Positions 1 to 64,000 of a stretch of DNA of 64,000 nt are shown one piece after another (the first letter of the stretch is position 1; every line of letters begins with the position of its first letter). A program made the position numbers and the translations under genes. The DNA comes from Hellea sp. GTDB lineage: Bacteria > Pseudomonadota > Alphaproteobacteria > Caulobacterales > Maricaulaceae. The notes beneath the pieces are model-generated. The model was not told where the DNA came from. It did no database searches and saw only the letters and a list, made by a program, of their open reading frames with translations. The DNA is taken from contig JAHDDC010000009.1 in NCBI GenBank assembly GCA_020629545.1, positions 1 to 64,000 of the forward strand, in the 5' to 3' direction.

Positions 1-510
1 CAATTTCTTGAGTTCCATGAAATTCCCCCAAGATCACTATATCTTTAGAGTAAACCTGACTATGGCGCGCGCTTTTCTGTGAACATGCCGACAAAGAAAG
101 AGATACAATGAATATGCAGCAAATTTTAATATTTAAAAATTTGATACCGCCTTTTCGGACTTTCACGGGTTCTACCTTTCAACTTAACAACAATATTCAG
201 ATAACTGGATATTCTTGGAATGAGGTCTTTCGATATAAACTTATAAGAGCATACCCATTCGTATCGTCAACACTCTAGTGTTTGGAAAGAGTTGTCTAGA
301 GGATGAAGTTGCGAGCAGCTTATTTTGGGCGTCTTTAGCCTCTAGCCTTCGCTCACTCTGCCCCCACGATACGCATCCGACGGCCGAATAGAGACTCCCG
401 CTTTTAGGAACAAACGCACATCAGAAAATGGAAAGTCGATTCACCGCTGGAAGAACGGCGGGCCAGTTAGACAGTTAAACCCGCCCGAATATTTCGGCTG
501 CGCCTTTCGT
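1..510. other. Intergenic stretch with no convincing gene
   Basis: No ORF of normal composition is seen. The first 280 bases are AT-rich. A 56-codon ATG ORF at 108-278 has no clear ribosome site and a protein-unlike composition, so I do not call it. The right part holds the tail of the minus-strand operon that ends at 511, including a GC-rich inverted repeat at 457-485. Confidence 0.5.
457..485 (-). terminator. Possible stem-loop after the DUF4177 gene
   Basis: GGCGGG and CCCGCC pair across a 17-nt loop 26 nt beyond the DUF4177 stop. There is no good T-run on the minus strand, so it is at best a weak terminator or a 3'-end stabilising hairpin. Confidence 0.3.
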
Positions 511-690
511 TTACTTCCGCAGATATAGCGTAGGATATCCCCCATAAGGATGATTGACGGTCACGAGCTCCCAACCGTCAAGGGCCTGGCGGTTAAGGGC
601 TTCGGTCAATTGATCGTCGCGTTTGGCCTGTGATGAAAAAGTGCTTATTTTGATCGTTAAAACCTTATACTGCCACCTACGTTCCGACAT
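511..690 (-). CDS. DUF4177 domain protein (59 aa)
   Basis: This gene is too short for the ORF track. Reading from the ATG at 690 gives a product starting MSERRWQYKVLTIK and ending YPTLYLRK, with the core ALDGWELVTV. That is the usual layout of stand-alone DUF4177 proteins: a short beta strand, a helix, then a GWELV strand. The ATG lies inside the 3' end of the CPBP protease gene with a 14-nt overlap in another frame, so translation is probably coupled. It is the last gene of the SPFH operon. Function is unknown. Confidence 0.75.
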   Translation of the reverse strand: MSERRWQYKVLTIKISTFSSQAKRDDQLTEALNRQALDGWELVTVNHPYGGYPTLYLRK

Positions 691-1543
691 GAAGATTGCC
701 TTTCATTTTTTTCCATACAAATAATGTAAGAGCTGCCATGGCGACAAATCCGCCAATACCTACCAGACCTCTCCAGGGCATATCGGCCGAGGTCTGAGAC
801 ATAATCGCAACTCCCGCGAGCGCGTTGATCGTCCCGTGGAGAACACAGGCGCTCCAGACTGATCCGCTGCGCTCTCGCAAATAGCTGAAAATGGGAGAGA
901 ACATCAGGCAATAGGCGATAAATACCATGACGCCTAGGGCTGGTGACAATGACGGATAATTATATCCCATCGCGATAATAGGCGCGTGCCAGATACCCCA
1001 TAAGAGGCCCGTAATCGCGGTGGTTTTCCAAAACCCAGACGGTCTGAGGAAATCCCACAACCACCCTCTCCATCCAAGCTCTTCTGATAAAAGCAGCGGC
1101 GTATTAATGGCGGCCCCCAAAGTGACAGCAGATAAAATCACAATCAGCCCTGTCATCGGCTCCTCAAGCGGTGGCGGGACCTCCATTCCAGCGGCAAGGA
1201 CCTGATCGCGAAGACCAATGACCGGATTTTGCAAACTGATATCACCGGGAAGAATTGAGATAAGAAGGGCCAGGATCGCCATTCCGATTCCAATGAGCCA
1301 GGCCCATAAAAGCCAGACGTTCAGGCCATTTCGGACCCCACCCTTAAAGCCAAGCGCTTCAAGACGCCGTCCCTTTTCAAACAAAAACGCGCAAACTATG
1401 GCGCCAATGGCGGGCCCTAACATAAATAAGAACAGATAGAGCTGTGCGAGAGGTCCCGACAATCCATCTCCAAAAAACATAAGCCCCGCAAGCGCCCAGC
1501 TAAAGCCAAGGCTAACAATAATAAAGGTCATCAGTTTTTTCAT
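677..1543 (-). CDS. CPBP-family intramembrane protease
   Basis: The 288-aa multi-pass membrane protein carries the CPBP (Abi/CAAX) motifs in order: EELGWRGWL with the paired glutamates and arginine, then WGIWHAP with a ligand histidine, then HGTINA with the second histidine. The family includes Rce1-like intramembrane glutamic proteases and bacteriocin-immunity proteins. Here the substrate is unknown. The start overlaps the stop of the upstream ribbon-helix-helix gene (ATGA), and the 3' end overlaps the DUF4177 gene. Co-transcription with an SPFH scaffold suggests a membrane-quality or membrane-domain role, which is inference. Confidence 0.88.
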   Translation of the reverse strand: MKKLMTFIIVSLGFSWALAGLMFFGDGLSGPLAQLYLFLFMLGPAIGAIVCAFLFEKGRRLEALGFKGGVRNGLNVWLLWAWLIGIGMAILALLISILPGDISLQNPVIGLRDQVLAAGMEVPPPLEEPMTGLIVILSAVTLGAAINTPLLLSEELGWRGWLWDFLRPSGFWKTTAITGLLWGIWHAPIIAMGYNYPSLSPALGVMVFIAYCLMFSPIFSYLRERSGSVWSACVLHGTINALAGVAIMSQTSADMPWRGLVGIGGFVAMAALTLFVWKKMKGNLHVGT

Positions 1544-1737
1544 GACTTGTCCTTTTGTTCTTTGGTGACAATGGGGTCACTCTTTGTTTCTTTTAATCGG
1601 CCCTGCCGCCTGAGAGCATCGCGCAGAACATACTCAATCTGCGCGTTGACAGACCGAAGCTCATCATCAGACCAGCGCTTCATGGCCTTAAGAACGTCTG
1701 CATTGATCCTAAGCGGATATGATTTTTTATCGGGCAA
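1540..1737 (-). CDS. Ribbon-helix-helix (Arc-like) DNA-binding protein
   Basis: The 65-aa basic protein has the Arc/MetJ fold signature: a short strand KSYPLRINADVLKAM, then helix and turn through DDELRSVNAQIEYVLRDAL. The called start is a TTG with no visible ribosome site, 21 nt after the SPFH stop, so translation probably depends on coupling. It overlaps the CPBP gene by 4 nt. A tandem GATATC site with one-helical-turn spacing sits in the operon promoter and is a natural candidate operator for this protein. Autoregulation is inference. Confidence 0.75.
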   Translation of the reverse strand: MPDKKSYPLRINADVLKAMKRWSDDELRSVNAQIEYVLRDALRRQGRLKETKSDPIVTKEQKDKS

Positions 1738-1758
1738 TTTCGCAGCGAACCGACGCGC

Positions 1759-2631
1759 TTAGTAAAGCGTGCCGGTGTTCACAACCGGTTGTGTTGCACG
1801 ATCAGAACACAAGACGACCAGAAGGTTGGAAACCATTGTCGCCCGGCGCTCACTATCAAGCTCAACAACACCTTTGGCCGATAGTTCGTCCAAGGCATGC
1901 TCGACCATACCAACGGCACCTTCGACGATTTTTTGGCGAGCCGCGATGATAGCGCCGGCCTGCTGACGCTGGAGCATGGCTTGGGCAATTTCTGGCGAGT
2001 AAGCCAAATGAGAAATTCGGGCTTCGATCACATTAATGCCGGCCTGGGCAAGGCGGTCCTGAATTTCGTCTTTCAAACGATCTGAAATTTCAGCCGGGTG
2101 CGACCGTAAGGATATTTGTCCTTCTTCATGTTGATCATAGGGATAGCTGGTTGCCATAGCCCGGATAGCCGCTTCGGACTGAATTTGCACAAAACTTTCA
2201 TAACTATCGACGTTAAACACAGCTTCAGCGGAGTCTGAGACTTCCCAGACGACGATCGCCGCGATCTCAATCGGAGACCCATCCAGTTCATTGACCTTAA
2301 GCTTGCCACTTTCAAAGTTTCTAACCCGCAAGCTGACTTTTTTCTTGGAATAAAAGGGGTTGTTAAAGCGCAGGCCCGGCGTTCTCACTGTGCCAATATA
2401 TTTTCCAAACAAGGATAGGACGGCCGATTGATTGGGTTCGACCTTATACAGTCCCGAAAAGCCAAACATTGTCGCAATAAATAAAAGAACCCCGCCAATC
2501 GTTTTCACAGCATAGCGCGCCTCAATGCCCGTTATGAATAAGAAGGCCGCAGCCGCCAACATAGCCAAAAGCACGACTAAAAAGGGAATTCCGCTAACCG
2601 AACCCACATTTCTTTCTCTGATGTCACTCAT
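1759..2631 (-). CDS. SPFH/Band 7 domain membrane protein
   Basis: The 290-aa protein has two N-terminal hydrophobic segments (about residues 15-35 and 42-60). These are followed by a Band 7/SPFH domain starting at KVEPNQSAVLSLFGKYIGTVRTPGLRF, and a helical C-terminal part with AQAMLQRQQAGAIIAARQKIVEGA, typical of stomatin/prohibitin-like oligomers. Such proteins scaffold membrane microdomains or control membrane proteases. It is first in a four-gene operon with an RHH regulator and a CPBP protease. The ATG has GGAGAG upstream. Confidence 0.88.
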   Translation of the reverse strand: MSDIRERNVGSVSGIPFLVVLLAMLAAAAFLFITGIEARYAVKTIGGVLLFIATMFGFSGLYKVEPNQSAVLSLFGKYIGTVRTPGLRFNNPFYSKKKVSLRVRNFESGKLKVNELDGSPIEIAAIVVWEVSDSAEAVFNVDSYESFVQIQSEAAIRAMATSYPYDQHEEGQISLRSHPAEISDRLKDEIQDRLAQAGINVIEARISHLAYSPEIAQAMLQRQQAGAIIAARQKIVEGAVGMVEHALDELSAKGVVELDSERRATMVSNLLVVLCSDRATQPVVNTGTLY

Positions 2632-2652
2632 AATTCTCTCCTGTCAAATATT

Positions 2653-2681
2653 GTGATATCATTTTGATATCGTTTTGTCAA
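2653..2681 (-). promoter_or_regulatory. SPFH operon promoter with tandem GATATC operator
   Basis: On the minus strand, TTGACA (2681-2676) and TATCAC (2658-2653) are 17 nt apart. Two GATATC palindromes (2655-2660 and 2666-2671) lie 11 bp apart, one in the spacer and one on the -10. The same-face spacing suits cooperative binding by two ribbon-helix-helix dimers. The promoter is read from sequence; the regulator identity is inferred. Confidence 0.6.
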
Positions 2682-2764
2682 AATGGGAATTGTGCAATTT
2701 TTTTCAAGAGCTATACGACGAATAATTTTTCGGTTATGGTGATTTAGGTTTTTTGGGGATCTAT

Positions 2765-3667
2765 ATGAGAAAGTTTTTATTATTATCAGCAATCGCTGTA
2801 TTACCGCTGGCAGCCTGTAACCCGGCGACAGAGTCTAACGTAGAAGCAAATGTAACAACAAATTCTGAGACTGCAGTCGCGCCAGGTTTGGACGCCATAC
2901 TCGACAGTCAAAAAGAGGCCGTGAAAGCCCGTTACACCTATCGGCACCCCCAACAAACAATAGAATATTTTGGAATCAAACCCGGCATGACGGTTGCGGA
3001 AGTTTTACCTGGAGGCGGCTGGTACTCATCAATTTTGCTTCCCTATCTCGGAGATGGCGGGCAGTTGATCGGCATTGATTATGATGTCGATATGTGGGCC
3101 AAATTTGGCGGTTTTGCGACCCCCCAATTTTTAGAACAGCGGAAAAGCTGGGCCGAAACCTGGACAGCCGATGCAGAGAAATGGCGCTCAGGATCAAATG
3201 CAGCAATCAAAGCCTTTGCTCTAGGCGACAATCCCAAGGACCTAAAGGATACGGCCGATGTCGTCCTTTTAATCAGAGCGATTCACCATTTACACCGATT
3301 TGATCAAGCCCATCTCGGCGATGCGCTCAATGACATAAAACTTATCCTCAAGCCCGATGGTATTGTCGGGATCGTTCAGCACCGGGCCAATGAAGATCAG
3401 GCCGATGCCTGGGCCGCAGGCGATAATGGCTATATGAAACAAAGCCGCGTGATAGAGATCATGGAAGAAGCGGGCTTTGAGCTGGCCGCAGAGCCGAGCG
3501 AAATTAATGCAAATCCAAAGGATAATGCGACCTCTGACAATAAGGATAGTGTTTGGCGACTACCGCCATCCTTGCGAGTGCCCAAAGACGACCCAGAGCT
3601 TAAGGCGAAAATGGAAGCGATTGGAGAAACTGATCGTATGACCTTGAAGTTCAAGCTCAAAAAATAG
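2765..3667 (+). CDS. Lipoprotein with class I methyltransferase-like domain
   Basis: The ATG at 2765 (preceded by GGGG) gives a lipoprotein signal MRKFLLLSAIAVLPLAAC with lipobox LAAC. I prefer it to the TTG at 2753 reported by the track. The mature part has a Rossmann-like motif I, TVAEVLPGGGWYS, then GQLIGIDYDVDM and DVVLLIRAIHHLH. This matches the COG4798-type predicted methyltransferases. Export of an SAM-dependent enzyme to the periplasm or outer membrane is odd, and the real activity is unknown. It converges on a serine hydrolase gene with no spacer. Confidence 0.8.
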   Translation: MRKFLLLSAIAVLPLAACNPATESNVEANVTTNSETAVAPGLDAILDSQKEAVKARYTYRHPQQTIEYFGIKPGMTVAEVLPGGGWYSSILLPYLGDGGQLIGIDYDVDMWAKFGGFATPQFLEQRKSWAETWTADAEKWRSGSNAAIKAFALGDNPKDLKDTADVVLLIRAIHHLHRFDQAHLGDALNDIKLILKPDGIVGIVQHRANEDQADAWAAGDNGYMKQSRVIEIMEEAGFELAAEPSEINANPKDNATSDNKDSVWRLPPSLRVPKDDPELKAKMEAIGETDRMTLKFKLKK

Positions 3668-4852
3668 TTAGGGTCCTCCGGAACCGCTCATACCGGGTCG
3701 CAAAGGCATTAATGGTTGCTTTGGCCCTAGCCGCATCCAATCCCGTTTCGGGTTGTCATAGACCTGATCCATAACCTCCAAGGCAAGACCGGCAGGCCTA
3801 TAATGATTGCTGTTCCAAAGAACAGCAATTCCGGTTTTGCGTTCCGGGTCAAATAATATCTGGGCGCGATAACCTTCCACAGCCCCTCGGTGACCAATAA
3901 CCGTGTTCTCACCGTAATCATAGATACGCCAGCCCAGACCATATTTGGCGTTCTTCAGGGCCCCATAATAGCGGCGCATTTTTCTGTCTTCATATGGCGT
4001 CGCAATTCGGGGCGTGTGCATTGACTCACGGACATAAGGACTAAGGGCTGAACCGTCCATTTGCCCCTGCATCCATTTAGCCAGATCAAGCACCGAAGAA
4101 TTGACGCCTGCAGCTGCGGGCAAACGGTAATAGGTCGGCTTGACCTTATAGATTGGATTTCCCCGGCTATTGTGGGGCTTGGCCCAATCCACTGACTGCT
4201 CGAGACCCTCCAATGTAATACTGGCGGTATTCATGCCCAGCGGTTGAAAAATATTTTTCGCGACAACGGTCTTGTACGGCAAACGCGTAACGGATTCGAT
4301 GGCTTCGGCAACAGCGTCAAAGGCAACATTTTGATAGCTGTGACACGCTCCGGGTTCACAAATTCGTTCAACTGTACCCAGATCAGCCCGAACATGTTTG
4401 GCAGCACGGCCATCTTCTATTCGGCGATCATAAGCATTGTTTGTAAGCCCGGTCCGATGGGAAAGAACATCTTCGACCGTCACATCATGGCGCGCCTCCG
4501 GCAGGCTCAGGGATGGCGCGAGCCGATCAATCGGCGTCTGTAATTCCATGTCCCCCGACTCGGAAAGCTGCAGAACAGCTGTTGCGGCAACACCTTTGGA
4601 AAGTGACGCCCAACGAAACACCGTATTTTCACTTACGCCATGGCGCCCGCCCTTTTGGGTAACGCCATAACCCTTGGCAAAAACGATCTCGCCATTCTCG
4701 ACAATAGCGACGGCCATGCCGGCCATTTCCGGTCTTTGCATCAAATGCTCAATACGCTTATCAATTTCCGTGCGGTTTATGCCCGAAGCGTCAGCCTGAC
4801 CGAAGACACACGCCGCCAACACAATGGCAATGATATGGCGCAATGTAGGCAT
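3668..4852 (-). CDS. Serine hydrolase, class C beta-lactamase-like
   Basis: The 394-aa protein has a signal peptide (MPTLRHIIAIVLAACVFGQADA). The catalytic motifs of the beta-lactamase/DD-peptidase superfamily are present: SLSK near residue 90 (SxxK), YQN (YxN) and HRG replacing KTG. These features fit EstB/AmpC-like esterases or DD-peptidases rather than a dedicated resistance enzyme. Its ATG overlaps the uppP stop by one base, so a cell-wall role is plausible. Confidence 0.85.
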   Translation of the reverse strand: MPTLRHIIAIVLAACVFGQADASGINRTEIDKRIEHLMQRPEMAGMAVAIVENGEIVFAKGYGVTQKGGRHGVSENTVFRWASLSKGVAATAVLQLSESGDMELQTPIDRLAPSLSLPEARHDVTVEDVLSHRTGLTNNAYDRRIEDGRAAKHVRADLGTVERICEPGACHSYQNVAFDAVAEAIESVTRLPYKTVVAKNIFQPLGMNTASITLEGLEQSVDWAKPHNSRGNPIYKVKPTYYRLPAAAGVNSSVLDLAKWMQGQMDGSALSPYVRESMHTPRIATPYEDRKMRRYYGALKNAKYGLGWRIYDYGENTVIGHRGAVEGYRAQILFDPERKTGIAVLWNSNHYRPAGLALEVMDQVYDNPKRDWMRLGPKQPLMPLRPGMSGSGGP

Positions 4853-5655
4853 TAGAATATAAGCCAGCCCAGAATAATCAGACCTAACAGAACTCTATAA
4901 ACCATGAACGGAAACATTCCGATACGGCTCACGAGTTTCATGAAAAATGCTATGGCGATATAGGCGGACACAAACGAGAGCGCTGCAACTATCAGGCCAG
5001 CGTTAAGGCTCGCTTCGGCTCCGGTCTCAGCCTTCGAAAGCTTGAGCAAAGCGTAAAAACCACCTGCCGCAATAATCGGCAGGCTCATGAGCATGGAAAA
5101 CCGCGCGGCTTCAACACGGGTCATATCCATCATGCGGGCTGCGGTCATCGTAATCCCTGAGCGCGATGTTCCGGGAATAAGCGCAATCATTTGCGCCAGA
5201 CCCATTCCAAAAGCGCCTTTCCAGGTCAGATCTTCAGTGGTTTTTTCGCGGGCATATTTTACATCTGCCCACCAAAGCAAAATTCCAAAAAATATCGATG
5301 TGAAAGCGATAATCCAGCCATTACGCAAAAGATCATTCCAGCCATTCATCGCCAATAACGCCCCAAATATCAAAGCTGGCGGCGTTGCCACGATAAGGTT
5401 GAGCGCGAGGGCTGAGTTTTTATTCAACCGCCGACGGCAAAGATCAAAAAACCCGATGATCATGTTCCCGACATCGCGTTTGAAATAGAGAATAACCGCA
5501 AAAAGCGAACCAAAATGCGCCATCACGTCAATGAGCACGCCTTGCTTCCCCACGCCCATTAACTCGGGCAAAATTAAATGGGCCGAGCTCGAGACGGGCA
5601 AGAACTCCGTCAGGCCCTGAATAATGGCCAAAAGAATCAAATATAAAATAGACAT
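4852..5655 (-). CDS. uppP: Undecaprenyl-diphosphatase UppP (BacA)
   Basis: The protein recycles the lipid carrier undecaprenyl pyrophosphate to the monophosphate for peptidoglycan synthesis. At 267 aa and about eight membrane segments it matches the family. Both signature blocks are clear: GLTEFLPVSSSAHL at the N-terminus and PGTSRSGITMTAARM in the middle. It is co-transcribed with the downstream serine hydrolase. Confidence 0.96.
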   Translation of the reverse strand: MSILYLILLAIIQGLTEFLPVSSSAHLILPELMGVGKQGVLIDVMAHFGSLFAVILYFKRDVGNMIIGFFDLCRRRLNKNSALALNLIVATPPALIFGALLAMNGWNDLLRNGWIIAFTSIFFGILLWWADVKYAREKTTEDLTWKGAFGMGLAQMIALIPGTSRSGITMTAARMMDMTRVEAARFSMLMSLPIIAAGGFYALLKLSKAETGAEASLNAGLIVAALSFVSAYIAIAFFMKLVSRIGMFPFMVYRVLLGLIILGWLIF

Positions 5656-5778
5656 GTGGCGGGTCTAAGCCTGAGGCGTTACCAGAGTATTATCTCCGCT
5701 TTAAAAGGCATTCATGCAGCTGTCAGCGCGAAAATACAGCTTTAGATTCCCCAAAAACTGTTATTTTTATTTTTAAAT

Positions 5779-5793
5779 GACAGATTGTCGCAT
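5779..5793. promoter_or_regulatory. Palindromic site GACAGATTGTCGCAT (copy 1)
   Basis: The arms GACA and TGTC are separated by 3 bp, and the 15-mer recurs 97 bp downstream with one change. It has the form of a repressor operator, for example of the TetR type. The cognate regulator is unknown. Confidence 0.45.
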
Positions 5794-5875
5794 AATGTAT
5801 CCCATGAATATGTTTATTATATTGTTTATATTCAACGACTTATGTTGAGTGATATTGAAATTTATGAATTCAAAC

Positions 5876-5890
5876 GACAGTTTGTCGCAT
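5876..5890. promoter_or_regulatory. Palindromic site GACAGTTTGTCGCAT (copy 2)
   Basis: Second copy of the site; the inner palindrome is CGACA-GTT-TGTCG. A third 11-bp match (GACAGCTTGTC) occurs in the acyl-CoA ligase promoter region at 25522. Confidence 0.45.
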
Positions 5891-6026
5891 CTTGATTTTG
5901 TGATTTATCGTAGAAATTGGCGTAAAACGCCCTATCCCACGCGCATTAACCCAAAATTAAGTCCCGTCCACTCGAATATTGATTTATTTTTCTAATTTTT
6001 ACCAATATTTTGGCAATAAATGCCTT

Positions 6027-6056
6027 TTGACGTGGATTTTTTCGTCCTGATATAAG
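6027..6056 (+). promoter_or_regulatory. Likely gltD promoter
   Basis: TTGACG (6027-6032) and TATAAG (6051-6056) are 18 bp apart, about 50 bp upstream of the gltD start. Confidence 0.55.
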
Positions 6057-6106
6057 GCCGCTCGGGCGAAAACACCCTTTTCAATTGTTATAAAATGGAG
6101 CTGCAC

Positions 6107-7534
6107 ATGCCCCAGCGCATGTTACAATTCGTTGATACTGAGCGCCAAATGCCAGACAAACGCGAGGCTAAGGCCCGCGCTGAAGACTTTGCCGAAATTT
6201 ACGGTGATTACCTAGAGGCAAAGGCGGAAGAACAAGCCTCCCGTTGTTCGCAGTGCGGCGTCCCATTTTGTCAAAACCATTGCCCGCTGCAAAATAATAT
6301 TCCGGACTGGCTGAAACTTACGGCCGAGGGCCGCCTTAAGGAAGCCTATGCCATATCCGCATCAACCAATTCCATGCCAGAAATTTGCGGACGCATTTGC
6401 CCTCAAGACCGCTTATGCGAAGGCAATTGCGTCATTGAGCAATCCGGTCACGGAACCGTAACCATTGGATCTGTTGAACGATTTTTGACAGATAATGCCT
6501 GGGAGCAAGGCTGGGTTGCGCCGTTAAATCCTCGCACCGAACGGGATTTGTCCGTTGGCATTATTGGCTCTGGTCCCGCAGGTCTGGCGGCAGCGGAAAG
6601 CCTGCGCGAAAAAGGCTGGCAAGTCACAGTTTACGACCGCGCCGACCGCGCTGGCGGGCTACTGATTTACGGCATCCCTAACTTCAAACTTGATAAATCG
6701 ATAGTGCAAAGACGCACACAACGCCTGGAAGACGGTGGTATTAAATTCGAATTGGGTGTCGATGTAGGTCTCGATATAAGCTTTGATAAACTTCGCGAGA
6801 AACATCAGGCCGTCTTGATCGCCACCGGCGTTTACAAAGCGCGTGATCTGGAATGTCCCGGCGCGGATGCAGACTCTGTACGGCCTGCCCTATCTTATTT
6901 GATAGATAGCAATAAGCGAGGTCTGGGCGATGAGATTGAGACGGATACCGCGCAAGGGAAAGACGTTGTCGTGATTGGCGGCGGCGACACAGCAATGGAC
7001 TGTGTTCGAACAGCTATTCGGCAAGGGGCGAAGTCCGTGAGCTGCCTGTATCGCCGGGACGAGGCCAACATGCCGGGTTCAGCCCGGGAAACCGAGAATG
7101 CCAAAGAAGAAGGTGTCGAGTTTAAATGGCTGGCCGCGCCGCAATCTATATTGGTCAACGACGGAAACGTAACCGCTGTGCGCGCCGATAAAATGCGACT
7201 TGGCCTTAAGGACGCGTCGGGTCGACAAAGCCCGGAACCCATTTCGGGCGCCGAATTTGACGTCAAAGCAGACCTCGTCATTAAAGCGCTCGGGTTTAGC
7301 CCGGAGAATATGGAAAACCTATCCCCGGAGCTCGTGACGACGCGATGGGGCACGGTTCGCGTCAATCCTTTGACATTCGAGACAAATTTGCCGGGCGTCT
7401 ATGCAGCCGGTGATATTGTCCGAGGCGCGTCTCTGGTGGTTTGGGCTATTCGCGAAGGTCGCGACGCAGCCGAGTACATGCATAAATATTTGGAAGCTCT
7501 TCAGCTCTCGCAGCAATTGGAGGCCGCAGAATGA
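6107..7534 (+). CDS. gltD: Glutamate synthase small subunit GltD
   Basis: This is the NADPH-dependent glutamate synthase beta subunit, which passes electrons to GltB. The N-terminus has the cysteine clusters CSQCGVPFCQNHCPL and CGRICPQDRLCEGNC for 4Fe-4S centres. An FAD motif GIIGSGPAGLAAAESL and an NADPH motif VVIGGGDTAMDCVRTA follow. I choose the ATG at 6107 (MPQRMLQF) because GGAG lies 6 nt upstream; the track start at 6095 has no ribosome site. It is followed, with a 4-nt overlap, by a GFA-family gene and then gltB. Confidence 0.95.
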   Translation: MPQRMLQFVDTERQMPDKREAKARAEDFAEIYGDYLEAKAEEQASRCSQCGVPFCQNHCPLQNNIPDWLKLTAEGRLKEAYAISASTNSMPEICGRICPQDRLCEGNCVIEQSGHGTVTIGSVERFLTDNAWEQGWVAPLNPRTERDLSVGIIGSGPAGLAAAESLREKGWQVTVYDRADRAGGLLIYGIPNFKLDKSIVQRRTQRLEDGGIKFELGVDVGLDISFDKLREKHQAVLIATGVYKARDLECPGADADSVRPALSYLIDSNKRGLGDEIETDTAQGKDVVVIGGGDTAMDCVRTAIRQGAKSVSCLYRRDEANMPGSARETENAKEEGVEFKWLAAPQSILVNDGNVTAVRADKMRLGLKDASGRQSPEPISGAEFDVKADLVIKALGFSPENMENLSPELVTTRWGTVRVNPLTFETNLPGVYAAGDIVRGASLVVWAIREGRDAAEYMHKYLEALQLSQQLEAAE

Positions 7535-7956
7535 CACACCCCATTAAAGGTCAATGCCTGTGCGGAAGCGTAAAGTTTGAAACAGCCCTGCCGGATCATA
7601 TCGACGCCTGTCATTGCAGTATGTGTCAGAAATGGGCCGGCTCTGTATTTATAGGCGCCGATTACCGCAAGAGCGACGCTGTCAAAATTCTATCTGATAC
7701 AGATCTGACTTGGTATGAAAGTTCGGAATGGGCAAAACGCGGGTTCTGCAAAGTCTGTGGCTCCAGCTTGTTCTATCGCCTTAAACAGGTTGAAGATTTT
7801 TGGGCCGTCTGTGCGGGCAGTCTCAACCTGCCGAGCGGGCTGTCTCTGAATAAAGAAATTTTTATCGACGAAAAATCCGACATGTTCGAATTATCCGGGG
7901 ATCACGACAGATTAACCGGTCAAGAATTTTTCGCATCTCTACAGTCCAACAGCTAA
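7531..7956 (+). CDS. GFA/CENP-V family zinc protein
   Basis: The 141-aa protein has the GFA cysteine pattern: GQCLCGSVKFE, then CHCSMCQKW, then CKVCGSSLF. The family is named for glutathione-dependent formaldehyde-activating enzyme, but most members have no proven activity. It overlaps the gltD stop (ATGA) and lies 12 nt before gltB, so it is embedded in the glutamate synthase operon. A link to nitrogen metabolism is suggested by position only. Confidence 0.85.
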   Translation: MTHPIKGQCLCGSVKFETALPDHIDACHCSMCQKWAGSVFIGADYRKSDAVKILSDTDLTWYESSEWAKRGFCKVCGSSLFYRLKQVEDFWAVCAGSLNLPSGLSLNKEIFIDEKSDMFELSGDHDRLTGQEFFASLQSNS

Positions 7957-7968
7957 GGCAATCCTGCG

Positions 7969-10900
7969 ATGAGTAACTGGCTAAAAACCTATGAGAAAAA
8001 CCGCGACGCCCTCATCAAGGCCGGAGCCTATGATCCTGCGGACGAACATGATGCCTGCGGCGTTGGTCTCGTTGCATCTATCGATGGGACCCCGCGGCGG
8101 GATGTCGTCGAGAAATCAATTCAGGCTCTTAAAAATGTCTGGCACCGGGGCGCGGTAGATGCCGATGGTAAAACCGGAGATGGCGCGGGCATAAGACTGG
8201 ATATCGCCCAGGAATTTTTCAAGGCGCAGGTCGAACGGACCGGTCACAAAGCCGGAAACTCAAAGATCGCCGTTGGCATGATATTCCTGCCGCGCACTGA
8301 TTTCGCCGCTCAAGAAGAGGCGCGAACCATTGTTGAGTCGGAACTCCTGCGCGAAGGTTTCTATATATATGGATGGCGACAAGTCCCGATCAATGTCGAC
8401 GTCATTGGGAAAAAGGCTCAAGCCACACGTCCCGCCATTGAGCAGGTGTTATTCCGCGACAGCCGCGGCCGAAAAGGCGACAAGCTGGAGCGCGAGCTTT
8501 ACATCATACGGCGGCGGATTGAAAAACGCGTTATCGCCGCGGCGATACCCAGTTTTTACATATGCTCATTATCGGTACAAACCATTATCTATAAGGGCAT
8601 GTTCCTGGCCGAAGATATTGACGCCTTCTACCCTGATCTGTCGGATGAAAGATTTGTGTCGCGCGCGGCGATTTATCACCAGCGCTATTCGACCAATACA
8701 TTCCCGCAATGGTGGCTGGCGCAGCCCTTTCGTATGCTGGCTCATAATGGCGAGATTAATACCGTTAAGGCCAATACGAATTTCATGAAGAACCATGAGA
8801 TTAAAATGGCGAGTAGCGCTTTTGGGGACCGGGCCGGTGACGTTAAACCGATTATACAAAAAGGCAGCTCGGACTCTGCCGCTCTGGACGCTGTTTTTGA
8901 GCTTCTGGTTCGGGCCGGCCGAACCGCACCCATGGCCAAGACTCTACTCGTCCCGGAAGCCTATTCCAAACGCGGAGATCTTATGCCTGATAGTTGGCGT
9001 AATCTCTATGAATACTGCAACGGGGTTATGGAACCTTGGGACGGACCGGCGGCGCTGGCCGCCTATGATGGACGCTGGTGTATGGCCGGGCTTGATCGAA
9101 ACGGTCTGCGGCCTATGCGCTACGCCATTACATCTGATGGTATACTCGCCGTGGGATCAGAAACCGGCATGTGTCCGATTTCCGAAAGCAAAATTGAGAA
9201 GAAAGGCTTTATCAAACCTGGACGCCTGATTGCCGTCGATCTTGATGAAGGCAAATTTTATCACTCATCCGAAATCCTCGACAAAATGGCCAGCGAGCGG
9301 CCTTATGCGAAGTGGCTCAAAAAGGTCGTCAATTTGGATGAAAAACTCTCCGGCGATGAACCTGCGCCAAGCCTATCGGGTGAAGCGCTTATCAGACGTC
9401 AATTCGCTTGTGGCCAAACCCTGGAAGACATGGAGTTGATTTTATCGCCCATGGCCGAAAACGGAAAAGAATCGGTCGGCTCTATGGGGGATGACACGCC
9501 GCTGGCTGTACTATCAGAGATTTACAGACCGCTATCGCATTTCTTTCGCCAAAAATTCTCTCAGGTTACCAATCCGCCGATTGACCCGCTGCGCGAAACT
9601 CGGGTGATGGGATTAAAAACCCGTTTCCGAAATCTGCGGAATATCCTGTCCGATGGCGAAAGCCAAACTCGCGAAATGCTGGTTCTTGATAGCCCGGTTA
9701 TGACTAACGGCATGTATGAGCGGTTCACGGATATGTTCGGTGAACAAACCTATGTGATCGATTGTAGTTTTGAAAAACCAAAAGCCGATATTCGTGCGGG
9801 TCGCACGCTATCGAAGGAACTCAAACGTATTCGCGAAGAAGCCGAGAAAGCGGTACGCGACGGACATGAGAACATTGTGATTAGCGATAAAAGCGTTACA
9901 GCTGATCGTCCTGGCATGCCAATTATTCTCTGTACGGGCGCAATCCATTCTCACTTGGTCAAGACTGGTCTCAGATCATCATGCTCCATTATTGTCCAAA
10001 GCGCGGAATGCCTCGATACTCATTACTTTGCCGTGATGATCGGCGCTGGCGCGACAGCGATCAACGCTTATATGGCGCAAGATAGCCTGACAGATCGCAG
10101 TCAGCGCGGCCTGCTGGACATGGACCCCAATACGGCGGCAGCCCAATATAAAAAGGCCATAGAAGCAGGGCTTTTGAAAATTATTTCAAAGCTCGGCATC
10201 TCCGTGATCTCGTCCTATCGCGGGGGCAATAATTTTGAAGCTCTGGGCTTATCGCGCTCACTCGTGGGCGAATATTTTCCCGGCATGACAAGCCGTATAT
10301 CGGGTATCGGTTTGGCGGGTCTTGAGAAAAAGCTTCTTGAAATTCATGAGCGCGCATTTGACCCTTCTGTGATCACATTGCCAGTTGGCGGCCTTTACCG
10401 CGTTCGCGCGAAATCAGAGCGCCACGCCTATACGGCCGATATGATCCACATGCTGCAAGAGGCTGTGACCCGTGAAGACTACGAACTTTACAAACGATAT
10501 GCGGAGGTGGTGAATAATCAGTCGCCCATACAAATTCGCGATCTACTCGATGTGAATCCAATCGGTAAACCTTTGCCCCTACGCCGCGTCCAAAACGTCA
10601 ACGAAATTCGGCGCAGATTTTGTACGCCCGGCATGTCCCTAGGGGCGCTTTCGCCAGAAGCCCATGGCACGCTCAACATTGCAATGAATCGGATTGGCGC
10701 AAAATCTGTTTCTGGTGAAGGCGGTGAAGACCGTTCACGCTACAAGCCGCTTCCTAATGGCGACAACCCGAACTCAGCCGTCAAGCAAATTGCCTCAGGT
10801 CGTTTTGGCGTTACCGCCGAATACCTCAATCAATGCCGCGAGATCGAAATTAAAGTCGCTCAGGGCGCCAAGCCCGGCGAAGGCGGGCAGCTCCCTGGAT

Positions 10901-12483
10901 TTAAAGTCACAGAGATGATCGCAAAATTCCGAAATGCGACGCCGGGCGTGACCCTCATCAGCCCCCCGCCTCACCACGACATCTATTCCATCGAAGATTT
11001 GGCGCAGTTGATCTATGATTTAAAGCAGATCAACCCAACCGCCCGGGTTGCTGTTAAACTTGTCGCCTCATCCGGCGTGGGCACTATCGCGGCCGGCGTT
11101 GCCAAAGCCAAGGCAGACACAATCCTGATCGCCGGGCATAACGGCGGAACTGGAGCGTCCCCCAATACGTCCCTTAAATATGCAGGCATGCCATGGGAGC
11201 TTGGTCTGTCCGAAGCCCATCAGGTTTTAACGCTCAATAATCTCCGTGACGGTGTTACCCTGCGGACTGACGGCGGACTGAAAACTGGACGTGATATTGT
11301 GATCGCAGCCATGCTCGGCGCCGAAGAATACGGGATTGGAACGCTCAGCCTCGTGGCCATGGGGTGTATCATGGTACGCCAGTGTCACTCCAATACCTGC
11401 CCCGTCGGGGTTTGCGTTCAAGACCCAAGATTGCGCGAAAAGTTTACCGGCACACCTGAGAAGGTTATCAATCTGATGAGCTTTATTGCTGAAGAGGTTC
11501 GGGAAATTCTGGCGGAGCTTGGCGTCGAGTCGCTTTCGGAAATCATAGGTCGCACTGACCTTTTGGCACAGGTGTCACGCGGCGCAGAACATTTGGACGA
11601 TCTTGATCTTAACCCGATACTCGCGCGGGTCGATAGCCGCCCCGTTAAAGATACGCGCGCGGAACGCGTCGACGTACCCGATAGTCTTGATCCATCAATT
11701 ATTACCGATGCCCAACAGTTCTTTGAGCGCAAAGAGAAAACCCATCTGACCTATACGGTTCAAAATGTGCACCGCGCGGTCGGAACCCGGACAAGCTCGG
11801 AGATTTACAAGCGATTTGGGGATGCTGATTTGCCGCCGGGTCATTTGACCGTGCGGCTGCGCGGATCGGCGGGACAATCCCTGGGCGCATTTGGCGTCAA
11901 AGGTCTGCGGATTATCGTTGACGGTGATGCCAATGACTATGTCGGAAAAGGCCTATCCGGCGCCGAGATTTTCGTTTCGCCGCAAGGCCGCGCCCCGATC
12001 AATGCTCATTTATCCGCTATCATCGGCAATACGTGTCTTTACGGCGCGACGTCTGGAACCCTCATGGCTGCAGGACGCGCGGGCGAGCGCTTTGCCGTTC
12101 GTAACTCAGGGGCCAAAGCCGTTGTTGAAGGGCTTGGAACAAATGGGTGCGAGTATATGACAGGCGGAGTAGTGGTGGCCCTTGGCGCTGTCGGTGATAA
12201 TTTCGGCGCGGGCATGACCGGCGGTATGGCCTATGTCTATGATCCCGAAAACCGTTTCGAAACGGCTGTTAATCCCGATAGCGTTATATGGCAAAAATTC
12301 GGTACGGCCCATTGGGAAAATGAATGTAAAGCCTTGATCGAAGAGCATGCACGCGTGACTGGCTCTGAGTTTTCGGCCAAAATCATCCGCGAATGGGATC
12401 TAGAGCGCGGGCATTTTTGGCAGGTCATTCCCAAGGAAATGCTGAACCGGATCGAAGAACCTTTATCGATGGCCGCAGAATAA
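7969..12483 (+). CDS. gltB: Glutamate synthase large subunit GltB
   Basis: At 1504 aa it is full length for the ferredoxin/NADPH-type alpha subunit. A 29-residue propeptide precedes the catalytic N-terminal nucleophile Cys30 (DACGVGLVA) of the glutamine amidotransferase domain. The central and FMN domains follow, then the 3Fe-4S cysteine signature CIMVRQCHSNTCPVGVC, and finally the C-terminal GXGXG beta-helix. It makes two glutamates from glutamine and 2-oxoglutarate together with GltD. Gene order gltD-GFA-gltB is the reverse of the common gltBD order. Confidence 0.97.
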   Translation: MSNWLKTYEKNRDALIKAGAYDPADEHDACGVGLVASIDGTPRRDVVEKSIQALKNVWHRGAVDADGKTGDGAGIRLDIAQEFFKAQVERTGHKAGNSKIAVGMIFLPRTDFAAQEEARTIVESELLREGFYIYGWRQVPINVDVIGKKAQATRPAIEQVLFRDSRGRKGDKLERELYIIRRRIEKRVIAAAIPSFYICSLSVQTIIYKGMFLAEDIDAFYPDLSDERFVSRAAIYHQRYSTNTFPQWWLAQPFRMLAHNGEINTVKANTNFMKNHEIKMASSAFGDRAGDVKPIIQKGSSDSAALDAVFELLVRAGRTAPMAKTLLVPEAYSKRGDLMPDSWRNLYEYCNGVMEPWDGPAALAAYDGRWCMAGLDRNGLRPMRYAITSDGILAVGSETGMCPISESKIEKKGFIKPGRLIAVDLDEGKFYHSSEILDKMASERPYAKWLKKVVNLDEKLSGDEPAPSLSGEALIRRQFACGQTLEDMELILSPMAENGKESVGSMGDDTPLAVLSEIYRPLSHFFRQKFSQVTNPPIDPLRETRVMGLKTRFRNLRNILSDGESQTREMLVLDSPVMTNGMYERFTDMFGEQTYVIDCSFEKPKADIRAGRTLSKELKRIREEAEKAVRDGHENIVISDKSVTADRPGMPIILCTGAIHSHLVKTGLRSSCSIIVQSAECLDTHYFAVMIGAGATAINAYMAQDSLTDRSQRGLLDMDPNTAAAQYKKAIEAGLLKIISKLGISVISSYRGGNNFEALGLSRSLVGEYFPGMTSRISGIGLAGLEKKLLEIHERAFDPSVITLPVGGLYRVRAKSERHAYTADMIHMLQEAVTREDYELYKRYAEVVNNQSPIQIRDLLDVNPIGKPLPLRRVQNVNEIRRRFCTPGMSLGALSPEAHGTLNIAMNRIGAKSVSGEGGEDRSRYKPLPNGDNPNSAVKQIASGRFGVTAEYLNQCREIEIKVAQGAKPGEGGQLPGFKVTEMIAKFRNATPGVTLISPPPHHDIYSIEDLAQLIYDLKQINPTARVAVKLVASSGVGTIAAGVAKAKADTILIAGHNGGTGASPNTSLKYAGMPWELGLSEAHQVLTLNNLRDGVTLRTDGGLKTGRDIVIAAMLGAEEYGIGTLSLVAMGCIMVRQCHSNTCPVGVCVQDPRLREKFTGTPEKVINLMSFIAEEVREILAELGVESLSEIIGRTDLLAQVSRGAEHLDDLDLNPILARVDSRPVKDTRAERVDVPDSLDPSIITDAQQFFERKEKTHLTYTVQNVHRAVGTRTSSEIYKRFGDADLPPGHLTVRLRGSAGQSLGAFGVKGLRIIVDGDANDYVGKGLSGAEIFVSPQGRAPINAHLSAIIGNTCLYGATSGTLMAAGRAGERFAVRNSGAKAVVEGLGTNGCEYMTGGVVVALGAVGDNFGAGMTGGMAYVYDPENRFETAVNPDSVIWQKFGTAHWENECKALIEEHARVTGSEFSAKIIREWDLERGHFWQVIPKEMLNRIEEPLSMAAE

Positions 12484-12510
12484 GCGGCCATCAACAAGCC
12501 TTTGGAGACG

Positions 12511-15264
12511 TTAATCTGCCATAAGGGCCTTGGCCAGTTCGTTACTTTTTTCGGCCTTTAGCGCCGCGCATAACTCTATTGATTCCAGCGTCTGCGCCAG
12601 GCGCCGTTCGTAGCCCGGAATAATATCAGCTTTGGAGTTGAAAAATGTTTCGACTTCATTGCGCTCATCCGCTGAGCAAAATCCGCTTGCATAGCCGGCC
12701 ATGCCAGATGCCCGTACAGATGGAACACGCTTTTCAACATATTCATCGAAATTGTCTTTGAGCCATTGCCATGTCGCTTTGCCATGTTTGTCATGGCCGA
12801 TCAGGCCGAACACAATTGAGGTGCTTTGACGACCCGTGAACGGGCCATTTTCGTCGAGCGCCATGTCCAATAATTTGGCGGCAAGCGCAGTGTCTTCAAC
12901 GTCTGTTAGCGCGCTGAGGGCCGCACTCTTTTCAAGCGGCGAGCCATTTTTGGCAATTTCCAGTAATGGCTCAAATGCAGAATTTTCCCGGCGCATAACG
13001 GCCGCGCCGAGTGAACTTGATAAAAGATTGCTGGCAACCGCGGACTTATCAGCGTCGCCGTCAAGGCCAAGATAGGCTGCCCCTTTGGCGGAATATGTAT
13101 CGATGATTTTTGTGTTCTTTGCCCGGTAAATCAAATTGCTTAAAAGCGCAGGCGCTAGCAACTGGCCCTCCATACTGTCTGTGCCGACAATTTTGATGAA
13201 ACGATCAACATATAAATCACTGACAAATTCCTGATAGGCTGGCATTGCGTCATCAGGCAGATGGTTTCCCATCCATCCAAGAAGATCACCCGCCTTATTG
13301 ACCACGTCATATTCCGGATGGGCGGCCAGAACTTCAACGCCCTTAAGATAAACAGAACTTTCAACCTCCCCGGCCCTGTAGGCGGCCAAAAGGCTGTCCT
13401 GCATGGCCAGAACTTCGCGGGTATTGAGTTTATCAATATTTGAAAGCAGCGAATTCCAACCCGCACTATCCATTGTAAAACGATAGTAACCGGATCCATT
13501 TTCATTCGGCATGATATAATCAGCGCAAGTTTTACCATCTTGGGTTATGAAAAATTTCTGATTGTTTTCGATCGGATCCAGCAGCGTACAACTTTTCTCG
13601 ATATCATCTCCCGTCCCAAATTTGACACAGACCGGAATTCTCCATTGTTGACCTTGACGGGTTTTAGACCCCAGAGGCGCATATCGGCTTTGCGTCAGAT
13701 TGACGACCGTCGTTTTATTATCGTCCATACAGCTGGCCTGTGCCGTAACGAGGGGAAGGCCGGCTTGATCTACGAAACTCTTCATTGCGGATACGACTTC
13801 CGGGTTTTCAGATCCATCTGCCAGGCTCTGAAAAAAATCGTCTGCACTCGCCACATCATGTTCAAACCGTTCCATATGGAGCCGAACGCCCTTTTGGAAT
13901 GCCTCTTCGCCGAGATAACTTTCAAACATGGACAAGACCCCGCCGCCTTTGCGGTAGGTAATGCCATCAAATTGCAGCATAACATTCTCGGATCGATCCA
14001 AGGGTTCACGCACTTTTCGGGTTGTTGACAAGGAGTCTATATTCATAGCCCCCAGAGCGGATTTTAGCGTATTGCGATCATAATGTCCTTCGGGTTGCCA
14101 CAAGGTCGTGCCTTTATTTCCCATCCATGTCGCAAAGGCTTCATTGAGCCAAATGTCTTCCCACCAATAAGGTGTCACCAGATTTCCGAACCATTGATGC
14201 GCCAATTCATGGGAATGCACCCGGGCATAAGCCCGTTTTTGCGATAGGGGTGCCGTCTCGTCCATCAATAGGAGATATTCCCGGTAAACAATTGCGCCGG
14301 GGTTTTCCATGGCTCCAAACGCGTAATCGGGCGCGGCGATCAGATCGATTTTTTCATAGGGATATGGAATTCCAAAATAGTTTTCTATGGCCTCGAGAAT
14401 ACCGGCTGTATTGGCCAAGGCATATTCAAAGTTTTTGCCTTCTCCCCTGGCCGCAACACCGCGTAGTTTTATCGGCCGCTTGCGAAGTTGAGTTGCCGGC
14501 AGGTCAGCGTATTCCACGACATCATAAGGTCCGGCACCAAAAGCAATAAGGTAAGTCGGAAGCGGTTTTGTGGTCGCAAACTCATGACGGACCCAGCCGC
14601 TTCCATCGGATAATTTGGCAATAACCGGCGTATTGGCATAGACAAAATCCTCTTCCGGCGCCGTTATGGATAGGGTGAATGGAACTTTGAAACGGGGTTC
14701 ATCAAAACTCGGAAAAGCTTCACGCGCCCCCAGCGGTTCAAATTGCGTGACAACATAAGCATCATCGCCGCGAACAACTTTATAAGCGGAATCCAAATTC
14801 AAATTAAACGGTGTTTCAAAAGGCAGAGACAACACATGTTTCCCGGCCGGAAGCGGAAGTGGCGACTCTAAATAAGCGATACCCGACGGCGCTTCTGAAG
14901 CGGGGAGTTCTGTAAATGTCAGGGGAATAATCCCGGCATTAGCGGATTTTGATACCGGGTTGGTAACGGTCATGTTTTTACCGTGTAGCCAAATCTTTTG
15001 CGTCGGTTCTTTGATGGTAACAGCGATATCAACAAGGCCCGAATAGCCATCATCATCCGGATTCATTCTTAAACTAATCTGATAAGATTCCGGTATAACA
15101 TTGTCTCCCAGCATAGCATGGGGGACGGCGTCTGGATTGACGGGTTCCGTTTTCGTATTATCAGGAACCGTATTTTGGGAGGCGTCATGCTGGTCCTTAA
15201 GCTCGGCTTGACCACATGCACTTAAAAAACATACCCCGAAAATTACAGCTAATAAAACGCGCAT
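12511..15264 (-). CDS. M1 family metallo-aminopeptidase lipoprotein
   Basis: The ATG at 15264 follows GGGAGAG and gives the lipoprotein signal MRVLLAVIFGVCFLSAC; the track TTG at 15285 is less likely. The M1 signatures are present: exopeptidase motif GAMENPG and zinc site HELAHQWFG, with the third ligand in NEAFA. An ERAP1-like C-terminal helical domain follows. It removes N-terminal residues from peptides, probably at the cell envelope. Confidence 0.92.
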   Translation of the reverse strand: MRVLLAVIFGVCFLSACGQAELKDQHDASQNTVPDNTKTEPVNPDAVPHAMLGDNVIPESYQISLRMNPDDDGYSGLVDIAVTIKEPTQKIWLHGKNMTVTNPVSKSANAGIIPLTFTELPASEAPSGIAYLESPLPLPAGKHVLSLPFETPFNLNLDSAYKVVRGDDAYVVTQFEPLGAREAFPSFDEPRFKVPFTLSITAPEEDFVYANTPVIAKLSDGSGWVRHEFATTKPLPTYLIAFGAGPYDVVEYADLPATQLRKRPIKLRGVAARGEGKNFEYALANTAGILEAIENYFGIPYPYEKIDLIAAPDYAFGAMENPGAIVYREYLLLMDETAPLSQKRAYARVHSHELAHQWFGNLVTPYWWEDIWLNEAFATWMGNKGTTLWQPEGHYDRNTLKSALGAMNIDSLSTTRKVREPLDRSENVMLQFDGITYRKGGGVLSMFESYLGEEAFQKGVRLHMERFEHDVASADDFFQSLADGSENPEVVSAMKSFVDQAGLPLVTAQASCMDDNKTTVVNLTQSRYAPLGSKTRQGQQWRIPVCVKFGTGDDIEKSCTLLDPIENNQKFFITQDGKTCADYIMPNENGSGYYRFTMDSAGWNSLLSNIDKLNTREVLAMQDSLLAAYRAGEVESSVYLKGVEVLAAHPEYDVVNKAGDLLGWMGNHLPDDAMPAYQEFVSDLYVDRFIKIVGTDSMEGQLLAPALLSNLIYRAKNTKIIDTYSAKGAAYLGLDGDADKSAVASNLLSSSLGAAVMRRENSAFEPLLEIAKNGSPLEKSAALSALTDVEDTALAAKLLDMALDENGPFTGRQSTSIVFGLIGHDKHGKATWQWLKDNFDEYVEKRVPSVRASGMAGYASGFCSADERNEVETFFNSKADIIPGYERRLAQTLESIELCAALKAEKSNELAKALMAD

Positions 15265-15393
15265 CAAACTCTCTCCCAATCTCAAGTGGTGATATCAATG
15301 CCGTCCGCGACCGTAAAGCTATTTGAGACGATAACATTCCCTCTATTCAATGCATTTGGTTATGCTATAACGCCCGCTGAATTAGGTGCGTGC

Positions 15394-16377
15394 ATGACTG
15401 AGGAAACTCTCAAAACAAAAGAAGACTATATTGCGCCCAGCCTGCGAGGACGGCCTGGCCGCACACCACCGGACGAATCCGCAAAAATTACGCGAAAGAT
15501 TACGGCCCTTGCCATGTGCGTTGGAATCTTTTTCGCGGTGACGAAATTTTTTGTATGGCGCGAAACCAACTCCATTGGAATGTTGTCATCTCTTGTGCAT
15601 TCCGGGCTTGATTTGTTTGCCTCATTCTCAAGCTTTATGGCCGTGCGCTATGCTGTCCAAGCCCCGGATGGGAATTATCGTTTTGGACGCGGCAAAGTTG
15701 AGAGCTTTGCGGCTGTCTTGCAGGTCTGCCTGATAATTGTCGCGGCATTTCACCTTTTAGGGGAGTCTATCGGTCATTTAGAGCACCCGGAGCCCGTCAC
15801 TCAATCCAGCCTGGCAATCGGCGCAATGCTGTTATTCATTGCCATTAGCACATGGTTATTGATCGCTCAGGGGTGGGCCATTCGCGAAACAGGATCAATT
15901 GCCGTACGCGGAGATCGCGCGCATTATCTGGCTGACCTTGTCGCAAATGTGTTTGTGATAATCGGGATCGTTTTTGCCGTCTACACGCCCTTTACCCGAG
16001 CCGACACCATTGTAGGGATTTTAATGGCCCTATGGTTGTTCTTCACGGCCTATCGCCTGACCCGTCTGGCCTGGGCACAGCTTATGGATATGGAACTCCC
16101 CGACGAAGAGCGTGATTTGATTGTAAAGCTGGCCATGTCTGACCCGGCCGTGGTCGCCGTCCATGACCTTCGGACGCGCGCGTCAGGACCTCACATTCAT
16201 ATTCAGATGCGACTCGACCTGGATAGCAAGCTGTCATTATCAGGCGCTCATGATGTCATTATCGAAGCGGAACAGCGAATGATGCAAGTCTATAAAGCCG
16301 CCGATATTCTTATTCATCCCCATCCAACGGGCTGTCAGGAAACTCACGGAAATGTTCGCTTTCGCGAGGATGATTAA
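15394..16377 (+). CDS. Cation diffusion facilitator family transporter
   Basis: This is a CDF (FieF/ZitB-like) proton/metal antiporter with about six membrane segments. It has metal-site motifs HSGLDLFAS in TM2 and HYLADL in TM5, and a cytoplasmic C-terminal domain ending in a His-rich HPHPTGCQETH. I prefer the ATG at 15394 (MTEETLKTK). The longer ATG-free N-terminal extension shown in the track, from 15286, overlaps the divergent promoter region. Substrate (Zn, Fe, Mn) cannot be assigned. Confidence 0.9.
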   Translation: MTEETLKTKEDYIAPSLRGRPGRTPPDESAKITRKITALAMCVGIFFAVTKFFVWRETNSIGMLSSLVHSGLDLFASFSSFMAVRYAVQAPDGNYRFGRGKVESFAAVLQVCLIIVAAFHLLGESIGHLEHPEPVTQSSLAIGAMLLFIAISTWLLIAQGWAIRETGSIAVRGDRAHYLADLVANVFVIIGIVFAVYTPFTRADTIVGILMALWLFFTAYRLTRLAWAQLMDMELPDEERDLIVKLAMSDPAVVAVHDLRTRASGPHIHIQMRLDLDSKLSLSGAHDVIIEAEQRMMQVYKAADILIHPHPTGCQETHGNVRFREDD

Positions 16378-16412
16378 TAAATCATTACCGCTTATGGATG
16401 TAAGTAAACTCT

Positions 16413-17090
16413 ATGCGCACCCTCTACCATTGGCCACTCGATCCGCAATCGCGACAATCCCGTATCGCACTTGAGGAAAAACGGCTGCGGTTTAAACTGG
16501 TTGCGATTGACCCCTGGAACCTGAGCGAAGACTTTTTAGTGATGGCCCCTGAGGGCGTTCCGCCTGTGCTGACAGAGGTTGTGGCCGGCGGCAAACTTAC
16601 GATTTCAGGCGCGCGCGCGATTTGCGAATATGCTGAGGATCATGGCGGTAAAAATTCTATTCTTCCGGGCACTCCGGGAGAGCGCGCAGAAGCGCGGCGA
16701 CTATGTGCCTGGTTTGACGGAAAATTTCAGGACGAAGTTAATGCCTATATTTTACATGAACGCGCCGAGAAGACTCTGATCGGCGGAGGATCGCCTCATC
16801 CTCCGACCTTGCGGGAAGGCCGTAAGCAATTGCAATTTCATCTGGACTATCTCACCTGGCTCTTAAAAGATCGGGATTGCCTGGCCGGACATCAATATTC
16901 GCTCGGTGATATCGCAGCGGCCGCGAATATTTCATGTCTGGATTATTTTGGCGAAATCCCCTGGAAAGATTATGGGCGCCTGAAAGACTGGTACCAAAAG
17001 GTGAAGTCCAGGCCAAGCTTCCGCCCTATCCTAAAAGATCAATTGCCGGGTCTTATTCCGCCCAGACACTATGCGGATCTGGATTTCTAA
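16413..17090 (+). CDS. Glutathione S-transferase family protein
   Basis: The 225-aa protein has a thioredoxin-like N-terminal half (LYHWPLDPQSRQSRIALEEK, with the cis-proline region GVPPVL). The all-helical C-terminal GST domain contains SLGDIAAAANISCLDYF. The substrate is unknown. It ends 2 nt before queG, and the pair are probably co-transcribed. Confidence 0.88.
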   Translation: MRTLYHWPLDPQSRQSRIALEEKRLRFKLVAIDPWNLSEDFLVMAPEGVPPVLTEVVAGGKLTISGARAICEYAEDHGGKNSILPGTPGERAEARRLCAWFDGKFQDEVNAYILHERAEKTLIGGGSPHPPTLREGRKQLQFHLDYLTWLLKDRDCLAGHQYSLGDIAAAANISCLDYFGEIPWKDYGRLKDWYQKVKSRPSFRPILKDQLPGLIPPRHYADLDF

Positions 17091-17092
17091 CC

Positions 17093-18136
17093 ATGACAAC
17101 CGCATTGTCGAAACGGGTTTTGAGTCGTTGCCGGGATTTGGGATTTACGGCCCCGCACATTGCGAGCTTGGACGAGTTTGGCGATGAACATGGTGAGCGC
17201 CTCAAAGAATTTGTCCGAAAGAATTTTCAAGGCACTATGGATTGGATCGACGAAACCCTGGATCGCCGATCACACCCCCAAGCGATGTGGCCTGATGCCA
17301 AAACAGCGATTATTCTGGGCATGAATTACGGGCCGGATTTGGACCCGCTAGAGAATTTATTATATCCTGAAAAAGGGTCAATTTCTGTTTATGCCCGGAA
17401 CCGCGATTATCATGATATTATCAAGGGCCGCCTCAAGGAGGTGGCTGGCCTCATTGCCAGAGATACGGGTGAGGCCGTAAAAGTTTTTGTCGACACGGCG
17501 CCTTTAATGGAAAAGCCATTGGCCATGCAATCCGGTCTGGGCTGGCAAGGCAAACATACAAATCTGGTCAGCCGGGATTACGGAAGCTGGCTTTTTCTCG
17601 GGACAATTTTATGTGCCGCAGATCTGACGCCAACGCCCGCAGAAATTGACCATTGCGGAACATGCCGCGACTGTCTCGATATTTGTCCAACCAATGCCTT
17701 TCCCGCGCCCTATCAACTGGATGCGCGTAAATGCATATCCTACCTCACCATCGAACATGCCGGTCCGATTGACGAGGGTTTACGCCCGAAAATCGGCAAC
17801 CGCATTTATGGATGTGACGATTGCCTTGCCGTTTGCCCGTGGAACAAATTCGCCAAAATGGGCCAGGAGGCGAAACTAAGGGCCCGGGAAGATCTCAACG
17901 CGCCGGAGCTCTCTGATCTGGCAGAACTTCGGCCCGAGACATTCAAAAACCTGTTTTCAGGCTCCCCCATTAAACGTATAGGCTGGAGCCGATTTATACG
18001 AAATGTGCTCTATGCTATTGGGAATAGCGGTTCAGTCAATTTGATCCCGTCGGCGGCCCGGTATTTAGACAATGAAGATCCGGTTTTGTCCGACGCGGCA
18101 GGCTGGGCCATAAAACGATTGGAAAACCATGTTTGA
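17093..18136 (+). CDS. queG: Epoxyqueuosine reductase QueG
   Basis: The enzyme catalyses the last step of queuosine tRNA modification, reduction of epoxyqueuosine with cobalamin. The catalytic region VDTAPLMEKPLA is followed by two 4Fe-4S motifs, CGTCRDCLDICPTNA and CDDCLAVCPWN, and a C-terminal HEAT-like tail. The ORF-track start at 16934 lies inside the GST gene in another frame. The ATG at 17093 gives a normal 347-aa protein. Confidence 0.95.
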   Translation: MTTALSKRVLSRCRDLGFTAPHIASLDEFGDEHGERLKEFVRKNFQGTMDWIDETLDRRSHPQAMWPDAKTAIILGMNYGPDLDPLENLLYPEKGSISVYARNRDYHDIIKGRLKEVAGLIARDTGEAVKVFVDTAPLMEKPLAMQSGLGWQGKHTNLVSRDYGSWLFLGTILCAADLTPTPAEIDHCGTCRDCLDICPTNAFPAPYQLDARKCISYLTIEHAGPIDEGLRPKIGNRIYGCDDCLAVCPWNKFAKMGQEAKLRAREDLNAPELSDLAELRPETFKNLFSGSPIKRIGWSRFIRNVLYAIGNSGSVNLIPSAARYLDNEDPVLSDAAGWAIKRLENHV

Positions 18137-18554
18137 GTTACACTCTGACCTCATCCGCGACGGTATCGATTTAGGTGCCTTTCCTCTGTGCCGGGTATTG
18201 ATGATAAATGACAAGTCCTATCCCTGGTTCGTTCTGGTGCCGCAGCGCGCGGATATTCGGGATACCATTGATCTTGAGCCAAAGGATTATGATCAATTGT
18301 GGCGTGAAAGCCGAATTTTTAGCCAAGGTATTATGGAGCTATTTCAAGGGGAGAAACTCAACGTTGCCGCGCTTGGGAATATGACGCCCCAGCTCCACGT
18401 CCATCATGTCGTACGATATAAAAACGATGCAGCCTGGCCCGGACCCATTTGGGGCCAACAGCCTATGATACCTTACGCATCAGAAGACTTGAATTCCGTC
18501 AGGGATCGATTATCTCGCGCTAACATGATCGGGTTTGAGCCTTTGTCACAATAG
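18129..18554 (+). CDS. HIT domain protein
   Basis: The 141-aa protein carries a HIT-type core NMTPQLHVHHVVRY. The pattern is H-V-H-H rather than the canonical H-x-H-x-H, as in a common proteobacterial subgroup. Family members hydrolyse or transfer nucleotides at a histidine. It overlaps queG by 8 nt. Confidence 0.88.
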   Translation: MFELHSDLIRDGIDLGAFPLCRVLMINDKSYPWFVLVPQRADIRDTIDLEPKDYDQLWRESRIFSQGIMELFQGEKLNVAALGNMTPQLHVHHVVRYKNDAAWPGPIWGQQPMIPYASEDLNSVRDRLSRANMIGFEPLSQ

Positions 18555-18617
18555 CCCAGAGTATTTTGGTTTTTCGCAACGGGCATTGATAGTGGCCATT
18601 TTCTTCAAAGAACAATT

Positions 18618-18824
18618 ATGACAGATCTTACATATACGATATCAGGTCTTGTAGCTTGCGCCCTTATCGGGGCTTTTGCTTTTTACAAGCATTTCAAAAA
18701 ACATGATGGCTTCAAGGCGCCCATAATCCCGTGGATTATTCCCTGCCTGGCAGCGCTGGCAACCGGGTTTATGTTACTCGTGCACTTGGTCAATATTTTG
18801 GGGATTGAAACGGGACGCCGCTGA
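18618..18824 (+). CDS. Small two-helix membrane protein
   Basis: The 68-aa ORF has an initial hydrophobic helix (TISGLVACALIGAFAFY), a basic loop (KHFKKHDGFK) and a second helix (IIPCLAALATGFMLLVHLVNI). The composition fits a real inner-membrane protein. Family and function are unknown. Confidence 0.6.
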   Translation: MTDLTYTISGLVACALIGAFAFYKHFKKHDGFKAPIIPWIIPCLAALATGFMLLVHLVNILGIETGRR

Positions 18825-18833
18825 GTAGAGTAA

Positions 18834-18877
18834 CCAAGCGCCAATATAGGCGATAAACAATTTCCAGAACCGCCATT
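18834..18877 (-). pseudogene. 44-nt relic of coq4
   Basis: This stretch matches 25838-25882 inside the intact coq4 gene, in the same orientation, with one substitution and one 1-nt gap. In coq4 it encodes the conserved FGNLFIAYIGAW block. No flanking similarity is evident, so it is an isolated fragment left by a duplication or rearrangement. Confidence 0.7.
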
Positions 18878-18935
18878 CAAAGCAGACATGATCTGGTTTA
18901 GCAGCCTGCCTCTTCATATTTGAAAAGTGTACGAA

Positions 18936-20651
18936 TTAGAACAAGCCGAAGAAAGCTTTAGCACCCGAGACATTATCGGTCTCAATAGCGCCTTTTTCGA
19001 TGGCGTCGGCGAAACTGATTTGTCCAACCAGGACACCAATCATCGTTCTTCGGTCGACTGTTATGGCATTGGTTGTTGGATTTGGATGTCCCGCAACTGG
19101 CCGGACGGTCGCGACACCTTTGCGGACAGTTATCATATTGGTTTCATCTTCGCCTTTGAACTTAACAATCCAGCTTTCTTTAACATTGGCACTGTCTTTC
19201 ATATTGACGCGAGGTGTCAGTGCTTCGACCAGTTTGATATTTTCGACGCTCCCCAAAAGTCCGCCCACATCCAGAAGCGGTTTCTGTTTGGAGCGGTCAA
19301 GCTCGTCTCTTAGCATTAGGGCCTCTGTGAGGAGGTAGTTTCTTTGGCTCGTGCTCTCTGAGGCATAGGCGGCGCTGTTGAGCGCGCTGACTAAGATCTC
19401 TTCGGCGTCTTTATCGTCGGGATTGATGATTGTTGCGGCCTGCGCCAATTTTGAAGCCCAGCCAAAGTCGCCTCTGTCATAAGCATCTTTAGCGGCGCTG
19501 AGCATAGCATCTCGACCACCGGCTAGTAACATCAAATTTTCAGCCACTTCATTGGGGGTGGTTTCGATAAGCTCGACAGGATCATCCCCGTACCAACCGC
19601 CAAGGCGGCTGTAGAGACCACGCCAGACATAGCCCATGGTATGATAGTGCCATTGCAGGTCGGGATCATTTTTAAGATGAGCGGGAATCTCAAGATTAGC
19701 TAGCGCTATATCACGAGGCGTACCGCTATTAATGGCGCGCACTACAGAGTCTGTCAGGAACTGGATCATATCGCGGGCATTCATGAGGCTTTTTCTGACG
19801 TCATCCGCGCCCAAAACAGCGCGGCCATGGCCCGGGATCATGGCTTCAGCGGGATAGTCGAGGAACATATCAAGGGAACGAATAAAAGCGTAAGGGTCTC
19901 GGCCCAATTCATTACGCGGCGTTGAGGCATAGGGGCCCGTACCGCCCCAGGCATCACCAACCGCCAGAACTTTGTCATCAGGGAGCCAGATACCATATTC
20001 ATCGTCAATATCGGACGGCGCATTAATAATCTCTATGCGCACACCATCAATGTTGAGCTTCTCGCCGCCCGCCAGTAATTCGCTGGGCGGGAAATAGGTG
20101 GCGCGTCCATCCATTGTTGTAATACCTATTCCTGACCCAACATTATCGGGCAGTAACGGCCCCATCTGATCTACGGCACGTTTGAGGATAAAAGGCATGC
20201 GCGACGACACGGTTTCATTACGGTAACGCTCATAATTGACATGACCGTAAATCGGTATGCTGCCGTCCGTAAATGCAGCGACACCACCTACGTGGTCTCC
20301 GTGGCCATGTGTATAAAATATATGCGTGATAGGCTTATCTGAGATTTTTCGAAAGTCCGCCAGTGCTTTCTCGGCTGGTCCCGTCCACCAACCCGTGTCG
20401 ATCATGATGATACCATTATCAGCCTCAACGAAAGCAAAATTGGAATAGCTATAACCTTGCGCCATATAGACCCGATCGCTCATTTTCACGAGTTGGGGCT
20501 TGGCGAACTTTTCCATATGCTTTGCAAGCTTGGAGTTGACAGCAGGCGTTGGCGCTGCGATCGAAAAATCTGTCTCAGATGTTTCAGTATTTGCTTTACA
20601 CCCAGCCAGAACCAATCCGCCAACGGCGACCATAAAAACCAGTTTTTTCAC
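18936..20651 (-). CDS. MBL-fold alkyl-sulfatase-like lipoprotein
   Basis: I place the start at the GTG at 20651 (VKKLVFMVAVGGLVLAGC), preceded by GGAGG; this gives a lipoprotein with lipobox LAGC. The metallo-beta-lactamase motif THGHGDHVGG sits in the N-terminal half. It is followed by a dimerisation domain (SRLGGWYGDDPVEL) and an SCP2-like C-terminal domain, the architecture of SdsA1/YjcS alkyl sulfatases. It lies 19 nt after the desaturase gene and is probably in the same transcript. Confidence 0.88.
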   Translation of the reverse strand: MKKLVFMVAVGGLVLAGCKANTETSETDFSIAAPTPAVNSKLAKHMEKFAKPQLVKMSDRVYMAQGYSYSNFAFVEADNGIIMIDTGWWTGPAEKALADFRKISDKPITHIFYTHGHGDHVGGVAAFTDGSIPIYGHVNYERYRNETVSSRMPFILKRAVDQMGPLLPDNVGSGIGITTMDGRATYFPPSELLAGGEKLNIDGVRIEIINAPSDIDDEYGIWLPDDKVLAVGDAWGGTGPYASTPRNELGRDPYAFIRSLDMFLDYPAEAMIPGHGRAVLGADDVRKSLMNARDMIQFLTDSVVRAINSGTPRDIALANLEIPAHLKNDPDLQWHYHTMGYVWRGLYSRLGGWYGDDPVELIETTPNEVAENLMLLAGGRDAMLSAAKDAYDRGDFGWASKLAQAATIINPDDKDAEEILVSALNSAAYASESTSQRNYLLTEALMLRDELDRSKQKPLLDVGGLLGSVENIKLVEALTPRVNMKDSANVKESWIVKFKGEDETNMITVRKGVATVRPVAGHPNPTTNAITVDRRTMIGVLVGQISFADAIEKGAIETDNVSGAKAFFGLF

Positions 20652-20670
20652 AATTTCCTCCCCGGAAAAT

Positions 20671-21534
20671 TTACATATTTTTCGGATTAATCCCGAAAGC
20701 CGGAACCATGGCGGGATCATGGCTTAGATGTTCGTCCAGCTTCGAATTCCAGATTTTTCGCATGCGGTAAAAGGGTACAGCCGGATAGAGATGATGCGTT
20801 AGGTGGAAATTCTGATACATCAAAACCGGCGACCACAACCAGTAAGCGCCTTCGCGGTTATTGGTGGCTTTATAAGGGTCTTCTTTTTCAGAAATCGTAT
20901 GGGGTGTATGCGGCAGATAGACAAAAACAATGGCCATAAAAAATATCGATATGCGCTGCGGGATAATCCATAAAACCAGTAACTCCCAGCCATAGCCAGC
21001 GAGCGTAATCCCGCCCCACAAAATGACGGTGAAAATAAACATGAGAACAATATTGCGCTTCTCGCCTGCGGGACGAACTTTCCAAAATTTCAAATATTGC
21101 CACCCATAGGACAGATCCAGAAACGGCCAAACCAGAGGGCGTAAAAAGGCAGGCTTGATTTTAACGATGGCGTCGGCTTTGTCCTCGGGACCATTGGCAT
21201 GACGATGATGTCTGAAATGAATGAAGCGCACGACTTCAAACGGCACAACTGTCGAAAAATAAAACAAGGAGAGCCGCCCGATCCAGTCATTGACGTGTTT
21301 GTTCTGAGACACGGCGCGGTGCAAACCGTCATGGAGCGGTGTAAAGTAAATATAGCCGACAATGCCGTTGATAAAACAGGCGAGCCATATGGAAATCTGT
21401 CCAGAAATCGCCGCATAGCTACTGCCAAGGAGCACCCCAAGGCTTACAACAAACATAATAATAGTGGGCCAGGCATAGCGCGGCGGTTGTCGCAATTGCG
21501 CGAAAAGTTCTTCATTGTTGATCGCATTGGACAT
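20671..21534 (-). CDS. Membrane fatty-acid desaturase
   Basis: The 287-aa integral membrane protein has the three di-iron histidine boxes HDGLH, HFRHHRH and HLTHHLYP, and four or more hydrophobic helices. The family inserts double bonds into, or hydroxylates, acyl chains or carotenoids. The exact substrate is not readable. It is paired with the alkyl-sulfatase-like gene. Confidence 0.88.
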   Translation of the reverse strand: MSNAINNEELFAQLRQPPRYAWPTIIMFVVSLGVLLGSSYAAISGQISIWLACFINGIVGYIYFTPLHDGLHRAVSQNKHVNDWIGRLSLFYFSTVVPFEVVRFIHFRHHRHANGPEDKADAIVKIKPAFLRPLVWPFLDLSYGWQYLKFWKVRPAGEKRNIVLMFIFTVILWGGITLAGYGWELLVLWIIPQRISIFFMAIVFVYLPHTPHTISEKEDPYKATNNREGAYWLWSPVLMYQNFHLTHHLYPAVPFYRMRKIWNSKLDEHLSHDPAMVPAFGINPKNM

Positions 21535-21602
21535 AGCGCTGACTCCTGCTTGATTTCATAGATAATTAAAAATAGGCTGTAAAGCCTATTGGGAGATAAC
21601 GG

Positions 21603-23213
21603 ATGGGATCAAAATTTTTGGCGATTGGATTCGTCGTTGCTATCATTGGGATTGCGGGCTGCACAAAAACCGAGACCCATTCTGCGGCTCCGCCCCAACA
21701 TCCTTTTTTGATGGCCGATAGCGTCTATCCCATGATCCATTTTGATGCGGCACAAACGGATTACACAGAGCTTCCCATGTGGACAGGTACAGAAACCATT
21801 GATCCGTCTCGCATAGCCTTCGCCCCGACAGGGATTGGCAATATCGGGTTTGCTCACCGAACCTATCCCAATGGGGATGAGGTTGTTTTTCTATCTGGAC
21901 CCAGTCACGTCGCCAAATATCGTCTCCCGCCCAAAGGCGGCCTGGAATATATTGACGAGATCACTATTCCGGGATTTGAGCAGCACTATATCTCTCCGGA
22001 AGAGACAGGCGCGCTTGTGGCCGACCTTGATGCTCTTGCCCGCGATGAACCTGCCTTTATCGAACGTGCACAAAAGACCTTACGGGAAAAAGACATAACT
22101 CTGCACAGTTATGCCAGCGGCGTTTACACATTAATGGATAAAGACGGGCATTATTATGCCGGTTACGGCACCAAGCTCATTCGGGTTTCTGATGTGACCA
22201 AGGATGATCCGTCTTCCAAAATCCATATTTCCGGCCGCCGTGATTTACGAGACGATATGCCCAAAGAGCTGAGAGATACCATCAGCCGTTTCATCGGCAT
22301 GAATATCACCTGGGATGGTCATATCGTTGTGGCCTTATCCGGTGCTGTGGCAGTTGTGGATCGAAATATGCGATATGCAAAAGTCGCTCCCATTACTGGC
22401 GAATTTGTCGATAACTCAATTACAGTTGATGATCGAAACGGCATTTATCTGGTAACCGATCAATATATGCGAAAGCTGGTCTGGACGGGCGAGCGGCTCT
22501 CCTTTGATGAAAAAGACGGGGCCTGGAAAGAAGGTTATGACTGGGTCAAAAAACCGACCTCACTGTCTCGCGGTGCGGGAACAACGCCGACCGTCATGGG
22601 GTTTGGAGATGATGACCGGCTGGTGATTATCGCCGATCAGGGTGACCCGGTGAAAGCCGTTGCTTTCTGGCGTGACGAAATCCCGGCCGATGCCCGAACA
22701 GTTGAAGGCGCTCCATCCAAACGTACAGCCGGGCATTACGAACTGACCATTCCCGTTAAATCGACGGTCGAATGGTCGCCCCATGTCAGCGGGTATGGCG
22801 TCATGATGTTTGGGTCTGACTTTCTGGATCCGGTACGTTGGGAGCACGGCTTTGATCTCGTCTCAACCTGCGTCACAAGCGGGCTAACACGGCCCGCCCC
22901 TACAGGGGCTGAGAAATTTCATTGGGACCCTGAGGAGAACCGCTTTGTCGGCGACTGGAGCTATGCCGATAAAGGATTTACCTGGTCACTGGCACCCGTT
23001 TCCGGCGCTTCCAATTCCGTTCATCTCGCTACCATTGAAGACGGCGTTTACAGCTTGACGGGATTTGACTGGAGAACAGGGAAGCCTTTAGGTGAAATCA
23101 CTCTGGGCAAAAGCGTCAAGTTTAACACCTGCGGCGCATTCCACATCCCAATGCCTGACGGGTCGCTTTACATGACGTCATTATTCGGTGGTGTCCGGAT
23201 CATGCCGAGATGA
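21603..23213 (+). CDS. Lipoprotein of unknown function, propeller-like
   Basis: The 536-aa protein starts with a lipoprotein signal (MGSKFLAIGFVVAIIGIAGC) after a GGGAG ribosome site. The rest is rich in short beta motifs such as GHIVVALSGAVAVVDRN and NGIYLVTDQYMRK, compatible with a beta-propeller. I do not recognise the family with certainty. It is divergent from the desaturase gene and convergent with the TetR gene. Confidence 0.75.
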   Translation: MGSKFLAIGFVVAIIGIAGCTKTETHSAAPPQHPFLMADSVYPMIHFDAAQTDYTELPMWTGTETIDPSRIAFAPTGIGNIGFAHRTYPNGDEVVFLSGPSHVAKYRLPPKGGLEYIDEITIPGFEQHYISPEETGALVADLDALARDEPAFIERAQKTLREKDITLHSYASGVYTLMDKDGHYYAGYGTKLIRVSDVTKDDPSSKIHISGRRDLRDDMPKELRDTISRFIGMNITWDGHIVVALSGAVAVVDRNMRYAKVAPITGEFVDNSITVDDRNGIYLVTDQYMRKLVWTGERLSFDEKDGAWKEGYDWVKKPTSLSRGAGTTPTVMGFGDDDRLVIIADQGDPVKAVAFWRDEIPADARTVEGAPSKRTAGHYELTIPVKSTVEWSPHVSGYGVMMFGSDFLDPVRWEHGFDLVSTCVTSGLTRPAPTGAEKFHWDPEENRFVGDWSYADKGFTWSLAPVSGASNSVHLATIEDGVYSLTGFDWRTGKPLGEITLGKSVKFNTCGAFHIPMPDGSLYMTSLFGGVRIMPR

Positions 23214-23831
23214 TTAGGCAAACAGACTAAATAATCTGTCAGACGTTTTCTTATCCAGACTGTGAGAAATCAGACTGAGATATTGCCTGAAAGCCTTACG
23301 TACAGCTCCGGTATTGCGCCCGGTCTCTTGGCCTACTTCCCGCAGATATTCCAAACCAAAGCGAACAATGATGACGGTGTTAACCGACAAATCAGTAAGA
23401 CGATCTTGAGGGTAATTCATATGACCTGCCTCGATCAAAGCTTTGTAGAATTCGACAAATTGAACACGGGTCTCTTCATAAAGCTTGGGAATTTCGCCCA
23501 TAAATCGCTCATTATGCTCGCCATAATCGGCCTGATCCCGATAAAGAAAACGATACTCCCGAAGTTCGTTGGAATAGGCCGCCAAAAATGTACAGAAATC
23601 GTCGACGACCATATCCGCGCCACTTGGCCGGATTTTGGCACGTTCCAACAGGTCTGCCGTAAACTGCTCCGTGATGGCTTCGATCAAATCCTGCTTAGTC
23701 TTGAAATGATACCAAAGATTGCCGCGAGCAATGCCGATTTCACTGGACAGCATTTCAATAGTGACCTTGCCAAAGCCCTGTTCATTAAACAGGCGGCGGG
23801 CCGTCAGCAATATTCTATCTTTGGTTTTTAT
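23214..23831 (-). CDS. TetR family regulator
   Basis: The HTH is VTIEMLSSEIGIARGNLWYHFKTKQDLIEA, followed by a helical ligand domain. The natural N-terminus KTKDRILLTARRLFNEQGF begins upstream of the track's TTG at 23810. The in-frame codon where a start is expected is ATA (23831), 8 nt after GAGGGG; an ATT lies at 23837, and a TGA stop is just upstream. So the start is either a rare codon or a mutated ATG. The gene follows the acyl-CoA ligase by about 20 nt and probably regulates it. Confidence 0.82.
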   Translation of the reverse strand: MKTKDRILLTARRLFNEQGFGKVTIEMLSSEIGIARGNLWYHFKTKQDLIEAITEQFTADLLERAKIRPSGADMVVDDFCTFLAAYSNELREYRFLYRDQADYGEHNERFMGEIPKLYEETRVQFVEFYKALIEAGHMNYPQDRLTDLSVNTVIIVRFGLEYLREVGQETGRNTGAVRKAFRQYLSLISHSLDKKTSDRLFSLFA

Positions 23832-23850
23832 GGCAATTGCCCCTCACTGA

Positions 23851-25482
23851 TCAGAGGTCTTTGTAGTGATCTCCGAACATTTTGCGCAAGGGTTTTTTGT
23901 CAATTTTACCTGTCGCGGTCAGCGGCATATCCTCAATAAAGACCACGTCATCCGGCAGTTGCCATTTGGCGTGTTCTTCGGCAATTTTGGCAATGATGCT
24001 TTCCTTGCTAGGGTTCATACCTTCCTTTTTGACAACGACCAAGAGAGGCCGTTCTTCCCATTTTTTATGGGCGATGCCAATGCAGGCCGCAATTTGGACT
24101 TCTGAGTGACCAACGGCCGTATTCTCGATATCGACTGATGATATCCACTCCCCGCCTGATTTTATTACGTCCTTGGCGCGGTCGGTGATTTGCATGTTTC
24201 CGTGCTCGTCAATATTGGCCACATCACCGGTATCAAACCAGCCCTCGGCATCGAGCGCGCTTTGTTCTGCCTTGTAATATCGCTCTATCACCCATGGGCC
24301 TTTGACCATTAATTTCCCAGATGTCTCACCATCATGCGGCAGGATGTTTCCGTCCTCATCGACAATTTTCATGTCCACGCCAAAGGCTGGTCGGCCCTGC
24401 TTGCAGCGCACCTGCATGCGTTCTTCATAGGACAGATCATCCCAATAAGGCAGTGGTCGGTTCATGGTACCCAGCGGACTCATTTCAGTCATCCCCCAAG
24501 CCTGAATGACGTCCACTTCATAATCGCGTTCAAATCGTTCAAACATGGACCGCGGAACAGCGGACCCACCGATAAAGGTTTCGCGTAAATGTGGCAGCTT
24601 TAATTGATTGGCGTCGAGATAATCGAGAAGCCCTGTCCATACGGTTGGCACGGCACCGGACACTGTACATTTTTCGGCGGTCGCCAATTCATAGACACTT
24701 TTGCCGTCCATATGAGGCCCGGCCATGACGAGCTTGGCGCCGACCATAGGCACCCCAAAAGACAACCCCCAACTATTGGCGTGGAATTGCGGCACGATCA
24801 TAAGAAAGCTGTCTTGCGCGGTAATATTAAAAACGTCGGCCCCGCCAGCTGTCAGGGCGTGAATGATATTTGAACGGTGCGAATAGAGCACGCCTTTCGG
24901 ATTGCCTGTCGTGCCAGAAGTATAGCAAAGGGAGCTGGCGGCATTCTCATCAAATTCCGGCCAGTCATAGTCTTCTGGTTCATCAGCCAGCATATCTTCA
25001 TAACATAATACCGGGATAGAAATATGGGATGTGTCCGGCATGTGTTCTCGGTCGGTTAAAAGGATCAAGCCCTCTAGCTTGGGCAGGCGGTCCAGAACAT
25101 TGGCGATCACAGGCAAGAATGTAATATCCAAACAGATAAAACGGTTCTCAGCGTGATTAACGATGTAATCTATCTGATCCGGGAATAGTCTTGGGTTCAG
25201 TGTATGCGATACCGCCCCCATACCCCCAATGGCGTACCAGCACTCCAAATGGCGCCAGCTATTCCAGGCCATTGTCCCAATAACATCGCCATGTTTTATG
25301 CCGAGCCGATCCAATGCATTGGCGAGTTTTTTGATACGCTGATACAAAGCATAATACCCGATGCGATGTATGCCGCCCTCTACCGTGTTCGTGACCACCT
25401 CTACGTTCGGATGCCAACGGGCCGCATGTTTCATGATGCTGATCAGATTAAATTTCTCAACCTGCATATTTCCTTGGATCAT
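23851..25482 (-). CDS. Fatty-acid CoA ligase (AlkK-like)
   Basis: This is an AMP-forming acyl-CoA synthetase of 543 aa. The P-loop [16 protein letters not shown], the adenylation motif [10 protein letters not shown], the GWFDTGDV core and the C-terminal lysine in [13 protein letters not shown] are intact. The N-terminus ([18 protein letters not shown]) resembles medium-chain AlkK-type ligases. GGAGG precedes the ATG. It likely activates fatty acids for beta-oxidation under TetR control. Confidence 0.93.
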
Positions 25483-25521
25483 AGAGCCTCCTTTGCCTTT
25501 AGGCTATTTAACCTAATCTTG

Positions 25522-25532
25522 GACAGCTTGTC
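25522..25532. promoter_or_regulatory. Possible TetR operator GACAGCTTGTC
   Basis: This palindromic site lies 40 bp upstream of the acyl-CoA ligase start. It differs only at its central base from the pair found between uppP and gltD. The operon's own TetR protein is the obvious candidate; a chance match is possible for a site this short. Confidence 0.4.
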
Positions 25533-25606
25533 TACGAACATCCAGAAAGATGCATTTAATGTCAGGGCTCGGGAAAACGATGAGCCAGTAAAAAGGGTAC
25601 GCGTTA

Positions 25607-26368
25607 TCAAGCGGCTGAGAGCTGCCCCTCATAACCTTCTGCGTGCAGTGCCTTCAGAGCGGCCTTATAGGCGACGGGCTCCGGAATATTCATACGCTGC
25701 CGAGCCTGGGTTAAGGGTTCTCGCAACAGGTCTACAATATCCTCATGCATCAAAGGCAGGCTATTGCGACCATTAAATCTGGCTTCTTTGATGCTGGACA
25801 TGACTTTGGCAGATCGCGGCGCGAGCTTAGCCAGCTCCCAAGCGCCAATATAGGCGATAAACAAATTTCCAAAACCGCCATTATGCCCGTGACTAAACGC
25901 TAAGACCGATGTCTCTCCGAGCTGATCGCGACCATATCCGGTCAGAACATGCAACAGGTCGTGGGTATCGCGCATCCGGCGACCATAAAATTCAAGATCG
26001 TCTTCGAACCGTTCCTGATCGTCCCACCATTTCTCACTCTCTTCGACAAGACCAGCCGCCGATAATCCTTCGCGCTCCATAAACGCGACATAAGCGCGGC
26101 CCACAGTGCCCTCTGGCAGGGCCTTTAAAGTTTCATGATCGTCTAAAATTTCGGGCAATTCCCGCCGCGCATCCATCCGCGCTTTACCGCTGTCAGTCTT
26201 GACGAATGCTGTGAGTTTTCGTGTCGATGAATTCCCGTTAAGGGCGTCCATGATATGGAAAACCTGTTCTGTATCTTCTTTGTCCGCCAGCAAGGCCCGC
26301 ATATGTTTGACAGCTTTCAGCGGTCTCAACTTTGGTGTGCGGCGGCGCTCGTCTATATACGGTTTCAT
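25607..26368 (-). CDS. coq4: Coq4 family ubiquinone biosynthesis protein
   Basis: The 253-aa product has the Coq4 signature RDTHDLLHVLTGYGRDQLGE, the conserved HDxxH...E metal-type motif, followed by GGFGNLFIAYIGAW. Coq4 is thought to act in decarboxylation/hydroxylation of the ubiquinone ring or to organise the biosynthetic complex. I choose the ATG at 26368 (MKPYIDER), which has GAGG just upstream, over the earlier Met codons. A 44-nt copy of its interior is at 18834. Confidence 0.88.
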   Translation of the reverse strand: MKPYIDERRRTPKLRPLKAVKHMRALLADKEDTEQVFHIMDALNGNSSTRKLTAFVKTDSGKARMDARRELPEILDDHETLKALPEGTVGRAYVAFMEREGLSAAGLVEESEKWWDDQERFEDDLEFYGRRMRDTHDLLHVLTGYGRDQLGETSVLAFSHGHNGGFGNLFIAYIGAWELAKLAPRSAKVMSSIKEARFNGRNSLPLMHEDIVDLLREPLTQARQRMNIPEPVAYKAALKALHAEGYEGQLSAA

Positions 26369-26556
26369 GTTATCCTCGATTTTCATCGCTCTTTTATGCC
26401 GATGACATGTGCAGGTCAAAACATAATCCTTGATATCAACTATGCAGAATTGAATTAAAAAGCGTTTAGATTCTGATTCATCACCTTGAACCCTAGAGAT
26501 TATAAATTAAATCTTGAGGGCTGGAAAACATAGATCAAAAAGCAAAGGAAAATCAT

Positions 26557-27987
26557 ATGCGCAAAATTTTGCTGGCATCTGTTCTTGGGGTCGCCTTGAT
26601 TTCGACACCCCTAGCCCTTTCAGAGGGCTTGTTCTCATCACCCAAACTTATTGGACAAAGCAGTGCTCTGACCCTCGACAAAGCCCGGGGCGTTTTGACA
26701 ATGTCGCCCTTGCTTGAGCGCGTCACCCCTGCGGTTGTCAGCATTCGAACAGAGGGAAAAACAACGTCATCCAGAATGCAGAATAAAGAAGCCGAAGAAT
26801 TTTTTGAGCGGTTTTTTGGACAGCCACTTCCGGACTCCGGACCGCAGCGCCGCGGCGGATCCATTGGTTCAGGCGTTATTGTTGACGCATCTAATGGTTA
26901 TGTTTTGACAAATCATCACGTCGTCAATGATTCTGGTGAGATATTTGTGACCCTAAAGGATAAGCGAGAACTGAAAGCCGAACTTGTCGGCGGTGATAAA
27001 AAAACAGACATCGCTATCCTGAAGATTGATAGCGATAATTTGCGCGAAATAGATTTCGCGCCCAGCGATTCAACCCGTGTTGGGGATTACGTCATAGCCA
27101 TCGGAAATCCATTTGGATTTGAACATACGGTCACGTCAGGCATCGTTAGCGGCACAGGTCGCTATATGCAGGGCGGTGATCGGCTTCAGGATATGATACA
27201 AACCGACGCCTCTATTAATCCCGGTAATTCCGGCGGGGCTCTGATCAATTCCAAAGGTGAACTAATCGGCATCAATACGATGATCGTCTCCAGATCCGGC
27301 GGCAATAACGGGATTGGTTTCGCCGTTCCTGTAAAAATAGCCAAAGCGGTTATGAACCAATTAGTGTCTTACGGCGAGGTTCGCCGCGGACGGATTGGCG
27401 TTACCATCAGAGATATTGATCCGGCCTTGCAAGAAGCGATGGGCCTTGGGACTCTCAACGGCGCGCTGGTCAATGATGTTGGTTCCGATAGTCCTGCCGA
27501 AAAGGCCGGGCTGGAATCCGGGGATATTATCATCGGCTTTAATGGCGAAGACATTTTAAATTCCAACGATATACGCAACGCCGTCGGATTGGTTGAACCC
27601 GGGACACGCGCCGATCTGACCTATCTGCGCGACGGACGGCGCCGGACAACCCGCATAACGGTGGAAGTATCTGATGAACCCTCACAGGTCGCCAGCATTG
27701 ACAGCGATACATCATCAAAAACGGAAAGTTTTTCAGGCGCCGAGTTGACCGAAATTCCCGAGGACGTCGAACCCCGGGGCGGTAATGATGGGGTTTATGT
27801 GGCCCGCGTAACTTCGGGTTCCAATGCATCTCGAGCGGGCTTGCGCCGCGGAGATATCATCCGAAAGATTGCCGGACGAAAAGTTTCAAGCCTGGCGGAA
27901 TTTGAAGCGGCTATTGATGGGAAAACCGGACCTTTCGCGCTCAGCGTCGAGAGAAATGGCAGCAATCTGTTCCTGGCCGTACGGTAG
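26557..27987 (+). CDS. Periplasmic HtrA/Do serine protease
   Basis: After a signal peptide (MRKILLASVLGVALISTPLALS) the catalytic triad is clear: TNHHVV, then KTDIAILK, then GNSGGALIN. Two PDZ domains follow (around GSDSPAEKAGLESGDIIIGFNG and GSNASRAGLRRGDIIRKIAG). At 476 aa it is a DegP/MucD-type protease for envelope protein quality control. Confidence 0.94.
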   Translation: MRKILLASVLGVALISTPLALSEGLFSSPKLIGQSSALTLDKARGVLTMSPLLERVTPAVVSIRTEGKTTSSRMQNKEAEEFFERFFGQPLPDSGPQRRGGSIGSGVIVDASNGYVLTNHHVVNDSGEIFVTLKDKRELKAELVGGDKKTDIAILKIDSDNLREIDFAPSDSTRVGDYVIAIGNPFGFEHTVTSGIVSGTGRYMQGGDRLQDMIQTDASINPGNSGGALINSKGELIGINTMIVSRSGGNNGIGFAVPVKIAKAVMNQLVSYGEVRRGRIGVTIRDIDPALQEAMGLGTLNGALVNDVGSDSPAEKAGLESGDIIIGFNGEDILNSNDIRNAVGLVEPGTRADLTYLRDGRRRTTRITVEVSDEPSQVASIDSDTSSKTESFSGAELTEIPEDVEPRGGNDGVYVARVTSGSNASRAGLRRGDIIRKIAGRKVSSLAEFEAAIDGKTGPFALSVERNGSNLFLAVR

Positions 27988-27997
27988 CCTTAGCGCC

Positions 27998-28900
27998 CTA
28001 TGTCGACGCCCCTGGAACATATTCCTTGGGCGGCGGCTTGGGGAGCTCAATCTCAGGAACAGGTTCAATAACTTCCGCATGTTTCTGCAAGATGTGCGGA
28101 TGCTCCGGGATCACGTCGAATGCATAAACGGATTGCGGTAAGGATTCTTGAGATCCAAACATCAGGAATCCCTCATGTTTGACAATCGATGATAGACTTC
28201 TGATGACCCGGATACGCGCCGGCGAAGAATAGTGAGCCAAGCTGTTCCTAAACAGCACGACGTCAAACTGTCCGAGAGAATCCAGTTTTGAAAGCAGGTG
28301 AAATTCTTTAAATTCAACCTGAGCCCGTAACTCCGGCTTGATGACCCAGTCTTCACCGACACGATCAAAATATGTGATGAGGTCCTTGATCGGGAGGCCG
28401 CGCTGAACTTCAAAATGTGTATATTGCCCGGCTTTGGCCCGGGATAATGCTGGAGAAGGATAATCAACGCCCAATATTTTTACGGATAGGTTTGGATTAG
28501 CCTGCAGAAACCTTTGCATCATTATCGCAACGGAATATGGTTCTTGGCCGCTGCTGCAGGCAAAAGACAATATCCTGATAGGGCCCTTGCTGCCCTGCCG
28601 GTATAATGTCGGCAACACATAATGTTCGAGCGCTTTCATTCCTGTTGGATCAGGGTTGAAGTGGGTATCTCTTTCCAGCAAAGACGAAACAACCTTGATA
28701 GCCAGGCGGGTTTGACCCTGACCAAATAAGTCATCGACCATCTGGTTCAGGCTATTATAGCCCTCTTGCCGCGCCAAAGCGCCAAGACGGGTCTCCACCA
28801 GAAATGCATGATCATCGCCAAGATGAATCCCGGCAAGCTCTAGGGTCAGGCGTTTAAGGGCTTCATAATAGCTGGGTTTAAGGCTCAGGACCGTACTCAT
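27998..28900 (-). CDS. CheR-type protein-glutamate methyltransferase
   Basis: The 300-aa protein matches CheR: an N-terminal helical domain, then the SAM-binding segment IRILSFACSSGQEPYSVAIMM and FDVVLFRNSLAHY. A proline-rich tail EIELPKPPPKEY is extra. No MCP or CheB gene is nearby. The gene ends a chpT / CheA-like / cheY / cheR run and overlaps cheY by one base. The role may be development or surface sensing rather than classical chemotaxis (inference). Confidence 0.9.
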   Translation of the reverse strand: MSTVLSLKPSYYEALKRLTLELAGIHLGDDHAFLVETRLGALARQEGYNSLNQMVDDLFGQGQTRLAIKVVSSLLERDTHFNPDPTGMKALEHYVLPTLYRQGSKGPIRILSFACSSGQEPYSVAIMMQRFLQANPNLSVKILGVDYPSPALSRAKAGQYTHFEVQRGLPIKDLITYFDRVGEDWVIKPELRAQVEFKEFHLLSKLDSLGQFDVVLFRNSLAHYSSPARIRVIRSLSSIVKHEGFLMFGSQESLPQSVYAFDVIPEHPHILQKHAEVIEPVPEIELPKPPPKEYVPGAST

Positions 28901-29268
28901 TAGCCAAGAAGTCCGGCTTGAAGAAATTTGGACGCGACAATATCGCTGTCAAAAGGCTTCATAATATACTCGTCAGCCCCGGCATCCAGTGCCTCGGCTA
29001 TTTTGGAAATATCCCGCTCAGCTGTGCAAAATAACACAACGGGTTGTGATCCATTTGGCTCAAGACGCAGTGATTTCAAAAAGGTCAAACCGTCCATGAC
29101 CGGCATATTCCAGTCTAATAAAATAGCGTCCGGCATATTAGCCCGGCAATGGCTAAGAGCTTCTTGACCGTTTCCAGCTTCTTCGGCGTTGAATTTCAGA
29201 TCAGCCAATATTCGGCCCGCGACACGGCGGATCATTTTTGAGTTGTCCACAACGAGGCAGGTCTTCAT
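28900..29268 (-). CDS. Single-domain CheY-like response regulator
   Basis: The 122-aa receiver domain has the phospho-acceptor in AILLDWNMPVMDG, a TA motif FCTAE and the lysine in EYIMKPFDS. There is no output domain. It overlaps the CheA-like gene by 4 nt and cheR by 1 nt, so the three are translated together. Confidence 0.93.
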   Translation of the reverse strand: MKTCLVVDNSKMIRRVAGRILADLKFNAEEAGNGQEALSHCRANMPDAILLDWNMPVMDGLTFLKSLRLEPNGSQPVVLFCTAERDISKIAEALDAGADEYIMKPFDSDIVASKFLQAGLLG

Positions 29269-30251
29269 GACGCGGCTCCCTGGATCAATTTATCGGGGGA
29301 TCGTCCATCCAGCGGAATGCCCAGCATTTCTGTTCTTATCTCCCCGTTATTCTCTGTCAGGACAAAGCGGCCTCCTAAGGCTTCAATCTCAGACTGAAGC
29401 GCCTGTGACCGGATTTGAGACGGCAGCTTACCCTCACAACTCACAAGAATATTCAAACTGTCATTGTCTAATCGTGTTGTGACAGCCAGATGCGCGGACC
29501 GGCTAATATTTTGCGCCGCCCGAATTTCGGGTGTTGAAACGCAATCCTGCACAAGCGAATTCCCGACCCTCAGAATTATTGACTGCAGAGCTTTTAAGGT
29601 TTCAACATCTATATTGACGTCATCCGATGCCACAGAGACGCTTATGCTTTTCTGATTGGTTCTGGCCAGACGAAGCCAATGATTGGTCAGTGACGGCATA
29701 ATCACGCCTACTTTCCGTTTTACAGGCTTTTTCTGCTTCGGTTTATCATTGGCGGCCCGGCTCAACAGACTGATCAGGTTTTTCTGATCCGGTTTATCGG
29801 CAAATTTTATGAGAGGTCCAAGGATCTTCGCCGCTTCTGTCTGTTGCGATAGATCTGAAATAATTGCCGGACCTTTTCCGGGGGCTTTTTGAGCGTTTAC
29901 GGGATTTGTTTTTGCTTTTTTAGGCGATATTTCGGTCAGGCCCTCATCATATTGCCGAATGAGGTTTTGGAGGGTCAAAACTGAACCCACGCATTCAGAA
30001 ACCGATTGCCGCCGGGTTAAATCATCAATGACAGTCTGAGCCGATCTATATATGGATCGGGCATGCATGAGTTTGGCCTGACTTTGGATATCAGCCAATC
30101 TCATAATGACATCAGAAAACGGGATCTTATGGCCAGAGAAAATTTCAGACATGTTTGACTGGCACAGATTCATGAATCTGCGGGCAGCAATCAGATCATC
30201 TCCTGTCGCTTCCGTCATACTATCCTCTGGCAAGGCCTGATTCGCGTTCAT
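29265..30251 (-). CDS. Degenerate CheA/histidine-kinase-like protein
   Basis: The 328-aa protein shows an N-terminal helical part like a phosphotransfer domain, a KP-rich linker, and a C-terminal half. The latter resembles the CheA ATPase fold (VETLKALQSIILRVGNSLVQDCVSTPEIRAAQ, then GRFVLTENNG). The N/G ATP-binding boxes are not recognisable. It may be an inactive adaptor for the adjacent CheY and CheR. Confidence in the fold is moderate. Confidence 0.6.
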   Translation of the reverse strand: MNANQALPEDSMTEATGDDLIAARRFMNLCQSNMSEIFSGHKIPFSDVIMRLADIQSQAKLMHARSIYRSAQTVIDDLTRRQSVSECVGSVLTLQNLIRQYDEGLTEISPKKAKTNPVNAQKAPGKGPAIISDLSQQTEAAKILGPLIKFADKPDQKNLISLLSRAANDKPKQKKPVKRKVGVIMPSLTNHWLRLARTNQKSISVSVASDDVNIDVETLKALQSIILRVGNSLVQDCVSTPEIRAAQNISRSAHLAVTTRLDNDSLNILVSCEGKLPSQIRSQALQSEIEALGGRFVLTENNGEIRTEMLGIPLDGRSPDKLIQGAAS

Positions 30252-30339
30252 CGCGCTCAGGCTGAAACTGTTCGGACAGTGCCAACAAATCGTTAAAATC
30301 GACTAAAAAATGCTAGTTTTATGGGGTTTTAAAAGGGTT

Positions 30340-31011
30340 TTACGCTGCGTTTTGCGCCTTTTCGGCCGGGAGAAAAGCGGTGATGGTTACAGTTTCGCCA
30401 TCGATAGAACTATCGATCCTACCTTGCATCTCCCTCACCATCAAACCCGCATAAAAAGGCTGGATCGTCCGGCCGTCAAATCCGTCCTCTGGCGCCTTAC
30501 CCGAAAGAGCCCTGCTAAACTCTTCATAAATTCGGGCTTTGGGACCTGTCGCGACAAAACTCATGATTTGAGCACTTGGGCCTTCATCAATTTGGATACT
30601 CAGCGTGCCGCCGCGAGGAATAGATTGCAAACTAATCATAACGAGATTGAGCAATAGCCGCGCGTGATTTTTTTCCAATCCTTCGAGGCTGGTCTTCCAG
30701 ACTAAATCAGCCTTACCCTCGCCATACATATCGTGTACCAAGGCCTTAACCTGATCCATTCCAATCAAGCCGGGCGCTGAGGTTCCGGCTCCAAAGGCCA
30801 GTCGTAAGAATTTGAGCTTATTAGTGGCTTGAGCCGCGGAGGTTTTAACAAGATCCATCGCGTCTTCATGCATATCTTCATTGCTCTCATCGCCAAGAAC
30901 TTCCAACGCCGCCCCCAGAGCCCCAATTGGACTCACCAGATCATGGCAAATTCTCGCGCACATCAAAGCCGCTAGGTCAGAAGGGGTAAGTTTTGAAATT
31001 GTTTTGGTCAT
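30340..31011 (-). CDS. chpT: Histidine phosphotransferase ChpT
   Basis: ChpT passes phosphate from CckA to CtrA and CpdR in alphaproteobacterial cell-cycle control. The phospho-histidine motif MCARICHDLVSPIGALGAALEVL and a degenerate HATPase-like second domain with no ATP motif fit the family at 223 aa. I use the ATG at 31011 (MTKTISKL) rather than the track's TTG at 31029. It is followed by CheA-like, CheY and CheR genes. Confidence 0.92.
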   Translation of the reverse strand: MTKTISKLTPSDLAALMCARICHDLVSPIGALGAALEVLGDESNEDMHEDAMDLVKTSAAQATNKLKFLRLAFGAGTSAPGLIGMDQVKALVHDMYGEGKADLVWKTSLEGLEKNHARLLLNLVMISLQSIPRGGTLSIQIDEGPSAQIMSFVATGPKARIYEEFSRALSGKAPEDGFDGRTIQPFYAGLMVREMQGRIDSSIDGETVTITAFLPAEKAQNAA

Positions 31012-31086
31012 GAGCCGAATCTTCTTCAAATGTTTGAAGGATTAAACTTCACTGATCCGGTAAATCAAATGTTAAAATTAATCAGA

Positions 31087-31470
31087 TCACCCAATTGTGA
31101 TCCAGTTTCCTGTACTATCTAGAACTTTTTCACCCGGTTTGGCTTTGGCGACTAATTTCTCGCCGGTAATTGTCGCAATTACGTCAATTTGCACATTCTG
31201 TTCACGGGCTTTTTTCGTATATACAGACTTCCTGCGAATATTAATCTCGTTCATTGCATTGACAATTTCGGGACTGGCAGAGCTCCCGGTCAAGGCAAGA
31301 TATCCAGCGATAGTTTCACCGACCAATCCCGCAGATTTGGCGTTATCAACAATCTGCTTGGCTTCGCTAAGCTGTGCCTGCGCGGGCTTTGATATCACGG
31401 GACTCATCGCCAGACTTCCACTCACGAAAGCGGCGCTTAAAATTGTGAAGAATATTTTTTTCATAGTCAT
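31087..31470 (-). CDS. ydbL: YdbL family periplasmic protein (DUF1318)
   Basis: The 127-aa protein has a signal peptide (through AQA). The mature DUF1318 region contains KSAGLVGETIAGYLAL and RRKSVYTKKAREQNVQ. In E. coli ydbL belongs to the ydbH-ynbE-ydbL operon, and here too it follows ydbH and ynbE. Recent work links YdbL to control of the YdbH-YnbE intermembrane bridge. Confidence 0.88.
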   Translation of the reverse strand: MTMKKIFFTILSAAFVSGSLAMSPVISKPAQAQLSEAKQIVDNAKSAGLVGETIAGYLALTGSSASPEIVNAMNEINIRRKSVYTKKAREQNVQIDVIATITGEKLVAKAKPGEKVLDSTGNWITIG

Positions 31471-31489
31471 TTCTTATCCGATTGCAGAC

Positions 31490-31681
31490 CTAGAATAAAT
31501 CCGGGTTATCCGCGATAAGATCCTCTACTTCCTGATCCAGCCGGACCCTGACTTCTTGATCAATCTTGACATTAAGGTTGATCTCAATCGGACGTTCCGG
31601 AGCAATAATCTGAACCTTCGGCGCACAGGCGCTGGCTAGCACGACCGCAAAGCCCAAGGACCCAACAAAATTTTTCATCAT
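31490..31681 (-). CDS. ynbE: YnbE family outer-membrane lipoprotein
   Basis: The 63-aa lipoprotein (lipobox ASAC) contains the family core IEINLNVKIDQEVRVRLDQEVEDLI. In E. coli YnbE multimers join YdbH to the outer membrane to complete a phospholipid transport bridge. It is 66 nt downstream of ydbH and 19 nt upstream of ydbL. Confidence 0.9.
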   Translation of the reverse strand: MMKNFVGSLGFAVVLASACAPKVQIIAPERPIEINLNVKIDQEVRVRLDQEVEDLIADNPDLF

Positions 31682-31747
31682 CTGTGCCTACCCTTTTTCG
31701 CCTGAACTTGCGATTAACACGCTGTTCATCCAAATCCTACTTTAAAA

Positions 31748-34700
31748 TCAATTGTCCGGCATTGGGCTATCCTGCTGAATAGCCCGAGAGACTTCCTCGG
31801 CGATGCGGTCGCCTAACTTAAAGTTCCGGGCGATATTCAATAATTCACCTTCCAGTTTGACATTAAACTTGAATATTGCCCCGCCTAAAACTTTGGGATT
31901 AGAGCCTTCAAATTTCAGACGTAACACAATCAGTCCATCAAGCGGTCCGTTGAAAATAGCTTCCAGCTCATCATAATGAAGCTCTTTCAACGCATCAAAA
32001 GCATATCCAGCGATTTCATTCTCGGCCGTTGCCGCATCGGTTTGAGACGATTGGTATCGAATGATCCCCCCGTCTTTGACCGCCAATCGACCCTCTTCTA
32101 CCTCAACATTAACTCCGGAAATCACGACTGGCAAAACACCATTGACATTGCCGGTGGCCTTAAAGTTTTTTGCGCCGAAAAACTCGCCGAGTTCGACATT
32201 TTCAATTCGCATTTTCATCCGGTTTTCTGGGGCTGAATATTTCCACTCCGTTGGATCAAGCGAAACGGAACCGGATCCGAGCGGCCATCGGGCTTTATGG
32301 ATCATGACACCATCAGGCACGGTCTCAAAAGTAACCTCGCCATCAGGCAAGGGGAAACCCGGATCAAATGATTTCAATGTAATTGTCTGGTGACCGTCCG
32401 TTACAAGCGGAAAAAAGGACGAGAACTTTAGCTCTGAATTTAATCCGGTAATGGGTCCCGGCAAGGTTCCGAGACTGACATCGTTGAGCCGCGCCCAACC
32501 TGAGGATGTCATAGGCTCCCCTTCTGCGAACTCGATATGTATGCGAGCCTGCGCTGTCCCCCGAACATCGGCGATCTTACCCCGAAGCGCCGGAATAAAC
32601 ATTTGCGGCTGTAATTTGCGCGGCGAAAAAATCATTTCCGGAATATCGACATCCGCAATTCCCCTGCCATTTTCCAGAGAGTAAGTAATGTCCAGAGGTG
32701 TTTTTGCGCCAAATGGCAGAAAACTATCGGCCTTACCCCGCCACGCATTATCAGCATAATTGACAAAACCGGTCATGTTAAATCCGGGAAGCTCATCATC
32801 CCGTAAATCCACAACACCATTTCTATAATCAATTCGGAACTGCTCCGGGACCCCTTCGGCTTTAACCGACAATCCGCGGGCCTTGACCATATCGGTTCTG
32901 ATATCGGCACTTGGCGTTTCCAGGGAAAAATTCGGCGATTGCCCCTCCCTGATTTCGAGCACAAGGTTCGAGTTTGCCGCGGTCATAACCGTTCCCGCAC
33001 TTGGAATATTATCTGATGTCATGGTTACAGCTTCGCCAATGACATGCCATTTTTGTTGCCCTGGATTAATCTGGGCTTGAATATCGGCTCTTTCATAAAT
33101 CAGGTGCATAGACCTAAGGCCGTCCGCGCTCGTGAGGTCAGTTTCAACGCCCCGAATCTGCGCCCGAAGATTTCCGCCTTTATCACTCCGCGCAAATAAA
33201 GGGATGTGTTGATCGGGCGTCAGCGTAAATTTAACATTGCTGGCAAGCCAAGGGGCCTGGGTTTCAAATCGCGCCATTGTCACAAGCGAATTCGCCTCCG
33301 GCGTAAAATAAACTTTAGGGCCGCCATCTACATCTACGTGCAATTCGCCTTGGGCCTTAAGTCCCATAACCTTGCCGCCCGGAATGTTTCCATCATAAGC
33401 AATTTGCCCGATCATTTTGAGATTGCGGTTCTTTCCCCCTTCATAATTGACGCGGGCCTGAGTTGGCATGAGTCTGACCGCCAGCCCATCAGACGTTGAA
33501 CCCGACCAGGCTCTCGGGAGGCTGACATTGGCGCGAAAGCTATTTACGCCTTTCAGGTTTCGGCCATTTGTTGATCGAATGGCCAAATGCCCGTTTTGGA
33601 TCTTGAGCGGTAGATCCGCGTCGAGCTCGGCATTGAAGGCCAGGTCGATAAGAGCGTCATCTCGATGATAACGATACACGGCTTTATTTTGAACATTCTG
33701 GGCTATGATTTTGTAGCGTTCATTGTACCAATTCAGACTTTCGGACAGATGAATATTTGTCGAGTTCTCATCCTTTGCAATCGTCCCGGATGCGCGGGCT
33801 CCCGCGCCTTTCAATAAATCGGACAAGATATTGGATAAGGGTTTTGCGAAATTTTCTGTCACGGGTGCTTTGGACAAAGAGTCGTAAAGCGCCACTCGAT
33901 CTGCAATAGCCTTACGGCGCGTTCTGTCGGGCATGGCAATTTCGGTGACATCAGCCTGCCAATCACCGACCGCTTCGATGACACCGTCAGCTCGCCGGGG
34001 GATTGAAACGCGGCCTTGCCAGCCAATTTGACCGCGCTTTGTGAAGACAGCGCGCCCCGCAAAACTGTCAAAACTGGCCGCATAGTTTCCGGAAATATCG
34101 ACGCCCAAAGGACCGGTTGCCAAACGGCCGTCACCGGTTAACTTGACGCCTGATCCGGATAATTCCTTATATCGCCAATTCGGCACGTTAAGATCGACTT
34201 CATAATCCGGGTGTTCAGCTATTCGTGATATTGCAATCGGCCCGCTAATATTAGCTGACAGGTCTCCATAGGCGATATCAGACGGAGACAAATTGATGCG
34301 CGCAGAAAAGTTGTTTTCCGCTTGATACTCAGCGTCGACATCAAGGCTTACAAGACCAATGGGCGATTGAATAATCGCTGATGAATCCTTGATCTCAACC
34401 CGTTCAATAGCAGGATCATTCGAACTGTCATTTGACCCAATTTTATCAAGAAAAGACAAATCAGGACGAAGGTCCTCCCCGAGGGTCAAGGTGATCTCGG
34501 CTCCTGAAATCACAAGGGTTTTAAACTGACCCTCCATGGCTGAACGCCAGACATATGTGATATTGGCATTTTCCGCGGATAAAAACGACTTTCCCTGATC
34601 TCGCAGCACGATATTTTCAACTTGCGCAGAGGTTTCACTCAGCCCTGTAATATCAAACTCGGCATCAATGCCCTGCGCCTCAAGTTGAGACTTCACCTCT

Positions 34701-34864
34701 TTTTCAATGATCTCAAATCTTTGGCTCCAAAGCCATCCGATCACCAAGAGTGCCAAGGCGATCAACGCAAATACAACCCATAGGGCAATAACCCATTTGG
34801 AGCGACGCCTTTGCGGGGAATGCGCTTGGGTTTTTGCTGCGTTATGAACAGGGCGTAACGACAT
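31748..34864 (-). CDS. ydbH: YdbH-family AsmA-like lipid transport protein
   Basis: The 1038-aa protein has a single N-terminal membrane anchor (WVIALWVVFALIALALLVIGWLW) and a very long beta-rich periplasmic part typical of AsmA-like bridge proteins (YhdP/TamB/YdbH). Identity is supported strongly by the following ynbE and ydbL genes. It probably moves phospholipids from inner to outer membrane. Confidence 0.88.
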   Translation of the reverse strand: MSLRPVHNAAKTQAHSPQRRRSKWVIALWVVFALIALALLVIGWLWSQRFEIIEKEVKSQLEAQGIDAEFDITGLSETSAQVENIVLRDQGKSFLSAENANITYVWRSAMEGQFKTLVISGAEITLTLGEDLRPDLSFLDKIGSNDSSNDPAIERVEIKDSSAIIQSPIGLVSLDVDAEYQAENNFSARINLSPSDIAYGDLSANISGPIAISRIAEHPDYEVDLNVPNWRYKELSGSGVKLTGDGRLATGPLGVDISGNYAASFDSFAGRAVFTKRGQIGWQGRVSIPRRADGVIEAVGDWQADVTEIAMPDRTRRKAIADRVALYDSLSKAPVTENFAKPLSNILSDLLKGAGARASGTIAKDENSTNIHLSESLNWYNERYKIIAQNVQNKAVYRYHRDDALIDLAFNAELDADLPLKIQNGHLAIRSTNGRNLKGVNSFRANVSLPRAWSGSTSDGLAVRLMPTQARVNYEGGKNRNLKMIGQIAYDGNIPGGKVMGLKAQGELHVDVDGGPKVYFTPEANSLVTMARFETQAPWLASNVKFTLTPDQHIPLFARSDKGGNLRAQIRGVETDLTSADGLRSMHLIYERADIQAQINPGQQKWHVIGEAVTMTSDNIPSAGTVMTAANSNLVLEIREGQSPNFSLETPSADIRTDMVKARGLSVKAEGVPEQFRIDYRNGVVDLRDDELPGFNMTGFVNYADNAWRGKADSFLPFGAKTPLDITYSLENGRGIADVDIPEMIFSPRKLQPQMFIPALRGKIADVRGTAQARIHIEFAEGEPMTSSGWARLNDVSLGTLPGPITGLNSELKFSSFFPLVTDGHQTITLKSFDPGFPLPDGEVTFETVPDGVMIHKARWPLGSGSVSLDPTEWKYSAPENRMKMRIENVELGEFFGAKNFKATGNVNGVLPVVISGVNVEVEEGRLAVKDGGIIRYQSSQTDAATAENEIAGYAFDALKELHYDELEAIFNGPLDGLIVLRLKFEGSNPKVLGGAIFKFNVKLEGELLNIARNFKLGDRIAEEVSRAIQQDSPMPDN

Positions 34865-35015
34865 TTTAATTTGCGGGTCCGGGCCTTTTTTGTCTAAAAG
34901 AGCTCCGAGATTTAATTGAGTTATCTCGGGGCGGATAATTTTATAAAGCGTTAACCATAGCTAGGGCATTTAGGGAGCTTCTGGAAATGAATTTCTCCGA
35001 AAGAATTCAGTACGC

Positions 35016-36443
35016 ATGGTATCCCGTAAAGCAAAATGGTCCGCTTTGTTTAAAGAAGAAGCGCTGGAACCGCTAAAAATACGCCTAGAGGCATTTGTAA
35101 ATATGAATAACACCCGCATTTATCACGACAAACGATTCAAGTTCATCGGTGCAACAGCGCTCGTGGCAGCGGGCCTTATATGGATAGCGCCCGAAAGCCC
35201 TCCGGCGGAAGCAAAAGTCGATACCGATATTGTCAAAGCGGCCACGCCTGCAATTGATCTTAGCCGCGATGATATTTATCTTCTAAGCCATCCAGCGCCA
35301 GAAAAAGCCAAAACGCTAACGCTAAAATATGGCGACTCTCTTGGCCCGCTTCTGCAGAAAAATGGAATTGAGCCGAATGAGGCCTATGCGATTACCCAGA
35401 GCTTTGCCTCAGTTTATGACCCTCGCAAAGTCAAAGCCGGACAAGACTTTAAGCTTTTTTACGAGAATGGGCAGGTCAGCCACTTAACCTATAAGCCCAC
35501 AATCGAAAGAACCGTCTATGTGTCGCGGCAAGGCGAAATGGATTTTTCCGCGAAAGATGTGACAGCCGAGTTCAAAATGGAAACGGTCAGCGTCAAAGCC
35601 TCAATTGAGAATTCAATCTATCTTGATGCCAACTCGCTCGGGACACCTGACAAAGTCATTCAACAATTCGCAAATATATATGAGTATTCGGTCGATTTTC
35701 AGCGCGATATTCAGCCTGGCGATGAGTTCGAAATGTTCTTCGAGGTCGCAAAAGATAATAAGGGCAATATCGTCAAGGCCGGGGATCTTTTGTTCACAAG
35801 CTTTTCCCCGCGTGGAAAAAAGCTCGATTATTATCTCTATACCGACTCCAAGGGCCGCGAAAATTTCTATGACGCATCCGGAAAAACCGCAAAACGGAAA
35901 CTCCGGGCAACACCTGTGAATGGCGCCCGTCTTTCGTCGTCTTATGGGCGGCGACGTCACCCGATCCTCGGATACCGAAAAATGCATACGGGCGTAGATT
36001 TTGCGGCCCCAACGGGAACACCTATCATGGCTGCGGGAAACGGCACTGTTGAATATGCCGGGCGAAATGGCGGTTATGGAAATTATATAAGAATTCGCCA
36101 CACAGATGGTTACAAAACGGCCTATGCCCACCTATCCAAATTTGCGACCCGCAAAGGCCGCTATGTCAAACAGGATCAGATTATCGGTTATGTGGGATCA
36201 ACGGGCCGGTCAACGGGGCCGCACCTGCATTACGAAGTTCACCATCACGGTAAGAAAATCAATCCGCGACGCCTGTCACAGCTTTCAGGGAAACCGCTTT
36301 CAAACAGCGAAATGCCGGCCTTTGAAAAACGTCGCGGCGAGCTTGACCGTCTGCGGGACCAAGCCCCAATACTACAAAAAGAGCCGGTCCAGAGCGTAGA
36401 ATTAATCAATAGCGAAAGCCCTGAAATACCGGCGATCGATTAG
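35016..36443 (+). CDS. M23 family peptidoglycan endopeptidase
   Basis: The 475-aa MepM/NlpD-type protein has an N-terminal hydrophobic segment (FIGATALVAAGLIWIA), a LysM/OapA-like middle region, and the zinc metallopeptidase core HTGVDFAAPTGTPI to GPHLHYEVH. It probably cleaves peptide cross-links during growth or division. The ATG at 35016 is used; an ATG at 35103 (MNNTRIYH) is an alternative. An IS1-type element is inserted right after its stop, so the gene itself is intact. Confidence 0.9.
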   Translation: MVSRKAKWSALFKEEALEPLKIRLEAFVNMNNTRIYHDKRFKFIGATALVAAGLIWIAPESPPAEAKVDTDIVKAATPAIDLSRDDIYLLSHPAPEKAKTLTLKYGDSLGPLLQKNGIEPNEAYAITQSFASVYDPRKVKAGQDFKLFYENGQVSHLTYKPTIERTVYVSRQGEMDFSAKDVTAEFKMETVSVKASIENSIYLDANSLGTPDKVIQQFANIYEYSVDFQRDIQPGDEFEMFFEVAKDNKGNIVKAGDLLFTSFSPRGKKLDYYLYTDSKGRENFYDASGKTAKRKLRATPVNGARLSSSYGRRRHPILGYRKMHTGVDFAAPTGTPIMAAGNGTVEYAGRNGGYGNYIRIRHTDGYKTAYAHLSKFATRKGRYVKQDQIIGYVGSTGRSTGPHLHYEVHHHGKKINPRRLSQLSGKPLSNSEMPAFEKRRGELDRLRDQAPILQKEPVQSVELINSESPEIPAID

Positions 36444-36450
36444 ATTTTCA
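36443..36450. repeat. Target-site duplication, left copy
   Basis: GATTTTCA directly precedes the left inverted repeat and recurs exactly after the right repeat (39457-39464). An 8-bp duplication is normal for IS1-family insertions. Its first base is the last base of the M23 stop codon. Confidence 0.9.
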
Positions 36451-36470
36451 GGCAGTGGGTCAGTTTGAAA
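36451..36470 (+). repeat. Left terminal inverted repeat
   Basis: GGCAGTGGGTCAGTTTGAAA. It matches the reverse complement of 39437-39456 at 19 of 20 positions and begins with GG like IS1 ends. Its inner end supplies a TTGAAA that can serve as a -35 box. Confidence 0.92.
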
Positions 36471-36493
36471 TTAGGCCCTAGAATATATATGAT
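36465..36493 (+). promoter_or_regulatory. Promoter formed from the left inverted repeat
   Basis: TTGAAA (36465-36470, within the repeat), a 17-bp spacer and TATGAT (36488-36493) lie just upstream of the zinc-ribbon gene, predicting a very short leader. Confidence 0.45.
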
Positions 36494-36512
36494 TTGACCT
36501 TATATATCTCTC

Positions 36513-36737
36513 ATGACCAAAATTACATGTAGTTGCGGCGCGGTTTACTTGGAAAAAAAGCACAAACTGACAATGCGAGATAAAGACAAAAAGCACTGTC
36601 AGCTTTGCGGTGAAGTTATTAGTTCTTGGAACGGCGCAGTTATGTACACATATGAGCTAATATCGCGACCAGAAAACTCCAATGATTTAAACTTATCAGC
36701 AAAATCTATTGTTGATAAAATCACCAAATCTAACTGA
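36513..36737 (+). CDS. Small zinc-ribbon-like protein
   Basis: The 74-aa protein has two cysteine pairs, CSCGAVY and CQLCGEVI, separated by about 20 residues, followed by SWNGAVMYTYELISRPE. This looks like a one-zinc ribbon. It is the first gene of the element and converges on the Fic gene, overlapping it by 8 nt. Role unknown; DNA binding or element control is possible. Confidence 0.7.
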   Translation: MTKITCSCGAVYLEKKHKLTMRDKDKKHCQLCGEVISSWNGAVMYTYELISRPENSNDLNLSAKSIVDKITKSN

Positions 36738-37887
36738 AGAGCGGCAACCCCTCGCCAGGCTTATAGGACTTTTTCTTGAATGGGTCGTATGTCATTTTAG
36801 GGGGCCGCGCCTTGTCACGAATTTCTAAAATTTGCCGTGAAGCAGTATAATACCTTCCGCGCTTTTCACCATTCGCAATTAAAAGTCCAGCTTCAGCTAT
36901 AGCTGTAAGGTCTCGACTTCCAGTATTCTCAGATACATCTGCACTTAAAATATATGAGGCGCGGCGCACTTTTAGGCCCATAGAGGCCTCAACTAGCGCC
37001 AGTGCACATCTTGGCGGCAAGTTGTTGTCTAAGACGAGTGTGTAAAACTCCTTGAAGGTATTGTTTACCTCTTGAATACGTCTTAGGTGTGTCCCGGCCT
37101 GCCTGTAGTGCGCGGTCAAACAAAATCTAACCCACGGTTTAGCGTCGCGCTCAGGATTCCAGCTTCCACCCCCTACTTCCGCCAGTACGTCGTAGTATTC
37201 TTGTTGGTTGTGCCCGATATACTCTTCAATGCTAGAGAAGATTGGAGCAATCACACCATCATTGGCCATAACGGCAGTCTGCAAGCCCCTAGCGACACGT
37301 CCGTTCCCATCTGAAAAGGGGTGCATTATTGTTAGATTTAGGTGGGTCATAGCAGCCTGAAGCATTTTGGCCTCATTTGGCGCGTTCATATATCTTATCA
37401 ACTCGTCAAGAAGATCATTTAATATTGCTCTATCTGCCCCCTCGTGAACATATTCGCCTGTGCGAGTGCTTCTCACGCCGATCCAGCCGGGCCTTAGCTG
37501 ACCCGGACGCGCTTTAAGGTCATGCTGGGTAATCATATAATGGATCGCGAGGATATTATCTAAGCTGAACTTAAAGCTTGGACGTCTTACCTGCTGCAAA
37601 ATAAATCCCATTGCCTCTTGATACCCGCGAACAGCAGAGTAGGTTTCACGGTCTGCTTCTGATGGGTCAGTATTATCGATGACAGCTAGCGCATCTTCAT
37701 CCGATACGTGAATATCCTCAATCTCATTTGTTGCACGCAGCGCCTTTGCTCTAGTAATTCGGGATAGCAATCCGCTCCAGCGCCTTGGCTCTTGCTGGAC
37801 GTAACTTCTAAGCGCTTCCCTCATCTCAAATATGCGGTTTACGACGCGAAGCTCATCCTCATCATAAGAACGATATGTGAACAACAT
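36730..37887 (-). CDS. Fic domain protein (putative AMPylase)
   Basis: The 385-aa protein has the full Fic active-site motif HPFSDGNGRVARG. The preceding N-terminal region contains ATNEIEDIHVS, similar to the inhibitory (S/T)xxxE helix of class II Fic enzymes. A winged-helix-like C-terminal part follows. Fic enzymes transfer AMP to target proteins. I use the ATG at 37887 (MLFTYRSYDEDE), preceded by AGGGA. It is transcribed away from the transposase. Confidence 0.9.
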   Translation of the reverse strand: MLFTYRSYDEDELRVVNRIFEMREALRSYVQQEPRRWSGLLSRITRAKALRATNEIEDIHVSDEDALAVIDNTDPSEADRETYSAVRGYQEAMGFILQQVRRPSFKFSLDNILAIHYMITQHDLKARPGQLRPGWIGVRSTRTGEYVHEGADRAILNDLLDELIRYMNAPNEAKMLQAAMTHLNLTIMHPFSDGNGRVARGLQTAVMANDGVIAPIFSSIEEYIGHNQQEYYDVLAEVGGGSWNPERDAKPWVRFCLTAHYRQAGTHLRRIQEVNNTFKEFYTLVLDNNLPPRCALALVEASMGLKVRRASYILSADVSENTGSRDLTAIAEAGLLIANGEKRGRYYTASRQILEIRDKARPPKMTYDPFKKKSYKPGEGLPLFS

Positions 37888-37938
37888 GAGTGTTTCCCTT
37901 TTAGTATTTGTCAAGGAGATATTATAATAACAACCAAA

Positions 37939-37957
37939 TGTCAATTATTAATTGACA
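37939..37957. promoter_or_regulatory. Palindrome TGTCAATTATTAATTGACA
   Basis: A perfect 19-bp inverted repeat (apart from the central base) lies between the divergent Fic and transposase genes. Each arm contains a TTGACA, one on each strand, so a protein bound here could control both directions. Confidence 0.6.
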
Positions 37958-37980
37958 TAACACCAAATGGTGGTTATATA
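37952..37980 (+). promoter_or_regulatory. Transposase promoter, consensus-like
   Basis: TTGACA (37952-37957) and TATATA (37975-37980) are exactly 17 bp apart. The ATG at 37987 follows the -10 box by 6 nt, so transcripts would start at or very near the start codon (leaderless). Confidence 0.65.
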
Positions 37981-37986
37981 AACACC

Positions 37987-38874
37987 ATGAATAGACCGGA
38001 CACAAAAGAACGCGCTCAAATCCTGCAGATGCTTTGTGAGGGCATGGCAATCCGCGCCGTCGCTCGCATTACTGGAAGAAGTAAAAATACGATCTCGAAG
38101 CTTCTGGTGGATGCTGGCAAGGTCTGTAGCGCTTATCAAGACGAACACTTCCGCGATCTGGAAGCGCGCCGCGTTGAGGTCGACGAAATCTGGTCATTCG
38201 TATATACCAAGAAAAAGAATGTAGCTAAAGCTAAGGATGCGCCAGAAGGTGCGGGTGATATCTGGACTTGGACTGCAATCGACGCTGATAGCAAGCTGGT
38301 TATGTCTTGGCTCGTTGGTGGCCGCGACGGCGAATACGCATTGTCGTTCATGGACGACATGAAAAGCCGCCTTGCTAATCGGGTCCAGCTTACTTCTGAC
38401 GGTCATAGAGCGTATCTGGATGCTGTAGAAGAAGCTTTCGGCGCTGACGTAGACTATGCCCAATTGGTTAAGATGTATGGCAATGCGCCGGAAACCTTTA
38501 GAGGCCGCTACAGCCCCGCAACATGCACAGGCATCAAGAAAACCCGTATAGAGGGAGACCCTGATACTCATAAGGTCAGCACTTCTTACGTTGAGCGCCA
38601 GAACCTGACAATGCGGATGCACAATCGCCGCTTTACTCGCCTGACAAATGCCTTTTCAAAAAAGGTCGAAAATCATGAGGCATCAATCGCTCTTCACTTC
38701 ATGTACTATAACTTCGTCAAGATCCACAAGACGCTGAAATGCTCACCTGCTATGGCCGCAGGCGTCACCGATAAGCTTTGGGAAATGACCGATATCGTTT
38801 CAATGATTGAGCGCGCAGAGGAGCAAGGACGCCCAAAGAAACGCGGGCCATATAATAAAAAGAGGGCGGCGTAA
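37987..38874 (+). CDS. IS1-family transposase
   Basis: The 295-aa single-frame transposase has an N-terminal HTH (AVARITGRSKNTISKLL). Its DDE-type core contains VEVDEIWSFVY, then LTSDGHRAYLDAVEEAFGADV, and VENHEASIALHFMYYNFVKIHKTL with the candidate glutamate. Unlike classical IS1, no frameshift is needed. The ATG at 37987 is chosen because the upstream part of the track ORF runs through the divergent promoter region. A PemK-like gene starts 2 nt after its stop. Confidence 0.9.
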   Translation: MNRPDTKERAQILQMLCEGMAIRAVARITGRSKNTISKLLVDAGKVCSAYQDEHFRDLEARRVEVDEIWSFVYTKKKNVAKAKDAPEGAGDIWTWTAIDADSKLVMSWLVGGRDGEYALSFMDDMKSRLANRVQLTSDGHRAYLDAVEEAFGADVDYAQLVKMYGNAPETFRGRYSPATCTGIKKTRIEGDPDTHKVSTSYVERQNLTMRMHNRRFTRLTNAFSKKVENHEASIALHFMYYNFVKIHKTLKCSPAMAAGVTDKLWEMTDIVSMIERAEEQGRPKKRGPYNKKRAA

Positions 38875-38876
38875 AA

Positions 38877-39278
38877 ATGCCAATTAGTTTTTTCCCAAGA
38901 GCAGGGCAAATTTTTACCTGCAACTTTAAAGGCTTTGTTGCTCCAGAAATGGTCAAAATAAGGCCGGTTATTGTTATTTCACCGAGGCTGCCGGGCCGAT
39001 CTGAAATCGTAGCTGTGGTACCGATAAGCCTTACGCCCCCAAACAAGGAATATCCGTTTACTGTCCGGTTATCAAAAAATTACCATCCAGACGAAGAGGA
39101 TGATTTACCTTGCTGGGCCAAATGTGATATGATTTTGAATATTTCAAAAGATAGGCTTTCTTCATTTAAGGTTGGTCGAAGGAAGTGGCATACACCGAAC
39201 GCCTCAGCAGAGGATTTACGAGCGGTTAAGGACGGCGTGATACATGGATTAGGTAGAGGGGACTTGCTAAGTCAGTAA
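38877..39278 (+). CDS. PemK/MazF-like toxin-family protein
   Basis: The 133-aa protein has the MazF/PemK fold signature: RAGQIFTCNFKGF, then KIRPVIVISPRLPGRSEIVAVVPIS. MazF-like proteins are usually sequence-specific RNA endonucleases paired with a small antitoxin. No antitoxin ORF is adjacent. It is placed 2 nt after the transposase stop, so the two are translationally coupled, and a structured RNA follows it. Confidence 0.82.
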   Translation: MPISFFPRAGQIFTCNFKGFVAPEMVKIRPVIVISPRLPGRSEIVAVVPISLTPPNKEYPFTVRLSKNYHPDEEDDLPCWAKCDMILNISKDRLSSFKVGRRKWHTPNASAEDLRAVKDGVIHGLGRGDLLSQ

Positions 39279-39300
39279 AAAACCCTTATATATTCTGAGT

Positions 39301-39395
39301 ATCCCGGTCTTCGGGCTTTAAGACCTAGATTACTAGGCAGGGTGCTCACCGAGCGATGACAAGCTCAGAGTAGCCTAGATAATGTCAATGTCCTT
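39301..39395 (+). ncRNA. Candidate structured RNA in the mobile element
   Basis: The segment folds into several stems. GGTCTT/AAGACC encloses an 8-nt loop (39306-39325). CTAGGC (39333) pairs with GCCTAG (39373). Inside this are GGT/ACC and GAGC/GCTC hairpins. CCTAG at 39324 can instead pair with CTAGG at 39333 across ATTA, which competes with the long-range stem. I do not recognise a named family. It may be cis-acting on the PemK/transposase mRNA or a free RNA. Confidence 0.5.
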
Positions 39396-39418
39396 AACCC
39401 TGCTCCGGCAGGGTTTCG
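39396..39418 (+). terminator. Stem-loop terminator at the element right end
   Basis: AACCCTGC, a TCCG tetraloop and GCAGGGTT form an 8-bp stem followed by TTTCGT. It would end transcripts from the transposase/PemK operon just before the right inverted repeat. Confidence 0.65.
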
Positions 39419-39436
39419 TATTTCTGGAAAACAATT

Positions 39437-39456
39437 TTTCAAACTGACCCACTACC
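39437..39456 (-). repeat. Right terminal inverted repeat
   Basis: TTTCAAACTGACCCACTACC is the inverted copy of the left end with one mismatch. The matching 8-bp duplication GATTTTCA follows at 39457-39464. Confidence 0.92.
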
Positions 39457-39464
39457 GATTTTCA
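39457..39464. repeat. Target-site duplication, right copy
   Basis: GATTTTCA, identical to 36443-36450. Joining the flanks gives the empty site ATTAGATTTTCAGGGTGACT. Confidence 0.9.
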
Positions 39465-39527
39465 GGGTGACTTGTAGTTTTGCTTTTTGATCCCTAGATT
39501 AAAGACCAAAGCCATCAGGAGCACGCC

Positions 39528-40208
39528 ATGAAAGACTTTTTCAATTTCTTCTTCTCTTTTGACAAGTTGATGAAAGATAAGTTGGTCCCGGCCTTTTATT
39601 GGGCGGCCCTTATTTTCCTTGCGATCGTATTCAGCCGGAATTTTCTGGATAAAACAATTGTCTTCAGCTTTGTAGCCAGCATTACCGGGCCGCTAGAATT
39701 TATTGCCCGTCTGGTTATGGCATTTGTCGGTCTGCGCTTGGCCTGTGAACTGGCTATCGCAATTTTCCGGATCAATGACAATTTATCCCCGGATGGCGGA
39801 AAGTCGGAAACGGCCGATATTGATCCGCTGGCAGAGGCCAGAAAGGCCGCAGAAGAAGCCGCGAAATTAGCGCGTGAAGCCACAAGTAAAGCCGTGGACA
39901 AAACCAAATCAGCTGCATCTAACCTGAAAGACGGCACGACGAAAACGGCGAGCAAAGCGGGACGAAAGGCCAGCGATGCCGTCGAAACAGCCGATGATGT
40001 GATTGAAGAGGCGGCGGAGAAAGTGAAATCAACCGCGAAGAAAATCGCAACGCCCAAAACAAAAACGACGCGAAAGACGACGGCTAAGACATCAACGACA
40101 TCGACGCGCAAAAAACCAACTGCAAAAACGTCAACCGCAAAATCATCGACGGCAAAGAAAACGCCTGCTAAAAAAACGGCAACTAAAAAGCCGTCGACTA
40201 AAAAATAG
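39528..40208 (+). CDS. DUF4282 protein with histone-H1-like tail
   Basis: The 226-aa protein has an N-terminal DUF4282-like membrane domain with two helices (about residues 20-80). It is followed by an acidic/alanine-rich heptad-like region (DPLAEARKAAEEAAKLAREA) and a 70-residue Lys/Thr/Ala tail full of AKK and TKK repeats such as TAKKTPAKKTATKK. The tail resembles bacterial histone-H1-like proteins and would bind nucleic acid or polyanions. Function unknown. Confidence 0.75.
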   Translation: MKDFFNFFFSFDKLMKDKLVPAFYWAALIFLAIVFSRNFLDKTIVFSFVASITGPLEFIARLVMAFVGLRLACELAIAIFRINDNLSPDGGKSETADIDPLAEARKAAEEAAKLAREATSKAVDKTKSAASNLKDGTTKTASKAGRKASDAVETADDVIEEAAEKVKSTAKKIATPKTKTTRKTTAKTSTTSTRKKPTAKTSTAKSSTAKKTPAKKTATKKPSTKK

Positions 40209-40221
40209 ATTCCTATTTATG

Positions 40222-40872
40222 TCACAGGTTTTTCGTCGTCCAAAGGGCTAGCCCAAACAATATGAAATGCGCCGCGTTCATTGCGATAGGGAAGACGTAA
40301 AGACCAATCGTTGTCTTGAAGAAATATAGGCCAAACATGATGGCCAGCAGGATTATTGGGCTAAAGAGGGACATCCATTTCGGGAAATTGGTTTTTCCAC
40401 CTAAGATGAGATAAATCCAAATACCGGAAACCAAAATCATAGCCACCCGGAGCACATTGACGAAGGGTTCATTATGGTCTGAAAACAGGCCAAGCAAAGG
40501 TGCCAAAGGCTGACCATTGGCAATTTCATGCACAGTCGAGGCGATGAAAAATCGCTGTCCAATCCAGGCCGTTCCGATGGCAAATGCGTAAGCGCCTATC
40601 AAGAAAAATATCGTCCCCAATCGACGGTTGGCGGGTTCCAGCTGTTTTGACAGAAACCAATAGCCGAGAATATATAAGGGGGCGGATAGCACCGCGATGA
40701 AATGCCCAAAAGATAGCCGGGAGGCGGAGATGTCGTTGAAATAGGCATAGGCCTTTACATCTTCAATTCCGCCATGAGGGGTGAATTGCATTGAGAACTC
40801 ACCTATCCCGACCAGAATAGCCCCGAGAAGTCCGGCCCATCCGCAGAGCCTAGTTACAGAGTCGGCCCTCAT
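40222..40872 (-). CDS. Multi-pass membrane protein (DUF6796-like)
   Basis: The 216-aa protein has about six hydrophobic segments, and loops with GRGEFSMQF-like and WIGQRFFIAS motifs. It resembles the DUF6796 group; that assignment is tentative. Its start overlaps the FG-GAP protein stop by 4 nt, so the two are co-translated. Confidence 0.65.
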   Translation of the reverse strand: MRADSVTRLCGWAGLLGAILVGIGEFSMQFTPHGGIEDVKAYAYFNDISASRLSFGHFIAVLSAPLYILGYWFLSKQLEPANRRLGTIFFLIGAYAFAIGTAWIGQRFFIASTVHEIANGQPLAPLLGLFSDHNEPFVNVLRVAMILVSGIWIYLILGGKTNFPKWMSLFSPIILLAIMFGLYFFKTTIGLYVFPIAMNAAHFILFGLALWTTKNL

Positions 40873-42440
40873 TTGACTGCTACTTCCAAGGTTGTGCCCG
40901 CCGCTATATCAGAGTTCATCTCAGTCTCTCCATTTTGAAACTCTATTTTCAAGGACGCGGAGACTGCGTTCCCTATTCCGAATATCATATCCCGGCCTTG
41001 GTCTGAGCCCATACCTTGGGAAGTTAAAAATTGGCGCGTTTGCGTAAGTTCACCATCTGTCACAGTGACCCGTGCATTGATAGAAGACGCTGTATTGGGG
41101 AGTCTGACCTTTATCCAATTACGGTTAGCGCCATTATTGATATAAGCCAGGGAAGGCCCATCAAAGTTTGCCCAGACAAGATCGGGCCAGCCATCTCCAT
41201 TGAAATCGGAGACGATGGGTGCAATTCCAAATTTTGTATTCTTTGCACCTGCCGTTTTTTCTACTGGCGCAAATCGGTCTCCATAATTTAAAAGAATTTT
41301 TCCCGGATATTTTGCTAACAATTTATTGGCAGGAAATCTCGCATAGTTTTGCGCAGCTAGAATATCCTCACGACCATCCAGATTCATGTCGGCAAAAATG
41401 GTTCCCCAACCGAATCCATAGCGGTCCGCATTCATTTCATTAGCCCGGTCTGTAAATTTGAGCCCGCCATTATTGTGAAACAACATATAGGCGGGGTTAA
41501 AAACATCATCGTCTTCCAGATTTCCGCGGAGAATGGCTGGCGGTAAAGTATATCCGACATTCGAAAAATAGAGATCAATCAAACCGTCATTATCATAATC
41601 GCCTGCCGCGACTCCCATCGGGTATGAGAAATCTGAAGGATTGGGAATTGACTTAAATTTTTGAGCGCCAGTGTTCTCATACATTTCAACTTTCCCGGTG
41701 TCTTGTGCGATAATCAGGTCGCTATCCAAATCATTATCGAGATCGGCAAAGAGGCCAATAAAGGTATTGTGTTGACGCCAAACGCCAGCGGTCTTTGATA
41801 TATCCTCCCAGTTCCCGTTGCCTTTATTGAGAAACAAATGACTATAACCGCCATAGCCGTTCGAAAAATTCGTTTCGCCTTCGACGCGTTCGATCTTGAG
41901 ATATCCAGCAACATACATGTCGGCGAGACCATCTTTATTGATGTCACCAAAGCCGATCGAAAGAGGGGTCGTATTTTCTGCGATGGGCAAATTTAGATTT
42001 ACGCTCCCGAGTTCACCCTGTGTGTTCTCATGGTACCAAATTCCGCTCTCACGTGCGGTAAACAAATCCACATCACCATCATTATCAATATCCATCGAAG
42101 CGGCCCCATGAGTCGCATCGGAACGGTCTTTGGTAAGAGAGATTGGAAGGGCTTGAAATCGGCCTTCATTGAAAGTAAATATTTTGTCTGCCTGATCATC
42201 GCCGCCGCCTAGGAACAACTCGTCCTGCCCGTCACCATCAAGATCAAAAGCCGCGCTACCCAGGAACGGTAAGGAACCTGTCAGATCGGCTTTATGGATA
42301 AATGGGAGATCAACGGATCGGAAAGACAAGTCTGTCTTTCCTTGGGGTCCTTTTTCCGCTTGCCATATTCGCAGCGCTACAAATGCACCAATGATGACAA
42401 TAACGATTATGGCAAATAGCCATTTTATAAACTTAAACAT
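40869..42440 (-). CDS. FG-GAP repeat / ASPIC-UnbV (CRTAC1-like) protein
   Basis: The 523-aa protein has an N-terminal anchor and then many calcium-binding FG-GAP/VCBS repeats (DLDGDGQDELFLGG, DIDNDGDVDLF, DINKDGLADMYVAG, DYDNDGLIDLYFSN). An ASPIC/UnbV C-terminal domain (NRNWIKVRLPN) follows. Repeats form an extracytoplasmic beta-propeller. Substrate or partner is unknown; it is coupled to a membrane protein gene. Confidence 0.88.
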   Translation of the reverse strand: MFKFIKWLFAIIVIVIIGAFVALRIWQAEKGPQGKTDLSFRSVDLPFIHKADLTGSLPFLGSAAFDLDGDGQDELFLGGGDDQADKIFTFNEGRFQALPISLTKDRSDATHGAASMDIDNDGDVDLFTARESGIWYHENTQGELGSVNLNLPIAENTTPLSIGFGDINKDGLADMYVAGYLKIERVEGETNFSNGYGGYSHLFLNKGNGNWEDISKTAGVWRQHNTFIGLFADLDNDLDSDLIIAQDTGKVEMYENTGAQKFKSIPNPSDFSYPMGVAAGDYDNDGLIDLYFSNVGYTLPPAILRGNLEDDDVFNPAYMLFHNNGGLKFTDRANEMNADRYGFGWGTIFADMNLDGREDILAAQNYARFPANKLLAKYPGKILLNYGDRFAPVEKTAGAKNTKFGIAPIVSDFNGDGWPDLVWANFDGPSLAYINNGANRNWIKVRLPNTASSINARVTVTDGELTQTRQFLTSQGMGSDQGRDMIFGIGNAVSASLKIEFQNGETEMNSDIAAGTTLEVAVK

Positions 42441-42513
42441 GACCCGACCTCTCTTGTATAAGAAAGATTAGTGCAAAATTTGGCGATCACTGTCGAGTCA
42501 CAAAAAAGCGAGA

Positions 42514-45090
42514 CTATCCTGAGCTTAGCACGATCTTTTTGTCTTTGACGTCGACGTGAACCGTTTGGCCATCGGCCAATTTGCCGGCTAATACCATCCG
42601 GGCCAGTTCATCCTGAACCTGTTTCTGGATGACCCGTTTTAAAGGTCGTGCCCCATAAGACGGATCATAGCCCATCTCGCCGAGCCGCGCCTTGGCGCCG
42701 CTTGAGAGCTTGATCTTGATCTGCCGATCTTTGAGCCAGCTCTGAAGGCGCGCGATCTGGATATCGACAATAGCGCCCATATGCTCGGGCTTGAGCCGTT
42801 CAAACAGCAGGATTTCATCCAATCGGTTGAGGAATTCGGGCCTGAAATGCGCGTTGACTTCCGCCATTACGCCAATCCGGGCGGCGTTGACATTATCCCC
42901 TTCGGCGAGATTAAGCAGATGTTGAGCCCCGATATTTGACGTCATAATGATCAGGGTGTTGCGAAAATCAACCGTTCGTCCCTGCCCGTCCGTCAATCGG
43001 CCATCATCCAAAACCTGGAGCAAAACATTGAACACGTCCGGGTGGGCTTTCTCAATTTCATCAAACAAAACGACTTGATAGGGCCTGCGGCGCACAGCTT
43101 CGGTCAAAGCCCCGCCCTCGTCATAACCAACATAGCCGGGAGGCGCGCCGATCATGCGGGATACAGAATGCTTTTCCATATACTCGCTCATATCCATGCG
43201 GGTAATGGCGGTGTCATCGTCAAACAGAAACCCGGCGAGCGCTTTGGTCAGCTCTGTTTTACCAACACCCGTCGGACCTAGAAACATAAATGACCCGATA
43301 GGACGGGCCGGATCTTTCAGCCCGGCTCGCGCGCGGCGGATAGCATCCGAGACGGCCCTAACCGCATCTTCTTGGCCAATCACGCGTTTTCCGATGACGT
43401 CTTCCATAGAAAGAAGTTTTTCCCGCTCACCCTCAAGCATTTTTTCAACAGGTATTCCCGTCCATCGCGATACGACGGCTGCGATGGCTTCGGATGTCAC
43501 CGTCTCTGCGGCCAAGGCGCTGTCGGATGTTTCGCTCGCTTCCAGCGCGGCGACTTTCTCCTCAAGCTCCGGTATGTCTTCATGTTGCAATCGCCCGGCT
43601 TTTTCATAATCGCCGCGCCGCACAGCATCAGCCAGGGCGAAGCGAGCCTGTTCGAGCTGTTCCTTCAGCTCGGCGGCCCCGGCAAGCTTGGATTTTTCGG
43701 CTTGCCAAATGGCGGTTAGTTCTGCGCTCTGGGCCTCAAGGTCATTAATTTCGGCCTGGCGTTTCTGGAGGCGGTCCTTGGAGGCTTTGTCGCTTTCTTT
43801 CTTGAGCGCCTCGACTTCGATCTTGAGCTGAACCACGCGCCGGTCGATTTCGTCGAGTGCTTCGGGCTTACTATCGACCTGCATGCGAAGACGCGAAGCG
43901 GCCTCGTCCATTAAATCGATCGCCTTATCCGGCAAGAACCGGTCCGTAATATAGCGATGCGAAAGCTGGGAGGCCGAGACGATTGCGCTATCGGAAATCC
44001 GAATGCCATGATGGACCTCATATTTTTCCTTAAGACCGCGCAAAATGGAAACTGTATCCTCAACACTGGGTTCGTTGACAAAAACGGTCAGGAAACGCCG
44101 GGCAAGAGCCGCATCTTTTTCCAAATGTTTCCGATATTCATCCAGCGTCGTCGCGCCGACACAATGCAGCTCGCCGCGCGCCAGTGCCGGCTTAAGTAAA
44201 TTAGCGGCATCCATAGCCCCGTCGCCTTTACCTGCACCGACCAATGTATGAATTTCGTCAATGAACAAGATGATCTGGCCGTCTGCCTTTTCTATTTCCT
44301 TGAGCACGGCCTTGAGCCGTTCTTCAAATTCTCCGCGATATTTTGCGCCCGCGATCAGGGAGCCCATGTCCAGAGCCAATAGTCGTTTATCCCTGATACT
44401 CTCCGGGACATCACCAGAGACAATCCGGTTCGCCAGTCCTTCGGCGATCGCTGTTTTGCCGACGCCGGGCTCGCCGATCAGAAGCGGATTATTTTTAGAC
44501 CGCCGGGATAGCACTTGTATCGTCCGGCGGATTTCTTCGTCGCGGCCAATCACCGGGTCCAGCTTGCCGTTTCGGGCCGCTTCCGTAAGGTCCCGGGCAT
44601 ATTTGGATAGCGCCTCATATTGATCTTCTGCGGCGTCGGATGTCACAGGATCATCCTTGCGGACGGATTTAATGGCTTCGGAGAGATTATCCTTATGGAC
44701 CTGTCCGGCAGTCAATGCGGTTTGAAGGTCCTTATCCGCGCCCAGCACACAGGCGAGCAAAAGCCGCTCTAGGGTCACAAAGGCATCTCCGGCTGATTTG
44801 GCCGATTTTTCAGCATTAGCAAAAATTTTGGTGAGCGGCTTTGATAATGACAGGCCAGAGCCGCCCTCAACCCGAGGGAGTTTATCAAGACCCGCGTCAA
44901 TAGCGGCCTTAAGCGCCGGAATTTGAGCGCCCGACATTTGTAATAGTTTTTCCGGCAGCCCGCCATCTTCTGCCAGTAGCGCATATGTGAGGTGAAGCGG
45001 GACCATTTGTTGATGGTCCCGGGTTATGGCTTCGGTTTGCGCGCTCTGGATCACAGCCCGGCCGCGCTGGGTGTAAGCTTGGATATCCAT
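42514..45090 (-). CDS. clpB: ATP-dependent disaggregase ClpB
   Basis: The 858-aa protein has the complete ClpB layout: N domain, AAA1 with Walker [14 protein letters not shown], the coiled-coil M domain (about residues 400-520, rich in Glu/Lys/Arg), AAA2 with [13 protein letters not shown], and the C-terminal small domain. It rescues aggregated proteins with DnaK. The upstream sequence has CTTGAA but no convincing full heat-shock promoter. Confidence 0.97.
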
Positions 45091-45176
45091 TTATGTGCCT
45101 CTTATAAGAGATTTTAAGTTCCTATCAGAGGTAGGAATAAATTCTCTCTATTCAAGAGGATTGATCGCGGACAAAT

Positions 45177-45452
45177 TTATCCCAATAAAGAGAGCTGCGA
45201 AGGTTCTTTCGATGTGATGGCTGGTGACAGATTATCGCTTTGGGGGGATTTTCTACGGGCTTCCATCGCAGCGATCAAATGGACCTCGGCCCGCTCGACC
45301 ATTTTAACCTGAGGCGCGCGCCAAGCATAGATCCGGGCCAGCTCACTGCCGCGCGGACAATACCAGCGCTTAACACTCGCATCCCAGCGGCCGCCCAGGC
45401 TTTTGACTAAATCTTTGTCTTTATAAGCGACGTTTAAATATTGTTTTGCCAT
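45177..45452 (-). CDS. DUF5710 domain protein
   Basis: The 91-aa protein begins with the compact DUF5710 domain KQYLNVAYKDKDLVKSLGGRWDASVKRWYCPRGS. The rest is a basic tail. DUF5710 is often found as part of plasmid primase/relaxase proteins, but here it stands alone. Function unknown. Confidence 0.78.
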   Translation of the reverse strand: MAKQYLNVAYKDKDLVKSLGGRWDASVKRWYCPRGSELARIYAWRAPQVKMVERAEVHLIAAMEARRKSPQSDNLSPAITSKEPSQLSLLG

Positions 45453-45580
45453 GCTCTAACTCCAATCAGAAAAAGAACATAACAAGAACATTTAAATAAA
45501 TCAAGCCAATTCCGCACGGATTGTTCTGGCGTCCAATCTCGCTTTTGAATAGTGTTCATCAGATCAGTTTGGAGGATCTT

Positions 45581-46186
45581 ATGTTTAGACGCTTGTTAAT
45601 CGGATTGGCGTGTACAGCCGCATTGACGATGTCCGCGTGCGGAAGTTCAGCCGAGGCCGAACGGCAAGGTGACTGGATATTATCGGGCGACCAGTCTGGC
45701 ATGACCTATATCACGATCAAATTGGCTGAACTGGCCGAAATAAATACGTTTCGAAATATTAGCGGACGCGTGTCCACGGACGGACAAGCCCGCATCGAAA
45801 TTGATCTCGATAGTGTGGATACCAATAATGGAACCCGCGATCCCCGCATGAAAGAATATTTGTTCGAAACCCACCGCTATCCCTTAGCCGTTGCGACGAC
45901 AACATTGGATATGGCCAAATTTCAAACGCTCTCCATTGGCGAAAGCCAAACGGAACTTCTCGATCTCACCATAGATATTCACGGCCAAAGCCAAAATTTT
46001 GATTATTACGTCCTGGTCACCCGTCTGGGCGCCAATAAGGTTTCCGTCACCAATAAAGCCCCGCTTTTGCTGGATGCTCGTGATTTTGAAATGGAAACAG
46101 GTCTGGCAAAATTACAGGAACTGGCAGGCCTGGACAGCATCACACCCGTGGTTCCGATCACCATGTCATTTGTTTTTGAACGGTAA
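45581..46186 (+). CDS. YceI family lipoprotein
   Basis: The ATG at 45581, with GGAGG upstream, gives a lipoprotein signal (lipobox MSAC). The mature lipocalin-like YceI domain contains WILSGDQSGMTYITIKLAE and ends VVPITMSFVFE. YceI proteins bind isoprenoid-type lipids in the periplasm. The track start at 45521 adds an unlikely N-terminus. Confidence 0.88.
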   Translation: MFRRLLIGLACTAALTMSACGSSAEAERQGDWILSGDQSGMTYITIKLAELAEINTFRNISGRVSTDGQARIEIDLDSVDTNNGTRDPRMKEYLFETHRYPLAVATTTLDMAKFQTLSIGESQTELLDLTIDIHGQSQNFDYYVLVTRLGANKVSVTNKAPLLLDARDFEMETGLAKLQELAGLDSITPVVPITMSFVFER

Positions 46187-46292
46187 ATGAAATCAAGTGA
46201 TCTGAACTGCGTTTAGAAGCGCGCCCAAGAGTTTGCACGGAAACCGCGGACGATTCGCTTCCCAATCACGTTCGTTAATGCTAGAACTCAGT

Positions 46293-46892
46293 TCAATTGT
46301 GCCGGGCCTTTAGAACGTCAATCACGTCCGAAAGCCTCACATCCCGCGCCGCTAGAATAACAATCAAGTGATATATCAAATCTGCCGCTTCACCTTTAAG
46401 CGCGCGTTCGTCTTCGGCTACAGCGGCAAGTGCCGTTTCTACGCCTTCTTCTCCAACCTTTTGCGCAGCTTTATGAAGAGGCCCAGACAGTAATTTAGCC
46501 GTATAAGATGTCGATGGATCGGCTCCTTTTCGCTCATTAATCAAGTCCTCCAAATAGGATAAGAATGACAGAGTTGAATTGGCATCATCACCGAAACAAG
46601 ATCGTGTCCCTGTATGACAGGTTGGGCCTTTGGGTCTGGCCGTTACCAAGAGGGCATCATGATCGCAGTCGACTCTTATATCGACAAACTCAAGATAGTT
46701 CCCGGAGGTCTCCCCTTTGGTCCAGAGCCGGTTTTTAGAGCGCGAAAAGAATGTCACCTTTCCGAGCTCATGTGTTTTTTCCACAGCAGCTTTGTTCATA
46801 TAGCCCAGCATTAAGACAGTGCCGGTTTGCGCATCTTGAATGATCGCCGGAACAAGGCCTTTGCCTTTTTCAAAGTCTATTGTTTCAATCAT
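46293..46892 (-). CDS. hisIE: Bifunctional HisIE (PRA-CH / PRA-PH)
   Basis: The 199-aa protein fuses the phosphoribosyl-AMP cyclohydrolase (HisI, motifs [11 protein letters not shown] and [12 protein letters not shown]) to phosphoribosyl-ATP pyrophosphohydrolase (HisE, motif EGVETALAA). It catalyses steps 2 and 3 of histidine synthesis. It overlaps the hisF stop by 4 nt and closes the operon. Confidence 0.96.
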
Positions 46893-47663
46893 AGTCTAAT
46901 CTCAATGCCCGCATCTTTTAGGGCGCGTTTCAGATCAGGAATAGCGATCACAGATTTATGAAATACGCTGGCCGCAAGTGCGCCGTCCACATTTGCCTGT
47001 TCAAAAACATCTTTGAAATGAGACACGGCGCCCGCGCCTCCAGATGCTATCAAAGGCACAGGACACTGAGCTCGAACTGCGGAGAGCTGTTCAATATCAT
47101 ATCCTTTGCGGACGCCATCCTGGTTCATACAATTTAGCACAATCTCGCCAGCGCCGCGATCAACGACTTCCCTGGCCCAGTCCAACATGACCCTGCCGGT
47201 TTCGCGCATTTTGTCGGGATCACCTGTATGGGATTTCACGCGATAGACGGGACCGTCTTCTGTCATCTCTTCAAAACTATCAATCCCGATCACGATACAT
47301 TGCGTACCGAAAGCCGCGACAAGATCATTGATTAATTCTGGACGCGCAAGCGCTGGAGAGTTGATAGAAATTTTGTCAGCGCCGGCCGATAGGCGCGCGC
47401 CCGCGACCTCAACACTGTCAATTCCGCCAGCCACACAAAACGGAATGTCAATCTCGCTGGAAATCAAAGAAATCCATTCCGGGCTCACGGATCGATCATC
47501 AACACTGGCCGTAATGTCATAAAATACCAGCTCATCGGCGCCCTCATCGCGGTAACGCATGGCCAGCTCCAAAATATCGCCGACATCTTCGTGATTTCGA
47601 AACTGGACACCCTTGACCACCCTTCCATCACGGACATCTCGGGATTATTCTCCGCGCTAGCAC
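46889..47663 (-). CDS. hisF: HisF cyclase, frameshifted near its 5' end
   Basis: HisF is the cyclase of imidazoleglycerol-phosphate synthase, with HisH. The GTG at 47663 gives MLARRIIP, the usual HisF start. That frame then fails within a few codons, while [19 protein letters not shown] continues in another frame. Adding 5 nt near 47640 would restore [20 protein letters not shown] exactly. As read, the in-frame start (GTG at 47620) loses the first strand and catalytic Asp11. It is a frameshift mutation or a sequencing/assembly error. The rest is intact. Confidence 0.85.
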
Positions 47664-48393
47664 GCGACGCGATTGCCTCATCGACTGAGAATTTATTTTC
47701 GTAAAGCGCTTTGCCGATGATAATGCCATGGGGCTGCAACGCCTTGAGGTCTTTAACATCATCCAGCGTCCCAACCCCGCCGGACGTAATCAGATCAAGT
47801 GACGGATAATTATTGGCAATGGCCCTATAGAGGTCAACATTAGAGCCTTGTAAAACGCCGTCCTTCTCAATGTCTGTGACCAAGATCGTTTTCAGTCCCG
47901 CCGGTTCATATTCATTCAATAATTGCCACAAAGATTTTTCACCGGTTTCTTTCCAGCCATGCGAAGTCGGAAATGGCACGCCCTCAGCATTCAGTTTCAC
48001 ATCTAGCGCTAGGACTATTCTCTCTGGCCCGAGATCCTCCATCCAGCGCCGAATGAGAATGGGTTCTTTTAGCGCCAGTGATCCGATGACCACTCTCTCT
48101 ATGCCCCCTGCGAGTAATCGTTCGACTTGTGCCCGTTCACGAATGCCGCCGCCGGTTTGGACCTTAAGGCCGCTCTGCTGTGCAATATCAATAATGAGCT
48201 GAGATTGTTGCGCATCAGCATCTTTAGCGCCGTCAAGGTCAACGACATGCAACCATTTGGCGCCAGCAGCCTTAAAGCCCTGCGCGACTTCCACAGGATC
48301 CGCATCATAATCGGTACGCTGATTAAAGTCGCCTTTATACAATCGCACGCAGCCGCCATCCATAAGGTCAATCGCTGGAAAAATCTGGGTCAT
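47485..48393 (-). CDS. hisA: HisA isomerase with out-of-frame 60-aa extension
   Basis: This is the 1-(5-phosphoribosyl)-5-amino imidazole carboxamide isomerase, step 4. The barrel motifs [27 protein letters not shown] and [14 protein letters not shown] are intact through DEAIA (about residue 242, the normal family length). The remaining 60 residues are read out of frame through hisF. With the 5 nt that hisF lacks put back, HisA would stop at a TGA a few codons into hisF. So one deletion explains both anomalies. Overlaps hisH by 4 nt. Confidence 0.9.
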
Positions 48394-48989
48394 GCGCTAA
48401 GCTCCACAAAGTTTTTCAATATCTGCGCCCCGACCTTACTGCTGCGCTCTGGATGAAATTGGCATCCCATGACATTGTCTTTCCGCGCAACAGCGGTGAA
48501 AGGATTACCATAATGGCACGCGGCGATTGAATATTCCGATAGAGGCGCGCCATAGGAATGAACGAAATAGGCATAGTCGCCGGGCTCAATATCATTCATC
48601 AATGCAAAGTCTGAGACCGGGTATAATTGATTCCAACCCATATGAGGAGATGGCAAGTCCCGCGTATCCAACGCGCCGACATGACCCGGAATGAGCCCCA
48701 ATCCATCGATCATTTCTCCGCCTTCTTCCAGACTATCATATAAAAGCTGCATCCCTAGACAGATCCCCATGAGCGGCTGTCTGGCTGTTTTGATGATATC
48801 AATCAGATTTTTTTCCCTGATATTATTCATGGCATAAGGTGCCGCACCTACGCCGGGTAGAACCAATTTATCCGCGCGGCGAATAATACCAAAATCATCT
48901 GAAATTTCGGGTTTGACACCTAGCCTTTCAAAGGCAAATTTCACACTGGAAAGATTAGCGCAGCCCGTATCGATAATGACAAGCCGCAC
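48390..48989 (-). CDS. hisH: Imidazole glycerol-phosphate synthase subunit HisH
   Basis: This is the glutamine amidotransferase partner of HisF. The class I triad is visible: the nucleophile in MGICLGMQLL, and the His/Glu pair in CQFHPERSSK. It starts with GTG, overlapping the hisCB stop by one base. Confidence 0.96.
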   Translation of the reverse strand: MRLVIIDTGCANLSSVKFAFERLGVKPEISDDFGIIRRADKLVLPGVGAAPYAMNNIREKNLIDIIKTARQPLMGICLGMQLLYDSLEEGGEMIDGLGLIPGHVGALDTRDLPSPHMGWNQLYPVSDFALMNDIEPGDYAYFVHSYGAPLSEYSIAACHYGNPFTAVARKDNVMGCQFHPERSSKVGAQILKNFVELSA

Positions 48990-50644
48990 TAAATAACACC
49001 TTTAGTCGATGGGATGTCTGTTGTTGGTCCGCGAGAAATTGCTGGACGCAATGCTCTCCCGACACCTTTGAAGCAAGCCTCAATCATATGGTGGGTATTA
49101 TCGCCTTTCACATCAATTTGGATTGAGGCCCCCAGGCTTTGGGACAGGCTCTGGAAGAAATGCGGACACATTTCGGCTGCAAATGCACCGACATTTTCTG
49201 TAGGAAAATTCCCATTAAAAACAAAAGCCGGTCGGCCTGACAAATCTATCGCGACCCGGGCCTGCGTTTCATCCATGGGCATGACAAACCCATAACGACC
49301 AATTCCGGCTTTGTTGCCAAGGGCCTGTTTAAGCGCTGTGCCAAAAGCCAAAGCCGTATCTTCGACGCTGTGATGGCTATCGATATGCAGATCACCTGCG
49401 CATTTAAGGGTCAGGCCCATGCCGCCATGTTTCGCGATTTGCTCCAGCATGTGATCGAAAAAACCAAGTCCTGTTTCAATGGCGACGGTCCCAGGGTCGT
49501 CCAGATTAACCCGTACGGATATATCAGTTTCCTTTGTTGTTCGAAACGCTTCGGCGACACGTTCATTAATTACGGCCTCAGGCGTAATCCCAAGCGCAGA
49601 TAACAACAGATCATTTTCTTCTGGCATGCCAACGGAAATTCTGAAATGACCCGGAATTTTTGATCTAAAATCTCTAATCTTGATATTAAACCGCGTAAGC
49701 GACGCCAGCAATGCGTCGTCATCTTTTGCTTTAAGTAAAATGAAATTTGCATCAGACGGATAGACTTTCGCGATCATATTGCAATCAGGCAGGGCTTCCA
49801 TAAGCCGGGCACGTTCTGACATCCAAATTGCCATTCGGCTATCGTGAACGGCCATTGCTGATGGCGCGAGAGCCTTCATGACGGCCTGTTCAACCGGACG
49901 TGGGACCGGATAGGGCGGCAAGACTTTGAGCATGAGATTAATGATTTGCGGATTGGCCAGTGCAACCCCGGCTCTTACGCCTGCGAGTCCATAAGCTTTC
50001 GACAATGTCCGCATTAAAACCAAATTCCGGTTTTTATCGAGTAGATCAGACAAGTTTCCGCGCGCCGCAAACTCACTATAGGCCTCATCAACCATAATCA
50101 GAGTGTTTGGATGTTCAGCACATAAACTCTCGATGAAATCCGAGGGAACTGAATTGCCAGTGGGATTATTTGGCGAACACAGCATCGCGATTTTTATTGC
50201 ATTCGTCTCGAGCGCTTTTTTGACAGCAGCCTGATCGATGTCATAGTTTTTATCCAGAGGCACTTTCACAATACCCGCGCCCTGAACCTGCGCAGCAATA
50301 TCAAAATATCCAAAGCTTGGCGGGCAGATAAGCACATTGTCTTCGCCGGCTTCACAAAACGTTCGCAGCAACACATCGATCGCTTCATCGGCGCCTCGAC
50401 CCAAAAGAATATTTTCAGCGGGGACTCCGTAAAGCCCTGAAAGACGCGCCATTAGGACGGGTGGTTGTTGCGCCGGATAACGATTATAATCTTCTTCCCT
50501 TGGTCCGGCCGGGGGCGGTGCCCACGGACTTTCATTGGCATCCATATGAAGCGCCTTTGTTGAAGCGCCTCGGGCACTATAAGCCTTAAACCCAGCAATG
50601 ACCGGACGGGCGAGTTGATTGGCCCACTTAAAATCCTCAACCAT
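48989..50644 (-). CDS. hisCB: HisC-HisB fusion (aminotransferase + dehydratase)
   Basis: The 551-aa single chain joins an N-terminal PLP histidinol-phosphate aminotransferase to C-terminal imidazoleglycerol-phosphate dehydratase (HisB). HisC motifs include LGRGADEAID, CSPNNPTGN, DEAYSEF and the PLP lysine in TLSKAYGLAGVRAG. HisB begins near residue 358: GLGFFDHMLEQIAKHGGM, HHSVEDTALAFGTA. No stop lies between, and the junction is only about 10 residues. The two steps follow each other in the pathway (dehydratase, then aminotransferase). Overlaps hisD by 8 nt. Confidence 0.94.
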   Translation of the reverse strand: MVEDFKWANQLARPVIAGFKAYSARGASTKALHMDANESPWAPPPAGPREEDYNRYPAQQPPVLMARLSGLYGVPAENILLGRGADEAIDVLLRTFCEAGEDNVLICPPSFGYFDIAAQVQGAGIVKVPLDKNYDIDQAAVKKALETNAIKIAMLCSPNNPTGNSVPSDFIESLCAEHPNTLIMVDEAYSEFAARGNLSDLLDKNRNLVLMRTLSKAYGLAGVRAGVALANPQIINLMLKVLPPYPVPRPVEQAVMKALAPSAMAVHDSRMAIWMSERARLMEALPDCNMIAKVYPSDANFILLKAKDDDALLASLTRFNIKIRDFRSKIPGHFRISVGMPEENDLLLSALGITPEAVINERVAEAFRTTKETDISVRVNLDDPGTVAIETGLGFFDHMLEQIAKHGGMGLTLKCAGDLHIDSHHSVEDTALAFGTALKQALGNKAGIGRYGFVMPMDETQARVAIDLSGRPAFVFNGNFPTENVGAFAAEMCPHFFQSLSQSLGASIQIDVKGDNTHHMIEACFKGVGRALRPAISRGPTTDIPSTKGVI

Positions 50645-51938
50645 TTAAAGCCTCCAATCTGAAGCTGATCGCTCGTTTATGAGCTTCTAGGTCTTCCATT
50701 TCTGCCAAAGTTTCAACAATTGGGCCGAGACGCCGCAATCCATCCTCTGTCAGGTTTTGAAAGGAGATAAATTTAAAGAAACTCTCAAGGGTTACGCCGC
50801 TATAATTACGCGCAGCGCCATTGGTTGGCAGGGTATGATTGGTTCCGCTCGCATAATCTCCGATGCTCTCGGGCGTCCAAGGCCCCACAAATACAGAGCC
50901 GGCATTTACCACTTTCGACGCGATTTCATCCGCGTTGACGGTCTGTAATATTAAATGCTCGGGCGCATAATCATTGATAATCTCGAGAACACTACCAGGG
51001 TCGTTGGCGATAATCATCCGGCTTGCCGCCATGGCCTCACGCGCTATCTCAGCACGAGGTAAACTTGCCAACTGCCGATCCACTTCTTTTGAAATGTAAT
51101 TGGCTGTTTCCGCATCGCTTGCGACGCAAATGACTTGCGCCAAAGTGTCATGCTCAGCCTGAGACAGAAGATCTGAGGCAACAAAAACCGGATTTGCGTG
51201 CTCATCTGCGACGACCATGGCTTCGGACGGTCCAGCCGGAAGATCTATCGCAGGCCCGCCCGCAATCTGAGACGCTTTAACCTTGGCCATTGCCACATAT
51301 GAATTGCCTGGGCCGAAAATTTTATCACATTTTGGAACGGTCTCTGTGCCATAGGTCATGGCGGCAATCGCTTGTGCGCCCCCGCAGGCATATACATCTG
51401 TTGCCTCGCAAAGATAGGCTGCGGCAAGTATGGCTGGATTGATTTGGCCGTCTCGGCCCGGAGGCGTTACGATCACGCGGCGCACGCAACCCGCGACTTT
51501 TGCCGGAACCGCCAACATTAACGTTGTTGATACCAAAGGCGCGGTCCCGCCCGGAACATATAGTCCTACCGTCTGCAGCGGCCTAGGTTCTCGGCGGCAA
51601 ACAACGCCTGGCATCGTCTCGACTGAGATAGATTTGGGCGTTTGCGCGATGTGGAATTTTTCAATATTGACCTTGGCCGTTTTCAGCGCGTTCTGAGCCG
51701 CTAAAGGCAGTGCGTTCCAGGCTGATTTACATTCGGATAATGGGACGGAAAGAAGCTCCGTATCAGGAGCGTCGAATTTTCGCGTATAGTCAAGTAAAGC
51801 CTTGTCGCCGCGCGACTCCACAGCGGACATTATCTCGGCAACAGTTTTTTCGACCGAAGCATCAGTCAAACCTGCCGGACGCGCCAAAGCGGCGAGACGT
51901 TCACTGGATGATAGCTTATCCCAGTTCAAAATTTGCAT
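50637..51938 (-). CDS. hisD: Histidinol dehydrogenase HisD
   Basis: The 433-aa enzyme oxidises histidinol to histidine. Family motifs YVPGGTAPLVSTTLMLAVPAKVAG, GPGNSYVAMAK and EHLILQ are present at normal length. The start overlaps the hisG stop by one base. Confidence 0.97.
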   Translation of the reverse strand: MQILNWDKLSSSERLAALARPAGLTDASVEKTVAEIMSAVESRGDKALLDYTRKFDAPDTELLSVPLSECKSAWNALPLAAQNALKTAKVNIEKFHIAQTPKSISVETMPGVVCRREPRPLQTVGLYVPGGTAPLVSTTLMLAVPAKVAGCVRRVIVTPPGRDGQINPAILAAAYLCEATDVYACGGAQAIAAMTYGTETVPKCDKIFGPGNSYVAMAKVKASQIAGGPAIDLPAGPSEAMVVADEHANPVFVASDLLSQAEHDTLAQVICVASDAETANYISKEVDRQLASLPRAEIAREAMAASRMIIANDPGSVLEIINDYAPEHLILQTVNADEIASKVVNAGSVFVGPWTPESIGDYASGTNHTLPTNGAARNYSGVTLESFFKFISFQNLTEDGLRRLGPIVETLAEMEDLEAHKRAISFRLEALNG

Positions 51939-52825
51939 CAGGCCATCATCTTTTCAATTGGCAAGACCAGCACGGCGCGCGCACCGAGGGCTTTTAGCTC
52001 TTCTAATGTTTCCCAAAATATATTTTCTGTACATACGGCCTGTAGAGCCACCAAATCCTCTGTCCCGGCCAGCGGCATAATCGTCGGAGCATCAGCCCCC
52101 GGCAGGAGCTCGGTGATGGCGGCCACCTGAGACTTGGGCGCATTCATCATGATATACTTCGTTTCAGCCGACTTTATGACACCATCAATCCGGCTCGTCA
52201 GCTTGTCATATATTTCCTGCTTTTCAGGGCTCAGGGTTCGAGCTGATTTAATGAGTACAGCCTCAGATTTCAAAATAGTTTCAAATGCCGTCAGCCCATT
52301 TGCCTCAAGCGTTGCGCCCGATGATACGAGATCACAAATACTTTCCGCAATATTGATTGACGGAGCAAGTTCGACGGCACCTTTCATTTCAACTGATTTG
52401 GCGTTGATATTGTTGTGTTGAAGAAAACGCCCGAGAACCCCAGGGTAGGTCGTTGCTATCCGCGTCCCTTCGAGATCAGCAACGGATTGAATTGAGCCAC
52501 TTTCAGGCGCGGCGAGACAAAGCTTACACCGCGAAAACCCAAGACGCATTTTGATATCAGCATCAAGTCCATCTTTTGCTGTAAGTTGCTCTTCAACCAA
52601 GACGTTTTCACCAACAATCCCAATATCAGCCGCGTTATTCGCGACAAATGATGGAATATCGTCATCCCTAACGAGCAAGAGGTCAACAGGCATATTTTTC
52701 ACCCTTGCCAATAATCCTCCGCCTCGAATAGCAAATCTTAGTCCGCATTTTTTGAGTAGCGCATAGCTGTCATCTGCGAGCCGCCCCTTTTTCTGCAAGG
52801 CGATCCGCAAGCGTTGTTCAGTCAT
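51938..52825 (-). CDS. hisG: ATP phosphoribosyltransferase HisG, long form
   Basis: This is the first, feedback-controlled step of histidine synthesis. The ATG at 52825 (MTEQRLRIALQKKGRL) follows one base after the regulator gene stop; the track's longer ORF reads through the regulator gene. At 295 aa with a C-terminal ACT-like regulatory domain (ending ARAVLVLPIEKMMA) it is the long form, so no HisZ is required. Confidence 0.94.
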   Translation of the reverse strand: MTEQRLRIALQKKGRLADDSYALLKKCGLRFAIRGGGLLARVKNMPVDLLLVRDDDIPSFVANNAADIGIVGENVLVEEQLTAKDGLDADIKMRLGFSRCKLCLAAPESGSIQSVADLEGTRIATTYPGVLGRFLQHNNINAKSVEMKGAVELAPSINIAESICDLVSSGATLEANGLTAFETILKSEAVLIKSARTLSPEKQEIYDKLTSRIDGVIKSAETKYIMMNAPKSQVAAITELLPGADAPTIMPLAGTEDLVALQAVCTENIFWETLEELKALGARAVLVLPIEKMMA

Positions 52826-52826
52826 T

Positions 52827-53117
52827 TTAGTGATCCTTAATTCTGTCCAAAACGATACGATAGCCCTGATGCGGTTCGTCCTTGAGAAATCTTGCAACGC
52901 GCCCAATTGTTGTTGTTGAGACACCGGTCTGAGCCGAAATATCACGATACGACATATCGGTTTCGTCAAGTAGACACGCAACATGCCACCGCTCTGATAA
53001 TGCTCGAAGTTCAGCTGGCGTACACAAATCAACCAGAAAACGCCGTATTTCATCCGGTGAATTCAGCTGACTTAAAGCGCCATATAAGCTCGTATTATGT
53101 TTGAATGTATCGGTCAT
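52827..53117 (-). CDS. TrpR/YerC-family regulator, likely of his genes
   Basis: The 96-aa protein is of the TrpR/YerC-YecD type: CTPAELRALSERWHVACLLDETDMSYRDISAQTGVSTTTIGRVARFL contains the trp-repressor HTH. It is first in the histidine operon. A near-perfect 18-bp palindrome overlaps its start codon and promoter. Autogenous repression of the operon, perhaps with histidine as co-repressor, is inferred. Confidence 0.85.
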   Translation of the reverse strand: MTDTFKHNTSLYGALSQLNSPDEIRRFLVDLCTPAELRALSERWHVACLLDETDMSYRDISAQTGVSTTTIGRVARFLKDEPHQGYRIVLDRIKDH

Positions 53118-53134
53118 AGCGTATTAACACGCTA
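53117..53134. promoter_or_regulatory. his operon operator palindrome
   Basis: TAGCGTATTAACACGCTA is a palindrome with two mismatched centre-flanking positions. It spans from the first base of the regulator ATG to the last bases of the -10 box, so bound protein would block both transcription start and initiation. Confidence 0.7.
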
Positions 53135-53159
53135 ATACACTCCAAGCCAAAGATGTCAA
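53132..53159 (-). promoter_or_regulatory. his operon promoter
   Basis: On the minus strand TTGACA (53159-53154), a 16-bp spacer and TATTAG (53137-53132) are followed 14 nt later by the regulator ATG. A start about 7 nt below the -10 gives a leader under 10 nt, so the mRNA is nearly leaderless. Confidence 0.65.
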
Positions 53160-53230
53160 GCGGCAAGGCTGTTAAAAATCCAGGAATACGAAGTGGGCCC
53201 CTGAAGACGGTGCTCACCAAAAATAGAATA

Positions 53231-53259
53231 AAAAGAGATCGCCTTTAAAGGGGGCAATC
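53231..53259 (-). terminator. Terminator after flp
   Basis: On the minus strand GATTGCC pairs with GGCGATC (7 bp, one G-U) around a 9-nt loop, followed by TCTTTTT. It lies 55 nt beyond the flp stop and before the his promoter. Confidence 0.6.
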
Positions 53260-53313
53260 CCTACGGGGAGATAAAGGTAGTCTTTATAAATGTAAGAAAA
53301 GACACAGCAGAAC

Positions 53314-53496
53314 CTATGTTGCCGCGACAACCTCGTCTTTTACGCTTTCCCACTTTCCTGTATTGCCGCCGCCCAAAGCCGTTAAGCCTGCGATCATTGC
53401 TAGGGTTAGGAGAGCCAAAATAAGTCCATATTCGATGGCTGTTGCGCCCGATTCATCTTTCAAGAATCTTTTTAATTCTGTGTAGCCCTGTTTCAT
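53314..53496 (-). CDS. Flp-type IVb pilin
   Basis: The 60-aa product has the Flp prepilin signature: a basic leader ending in ESG, then ATAIEYGLILALLTLAMIAGL with the mature Glu5-Tyr6. It is the sole pilus gene here, without tad genes. The start overlaps the mutT stop by 4 nt. Confidence 0.9.
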   Translation of the reverse strand: MKQGYTELKRFLKDESGATAIEYGLILALLTLAMIAGLTALGGGNTGKWESVKDEVVAAT

Positions 53497-53918
53497 TCAT
53501 ATGCCCGGCCCTTTTGAAGCCGGTCCTTTATTTCTTCTGCAAGCGGGATATCCGCCGGCACAAGATTTAATTGCGTTATGCGATCAGGGAAAACCCACTT
53601 GATCACTTGTCCCTCTTTGGGCTGAGCGAACCCATCCCATTGCCGGCACAAATATAAAGGCATAAATAGATGGAACGTCTCATAAGCGTGAGAAACGAAA
53701 GAAAAGGGCTGCAAACACCGCTCACACGGTTCTATTCCCAGCTCTTCGCGAAGTTCACGCGTTACTGTTTGTTCGGGACGTTCACCTTTTTCTATCTTAC
53801 CACCCGGAAACTCCCACATTCCCGAGAACATTTTGCCAGCCGGTCGTTGTGACATCAAAATGCGCCCGTCTTGATCGATGAGCGCGCATGCCGCCACATA
53901 CAACAGATTATCAGGCAT
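53493..53918 (-). CDS. mutT: 8-oxo-dGTP diphosphatase MutT
   Basis: The 141-aa Nudix hydrolase has the box GGKIEKGERPEQTVTRELREELG. It removes oxidised dGTP from the nucleotide pool. It sits between argJ and the flp gene, with a 54-nt gap to argJ. Confidence 0.93.
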   Translation of the reverse strand: MPDNLLYVAACALIDQDGRILMSQRPAGKMFSGMWEFPGGKIEKGERPEQTVTRELREELGIEPCERCLQPFSFVSHAYETFHLFMPLYLCRQWDGFAQPKEGQVIKWVFPDRITQLNLVPADIPLAEEIKDRLQKGRAYE

Positions 53919-53972
53919 ATAGATAAATCCTTAATTTCCTAGTAAGGAAAGGGGAGAAAAAGCAAACAACTC

Positions 53973-55211
53973 TTAACTTCTGTAATCAGCGTTAATATCT
54001 ATATAACGATGAGTCAGATCGCAGGTCCAGGCAGTATAACTGCCGCCCCCCAGACCAATATCAACCTTAATCTCCAAATGATCGCGCTTCATATAGGCCG
54101 CGCCGTCTGCTTCAGTATAACCTCTGGCAAGCTCGCCTCTTTCGGCCAATAGATGTGGGCCCATCGAGATAGACAATTTTTCGGGATTAGCAGGCTCTCC
54201 CGATTTTCCAATCGCCATGACAATACGGCCCCAATTCGCGTCCTCACCCGCAATCGCAGTTTTAACCAGAGGTGAGTTTCCGATGGCCATGGCAATCGTT
54301 CGCGCGCTATCATCAGATACAGCGCCGTTCACTTCAATCGCTATAAATTTCGTAGCCCCCTCGCCGTCTTTTATAATTTGATGGGATAGGCCCAGCATCA
54401 CCTTCAAAAGTGCATTTTTGAAATCGTTAAGTGCCGAGTCGTGAGGATCTGTCATGACTGCATGTTTGGCCGCACAGCTCGCTGCCAGTAATACTGTGTC
54501 CGAGGTTGATGTATCGCTATCGACCGTAATGGCGTTAAATGTAAGAGCTGTGAAGCCGGACAATATCGTTTGCAAGGCGGCCTGAGAAATATTGGCGTCG
54601 GTAGCAATAAAGGCAAGCATGGTTGCCATATCCGGCGCGATCATGCCTGAACCTTTGGCAATCCCGTTAATCCGGACCTCTGTATCACCTATTTTTGCTG
54701 TGGCCGTTGCGCCTTTGGCATAAGTATCTGTAGTCATTATCGCACGGGCAGACGCCTCCCAGAGGTCTTCCGTCATACTTTTTTTCATATCGGGCATGGC
54801 GCGAACAATCTTGGCGACATCAAGCGGCTCGCCGATCACGCCGGTCGAAGCCAGCATAACGGCTTTAGCATCTACATCGAATACTTTTCGGGCAACATTT
54901 GCCGTCAGCTCTGCCGCCTTGTCACCGCTGCGTCCCGTGAAAACATTTGCGTTTCCGGAATTAACAACAATGACCCGCGGAAGCTCGGGATCGTTTGGCG
55001 CGAGCAGCGCACGGCGCGACCAGACCACTGGGGCACCTGGCATAAGACTTCGGGTAAAAACCCCTGCGATCTGCGTGCCAGGCTGACCCCGCAAAACCCA
55101 AAGATCATCTCGATCTTTATAGCGAATGCCAGATGCCTTCACGGCCATATCAAATCCCTTTACGGGTGGCATTTCGGGAAAAGACTTGGGCGCAAAAGGC
55201 GAAACGTCCAT
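53973..55211 (-). CDS. argJ: Bifunctional ornithine/glutamate acetyltransferase ArgJ
   Basis: The 412-aa enzyme makes N-acetylglutamate and ornithine in arginine synthesis. The autoprocessing site KGSGMIAPDMATML (cleavage before the threonine) and SDTSTSDTV are intact. It lies 2 nt after the parvulin gene, in the same direction. Confidence 0.96.
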   Translation of the reverse strand: MDVSPFAPKSFPEMPPVKGFDMAVKASGIRYKDRDDLWVLRGQPGTQIAGVFTRSLMPGAPVVWSRRALLAPNDPELPRVIVVNSGNANVFTGRSGDKAAELTANVARKVFDVDAKAVMLASTGVIGEPLDVAKIVRAMPDMKKSMTEDLWEASARAIMTTDTYAKGATATAKIGDTEVRINGIAKGSGMIAPDMATMLAFIATDANISQAALQTILSGFTALTFNAITVDSDTSTSDTVLLAASCAAKHAVMTDPHDSALNDFKNALLKVMLGLSHQIIKDGEGATKFIAIEVNGAVSDDSARTIAMAIGNSPLVKTAIAGEDANWGRIVMAIGKSGEPANPEKLSISMGPHLLAERGELARGYTEADGAAYMKRDHLEIKVDIGLGGGSYTAWTCDLTHRYIDINADYRS

Positions 55212-55213
55212 AA

Positions 55214-56158
55214 TTATTCTTCTTTATCGTCTAGTTGGGATGTGTCGTGAGCTTCTGGAGTCGATTTCGGTGACTCCGAATAAACAATTTCCGCCTCTGA
55301 CTTTAGTTGCTCCATAAAAGTTTGCAATCCCTCGGCTCTTAGCAGAACCTCGATAGCGTTCCGCCTGGTTTCAAAACTTGGTATCGGTTCGATGCGCTGA
55401 GATAAAATCTCTACAACATGCCAGCCATCCGGCGTTTCAAACGCTTCCAGCCGTCCATTTTCGGATTTGGCGAAGATTTGTTCGCTCAGGAGAGGATCGA
55501 GCATGTCTGAACTTATATAGCCAAGATCGCCGCCAGATTCCCGGCTGGCTCTATCTAGCGAAAAGGCCAGAGCTAGCGACGCAAAACTATCGCCTTTATC
55601 GAGCCTACGGATAATTTCTTTAGCGGTCGCAGCATCGGGCAATACAATCTGACGCACTTTCTTTTGAAGTCTCGACGGATAAAGGTCTCGTTCCGCTTTG
55701 TAATAGGCCCGTACATCGTCTTCTGTCACTGTAGTGTCCAGATATGTTTCGACCATCGCAGCGGCAAGAATTCGATCCTTTGCCAGACGTAATTCATTGC
55801 TGATCTTTGGATCATCCATCAAACCGCGATTAGTCGCCGATTGCGCCAGTAGGCGCTGCTGAATCAGATATTCCAGAAGCTGGGCCTGATCGTCTGCCGG
55901 AGGCTCTTCTTTATCTTGATCGCTTTGCCCTGCAAAAGGCCGGACGAGCCGGATTTGGCTCTCATAAATCGGGATATCATTTACACTGGCAAGGATGCGG
56001 TCATCTGGTGATGCGACTATCTGGGGCTCGACAATTTCTTCGGAACTCCCGCTAAAAATTGCAATTACACCCAATAACATGACGGCGATTGCACATAGTC
56101 CGGCCATCGCCAGCACGCGTTTACGTGGAAAATTCTGATTTTTGTCGATCTCGGACAT
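55214..56158 (-). CDS. Membrane-anchored parvulin peptidyl-prolyl isomerase
   Basis: The 314-aa protein has one N-terminal membrane helix (VLAMAGLCAIAVMLLGVIAIF), a SurA/PrsA-like chaperone region (residues 70-150) and a parvulin domain (RQIVLPDAATAKEII to TPDGWHVVEILSQ). It likely folds exported proteins next to the Sec machinery. Divergent from secA. Confidence 0.9.
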   Translation of the reverse strand: MSEIDKNQNFPRKRVLAMAGLCAIAVMLLGVIAIFSGSSEEIVEPQIVASPDDRILASVNDIPIYESQIRLVRPFAGQSDQDKEEPPADDQAQLLEYLIQQRLLAQSATNRGLMDDPKISNELRLAKDRILAAAMVETYLDTTVTEDDVRAYYKAERDLYPSRLQKKVRQIVLPDAATAKEIIRRLDKGDSFASLALAFSLDRASRESGGDLGYISSDMLDPLLSEQIFAKSENGRLEAFETPDGWHVVEILSQRIEPIPSFETRRNAIEVLLRAEGLQTFMEQLKSEAEIVYSESPKSTPEAHDTSQLDDKEE

Positions 56159-56270
56159 GATATATTTTGGATTAAGATTTCAGCGATTTATTGACTTACA
56201 GTAGCATCGTTCTTAAGTCACCCCCGAAGAATTCAAGAATTTAGGCGAAGTATATTCGTCAGGAGATCAC

Positions 56271-58988
56271 ATGCTCGGCATAGCCAAGAAAATTTTCGGC
56301 ACAGAGAACGACCGGAAACTCAAAAAAATGCGTCCGCTCGTCAATACGATAAACGCGCTGGAGCCAGAGTTCGAGAGTCTATCGGATGAGGGCCTTCAAA
56401 ACAAAACGAAAGAATTTCGTCAAAGGCTAGCAGACGGCGCGACGTTAGACGATCTGCTCCCAGAGGCCTTTGCAACCGTTCGGGAAACCGCCAAGCGGAC
56501 TTTGGGTCAACGGCATTATGACGTACAGCTCATCGGCGGCGTTACGCTCCATCGGGGCGAAATCGCCGAAATGCGAACGGGCGAAGGTAAAACTCTGGTG
56601 TCCACCCTCGCCGCCTATTTGAACGCCTTAACCGGTAAGGGTGTTCATATTGTGACAGTGAATGACTATCTGGCACGACGCGACTCGGAATGGATGGGCA
56701 AGATCTACAACTTTCTAGGTCTGACCGTCGGATGCATTAATAATCACGAGCCATGGGACCCGGCTCGTAAACAAGCCTATGAATGTGATATCACATACGG
56801 CACAAATAATGAATTTGGGTTCGATTATCTGCGGGATAATATGAAATATTCCCTGGAAGAGATGCTGCAGCGCGGGCATGTTTATTCAATTATCGACGAA
56901 ATCGACTCTATTTTGATCGATGAAGCCCGGACTCCTCTAATTATATCCGGGCCAACGGATGACAGGTCAGAATTTTATACGACGATAGACAAAATCATTC
57001 CAAGACTATCGGAAGAAGGCTATGAGCTGGATGAAAAACAGCGCTCGGCCAGCTTCAACGAAAAAGGAAATGAAGAGATCGAAGCTATTCTGCGCGCAGA
57101 AGGCCTCTTAAAAGGCGAAAGTCTTTACGACATCGATAATGTCACGATCGTTCATCACATCAATCAGGCCCTGAAAGCCCACAAAATTTTTGTCCGAGAT
57201 AAGGACTACATCGTCAAGAATGACCAAGTTGTTCTGATTGACGAATTTACCGGCCGAATGATGGATGGTCGACGTCTGTCAGAAGGTCTTCATCAGGCAA
57301 TCGAAGCCAAAGAACAGGTCGAAATCAAGCCCGAGAACGTAACACTCGCATCGGTGACCCTGCAAAACTATTTCCGTCTCTATGACAAACTATCAGGCAT
57401 GACAGGCACGGCCGAAACCGAAGCTTCTGAATTTCATGACATTTACGGTCTTGATGTGCTGATTATTCCGACCAATCGTCCCATCCAGAGAATTGACGAG
57501 GAAGATGTCATTTACCGGACCGAACGTGAGAAGTTCGGGGCGATAATCGAAGAAATCAGGTCATGCCAGAAAATCGGGCAACCTGTATTGGTCGGGACAG
57601 TTTCTATCGAAAAGTCCGAAGCTTTATCCACGGCGCTCGGAGAAGCGGGCATCGAACATCAGGTCCTTAACGCCCGTTATCATGAACAGGAAGCGACAAT
57701 TGTCGCCCAAGCCGGCGTTCCGGGAACAATTACCATCGCAACCAATATGGCTGGCCGCGGAACGGATATTCAGCTGGGCGGCAATCTTGAAATGCGCCTG
57801 GAAATGGAAATACCTGAAACGGCGACTGATGCCGAAAAGTCTAGAATAGAAGACAATATTACCACGGAAATTGCGGCTCTGAAGGAACAGGCCCTGGCGG
57901 CCGGTGGTCTATATGTATTGGGAACCGAGCGGCATGAGAGCCGCCGGATCGATAATCAGCTACGCGGCCGAACCGGGCGACAAGGCGATCCGGGTCGCTC
58001 TAAATTTTATCTCTCAACCGAAGATGATCTCATGCGTATTTTTGGTGGCGATCGCCTTAAAAATATGATGGGCAAAATGGGCTGGGAAGAAGGTGAAAAT
58101 CTGACAAACCGATTTATGACCAAGGCTGTAGAACGCGCCCAGGTTAAAGTCGAGACCCGCAATTTCGACATTCGGAAAAACCTGCTCAAATATGACGACG
58201 TCATGAATGATCAGCGCAAGACAATTTTTGAACAACGCCTTGAATTTATGACAGACGATGATGTCTCTGATGTCATTGAAGACTTCCGGCATCAAGTTTG
58301 CGAAGACCTGATCGAAGAATATGTTCCAAAGAAAGCCTTTGCCGAACAATGGAATATTGAAGGCCTCTCAGAAAAAACGCGAGAGATTATGCTCATGGAC
58401 CTTCCTTTCGGTGAATGGGCCAGCGAAGAAGGCATCGCCGATGAAGAAATGCTCGAGCGCCTGCGCGGGACGGCAGACAAAATGGTCGCTGAACTCTCTG
58501 CGACGGTCGATAAAGATCAATACCGGAATGCGGAAAAGCAGGTCTTGTTACAAGTTATCGATACGAATTGGCGCGAACATTTGCAGCATCTTGATGCCCT
58601 CAAATCAGTTATTGGCCTTCGGGCTCATGGGCAAAGAGATCCTCTGAATGAATATAAATCCGAGGCTTTTACCCTATTTGATAAGCTACTAAGTGATCTC
58701 AGAGAAGGTGTTACGCAAGCAATCAACCGGCTCTTGATCAATGTTCAGATTCAGCGTCAACAAGCCCAAATGGAAGAACAGGCGCAGCAAGGACCGTCAG
58801 CGGGACAAACCCGTCAGCAACCGCCTGTGGCTCGATCACCAATGGAAATGATGAATCAAGGCCGCGGATCGGCGGCTGAAACTGCCGCCGACGGGTTTGA
58901 TCTAGCCGCTTTGGAAGGCGTGTCCCGCAATTCAGCTTGTCCTTGCGGATCAGGTAAAAAAGTCAAACACTGTCACGGCAAAGCCTAA
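56271..58988 (+). CDS. secA: Preprotein translocase ATPase SecA
   Basis: The 905-aa motor of the Sec pathway is complete: Walker [11 protein letters not shown], the second nucleotide-fold motif [14 protein letters not shown], and the C-terminal zinc motif [14 protein letters not shown] for SecB. A Q-rich linker (residues 845-880) is typical. GGAG precedes the ATG. Confidence 0.98.
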
Positions 58989-59020
58989 ACGCACATTTTT
59001 TTATCACGAACGCACAATAA

Positions 59021-59050
59021 GCCGCCTTTGCTTTGCAAGGCGGCTTTTTT
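59021..59050 (+). terminator. secA rho-independent terminator
   Basis: GCCGCCTT and AAGGCGGC pair around TGCTTTGC and are followed by TTTTTT, 32 nt after the secA stop. Confidence 0.9.
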
Positions 59051-59135
59051 CATCACCAATGAGTCGAACTGACTCCGAATTTACGGTTTTTAGGCGCGGC
59101 AAACCCGTGCCTTTGAGCATATTCAGGAGTTAGAA

Positions 59136-59876
59136 ATGAAAAAATTATTGAAAGCCGCTTTACTTGCATCAACCATCGCTATGGTAGCCCCTACCGCTAG
59201 CGCAGGGGATGTCAGTGTATCCACCTCAATCGACTATGTAACTGATTATGTGTTTCGCGGGGTCAGCCTGGCCGAGAGCGCCATTCAGCCGGGTGTCGAA
59301 ATAGCGTCTGGCGACTTTTACGCGGGCGCCTGGGCATCAACAGGTATTGGAGAAACCTCGATCTTCGCCGGAGATGAACTAGACCTTTATGCAGGTTACG
59401 GATTTTCACTATCCGATACACTTAGCGCAGATGTTGGCGTCACCTATTATCATTATCCGCAAGGCGGCGGCCTATTTGAGACTGAAGACGGGGCGGCCGG
59501 AACCTATGAAGTTTACGGCGGCCTATCACTGGATACGACACTAAGCCCAAGCGTAACGGCTTACTACGACCTAACTCTGGAAGCTTTCACAGTTGAAGGC
59601 GGCCTTGGCCACTCCGTACCGCTTGGCGAGAAACAATCTCTTGATCTTGGCCTCACGGCCGGTCTCGTGGATGGCGATGGATTCAGCTATGAGTATGGGC
59701 AGCTCTCCGCAGCCGTCAGTCACGCTTTTACCGACGATGTGTCAGCTTATGTCGGGGCTAATTATGCTCTGTCATCAGAAGACAGCCTTCTGGATGAGGT
59801 CGATCTTGACCGCGACATCGTCGAATTTACTGATAACAAGTTTTTCTTCGGCGCGGGCATTTCAGCCGGTTTCTAG
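59136..59876 (+). CDS. TorF family putative porin (TIGR02001)
   Basis: The 246-aa protein has a signal peptide ending ASA-GD. Beta-barrel features with alternating hydrophobic residues follow, and the family motif SIDYVTDYVFRGVSLAESAIQPGVEI. It ends with Phe, as outer-membrane barrels do. Substrate unknown. Confidence 0.9.
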   Translation: MKKLLKAALLASTIAMVAPTASAGDVSVSTSIDYVTDYVFRGVSLAESAIQPGVEIASGDFYAGAWASTGIGETSIFAGDELDLYAGYGFSLSDTLSADVGVTYYHYPQGGGLFETEDGAAGTYEVYGGLSLDTTLSPSVTAYYDLTLEAFTVEGGLGHSVPLGEKQSLDLGLTAGLVDGDGFSYEYGQLSAAVSHAFTDDVSAYVGANYALSSEDSLLDEVDLDRDIVEFTDNKFFFGAGISAGF

Positions 59877-59913
59877 GCCCAACGCGTTTACCTTATAAAA
59901 GAAGGCTCTTAAC

Positions 59914-60858
59914 TTATAAAAGCGACCGCCCGATATTGAGGAATTTGTCCTTGCGCTTACGGATTAAATCTTCCGGCGCAAGGCTGCCAAATTCCTCCAG
60001 GGCGGTCATAATTTGCGCGCCGACCATTTTGACCATGGTCTCCGGCGCCCGGTGAGCACCGCCTAGGGGCTCTTCAATAATGTGGTCAATCACGCCTAGT
60101 TCTTTGAGGTCCTGAGCCGTGATTTTCATGGCCTTGGCCGCGTCTTTGGCTTTCGCGCCATCGCGCCACAATATCGACGCACAGCCTTCCGGTGATATCA
60201 CCGAATAAATCGAATGCTCCAGCATCATGACTTTGTCTGCTGTTGCGATAGCCACCGCTCCGCCAGATCCCCCTTCACCTGTGATGATTGTGAGAAACGG
60301 AACTTTTAGTGATAACCCCCGATCAATGGACCGGGCAATGGCTTCGGCCTGACCGCGTTCTTCCGCGCCGCGTCCCGGATAGGCTCCGGCCGTATCGACA
60401 AAAGAGATCAGAGGCAATCCAAAGCGCTCTGCCATATCCATCAGCCTGACTGCTTTACGATAACCTTCTGGCTGAGCCATGCCGAAATTACGTTTGACCC
60501 GGCTGTTCGTATCCTTACCTTTTTCGTGACCCAATACGACAACGCTCTGCCCCCTTATCTTGCCGAGTCCGCCCATCAAGGCAAAATCTTCCCCAAATTT
60601 GCGGTCTCCGGCCAGCGGGGTAAAATCCGATAGAAGACCAGAAATATAATCGCTGAAATGCGGACGCGCCGGATGACGGGCGACAAAGGTTTTCTCCCAG
60701 GCCCCAATTTTGTCGTAGATGGCTCTGAGCTGCTTGTCGGACTTCTCCCTGAGCGCGTTCACATCGGCAGATTCAGGACCTGCGGTCGCGCTGAGTTCTT
60801 CAATTTTGCTTTCGATCTCGGCGATAGGCCGTTCGAAATCCAAATAGGTACGAGGCAT
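59914..60858 (-). CDS. accA: Acetyl-CoA carboxylase carboxyltransferase alpha AccA
   Basis: The 314-aa alpha subunit starts at the ATG at 60858 (MPRTYLDFERPIAEIESKIEEL); the track's upstream extension is not family sequence. Family blocks AYPGRGAEERGQAEAIARS, GEGGSGGAVAIA and ISPEGCASILWRD are present. It acts in fatty-acid synthesis with AccD, which is not in the window. Confidence 0.96.
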   Translation of the reverse strand: MPRTYLDFERPIAEIESKIEELSATAGPESADVNALREKSDKQLRAIYDKIGAWEKTFVARHPARPHFSDYISGLLSDFTPLAGDRKFGEDFALMGGLGKIRGQSVVVLGHEKGKDTNSRVKRNFGMAQPEGYRKAVRLMDMAERFGLPLISFVDTAGAYPGRGAEERGQAEAIARSIDRGLSLKVPFLTIITGEGGSGGAVAIATADKVMMLEHSIYSVISPEGCASILWRDGAKAKDAAKAMKITAQDLKELGVIDHIIEEPLGGAHRAPETMVKMVGAQIMTALEEFGSLAPEDLIRKRKDKFLNIGRSLL

Positions 60859-60998
60859 GCAATAGTCCTTATGGGCGCTCTTTTTGAGGCGCCGCACCAT
60901 AGCAAAGCCATTCATAAGCGCAAGCATTCAGGGCGCTTAAATTAAAGTATCAGAATTAGCCCAAATTTGTTACAATCATCCTGAATTGGGAGGTGAAT

Positions 60999-61721
60999 AT
61001 GCGTAAATTAGTCATGAGCTTGTTGATATGTGGGGTTGTCAGTCTACCAATGATCGCACAGGCCCAAGCCGATGAGATTATTGTCACAGCAACAAAACGG
61101 CAGGCCTCGGCCCCGGGTATAGTGCTTGAGAAACGCGGTGACTTTTTATTGCTTGAGGTCGATATCGAAAATGATTCCCGCGGTCTCGATGTGCGTATGA
61201 AGGAAATATCAGACACTGTTGATAACATCATTGAAGCGGCCGCGGCAGACCCCAGCATTGAACTCAGCATTATAGGTGAGAATGATTTGGTTAGGCCGAT
61301 GAGCCGGGAAAACTTTCGGACCGGGATTCGCGGCGGCGCGCGTCCTGATACATCAATTGCGTTTCTAAAGGTGAAAACCGCTATTCCGGATACGGTCGCG
61401 GATTCTTATAAGTTGGCGACCAAACTTGGATCATTTGTCGAAAACATCGAAGAGGTTGGCAGAACTGAAATCAAAGCCAGCGATGAAATTTCCGTCAGTG
61501 TCGTCAATCCTTATCAATACCGTAAAGAGGTTTTATCTCTTGTTCTTGCCGAGATAAAGGACGTGACCTCAACGCTGGGACCAGATTACCGGGCTGTGAT
61601 CACGGGCATAGATGGGGAAGTGCAATGGGCCCGAAGCGGTGATCTGAGCCTCGCTTTCTATCTGCCTTACGAATATAATATTCTGCCAACGTCATTAAAT
61701 ACGTTATGGCCTGACTATTAA
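60999..61721 (+). CDS. SIMPL-like secreted protein with TonB-box-like start
   Basis: The ATG at 60999 follows GGGAGG and gives a signal peptide ending IAQAQA. The mature protein starts DEIIVTATKRQ, which looks like a TonB box, then an alpha/beta repeat region like SIMPL/DUF541 proteins (SRGLDVRMKEISDTVDNII). Family assignment is moderate and function is unknown. It ends against xerD. Confidence 0.6.
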   Translation: MRKLVMSLLICGVVSLPMIAQAQADEIIVTATKRQASAPGIVLEKRGDFLLLEVDIENDSRGLDVRMKEISDTVDNIIEAAAADPSIELSIIGENDLVRPMSRENFRTGIRGGARPDTSIAFLKVKTAIPDTVADSYKLATKLGSFVENIEEVGRTEIKASDEISVSVVNPYQYRKEVLSLVLAEIKDVTSTLGPDYRAVITGIDGEVQWARSGDLSLAFYLPYEYNILPTSLNTLWPDY

Positions 61722-62645
61722 TTACGTCTTCTCTGCTAGGGGATGCATATCAAATACCAGAGCCTTCATCCGTTCGTCCAGAACATGGGTATAAATCTGC
61801 GTTGTGGCGATATCGGCATGGCCGAGCAGGGTCTGGACGCTGCGCAGGTCCGCGCCGTTTGCTAGCAAATGGGTCGCAAAAGCATGGCGCAGAACATGGG
61901 GCGAAATTTTAGACGGCGGAAGAGCCGCTTCGATTGCGAGGTCCTTGAGAATTTGAGCAAAGCGTTCTCGGGTCATATGGCCGGATTTGGATGATGACGG
62001 AAACAGGAACTTTTCCGCTCTCTCCTTGGCCTCAATTTTATCCGGTAATGTCGTCTTGCGTATCTTCAACCAGTCTTTAATCGCATCCAATGCCGGCGGC
62101 GTGAGCGGGACGAGCCGCTCTTTCCCGCCTTTACCCTTGATCATAAGGCAGCCATCACGTCTTTGAACGCCGCGAACAGTAAGGCTAACCAGTTCGCTAA
62201 CCCGCAGCCCGCCTGCATAAAGTATTTCAAGCAGGCATAGGCGCCTTATCCCTTTCGGGCTTTGATCTTTTGACGCGGCTTCGAACAATTTATCGACATC
62301 GGCTTCTGACAAAATTTTAGGAAGCGGGCGCCCTTGTTTTGGGCCCCTAAGGTTTTGAGCCGGGTTATCTTTGCGAAGATCATCCATTTGCAGGAATTTA
62401 AAATATTGTTTGACTGCGGACAATTTGCGCGCGCCCGTCGATGGCGCGAGTCCGGCTTTTGCCCAAAGGCTCAGAACCTGTTCAAGATCTTCCGTCCGAG
62501 CCGTAACGAGATCGGAATCTGATTGCGTTAGCGCGGACTGCCATCCATCCAAGTCCCGCTGATAGGCCGCAATTGTATTATCTGATGCGGCCCGCTCTGC
62601 TTGCATCATCTCTAGAAAGGCGTCAATTGAACGCGCCGCATTCAC
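61722..62645 (-). CDS. xerD: Tyrosine recombinase XerD
   Basis: The 307-aa site-specific recombinase resolves chromosome dimers at dif with XerC. The SAM-like N-terminal core-binding domain and the catalytic domain are intact, with the Arg in GGLRVSELVSL, HVLRHAFATHLL, the LLGHADIATTQIYTHV block and the tyrosine. It lies 3 nt after the upstream gene. Confidence 0.93.
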   Translation of the reverse strand: MNAARSIDAFLEMMQAERAASDNTIAAYQRDLDGWQSALTQSDSDLVTARTEDLEQVLSLWAKAGLAPSTGARKLSAVKQYFKFLQMDDLRKDNPAQNLRGPKQGRPLPKILSEADVDKLFEAASKDQSPKGIRRLCLLEILYAGGLRVSELVSLTVRGVQRRDGCLMIKGKGGKERLVPLTPPALDAIKDWLKIRKTTLPDKIEAKERAEKFLFPSSSKSGHMTRERFAQILKDLAIEAALPPSKISPHVLRHAFATHLLANGADLRSVQTLLGHADIATTQIYTHVLDERMKALVFDMHPLAEKT

Positions 62646-62648
62646 GGG

Positions 62649-64000
62649 TTAACCCGGTAATCCAGAGAGAAAATCCTCCGCTGCCAACTGCGCGGCCTGA
62701 TCTGTAAGACCAGCGCGGTAGAGCCCATCGATCACGACGAAAATTGTCCCGTCTGATAATTTGCCCTCCCCTGCATTTTCTAAAATAAGCGCGGCGCGGA
62801 GAGCGGCTTCGGCTTGAGCTCTGTTACGAACAGCCGCTTCAAACGCGACCATATCGCCGCTGATCCGCCCGATCACAGCTTTTTTATTCAGGGCGGTCAA
62901 AGCGAAGTCAGACAGGTTTGCGCCCAGCGCATGGGCAATCAGCGCATCGCGCAGCGCCCGGGCCTTTTGACCGGGCTTTTCCAGCCGGCTATCAATATCG
63001 GTTCCCAGAGATCCACCGAAAAACCCATTTCCGAGTGCGTCAGCCGCCAGAGCTATTCGGTCCTGAGACTGAGAGTCATTTTCGAGCTGTGTGTAAATCT
63101 GCTGCAAAGCGCCAAGATCAGAGCGCAGAACCGAAGTGCGCGCGATAAGCGGTATGTCGCCGGGCTTGAGATCTGAATATGACAGGGTCAATAGCGACGA
63201 TTCCAACAAATCTACAAAACGCGGCAAGGCTGACGCCGCCTCGGCGCGGCGTAATAATTCGATAAGGGCCAATTGCCGATCCTCGCCGCCATTGTCGACC
63301 AGTGTCAAAAGCTGACTAAATCCTTTTGCGGACTTATCACTAAGTGCGGAATCCAGGTTGGGCGTGGTTGTCTGGCCCGCCAGGCCGCCAACCAAAGCCT
63401 CTTCAACGGCATTACCTTCAACATTTAACCCTGCGATAATCTCGCGCATTTGCGCATCAGACAAAGCATTCCCGGCCGCGAATAAGGCCTTGAGCCGATC
63501 ATCCGGGCTCGCGACACTGCTATAGGCCATCTGGGCTGCAGCCACAGCCGGCGTTGTTCCGCCCGGCCATTGATATCCCGACTTATTCATCATCACAATC
63601 GATAGCGGCGAAGCGTCAATTTCGGTCAGGTCTGGCATGCCTGGTACGCCGATCATGGGGAGCATGAGCTGTTCAAAACCCTTATCGGAATGACCGGAAC
63701 TTTTCAGAAGGTCTAATGTGACTTCTGCGGCCGCCGTTTCGCTCCGTTCCGCATGACAAAATGCGCGCAGCTTCATCCAATAGCTTTCAGAGCGAGCGTC
63801 CTGAATTGAATCAGAGATGTCGCAAGCCCCCGCTATATCACCCGATAGTAACGCCATATCCGATTTCAAATTTTGTGAATTTGCAAGTCCGCTTGTGCGA
63901 TTGGCAATGTCCCGTGCCGCTCCCATTTCGCCCAGCTTGATCACAGCGTTCATTCGATTCGCGGCATAACTGTTATCTTCATCATTACTGGGAGGCGCTC
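62649..64000 (-). CDS. Unknown protein, cut by the window edge
   Basis: The reading frame is open to the window end (the track's first Met at 63953 is not the start; codons upstream read PPSNDEDNSYAANR). About 450 residues are visible, made of many short alpha-helical, Ala/Leu-rich repeats like a helical-repeat protein (SEL1/TPR-like). It is placed directly upstream of xerD. No family is recognised with certainty. Confidence 0.7.
   Translation of the reverse strand, partial: APPSNDEDNSYAANRMNAVIKLGEMGAARDIANRTSGLANSQNLKSDMALLSGDIAGACDISDSIQDARSESYWMKLRAFCHAERSETAAAEVTLDLLKSSGHSDKGFEQLMLPMIGVPGMPDLTEIDASPLSIVMMNKSGYQWPGGTTPAVAAAQMAYSSVASPDDRLKALFAAGNALSDAQMREIIAGLNVEGNAVEEALVGGLAGQTTTPNLDSALSDKSAKGFSQLLTLVDNGGEDRQLALIELLRRAEAASALPRFVDLLESSLLTLSYSDLKPGDIPLIARTSVLRSDLGALQQIYTQLENDSQSQDRIALAADALGNGFFGGSLGTDIDSRLEKPGQKARALRDALIAHALGANLSDFALTALNKKAVIGRISGDMVAFEAAVRNRAQAEAALRAALILENAGEGKLSDGTIFVVIDGLYRAGLTDQAAQLAAEDFLSGLPG

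Follow-up and report, generated by a model that had tools for sequence, protein, structure and literature searches.

A conserved HisR box overlapping the predicted promoter and adjoining hisR points to autogenous repression of a histidine operon in Hellea sp.

The window analysed here, the whole 64,000-nucleotide stretch of Hellea sp. DNA, carries on its minus strand a complete, densely packed his operon (53117-46293) headed by hisR (52827..53117), which encodes a 96-residue TrpR-related repressor of the YerC/YecD family. The sequence-only reading had placed a TrpR/YerC-type regulator at the head of the operon, and this is borne out: the hisR product scores 59.6 bits against TIGR02531, above the curated cut-off of 42.2, and 73.7 bits against PF01371, is a sequence relative of the solved HisR-like structures 3FRW, 3G1C and 3KOR, and is followed by genes from hisG to hisIE. 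Identity with the tryptophan repressor TrpR was considered and rejected, as the equivalog cut-off of TIGR01321 (67.25 bits) is missed with a score of 30 bits. The first ATG of hisR is its sole usable in-frame start.

Downstream on the same strand, hisG (51938..52825; TIGR00070 and TIGR03455) starts 1 nt past the hisR stop and is followed by hisD (50637..51938; TIGR00069) and by a hisC-hisB fusion (48989..50644) of 551 residues, in which TIGR01141 matches over 14-352 and the HisB models over about 361-551. Open reading frames and sequence motifs identify hisH (48390..48989) and a bifunctional hisIE (46293..46892). Between these two lie hisA (47650..48393), an open reading frame whose 3′ end is approximate and which reads on into hisF in another frame, and hisF itself (46889..47620), whose 5′ end is apparently disturbed. 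At 47600-47680 (minus strand) hisF has no intact start region, which in relatives reads R-I-I-P-C-L-D; this looks like a small frameshift, which could be genuine or a mistake in the draft assembly. Directly upstream of hisR, a small open reading frame resembling a Flp-type pilin (FLKDESGATAIEYGLI; 53314-53496, minus strand) overlaps the terminal part of a mutT-like Nudix gene.

Among named relatives a Hellea sp. MAG (L169; 82% identity) scores best, and the NCBI taxonomy places Hellea in the Robiginitomaculaceae, Maricaulales. Within the family hisR was found in 123 of 137 genomes (91 of the 95 good ones), and hisG follows it at 123 of 124 loci, the remaining locus being cut off. In a class-wide sample of 289 alphaproteobacterial genomes TIGR02531 was found in only 27, which are spread over many families, a distribution that suggests repeated loss or transfer of hisR.

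The DNA preceding hisR contains a putative promoter composed of a -35 element TTGACA (53154..53159, minus strand) and, after a 16-nt spacer, a -10 element TATTAG (53132..53137, minus strand), in agreement with the earlier description of this region. TATTAG matches TATAAT at four of six positions, and a strict sigma-70 scan listed no promoter at the locus because the hexamer is without the final T. Two overlapping elements with dyad symmetry extend from the -10 region towards the start codon. One is a 20-bp sequence, TGTATTAGCGTGTTAATACG (53139..53120, minus strand), defined by its conservation among 116 distinct relatives and interpreted below as the HisR operator; it begins 14 bp downstream of TTGACA, includes TATTAG in its left arm, and ends 2 nt before the hisR ATG. 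The other is the 18-bp palindrome that the sequence-only reading took for the operator, TAGCGTGTTAATACGCTA (53134..53117, minus strand; TAGCGTATTAACACGCTA at 53117-53134), which shares 15 bp with the 20-bp box and touches the hisR ATG, as had been noted, its terminal base being the A of that codon. The centre of the box lies 4 bp upstream of that of the palindrome.

Transcription starting 6-8 nt past TATTAG would give a leader of 7-9 nt; the position of the -10 element and the ATG together predict an untranslated leader of about 8 nt (53118..53125, minus strand), which has no Shine-Dalgarno sequence. The alphaproteobacterial -10 element is GCTANAWC, and an alternative -10 at GCTATGAC matches it at seven of eight positions; it was rejected, since transcription would then start within the hisR coding sequence, leaving the gene without a usable start codon. 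A very short hisR leader is plausible rather than exotic, as leaderless starts and starts that lack a Shine-Dalgarno sequence are common in Caulobacter crescentus, with 375 leaderless mRNAs and 75% of genes starting without a Shine-Dalgarno sequence (PMC4117421).

Comparison of the DNA upstream of hisR at 146 loci, with a footprint based on 116 distinct sequences from the family and its near kin, discriminates between the two elements. The conserved consensus, TGTATTArCryGyTAAyACA, is 20 bp long, and a sequence with at most two mismatches to it precedes hisR at 109 of the 146 loci; in downstream control stretches of equal length the best match never has fewer than four mismatches. Five positions (2 G, 7 A, 14 T, 18 A and 19 C) are invariant in all 116 relatives. 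Symmetry is likewise retained about the centre of the box, where at least seven of nine base pairs are matched in 71 of the 116 relatives, against 14 at the centre of the 18-mer; for at least eight of nine pairs the corresponding numbers are 38 and none. The exact 18-mer occurs in none of the 116. Conservation upstream of orthologous operons, predicted for the palindrome, thus belongs strongly to the 20-mer centred 4 bp upstream and not to the 18-mer. Overlap with the promoter and proximity to the start codon both stand; the operator covers the -10 element, however, rather than straddling the transcription start and the ATG as had been proposed.

The 18-mer might nevertheless be the operator itself, or offer a second, overlapping register to a neighbouring dimer in the manner of tandem TrpR. 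TrpR does bind overlapping registers, and in the window the 18-mer is the more symmetric element, with eight of nine pairs against seven of nine for the box, whose position 20 is G instead of A; seven of nine pairs at its centre are also retained in the 14 relatives counted above. These points are outweighed by the lack of any relative with the exact sequence or with eight matched pairs at that centre, and by the behaviour of the part of the right arm that lies outside the box: CGCTA is kept only where it begins CGCTATATC or CTATAAC, a -10 element, and CTATA downstream of the box only where it forms a -10, positions 21-25 varying elsewhere. Palindromes with eight of nine pairs are moreover not rare, 18 being present in the 64-kb window against 7.1 expected after base shuffling (0.007 expected per 60 bp), so that symmetry by itself is weak evidence. 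The protein gives an independent indication of register. TrpR Arg69 reads the G at -9 of its operator; the equivalent HisR residue, Arg58, is invariant in alignment A1, and so is the G at -9 of the box among the relatives, a pairing that fits the register of the box and not that of the 18-mer. We consider an operator role for the 18-mer unlikely, and its better symmetry in the window is best explained as a chance effect of sequences that overlap at this locus.

The 20-bp box is also confined to hisR. With at most one mismatch it was found in 24 of 61 related genomes, every copy no more than 350 bp upstream of hisR, and in none of 20 genomes without a hisR match. A pattern search of the window's own genome gave a single copy within two mismatches; at three mismatches there were 12 matches against 10 for a reversed control, which is the noise level, and no additional members of the regulon are proposed. 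By its sequence distribution, the operon looks like a one-site, self-regulated unit.

Variant arrangements occur at some related loci. Two HisR-like boxes stand in tandem upstream of hisR in L149 (L192), L161 (L183), L190 and G023, separated by about 23 bp in L149 and by 225 bp in G023 (C7:148053 and 148278). In Brevundimonas and other Caulobacteraceae (L204, L206, L217, L222, L223, L224, L235, L239 and L240) a different, strongly conserved element, TTGACCGTTCCACTGTTACAGCATAGTGGAACG, precedes hisR, overlaps the -35 element and lies a few nucleotides from the ATG; it is apparently a lineage-specific HisR box.

The operators of Escherichia coli TrpR (trp, trpR and aroH) are 20 bp long, have TG..CA ends and overlap their promoters in different registers, as here. 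The two proteins share family PF01371, but E. coli TrpR senses tryptophan, whereas the window protein reaches only 30 bits on the TrpR model and heads a his operon. HisR/YerC of the Firmicutes shares TIGR02531 with the window protein and differs in its box, cacTTTAnnnnnnTAAAgtg. The box in the window is of the proteobacterial type and lies immediately upstream of hisR. Ashniev et al. 2022 (PMC9413887) predicted that HisR, a TrpR-family repressor, controls the his operons of alpha- and gammaproteobacteria, including Caulobacterales and Rhodobacterales; hisR is the first gene of these operons, and the published box, TGTAnTArnnnnyTnTTACA, lies immediately upstream of hisR. The window shares with that regulon, as described there, a TrpR-family HisR first in the operon, a single adjacent site, a 20-bp box and autoregulation, and its box departs from the published consensus at two positions. 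HisR, its box and the leading position of hisR in proteobacterial his operons were therefore already published in 2022, and the window is a further member. The parts of that article consulted describe neither promoter overlap, nor proximity to the start codon, nor a clade-specific promoter geometry; histidine-dependent DNA binding in vitro is given there for R. gnavus HisR only, and the literature searched yielded no experiment on a proteobacterial HisR.

We conclude that the site is very probably a HisR box through which HisR, together with histidine, would block the promoter and repress its own operon. Autogenous repression, proposed from the sequence at the outset, is the best reading of the locus and is well supported by comparison, the box being both conserved and confined to hisR loci. 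When histidine is plentiful, a HisR dimer would bind TGTATTAGCGTGTTAATACG (53139..53120); since the left arm of the box contains the predicted -10 element and the right arm extends to the predicted transcription start, the bound protein would block RNA polymerase and lower transcription of its own gene and the rest of the operon (hisR-hisG-hisD-hisCB-hisH-hisA-hisF-hisIE). As histidine runs low, HisR would dissociate, transcription would begin about 8 nt before the hisR ATG, and translation would start from a very short leader that lacks a Shine-Dalgarno sequence. The role of histidine as co-repressor is proposed by analogy with R. gnavus HisR, the only in vitro precedent, and proteobacterial HisR might sense something else.

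Attenuation is used by the his operons of other Proteobacteria, which raises the question of control at the RNA level through an attenuator, a T-box or a leader hairpin. An Rfam search of 48500-54200 gave no match, however, an automatic terminator scan found no terminator-like hairpin nearby, the predicted 5′ RNA is no more stably folded than shuffled sequences (z = +1.0), and a leader of the predicted length could not accommodate a leader peptide. We attach almost no weight to RNA-level control here, and retain repression by HisR at the box as the preferred reading.

Although the box is constant, the predicted promoter around it is not. In 36 of the 116 relatives a TTG starts 14 bp upstream of the box and in 12 it starts 15 bp upstream, compared with about two at other offsets; at this spacing TATTAR, within the left arm, would serve as the -10 element. 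This arrangement, geometry A, is predicted for the window and most Robiginitomaculaceae-type genera (46 of 123 rows of a quick HisG tree). In geometry B, predicted for a second clade that includes Oceanicaulis, Marinicauda, Alkalicaulis and Woodsholea, the box is followed immediately by CTATAtC in 41 of 46 rows and preceded by T in 42 of 46, so that the box occupies the interval from TTGTnT to the -10. Seven of nine congeners of the window show geometry C, in which TTGACT precedes the box by about 29-31 bp, an arrangement that would place the box at about +1 to +20; the promoter geometry of the window is thus unusual within its own genus. The geometry labels cluster strongly on the HisG tree (19 changes against 61 when shuffled), geometry B being essentially one deep clade. 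Of 41 genomes searched, 17 gave full-length fused HisC-HisB matches; most of these belong to geometry-A genera, and no geometry-B genus in the search had one.

These arrangements raise the question whether the box owes its conservation mainly to promoter function rather than to repressor binding, as parts of it act as the predicted -10 or sit between the -35 and the -10. The same 20 bp are retained even though the predicted promoter registers differ, and the box is palindromic and missing from genomes that lack hisR. A primarily promoter-related origin of its conservation is highly improbable, and the box is treated below as a HisR operator.

The start codon also varies in its position relative to the operator. 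In seven relatives, all from one genus and including Litorimonas cladophorae, the hisR ATG lies at offset -1 or 0 and so overlaps or touches the box; all seven have geometry A and no Shine-Dalgarno sequence. In the window and a few others the ATG lies at +2. Very short leaders are thus predicted to be a feature of a clade and not of the window genome alone. In one congener (L008, in G008) the conserved ATG 2 nt past the box is out of frame with hisR and the first in-frame ATG lies 24 nt past the box, through a frameshift, an assembly error or a real downstream start.

Our confidence is evenly balanced on a broader proposal, that the 20-bp operator stayed fixed while the promoter moved around it, and that in parts of the geometry-A group the start codon moved onto the operator, leading to near-leaderless translation of the repressor. 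The constancy of the box while the predicted promoter differs by clade, and a start codon that touches the operator, are the modestly new elements here. The comparison extends a predicted repressor system to a large family of marine bacteria, in which the box is sharp and can be tested. It also provides a set of naturally occurring promoters that place the same operator sequence differently relative to RNA polymerase, making it possible to test how the position of an operator determines repression and how repressor genes are translated from very short leaders in the alphaproteobacteria, where leaderless mRNAs are common.
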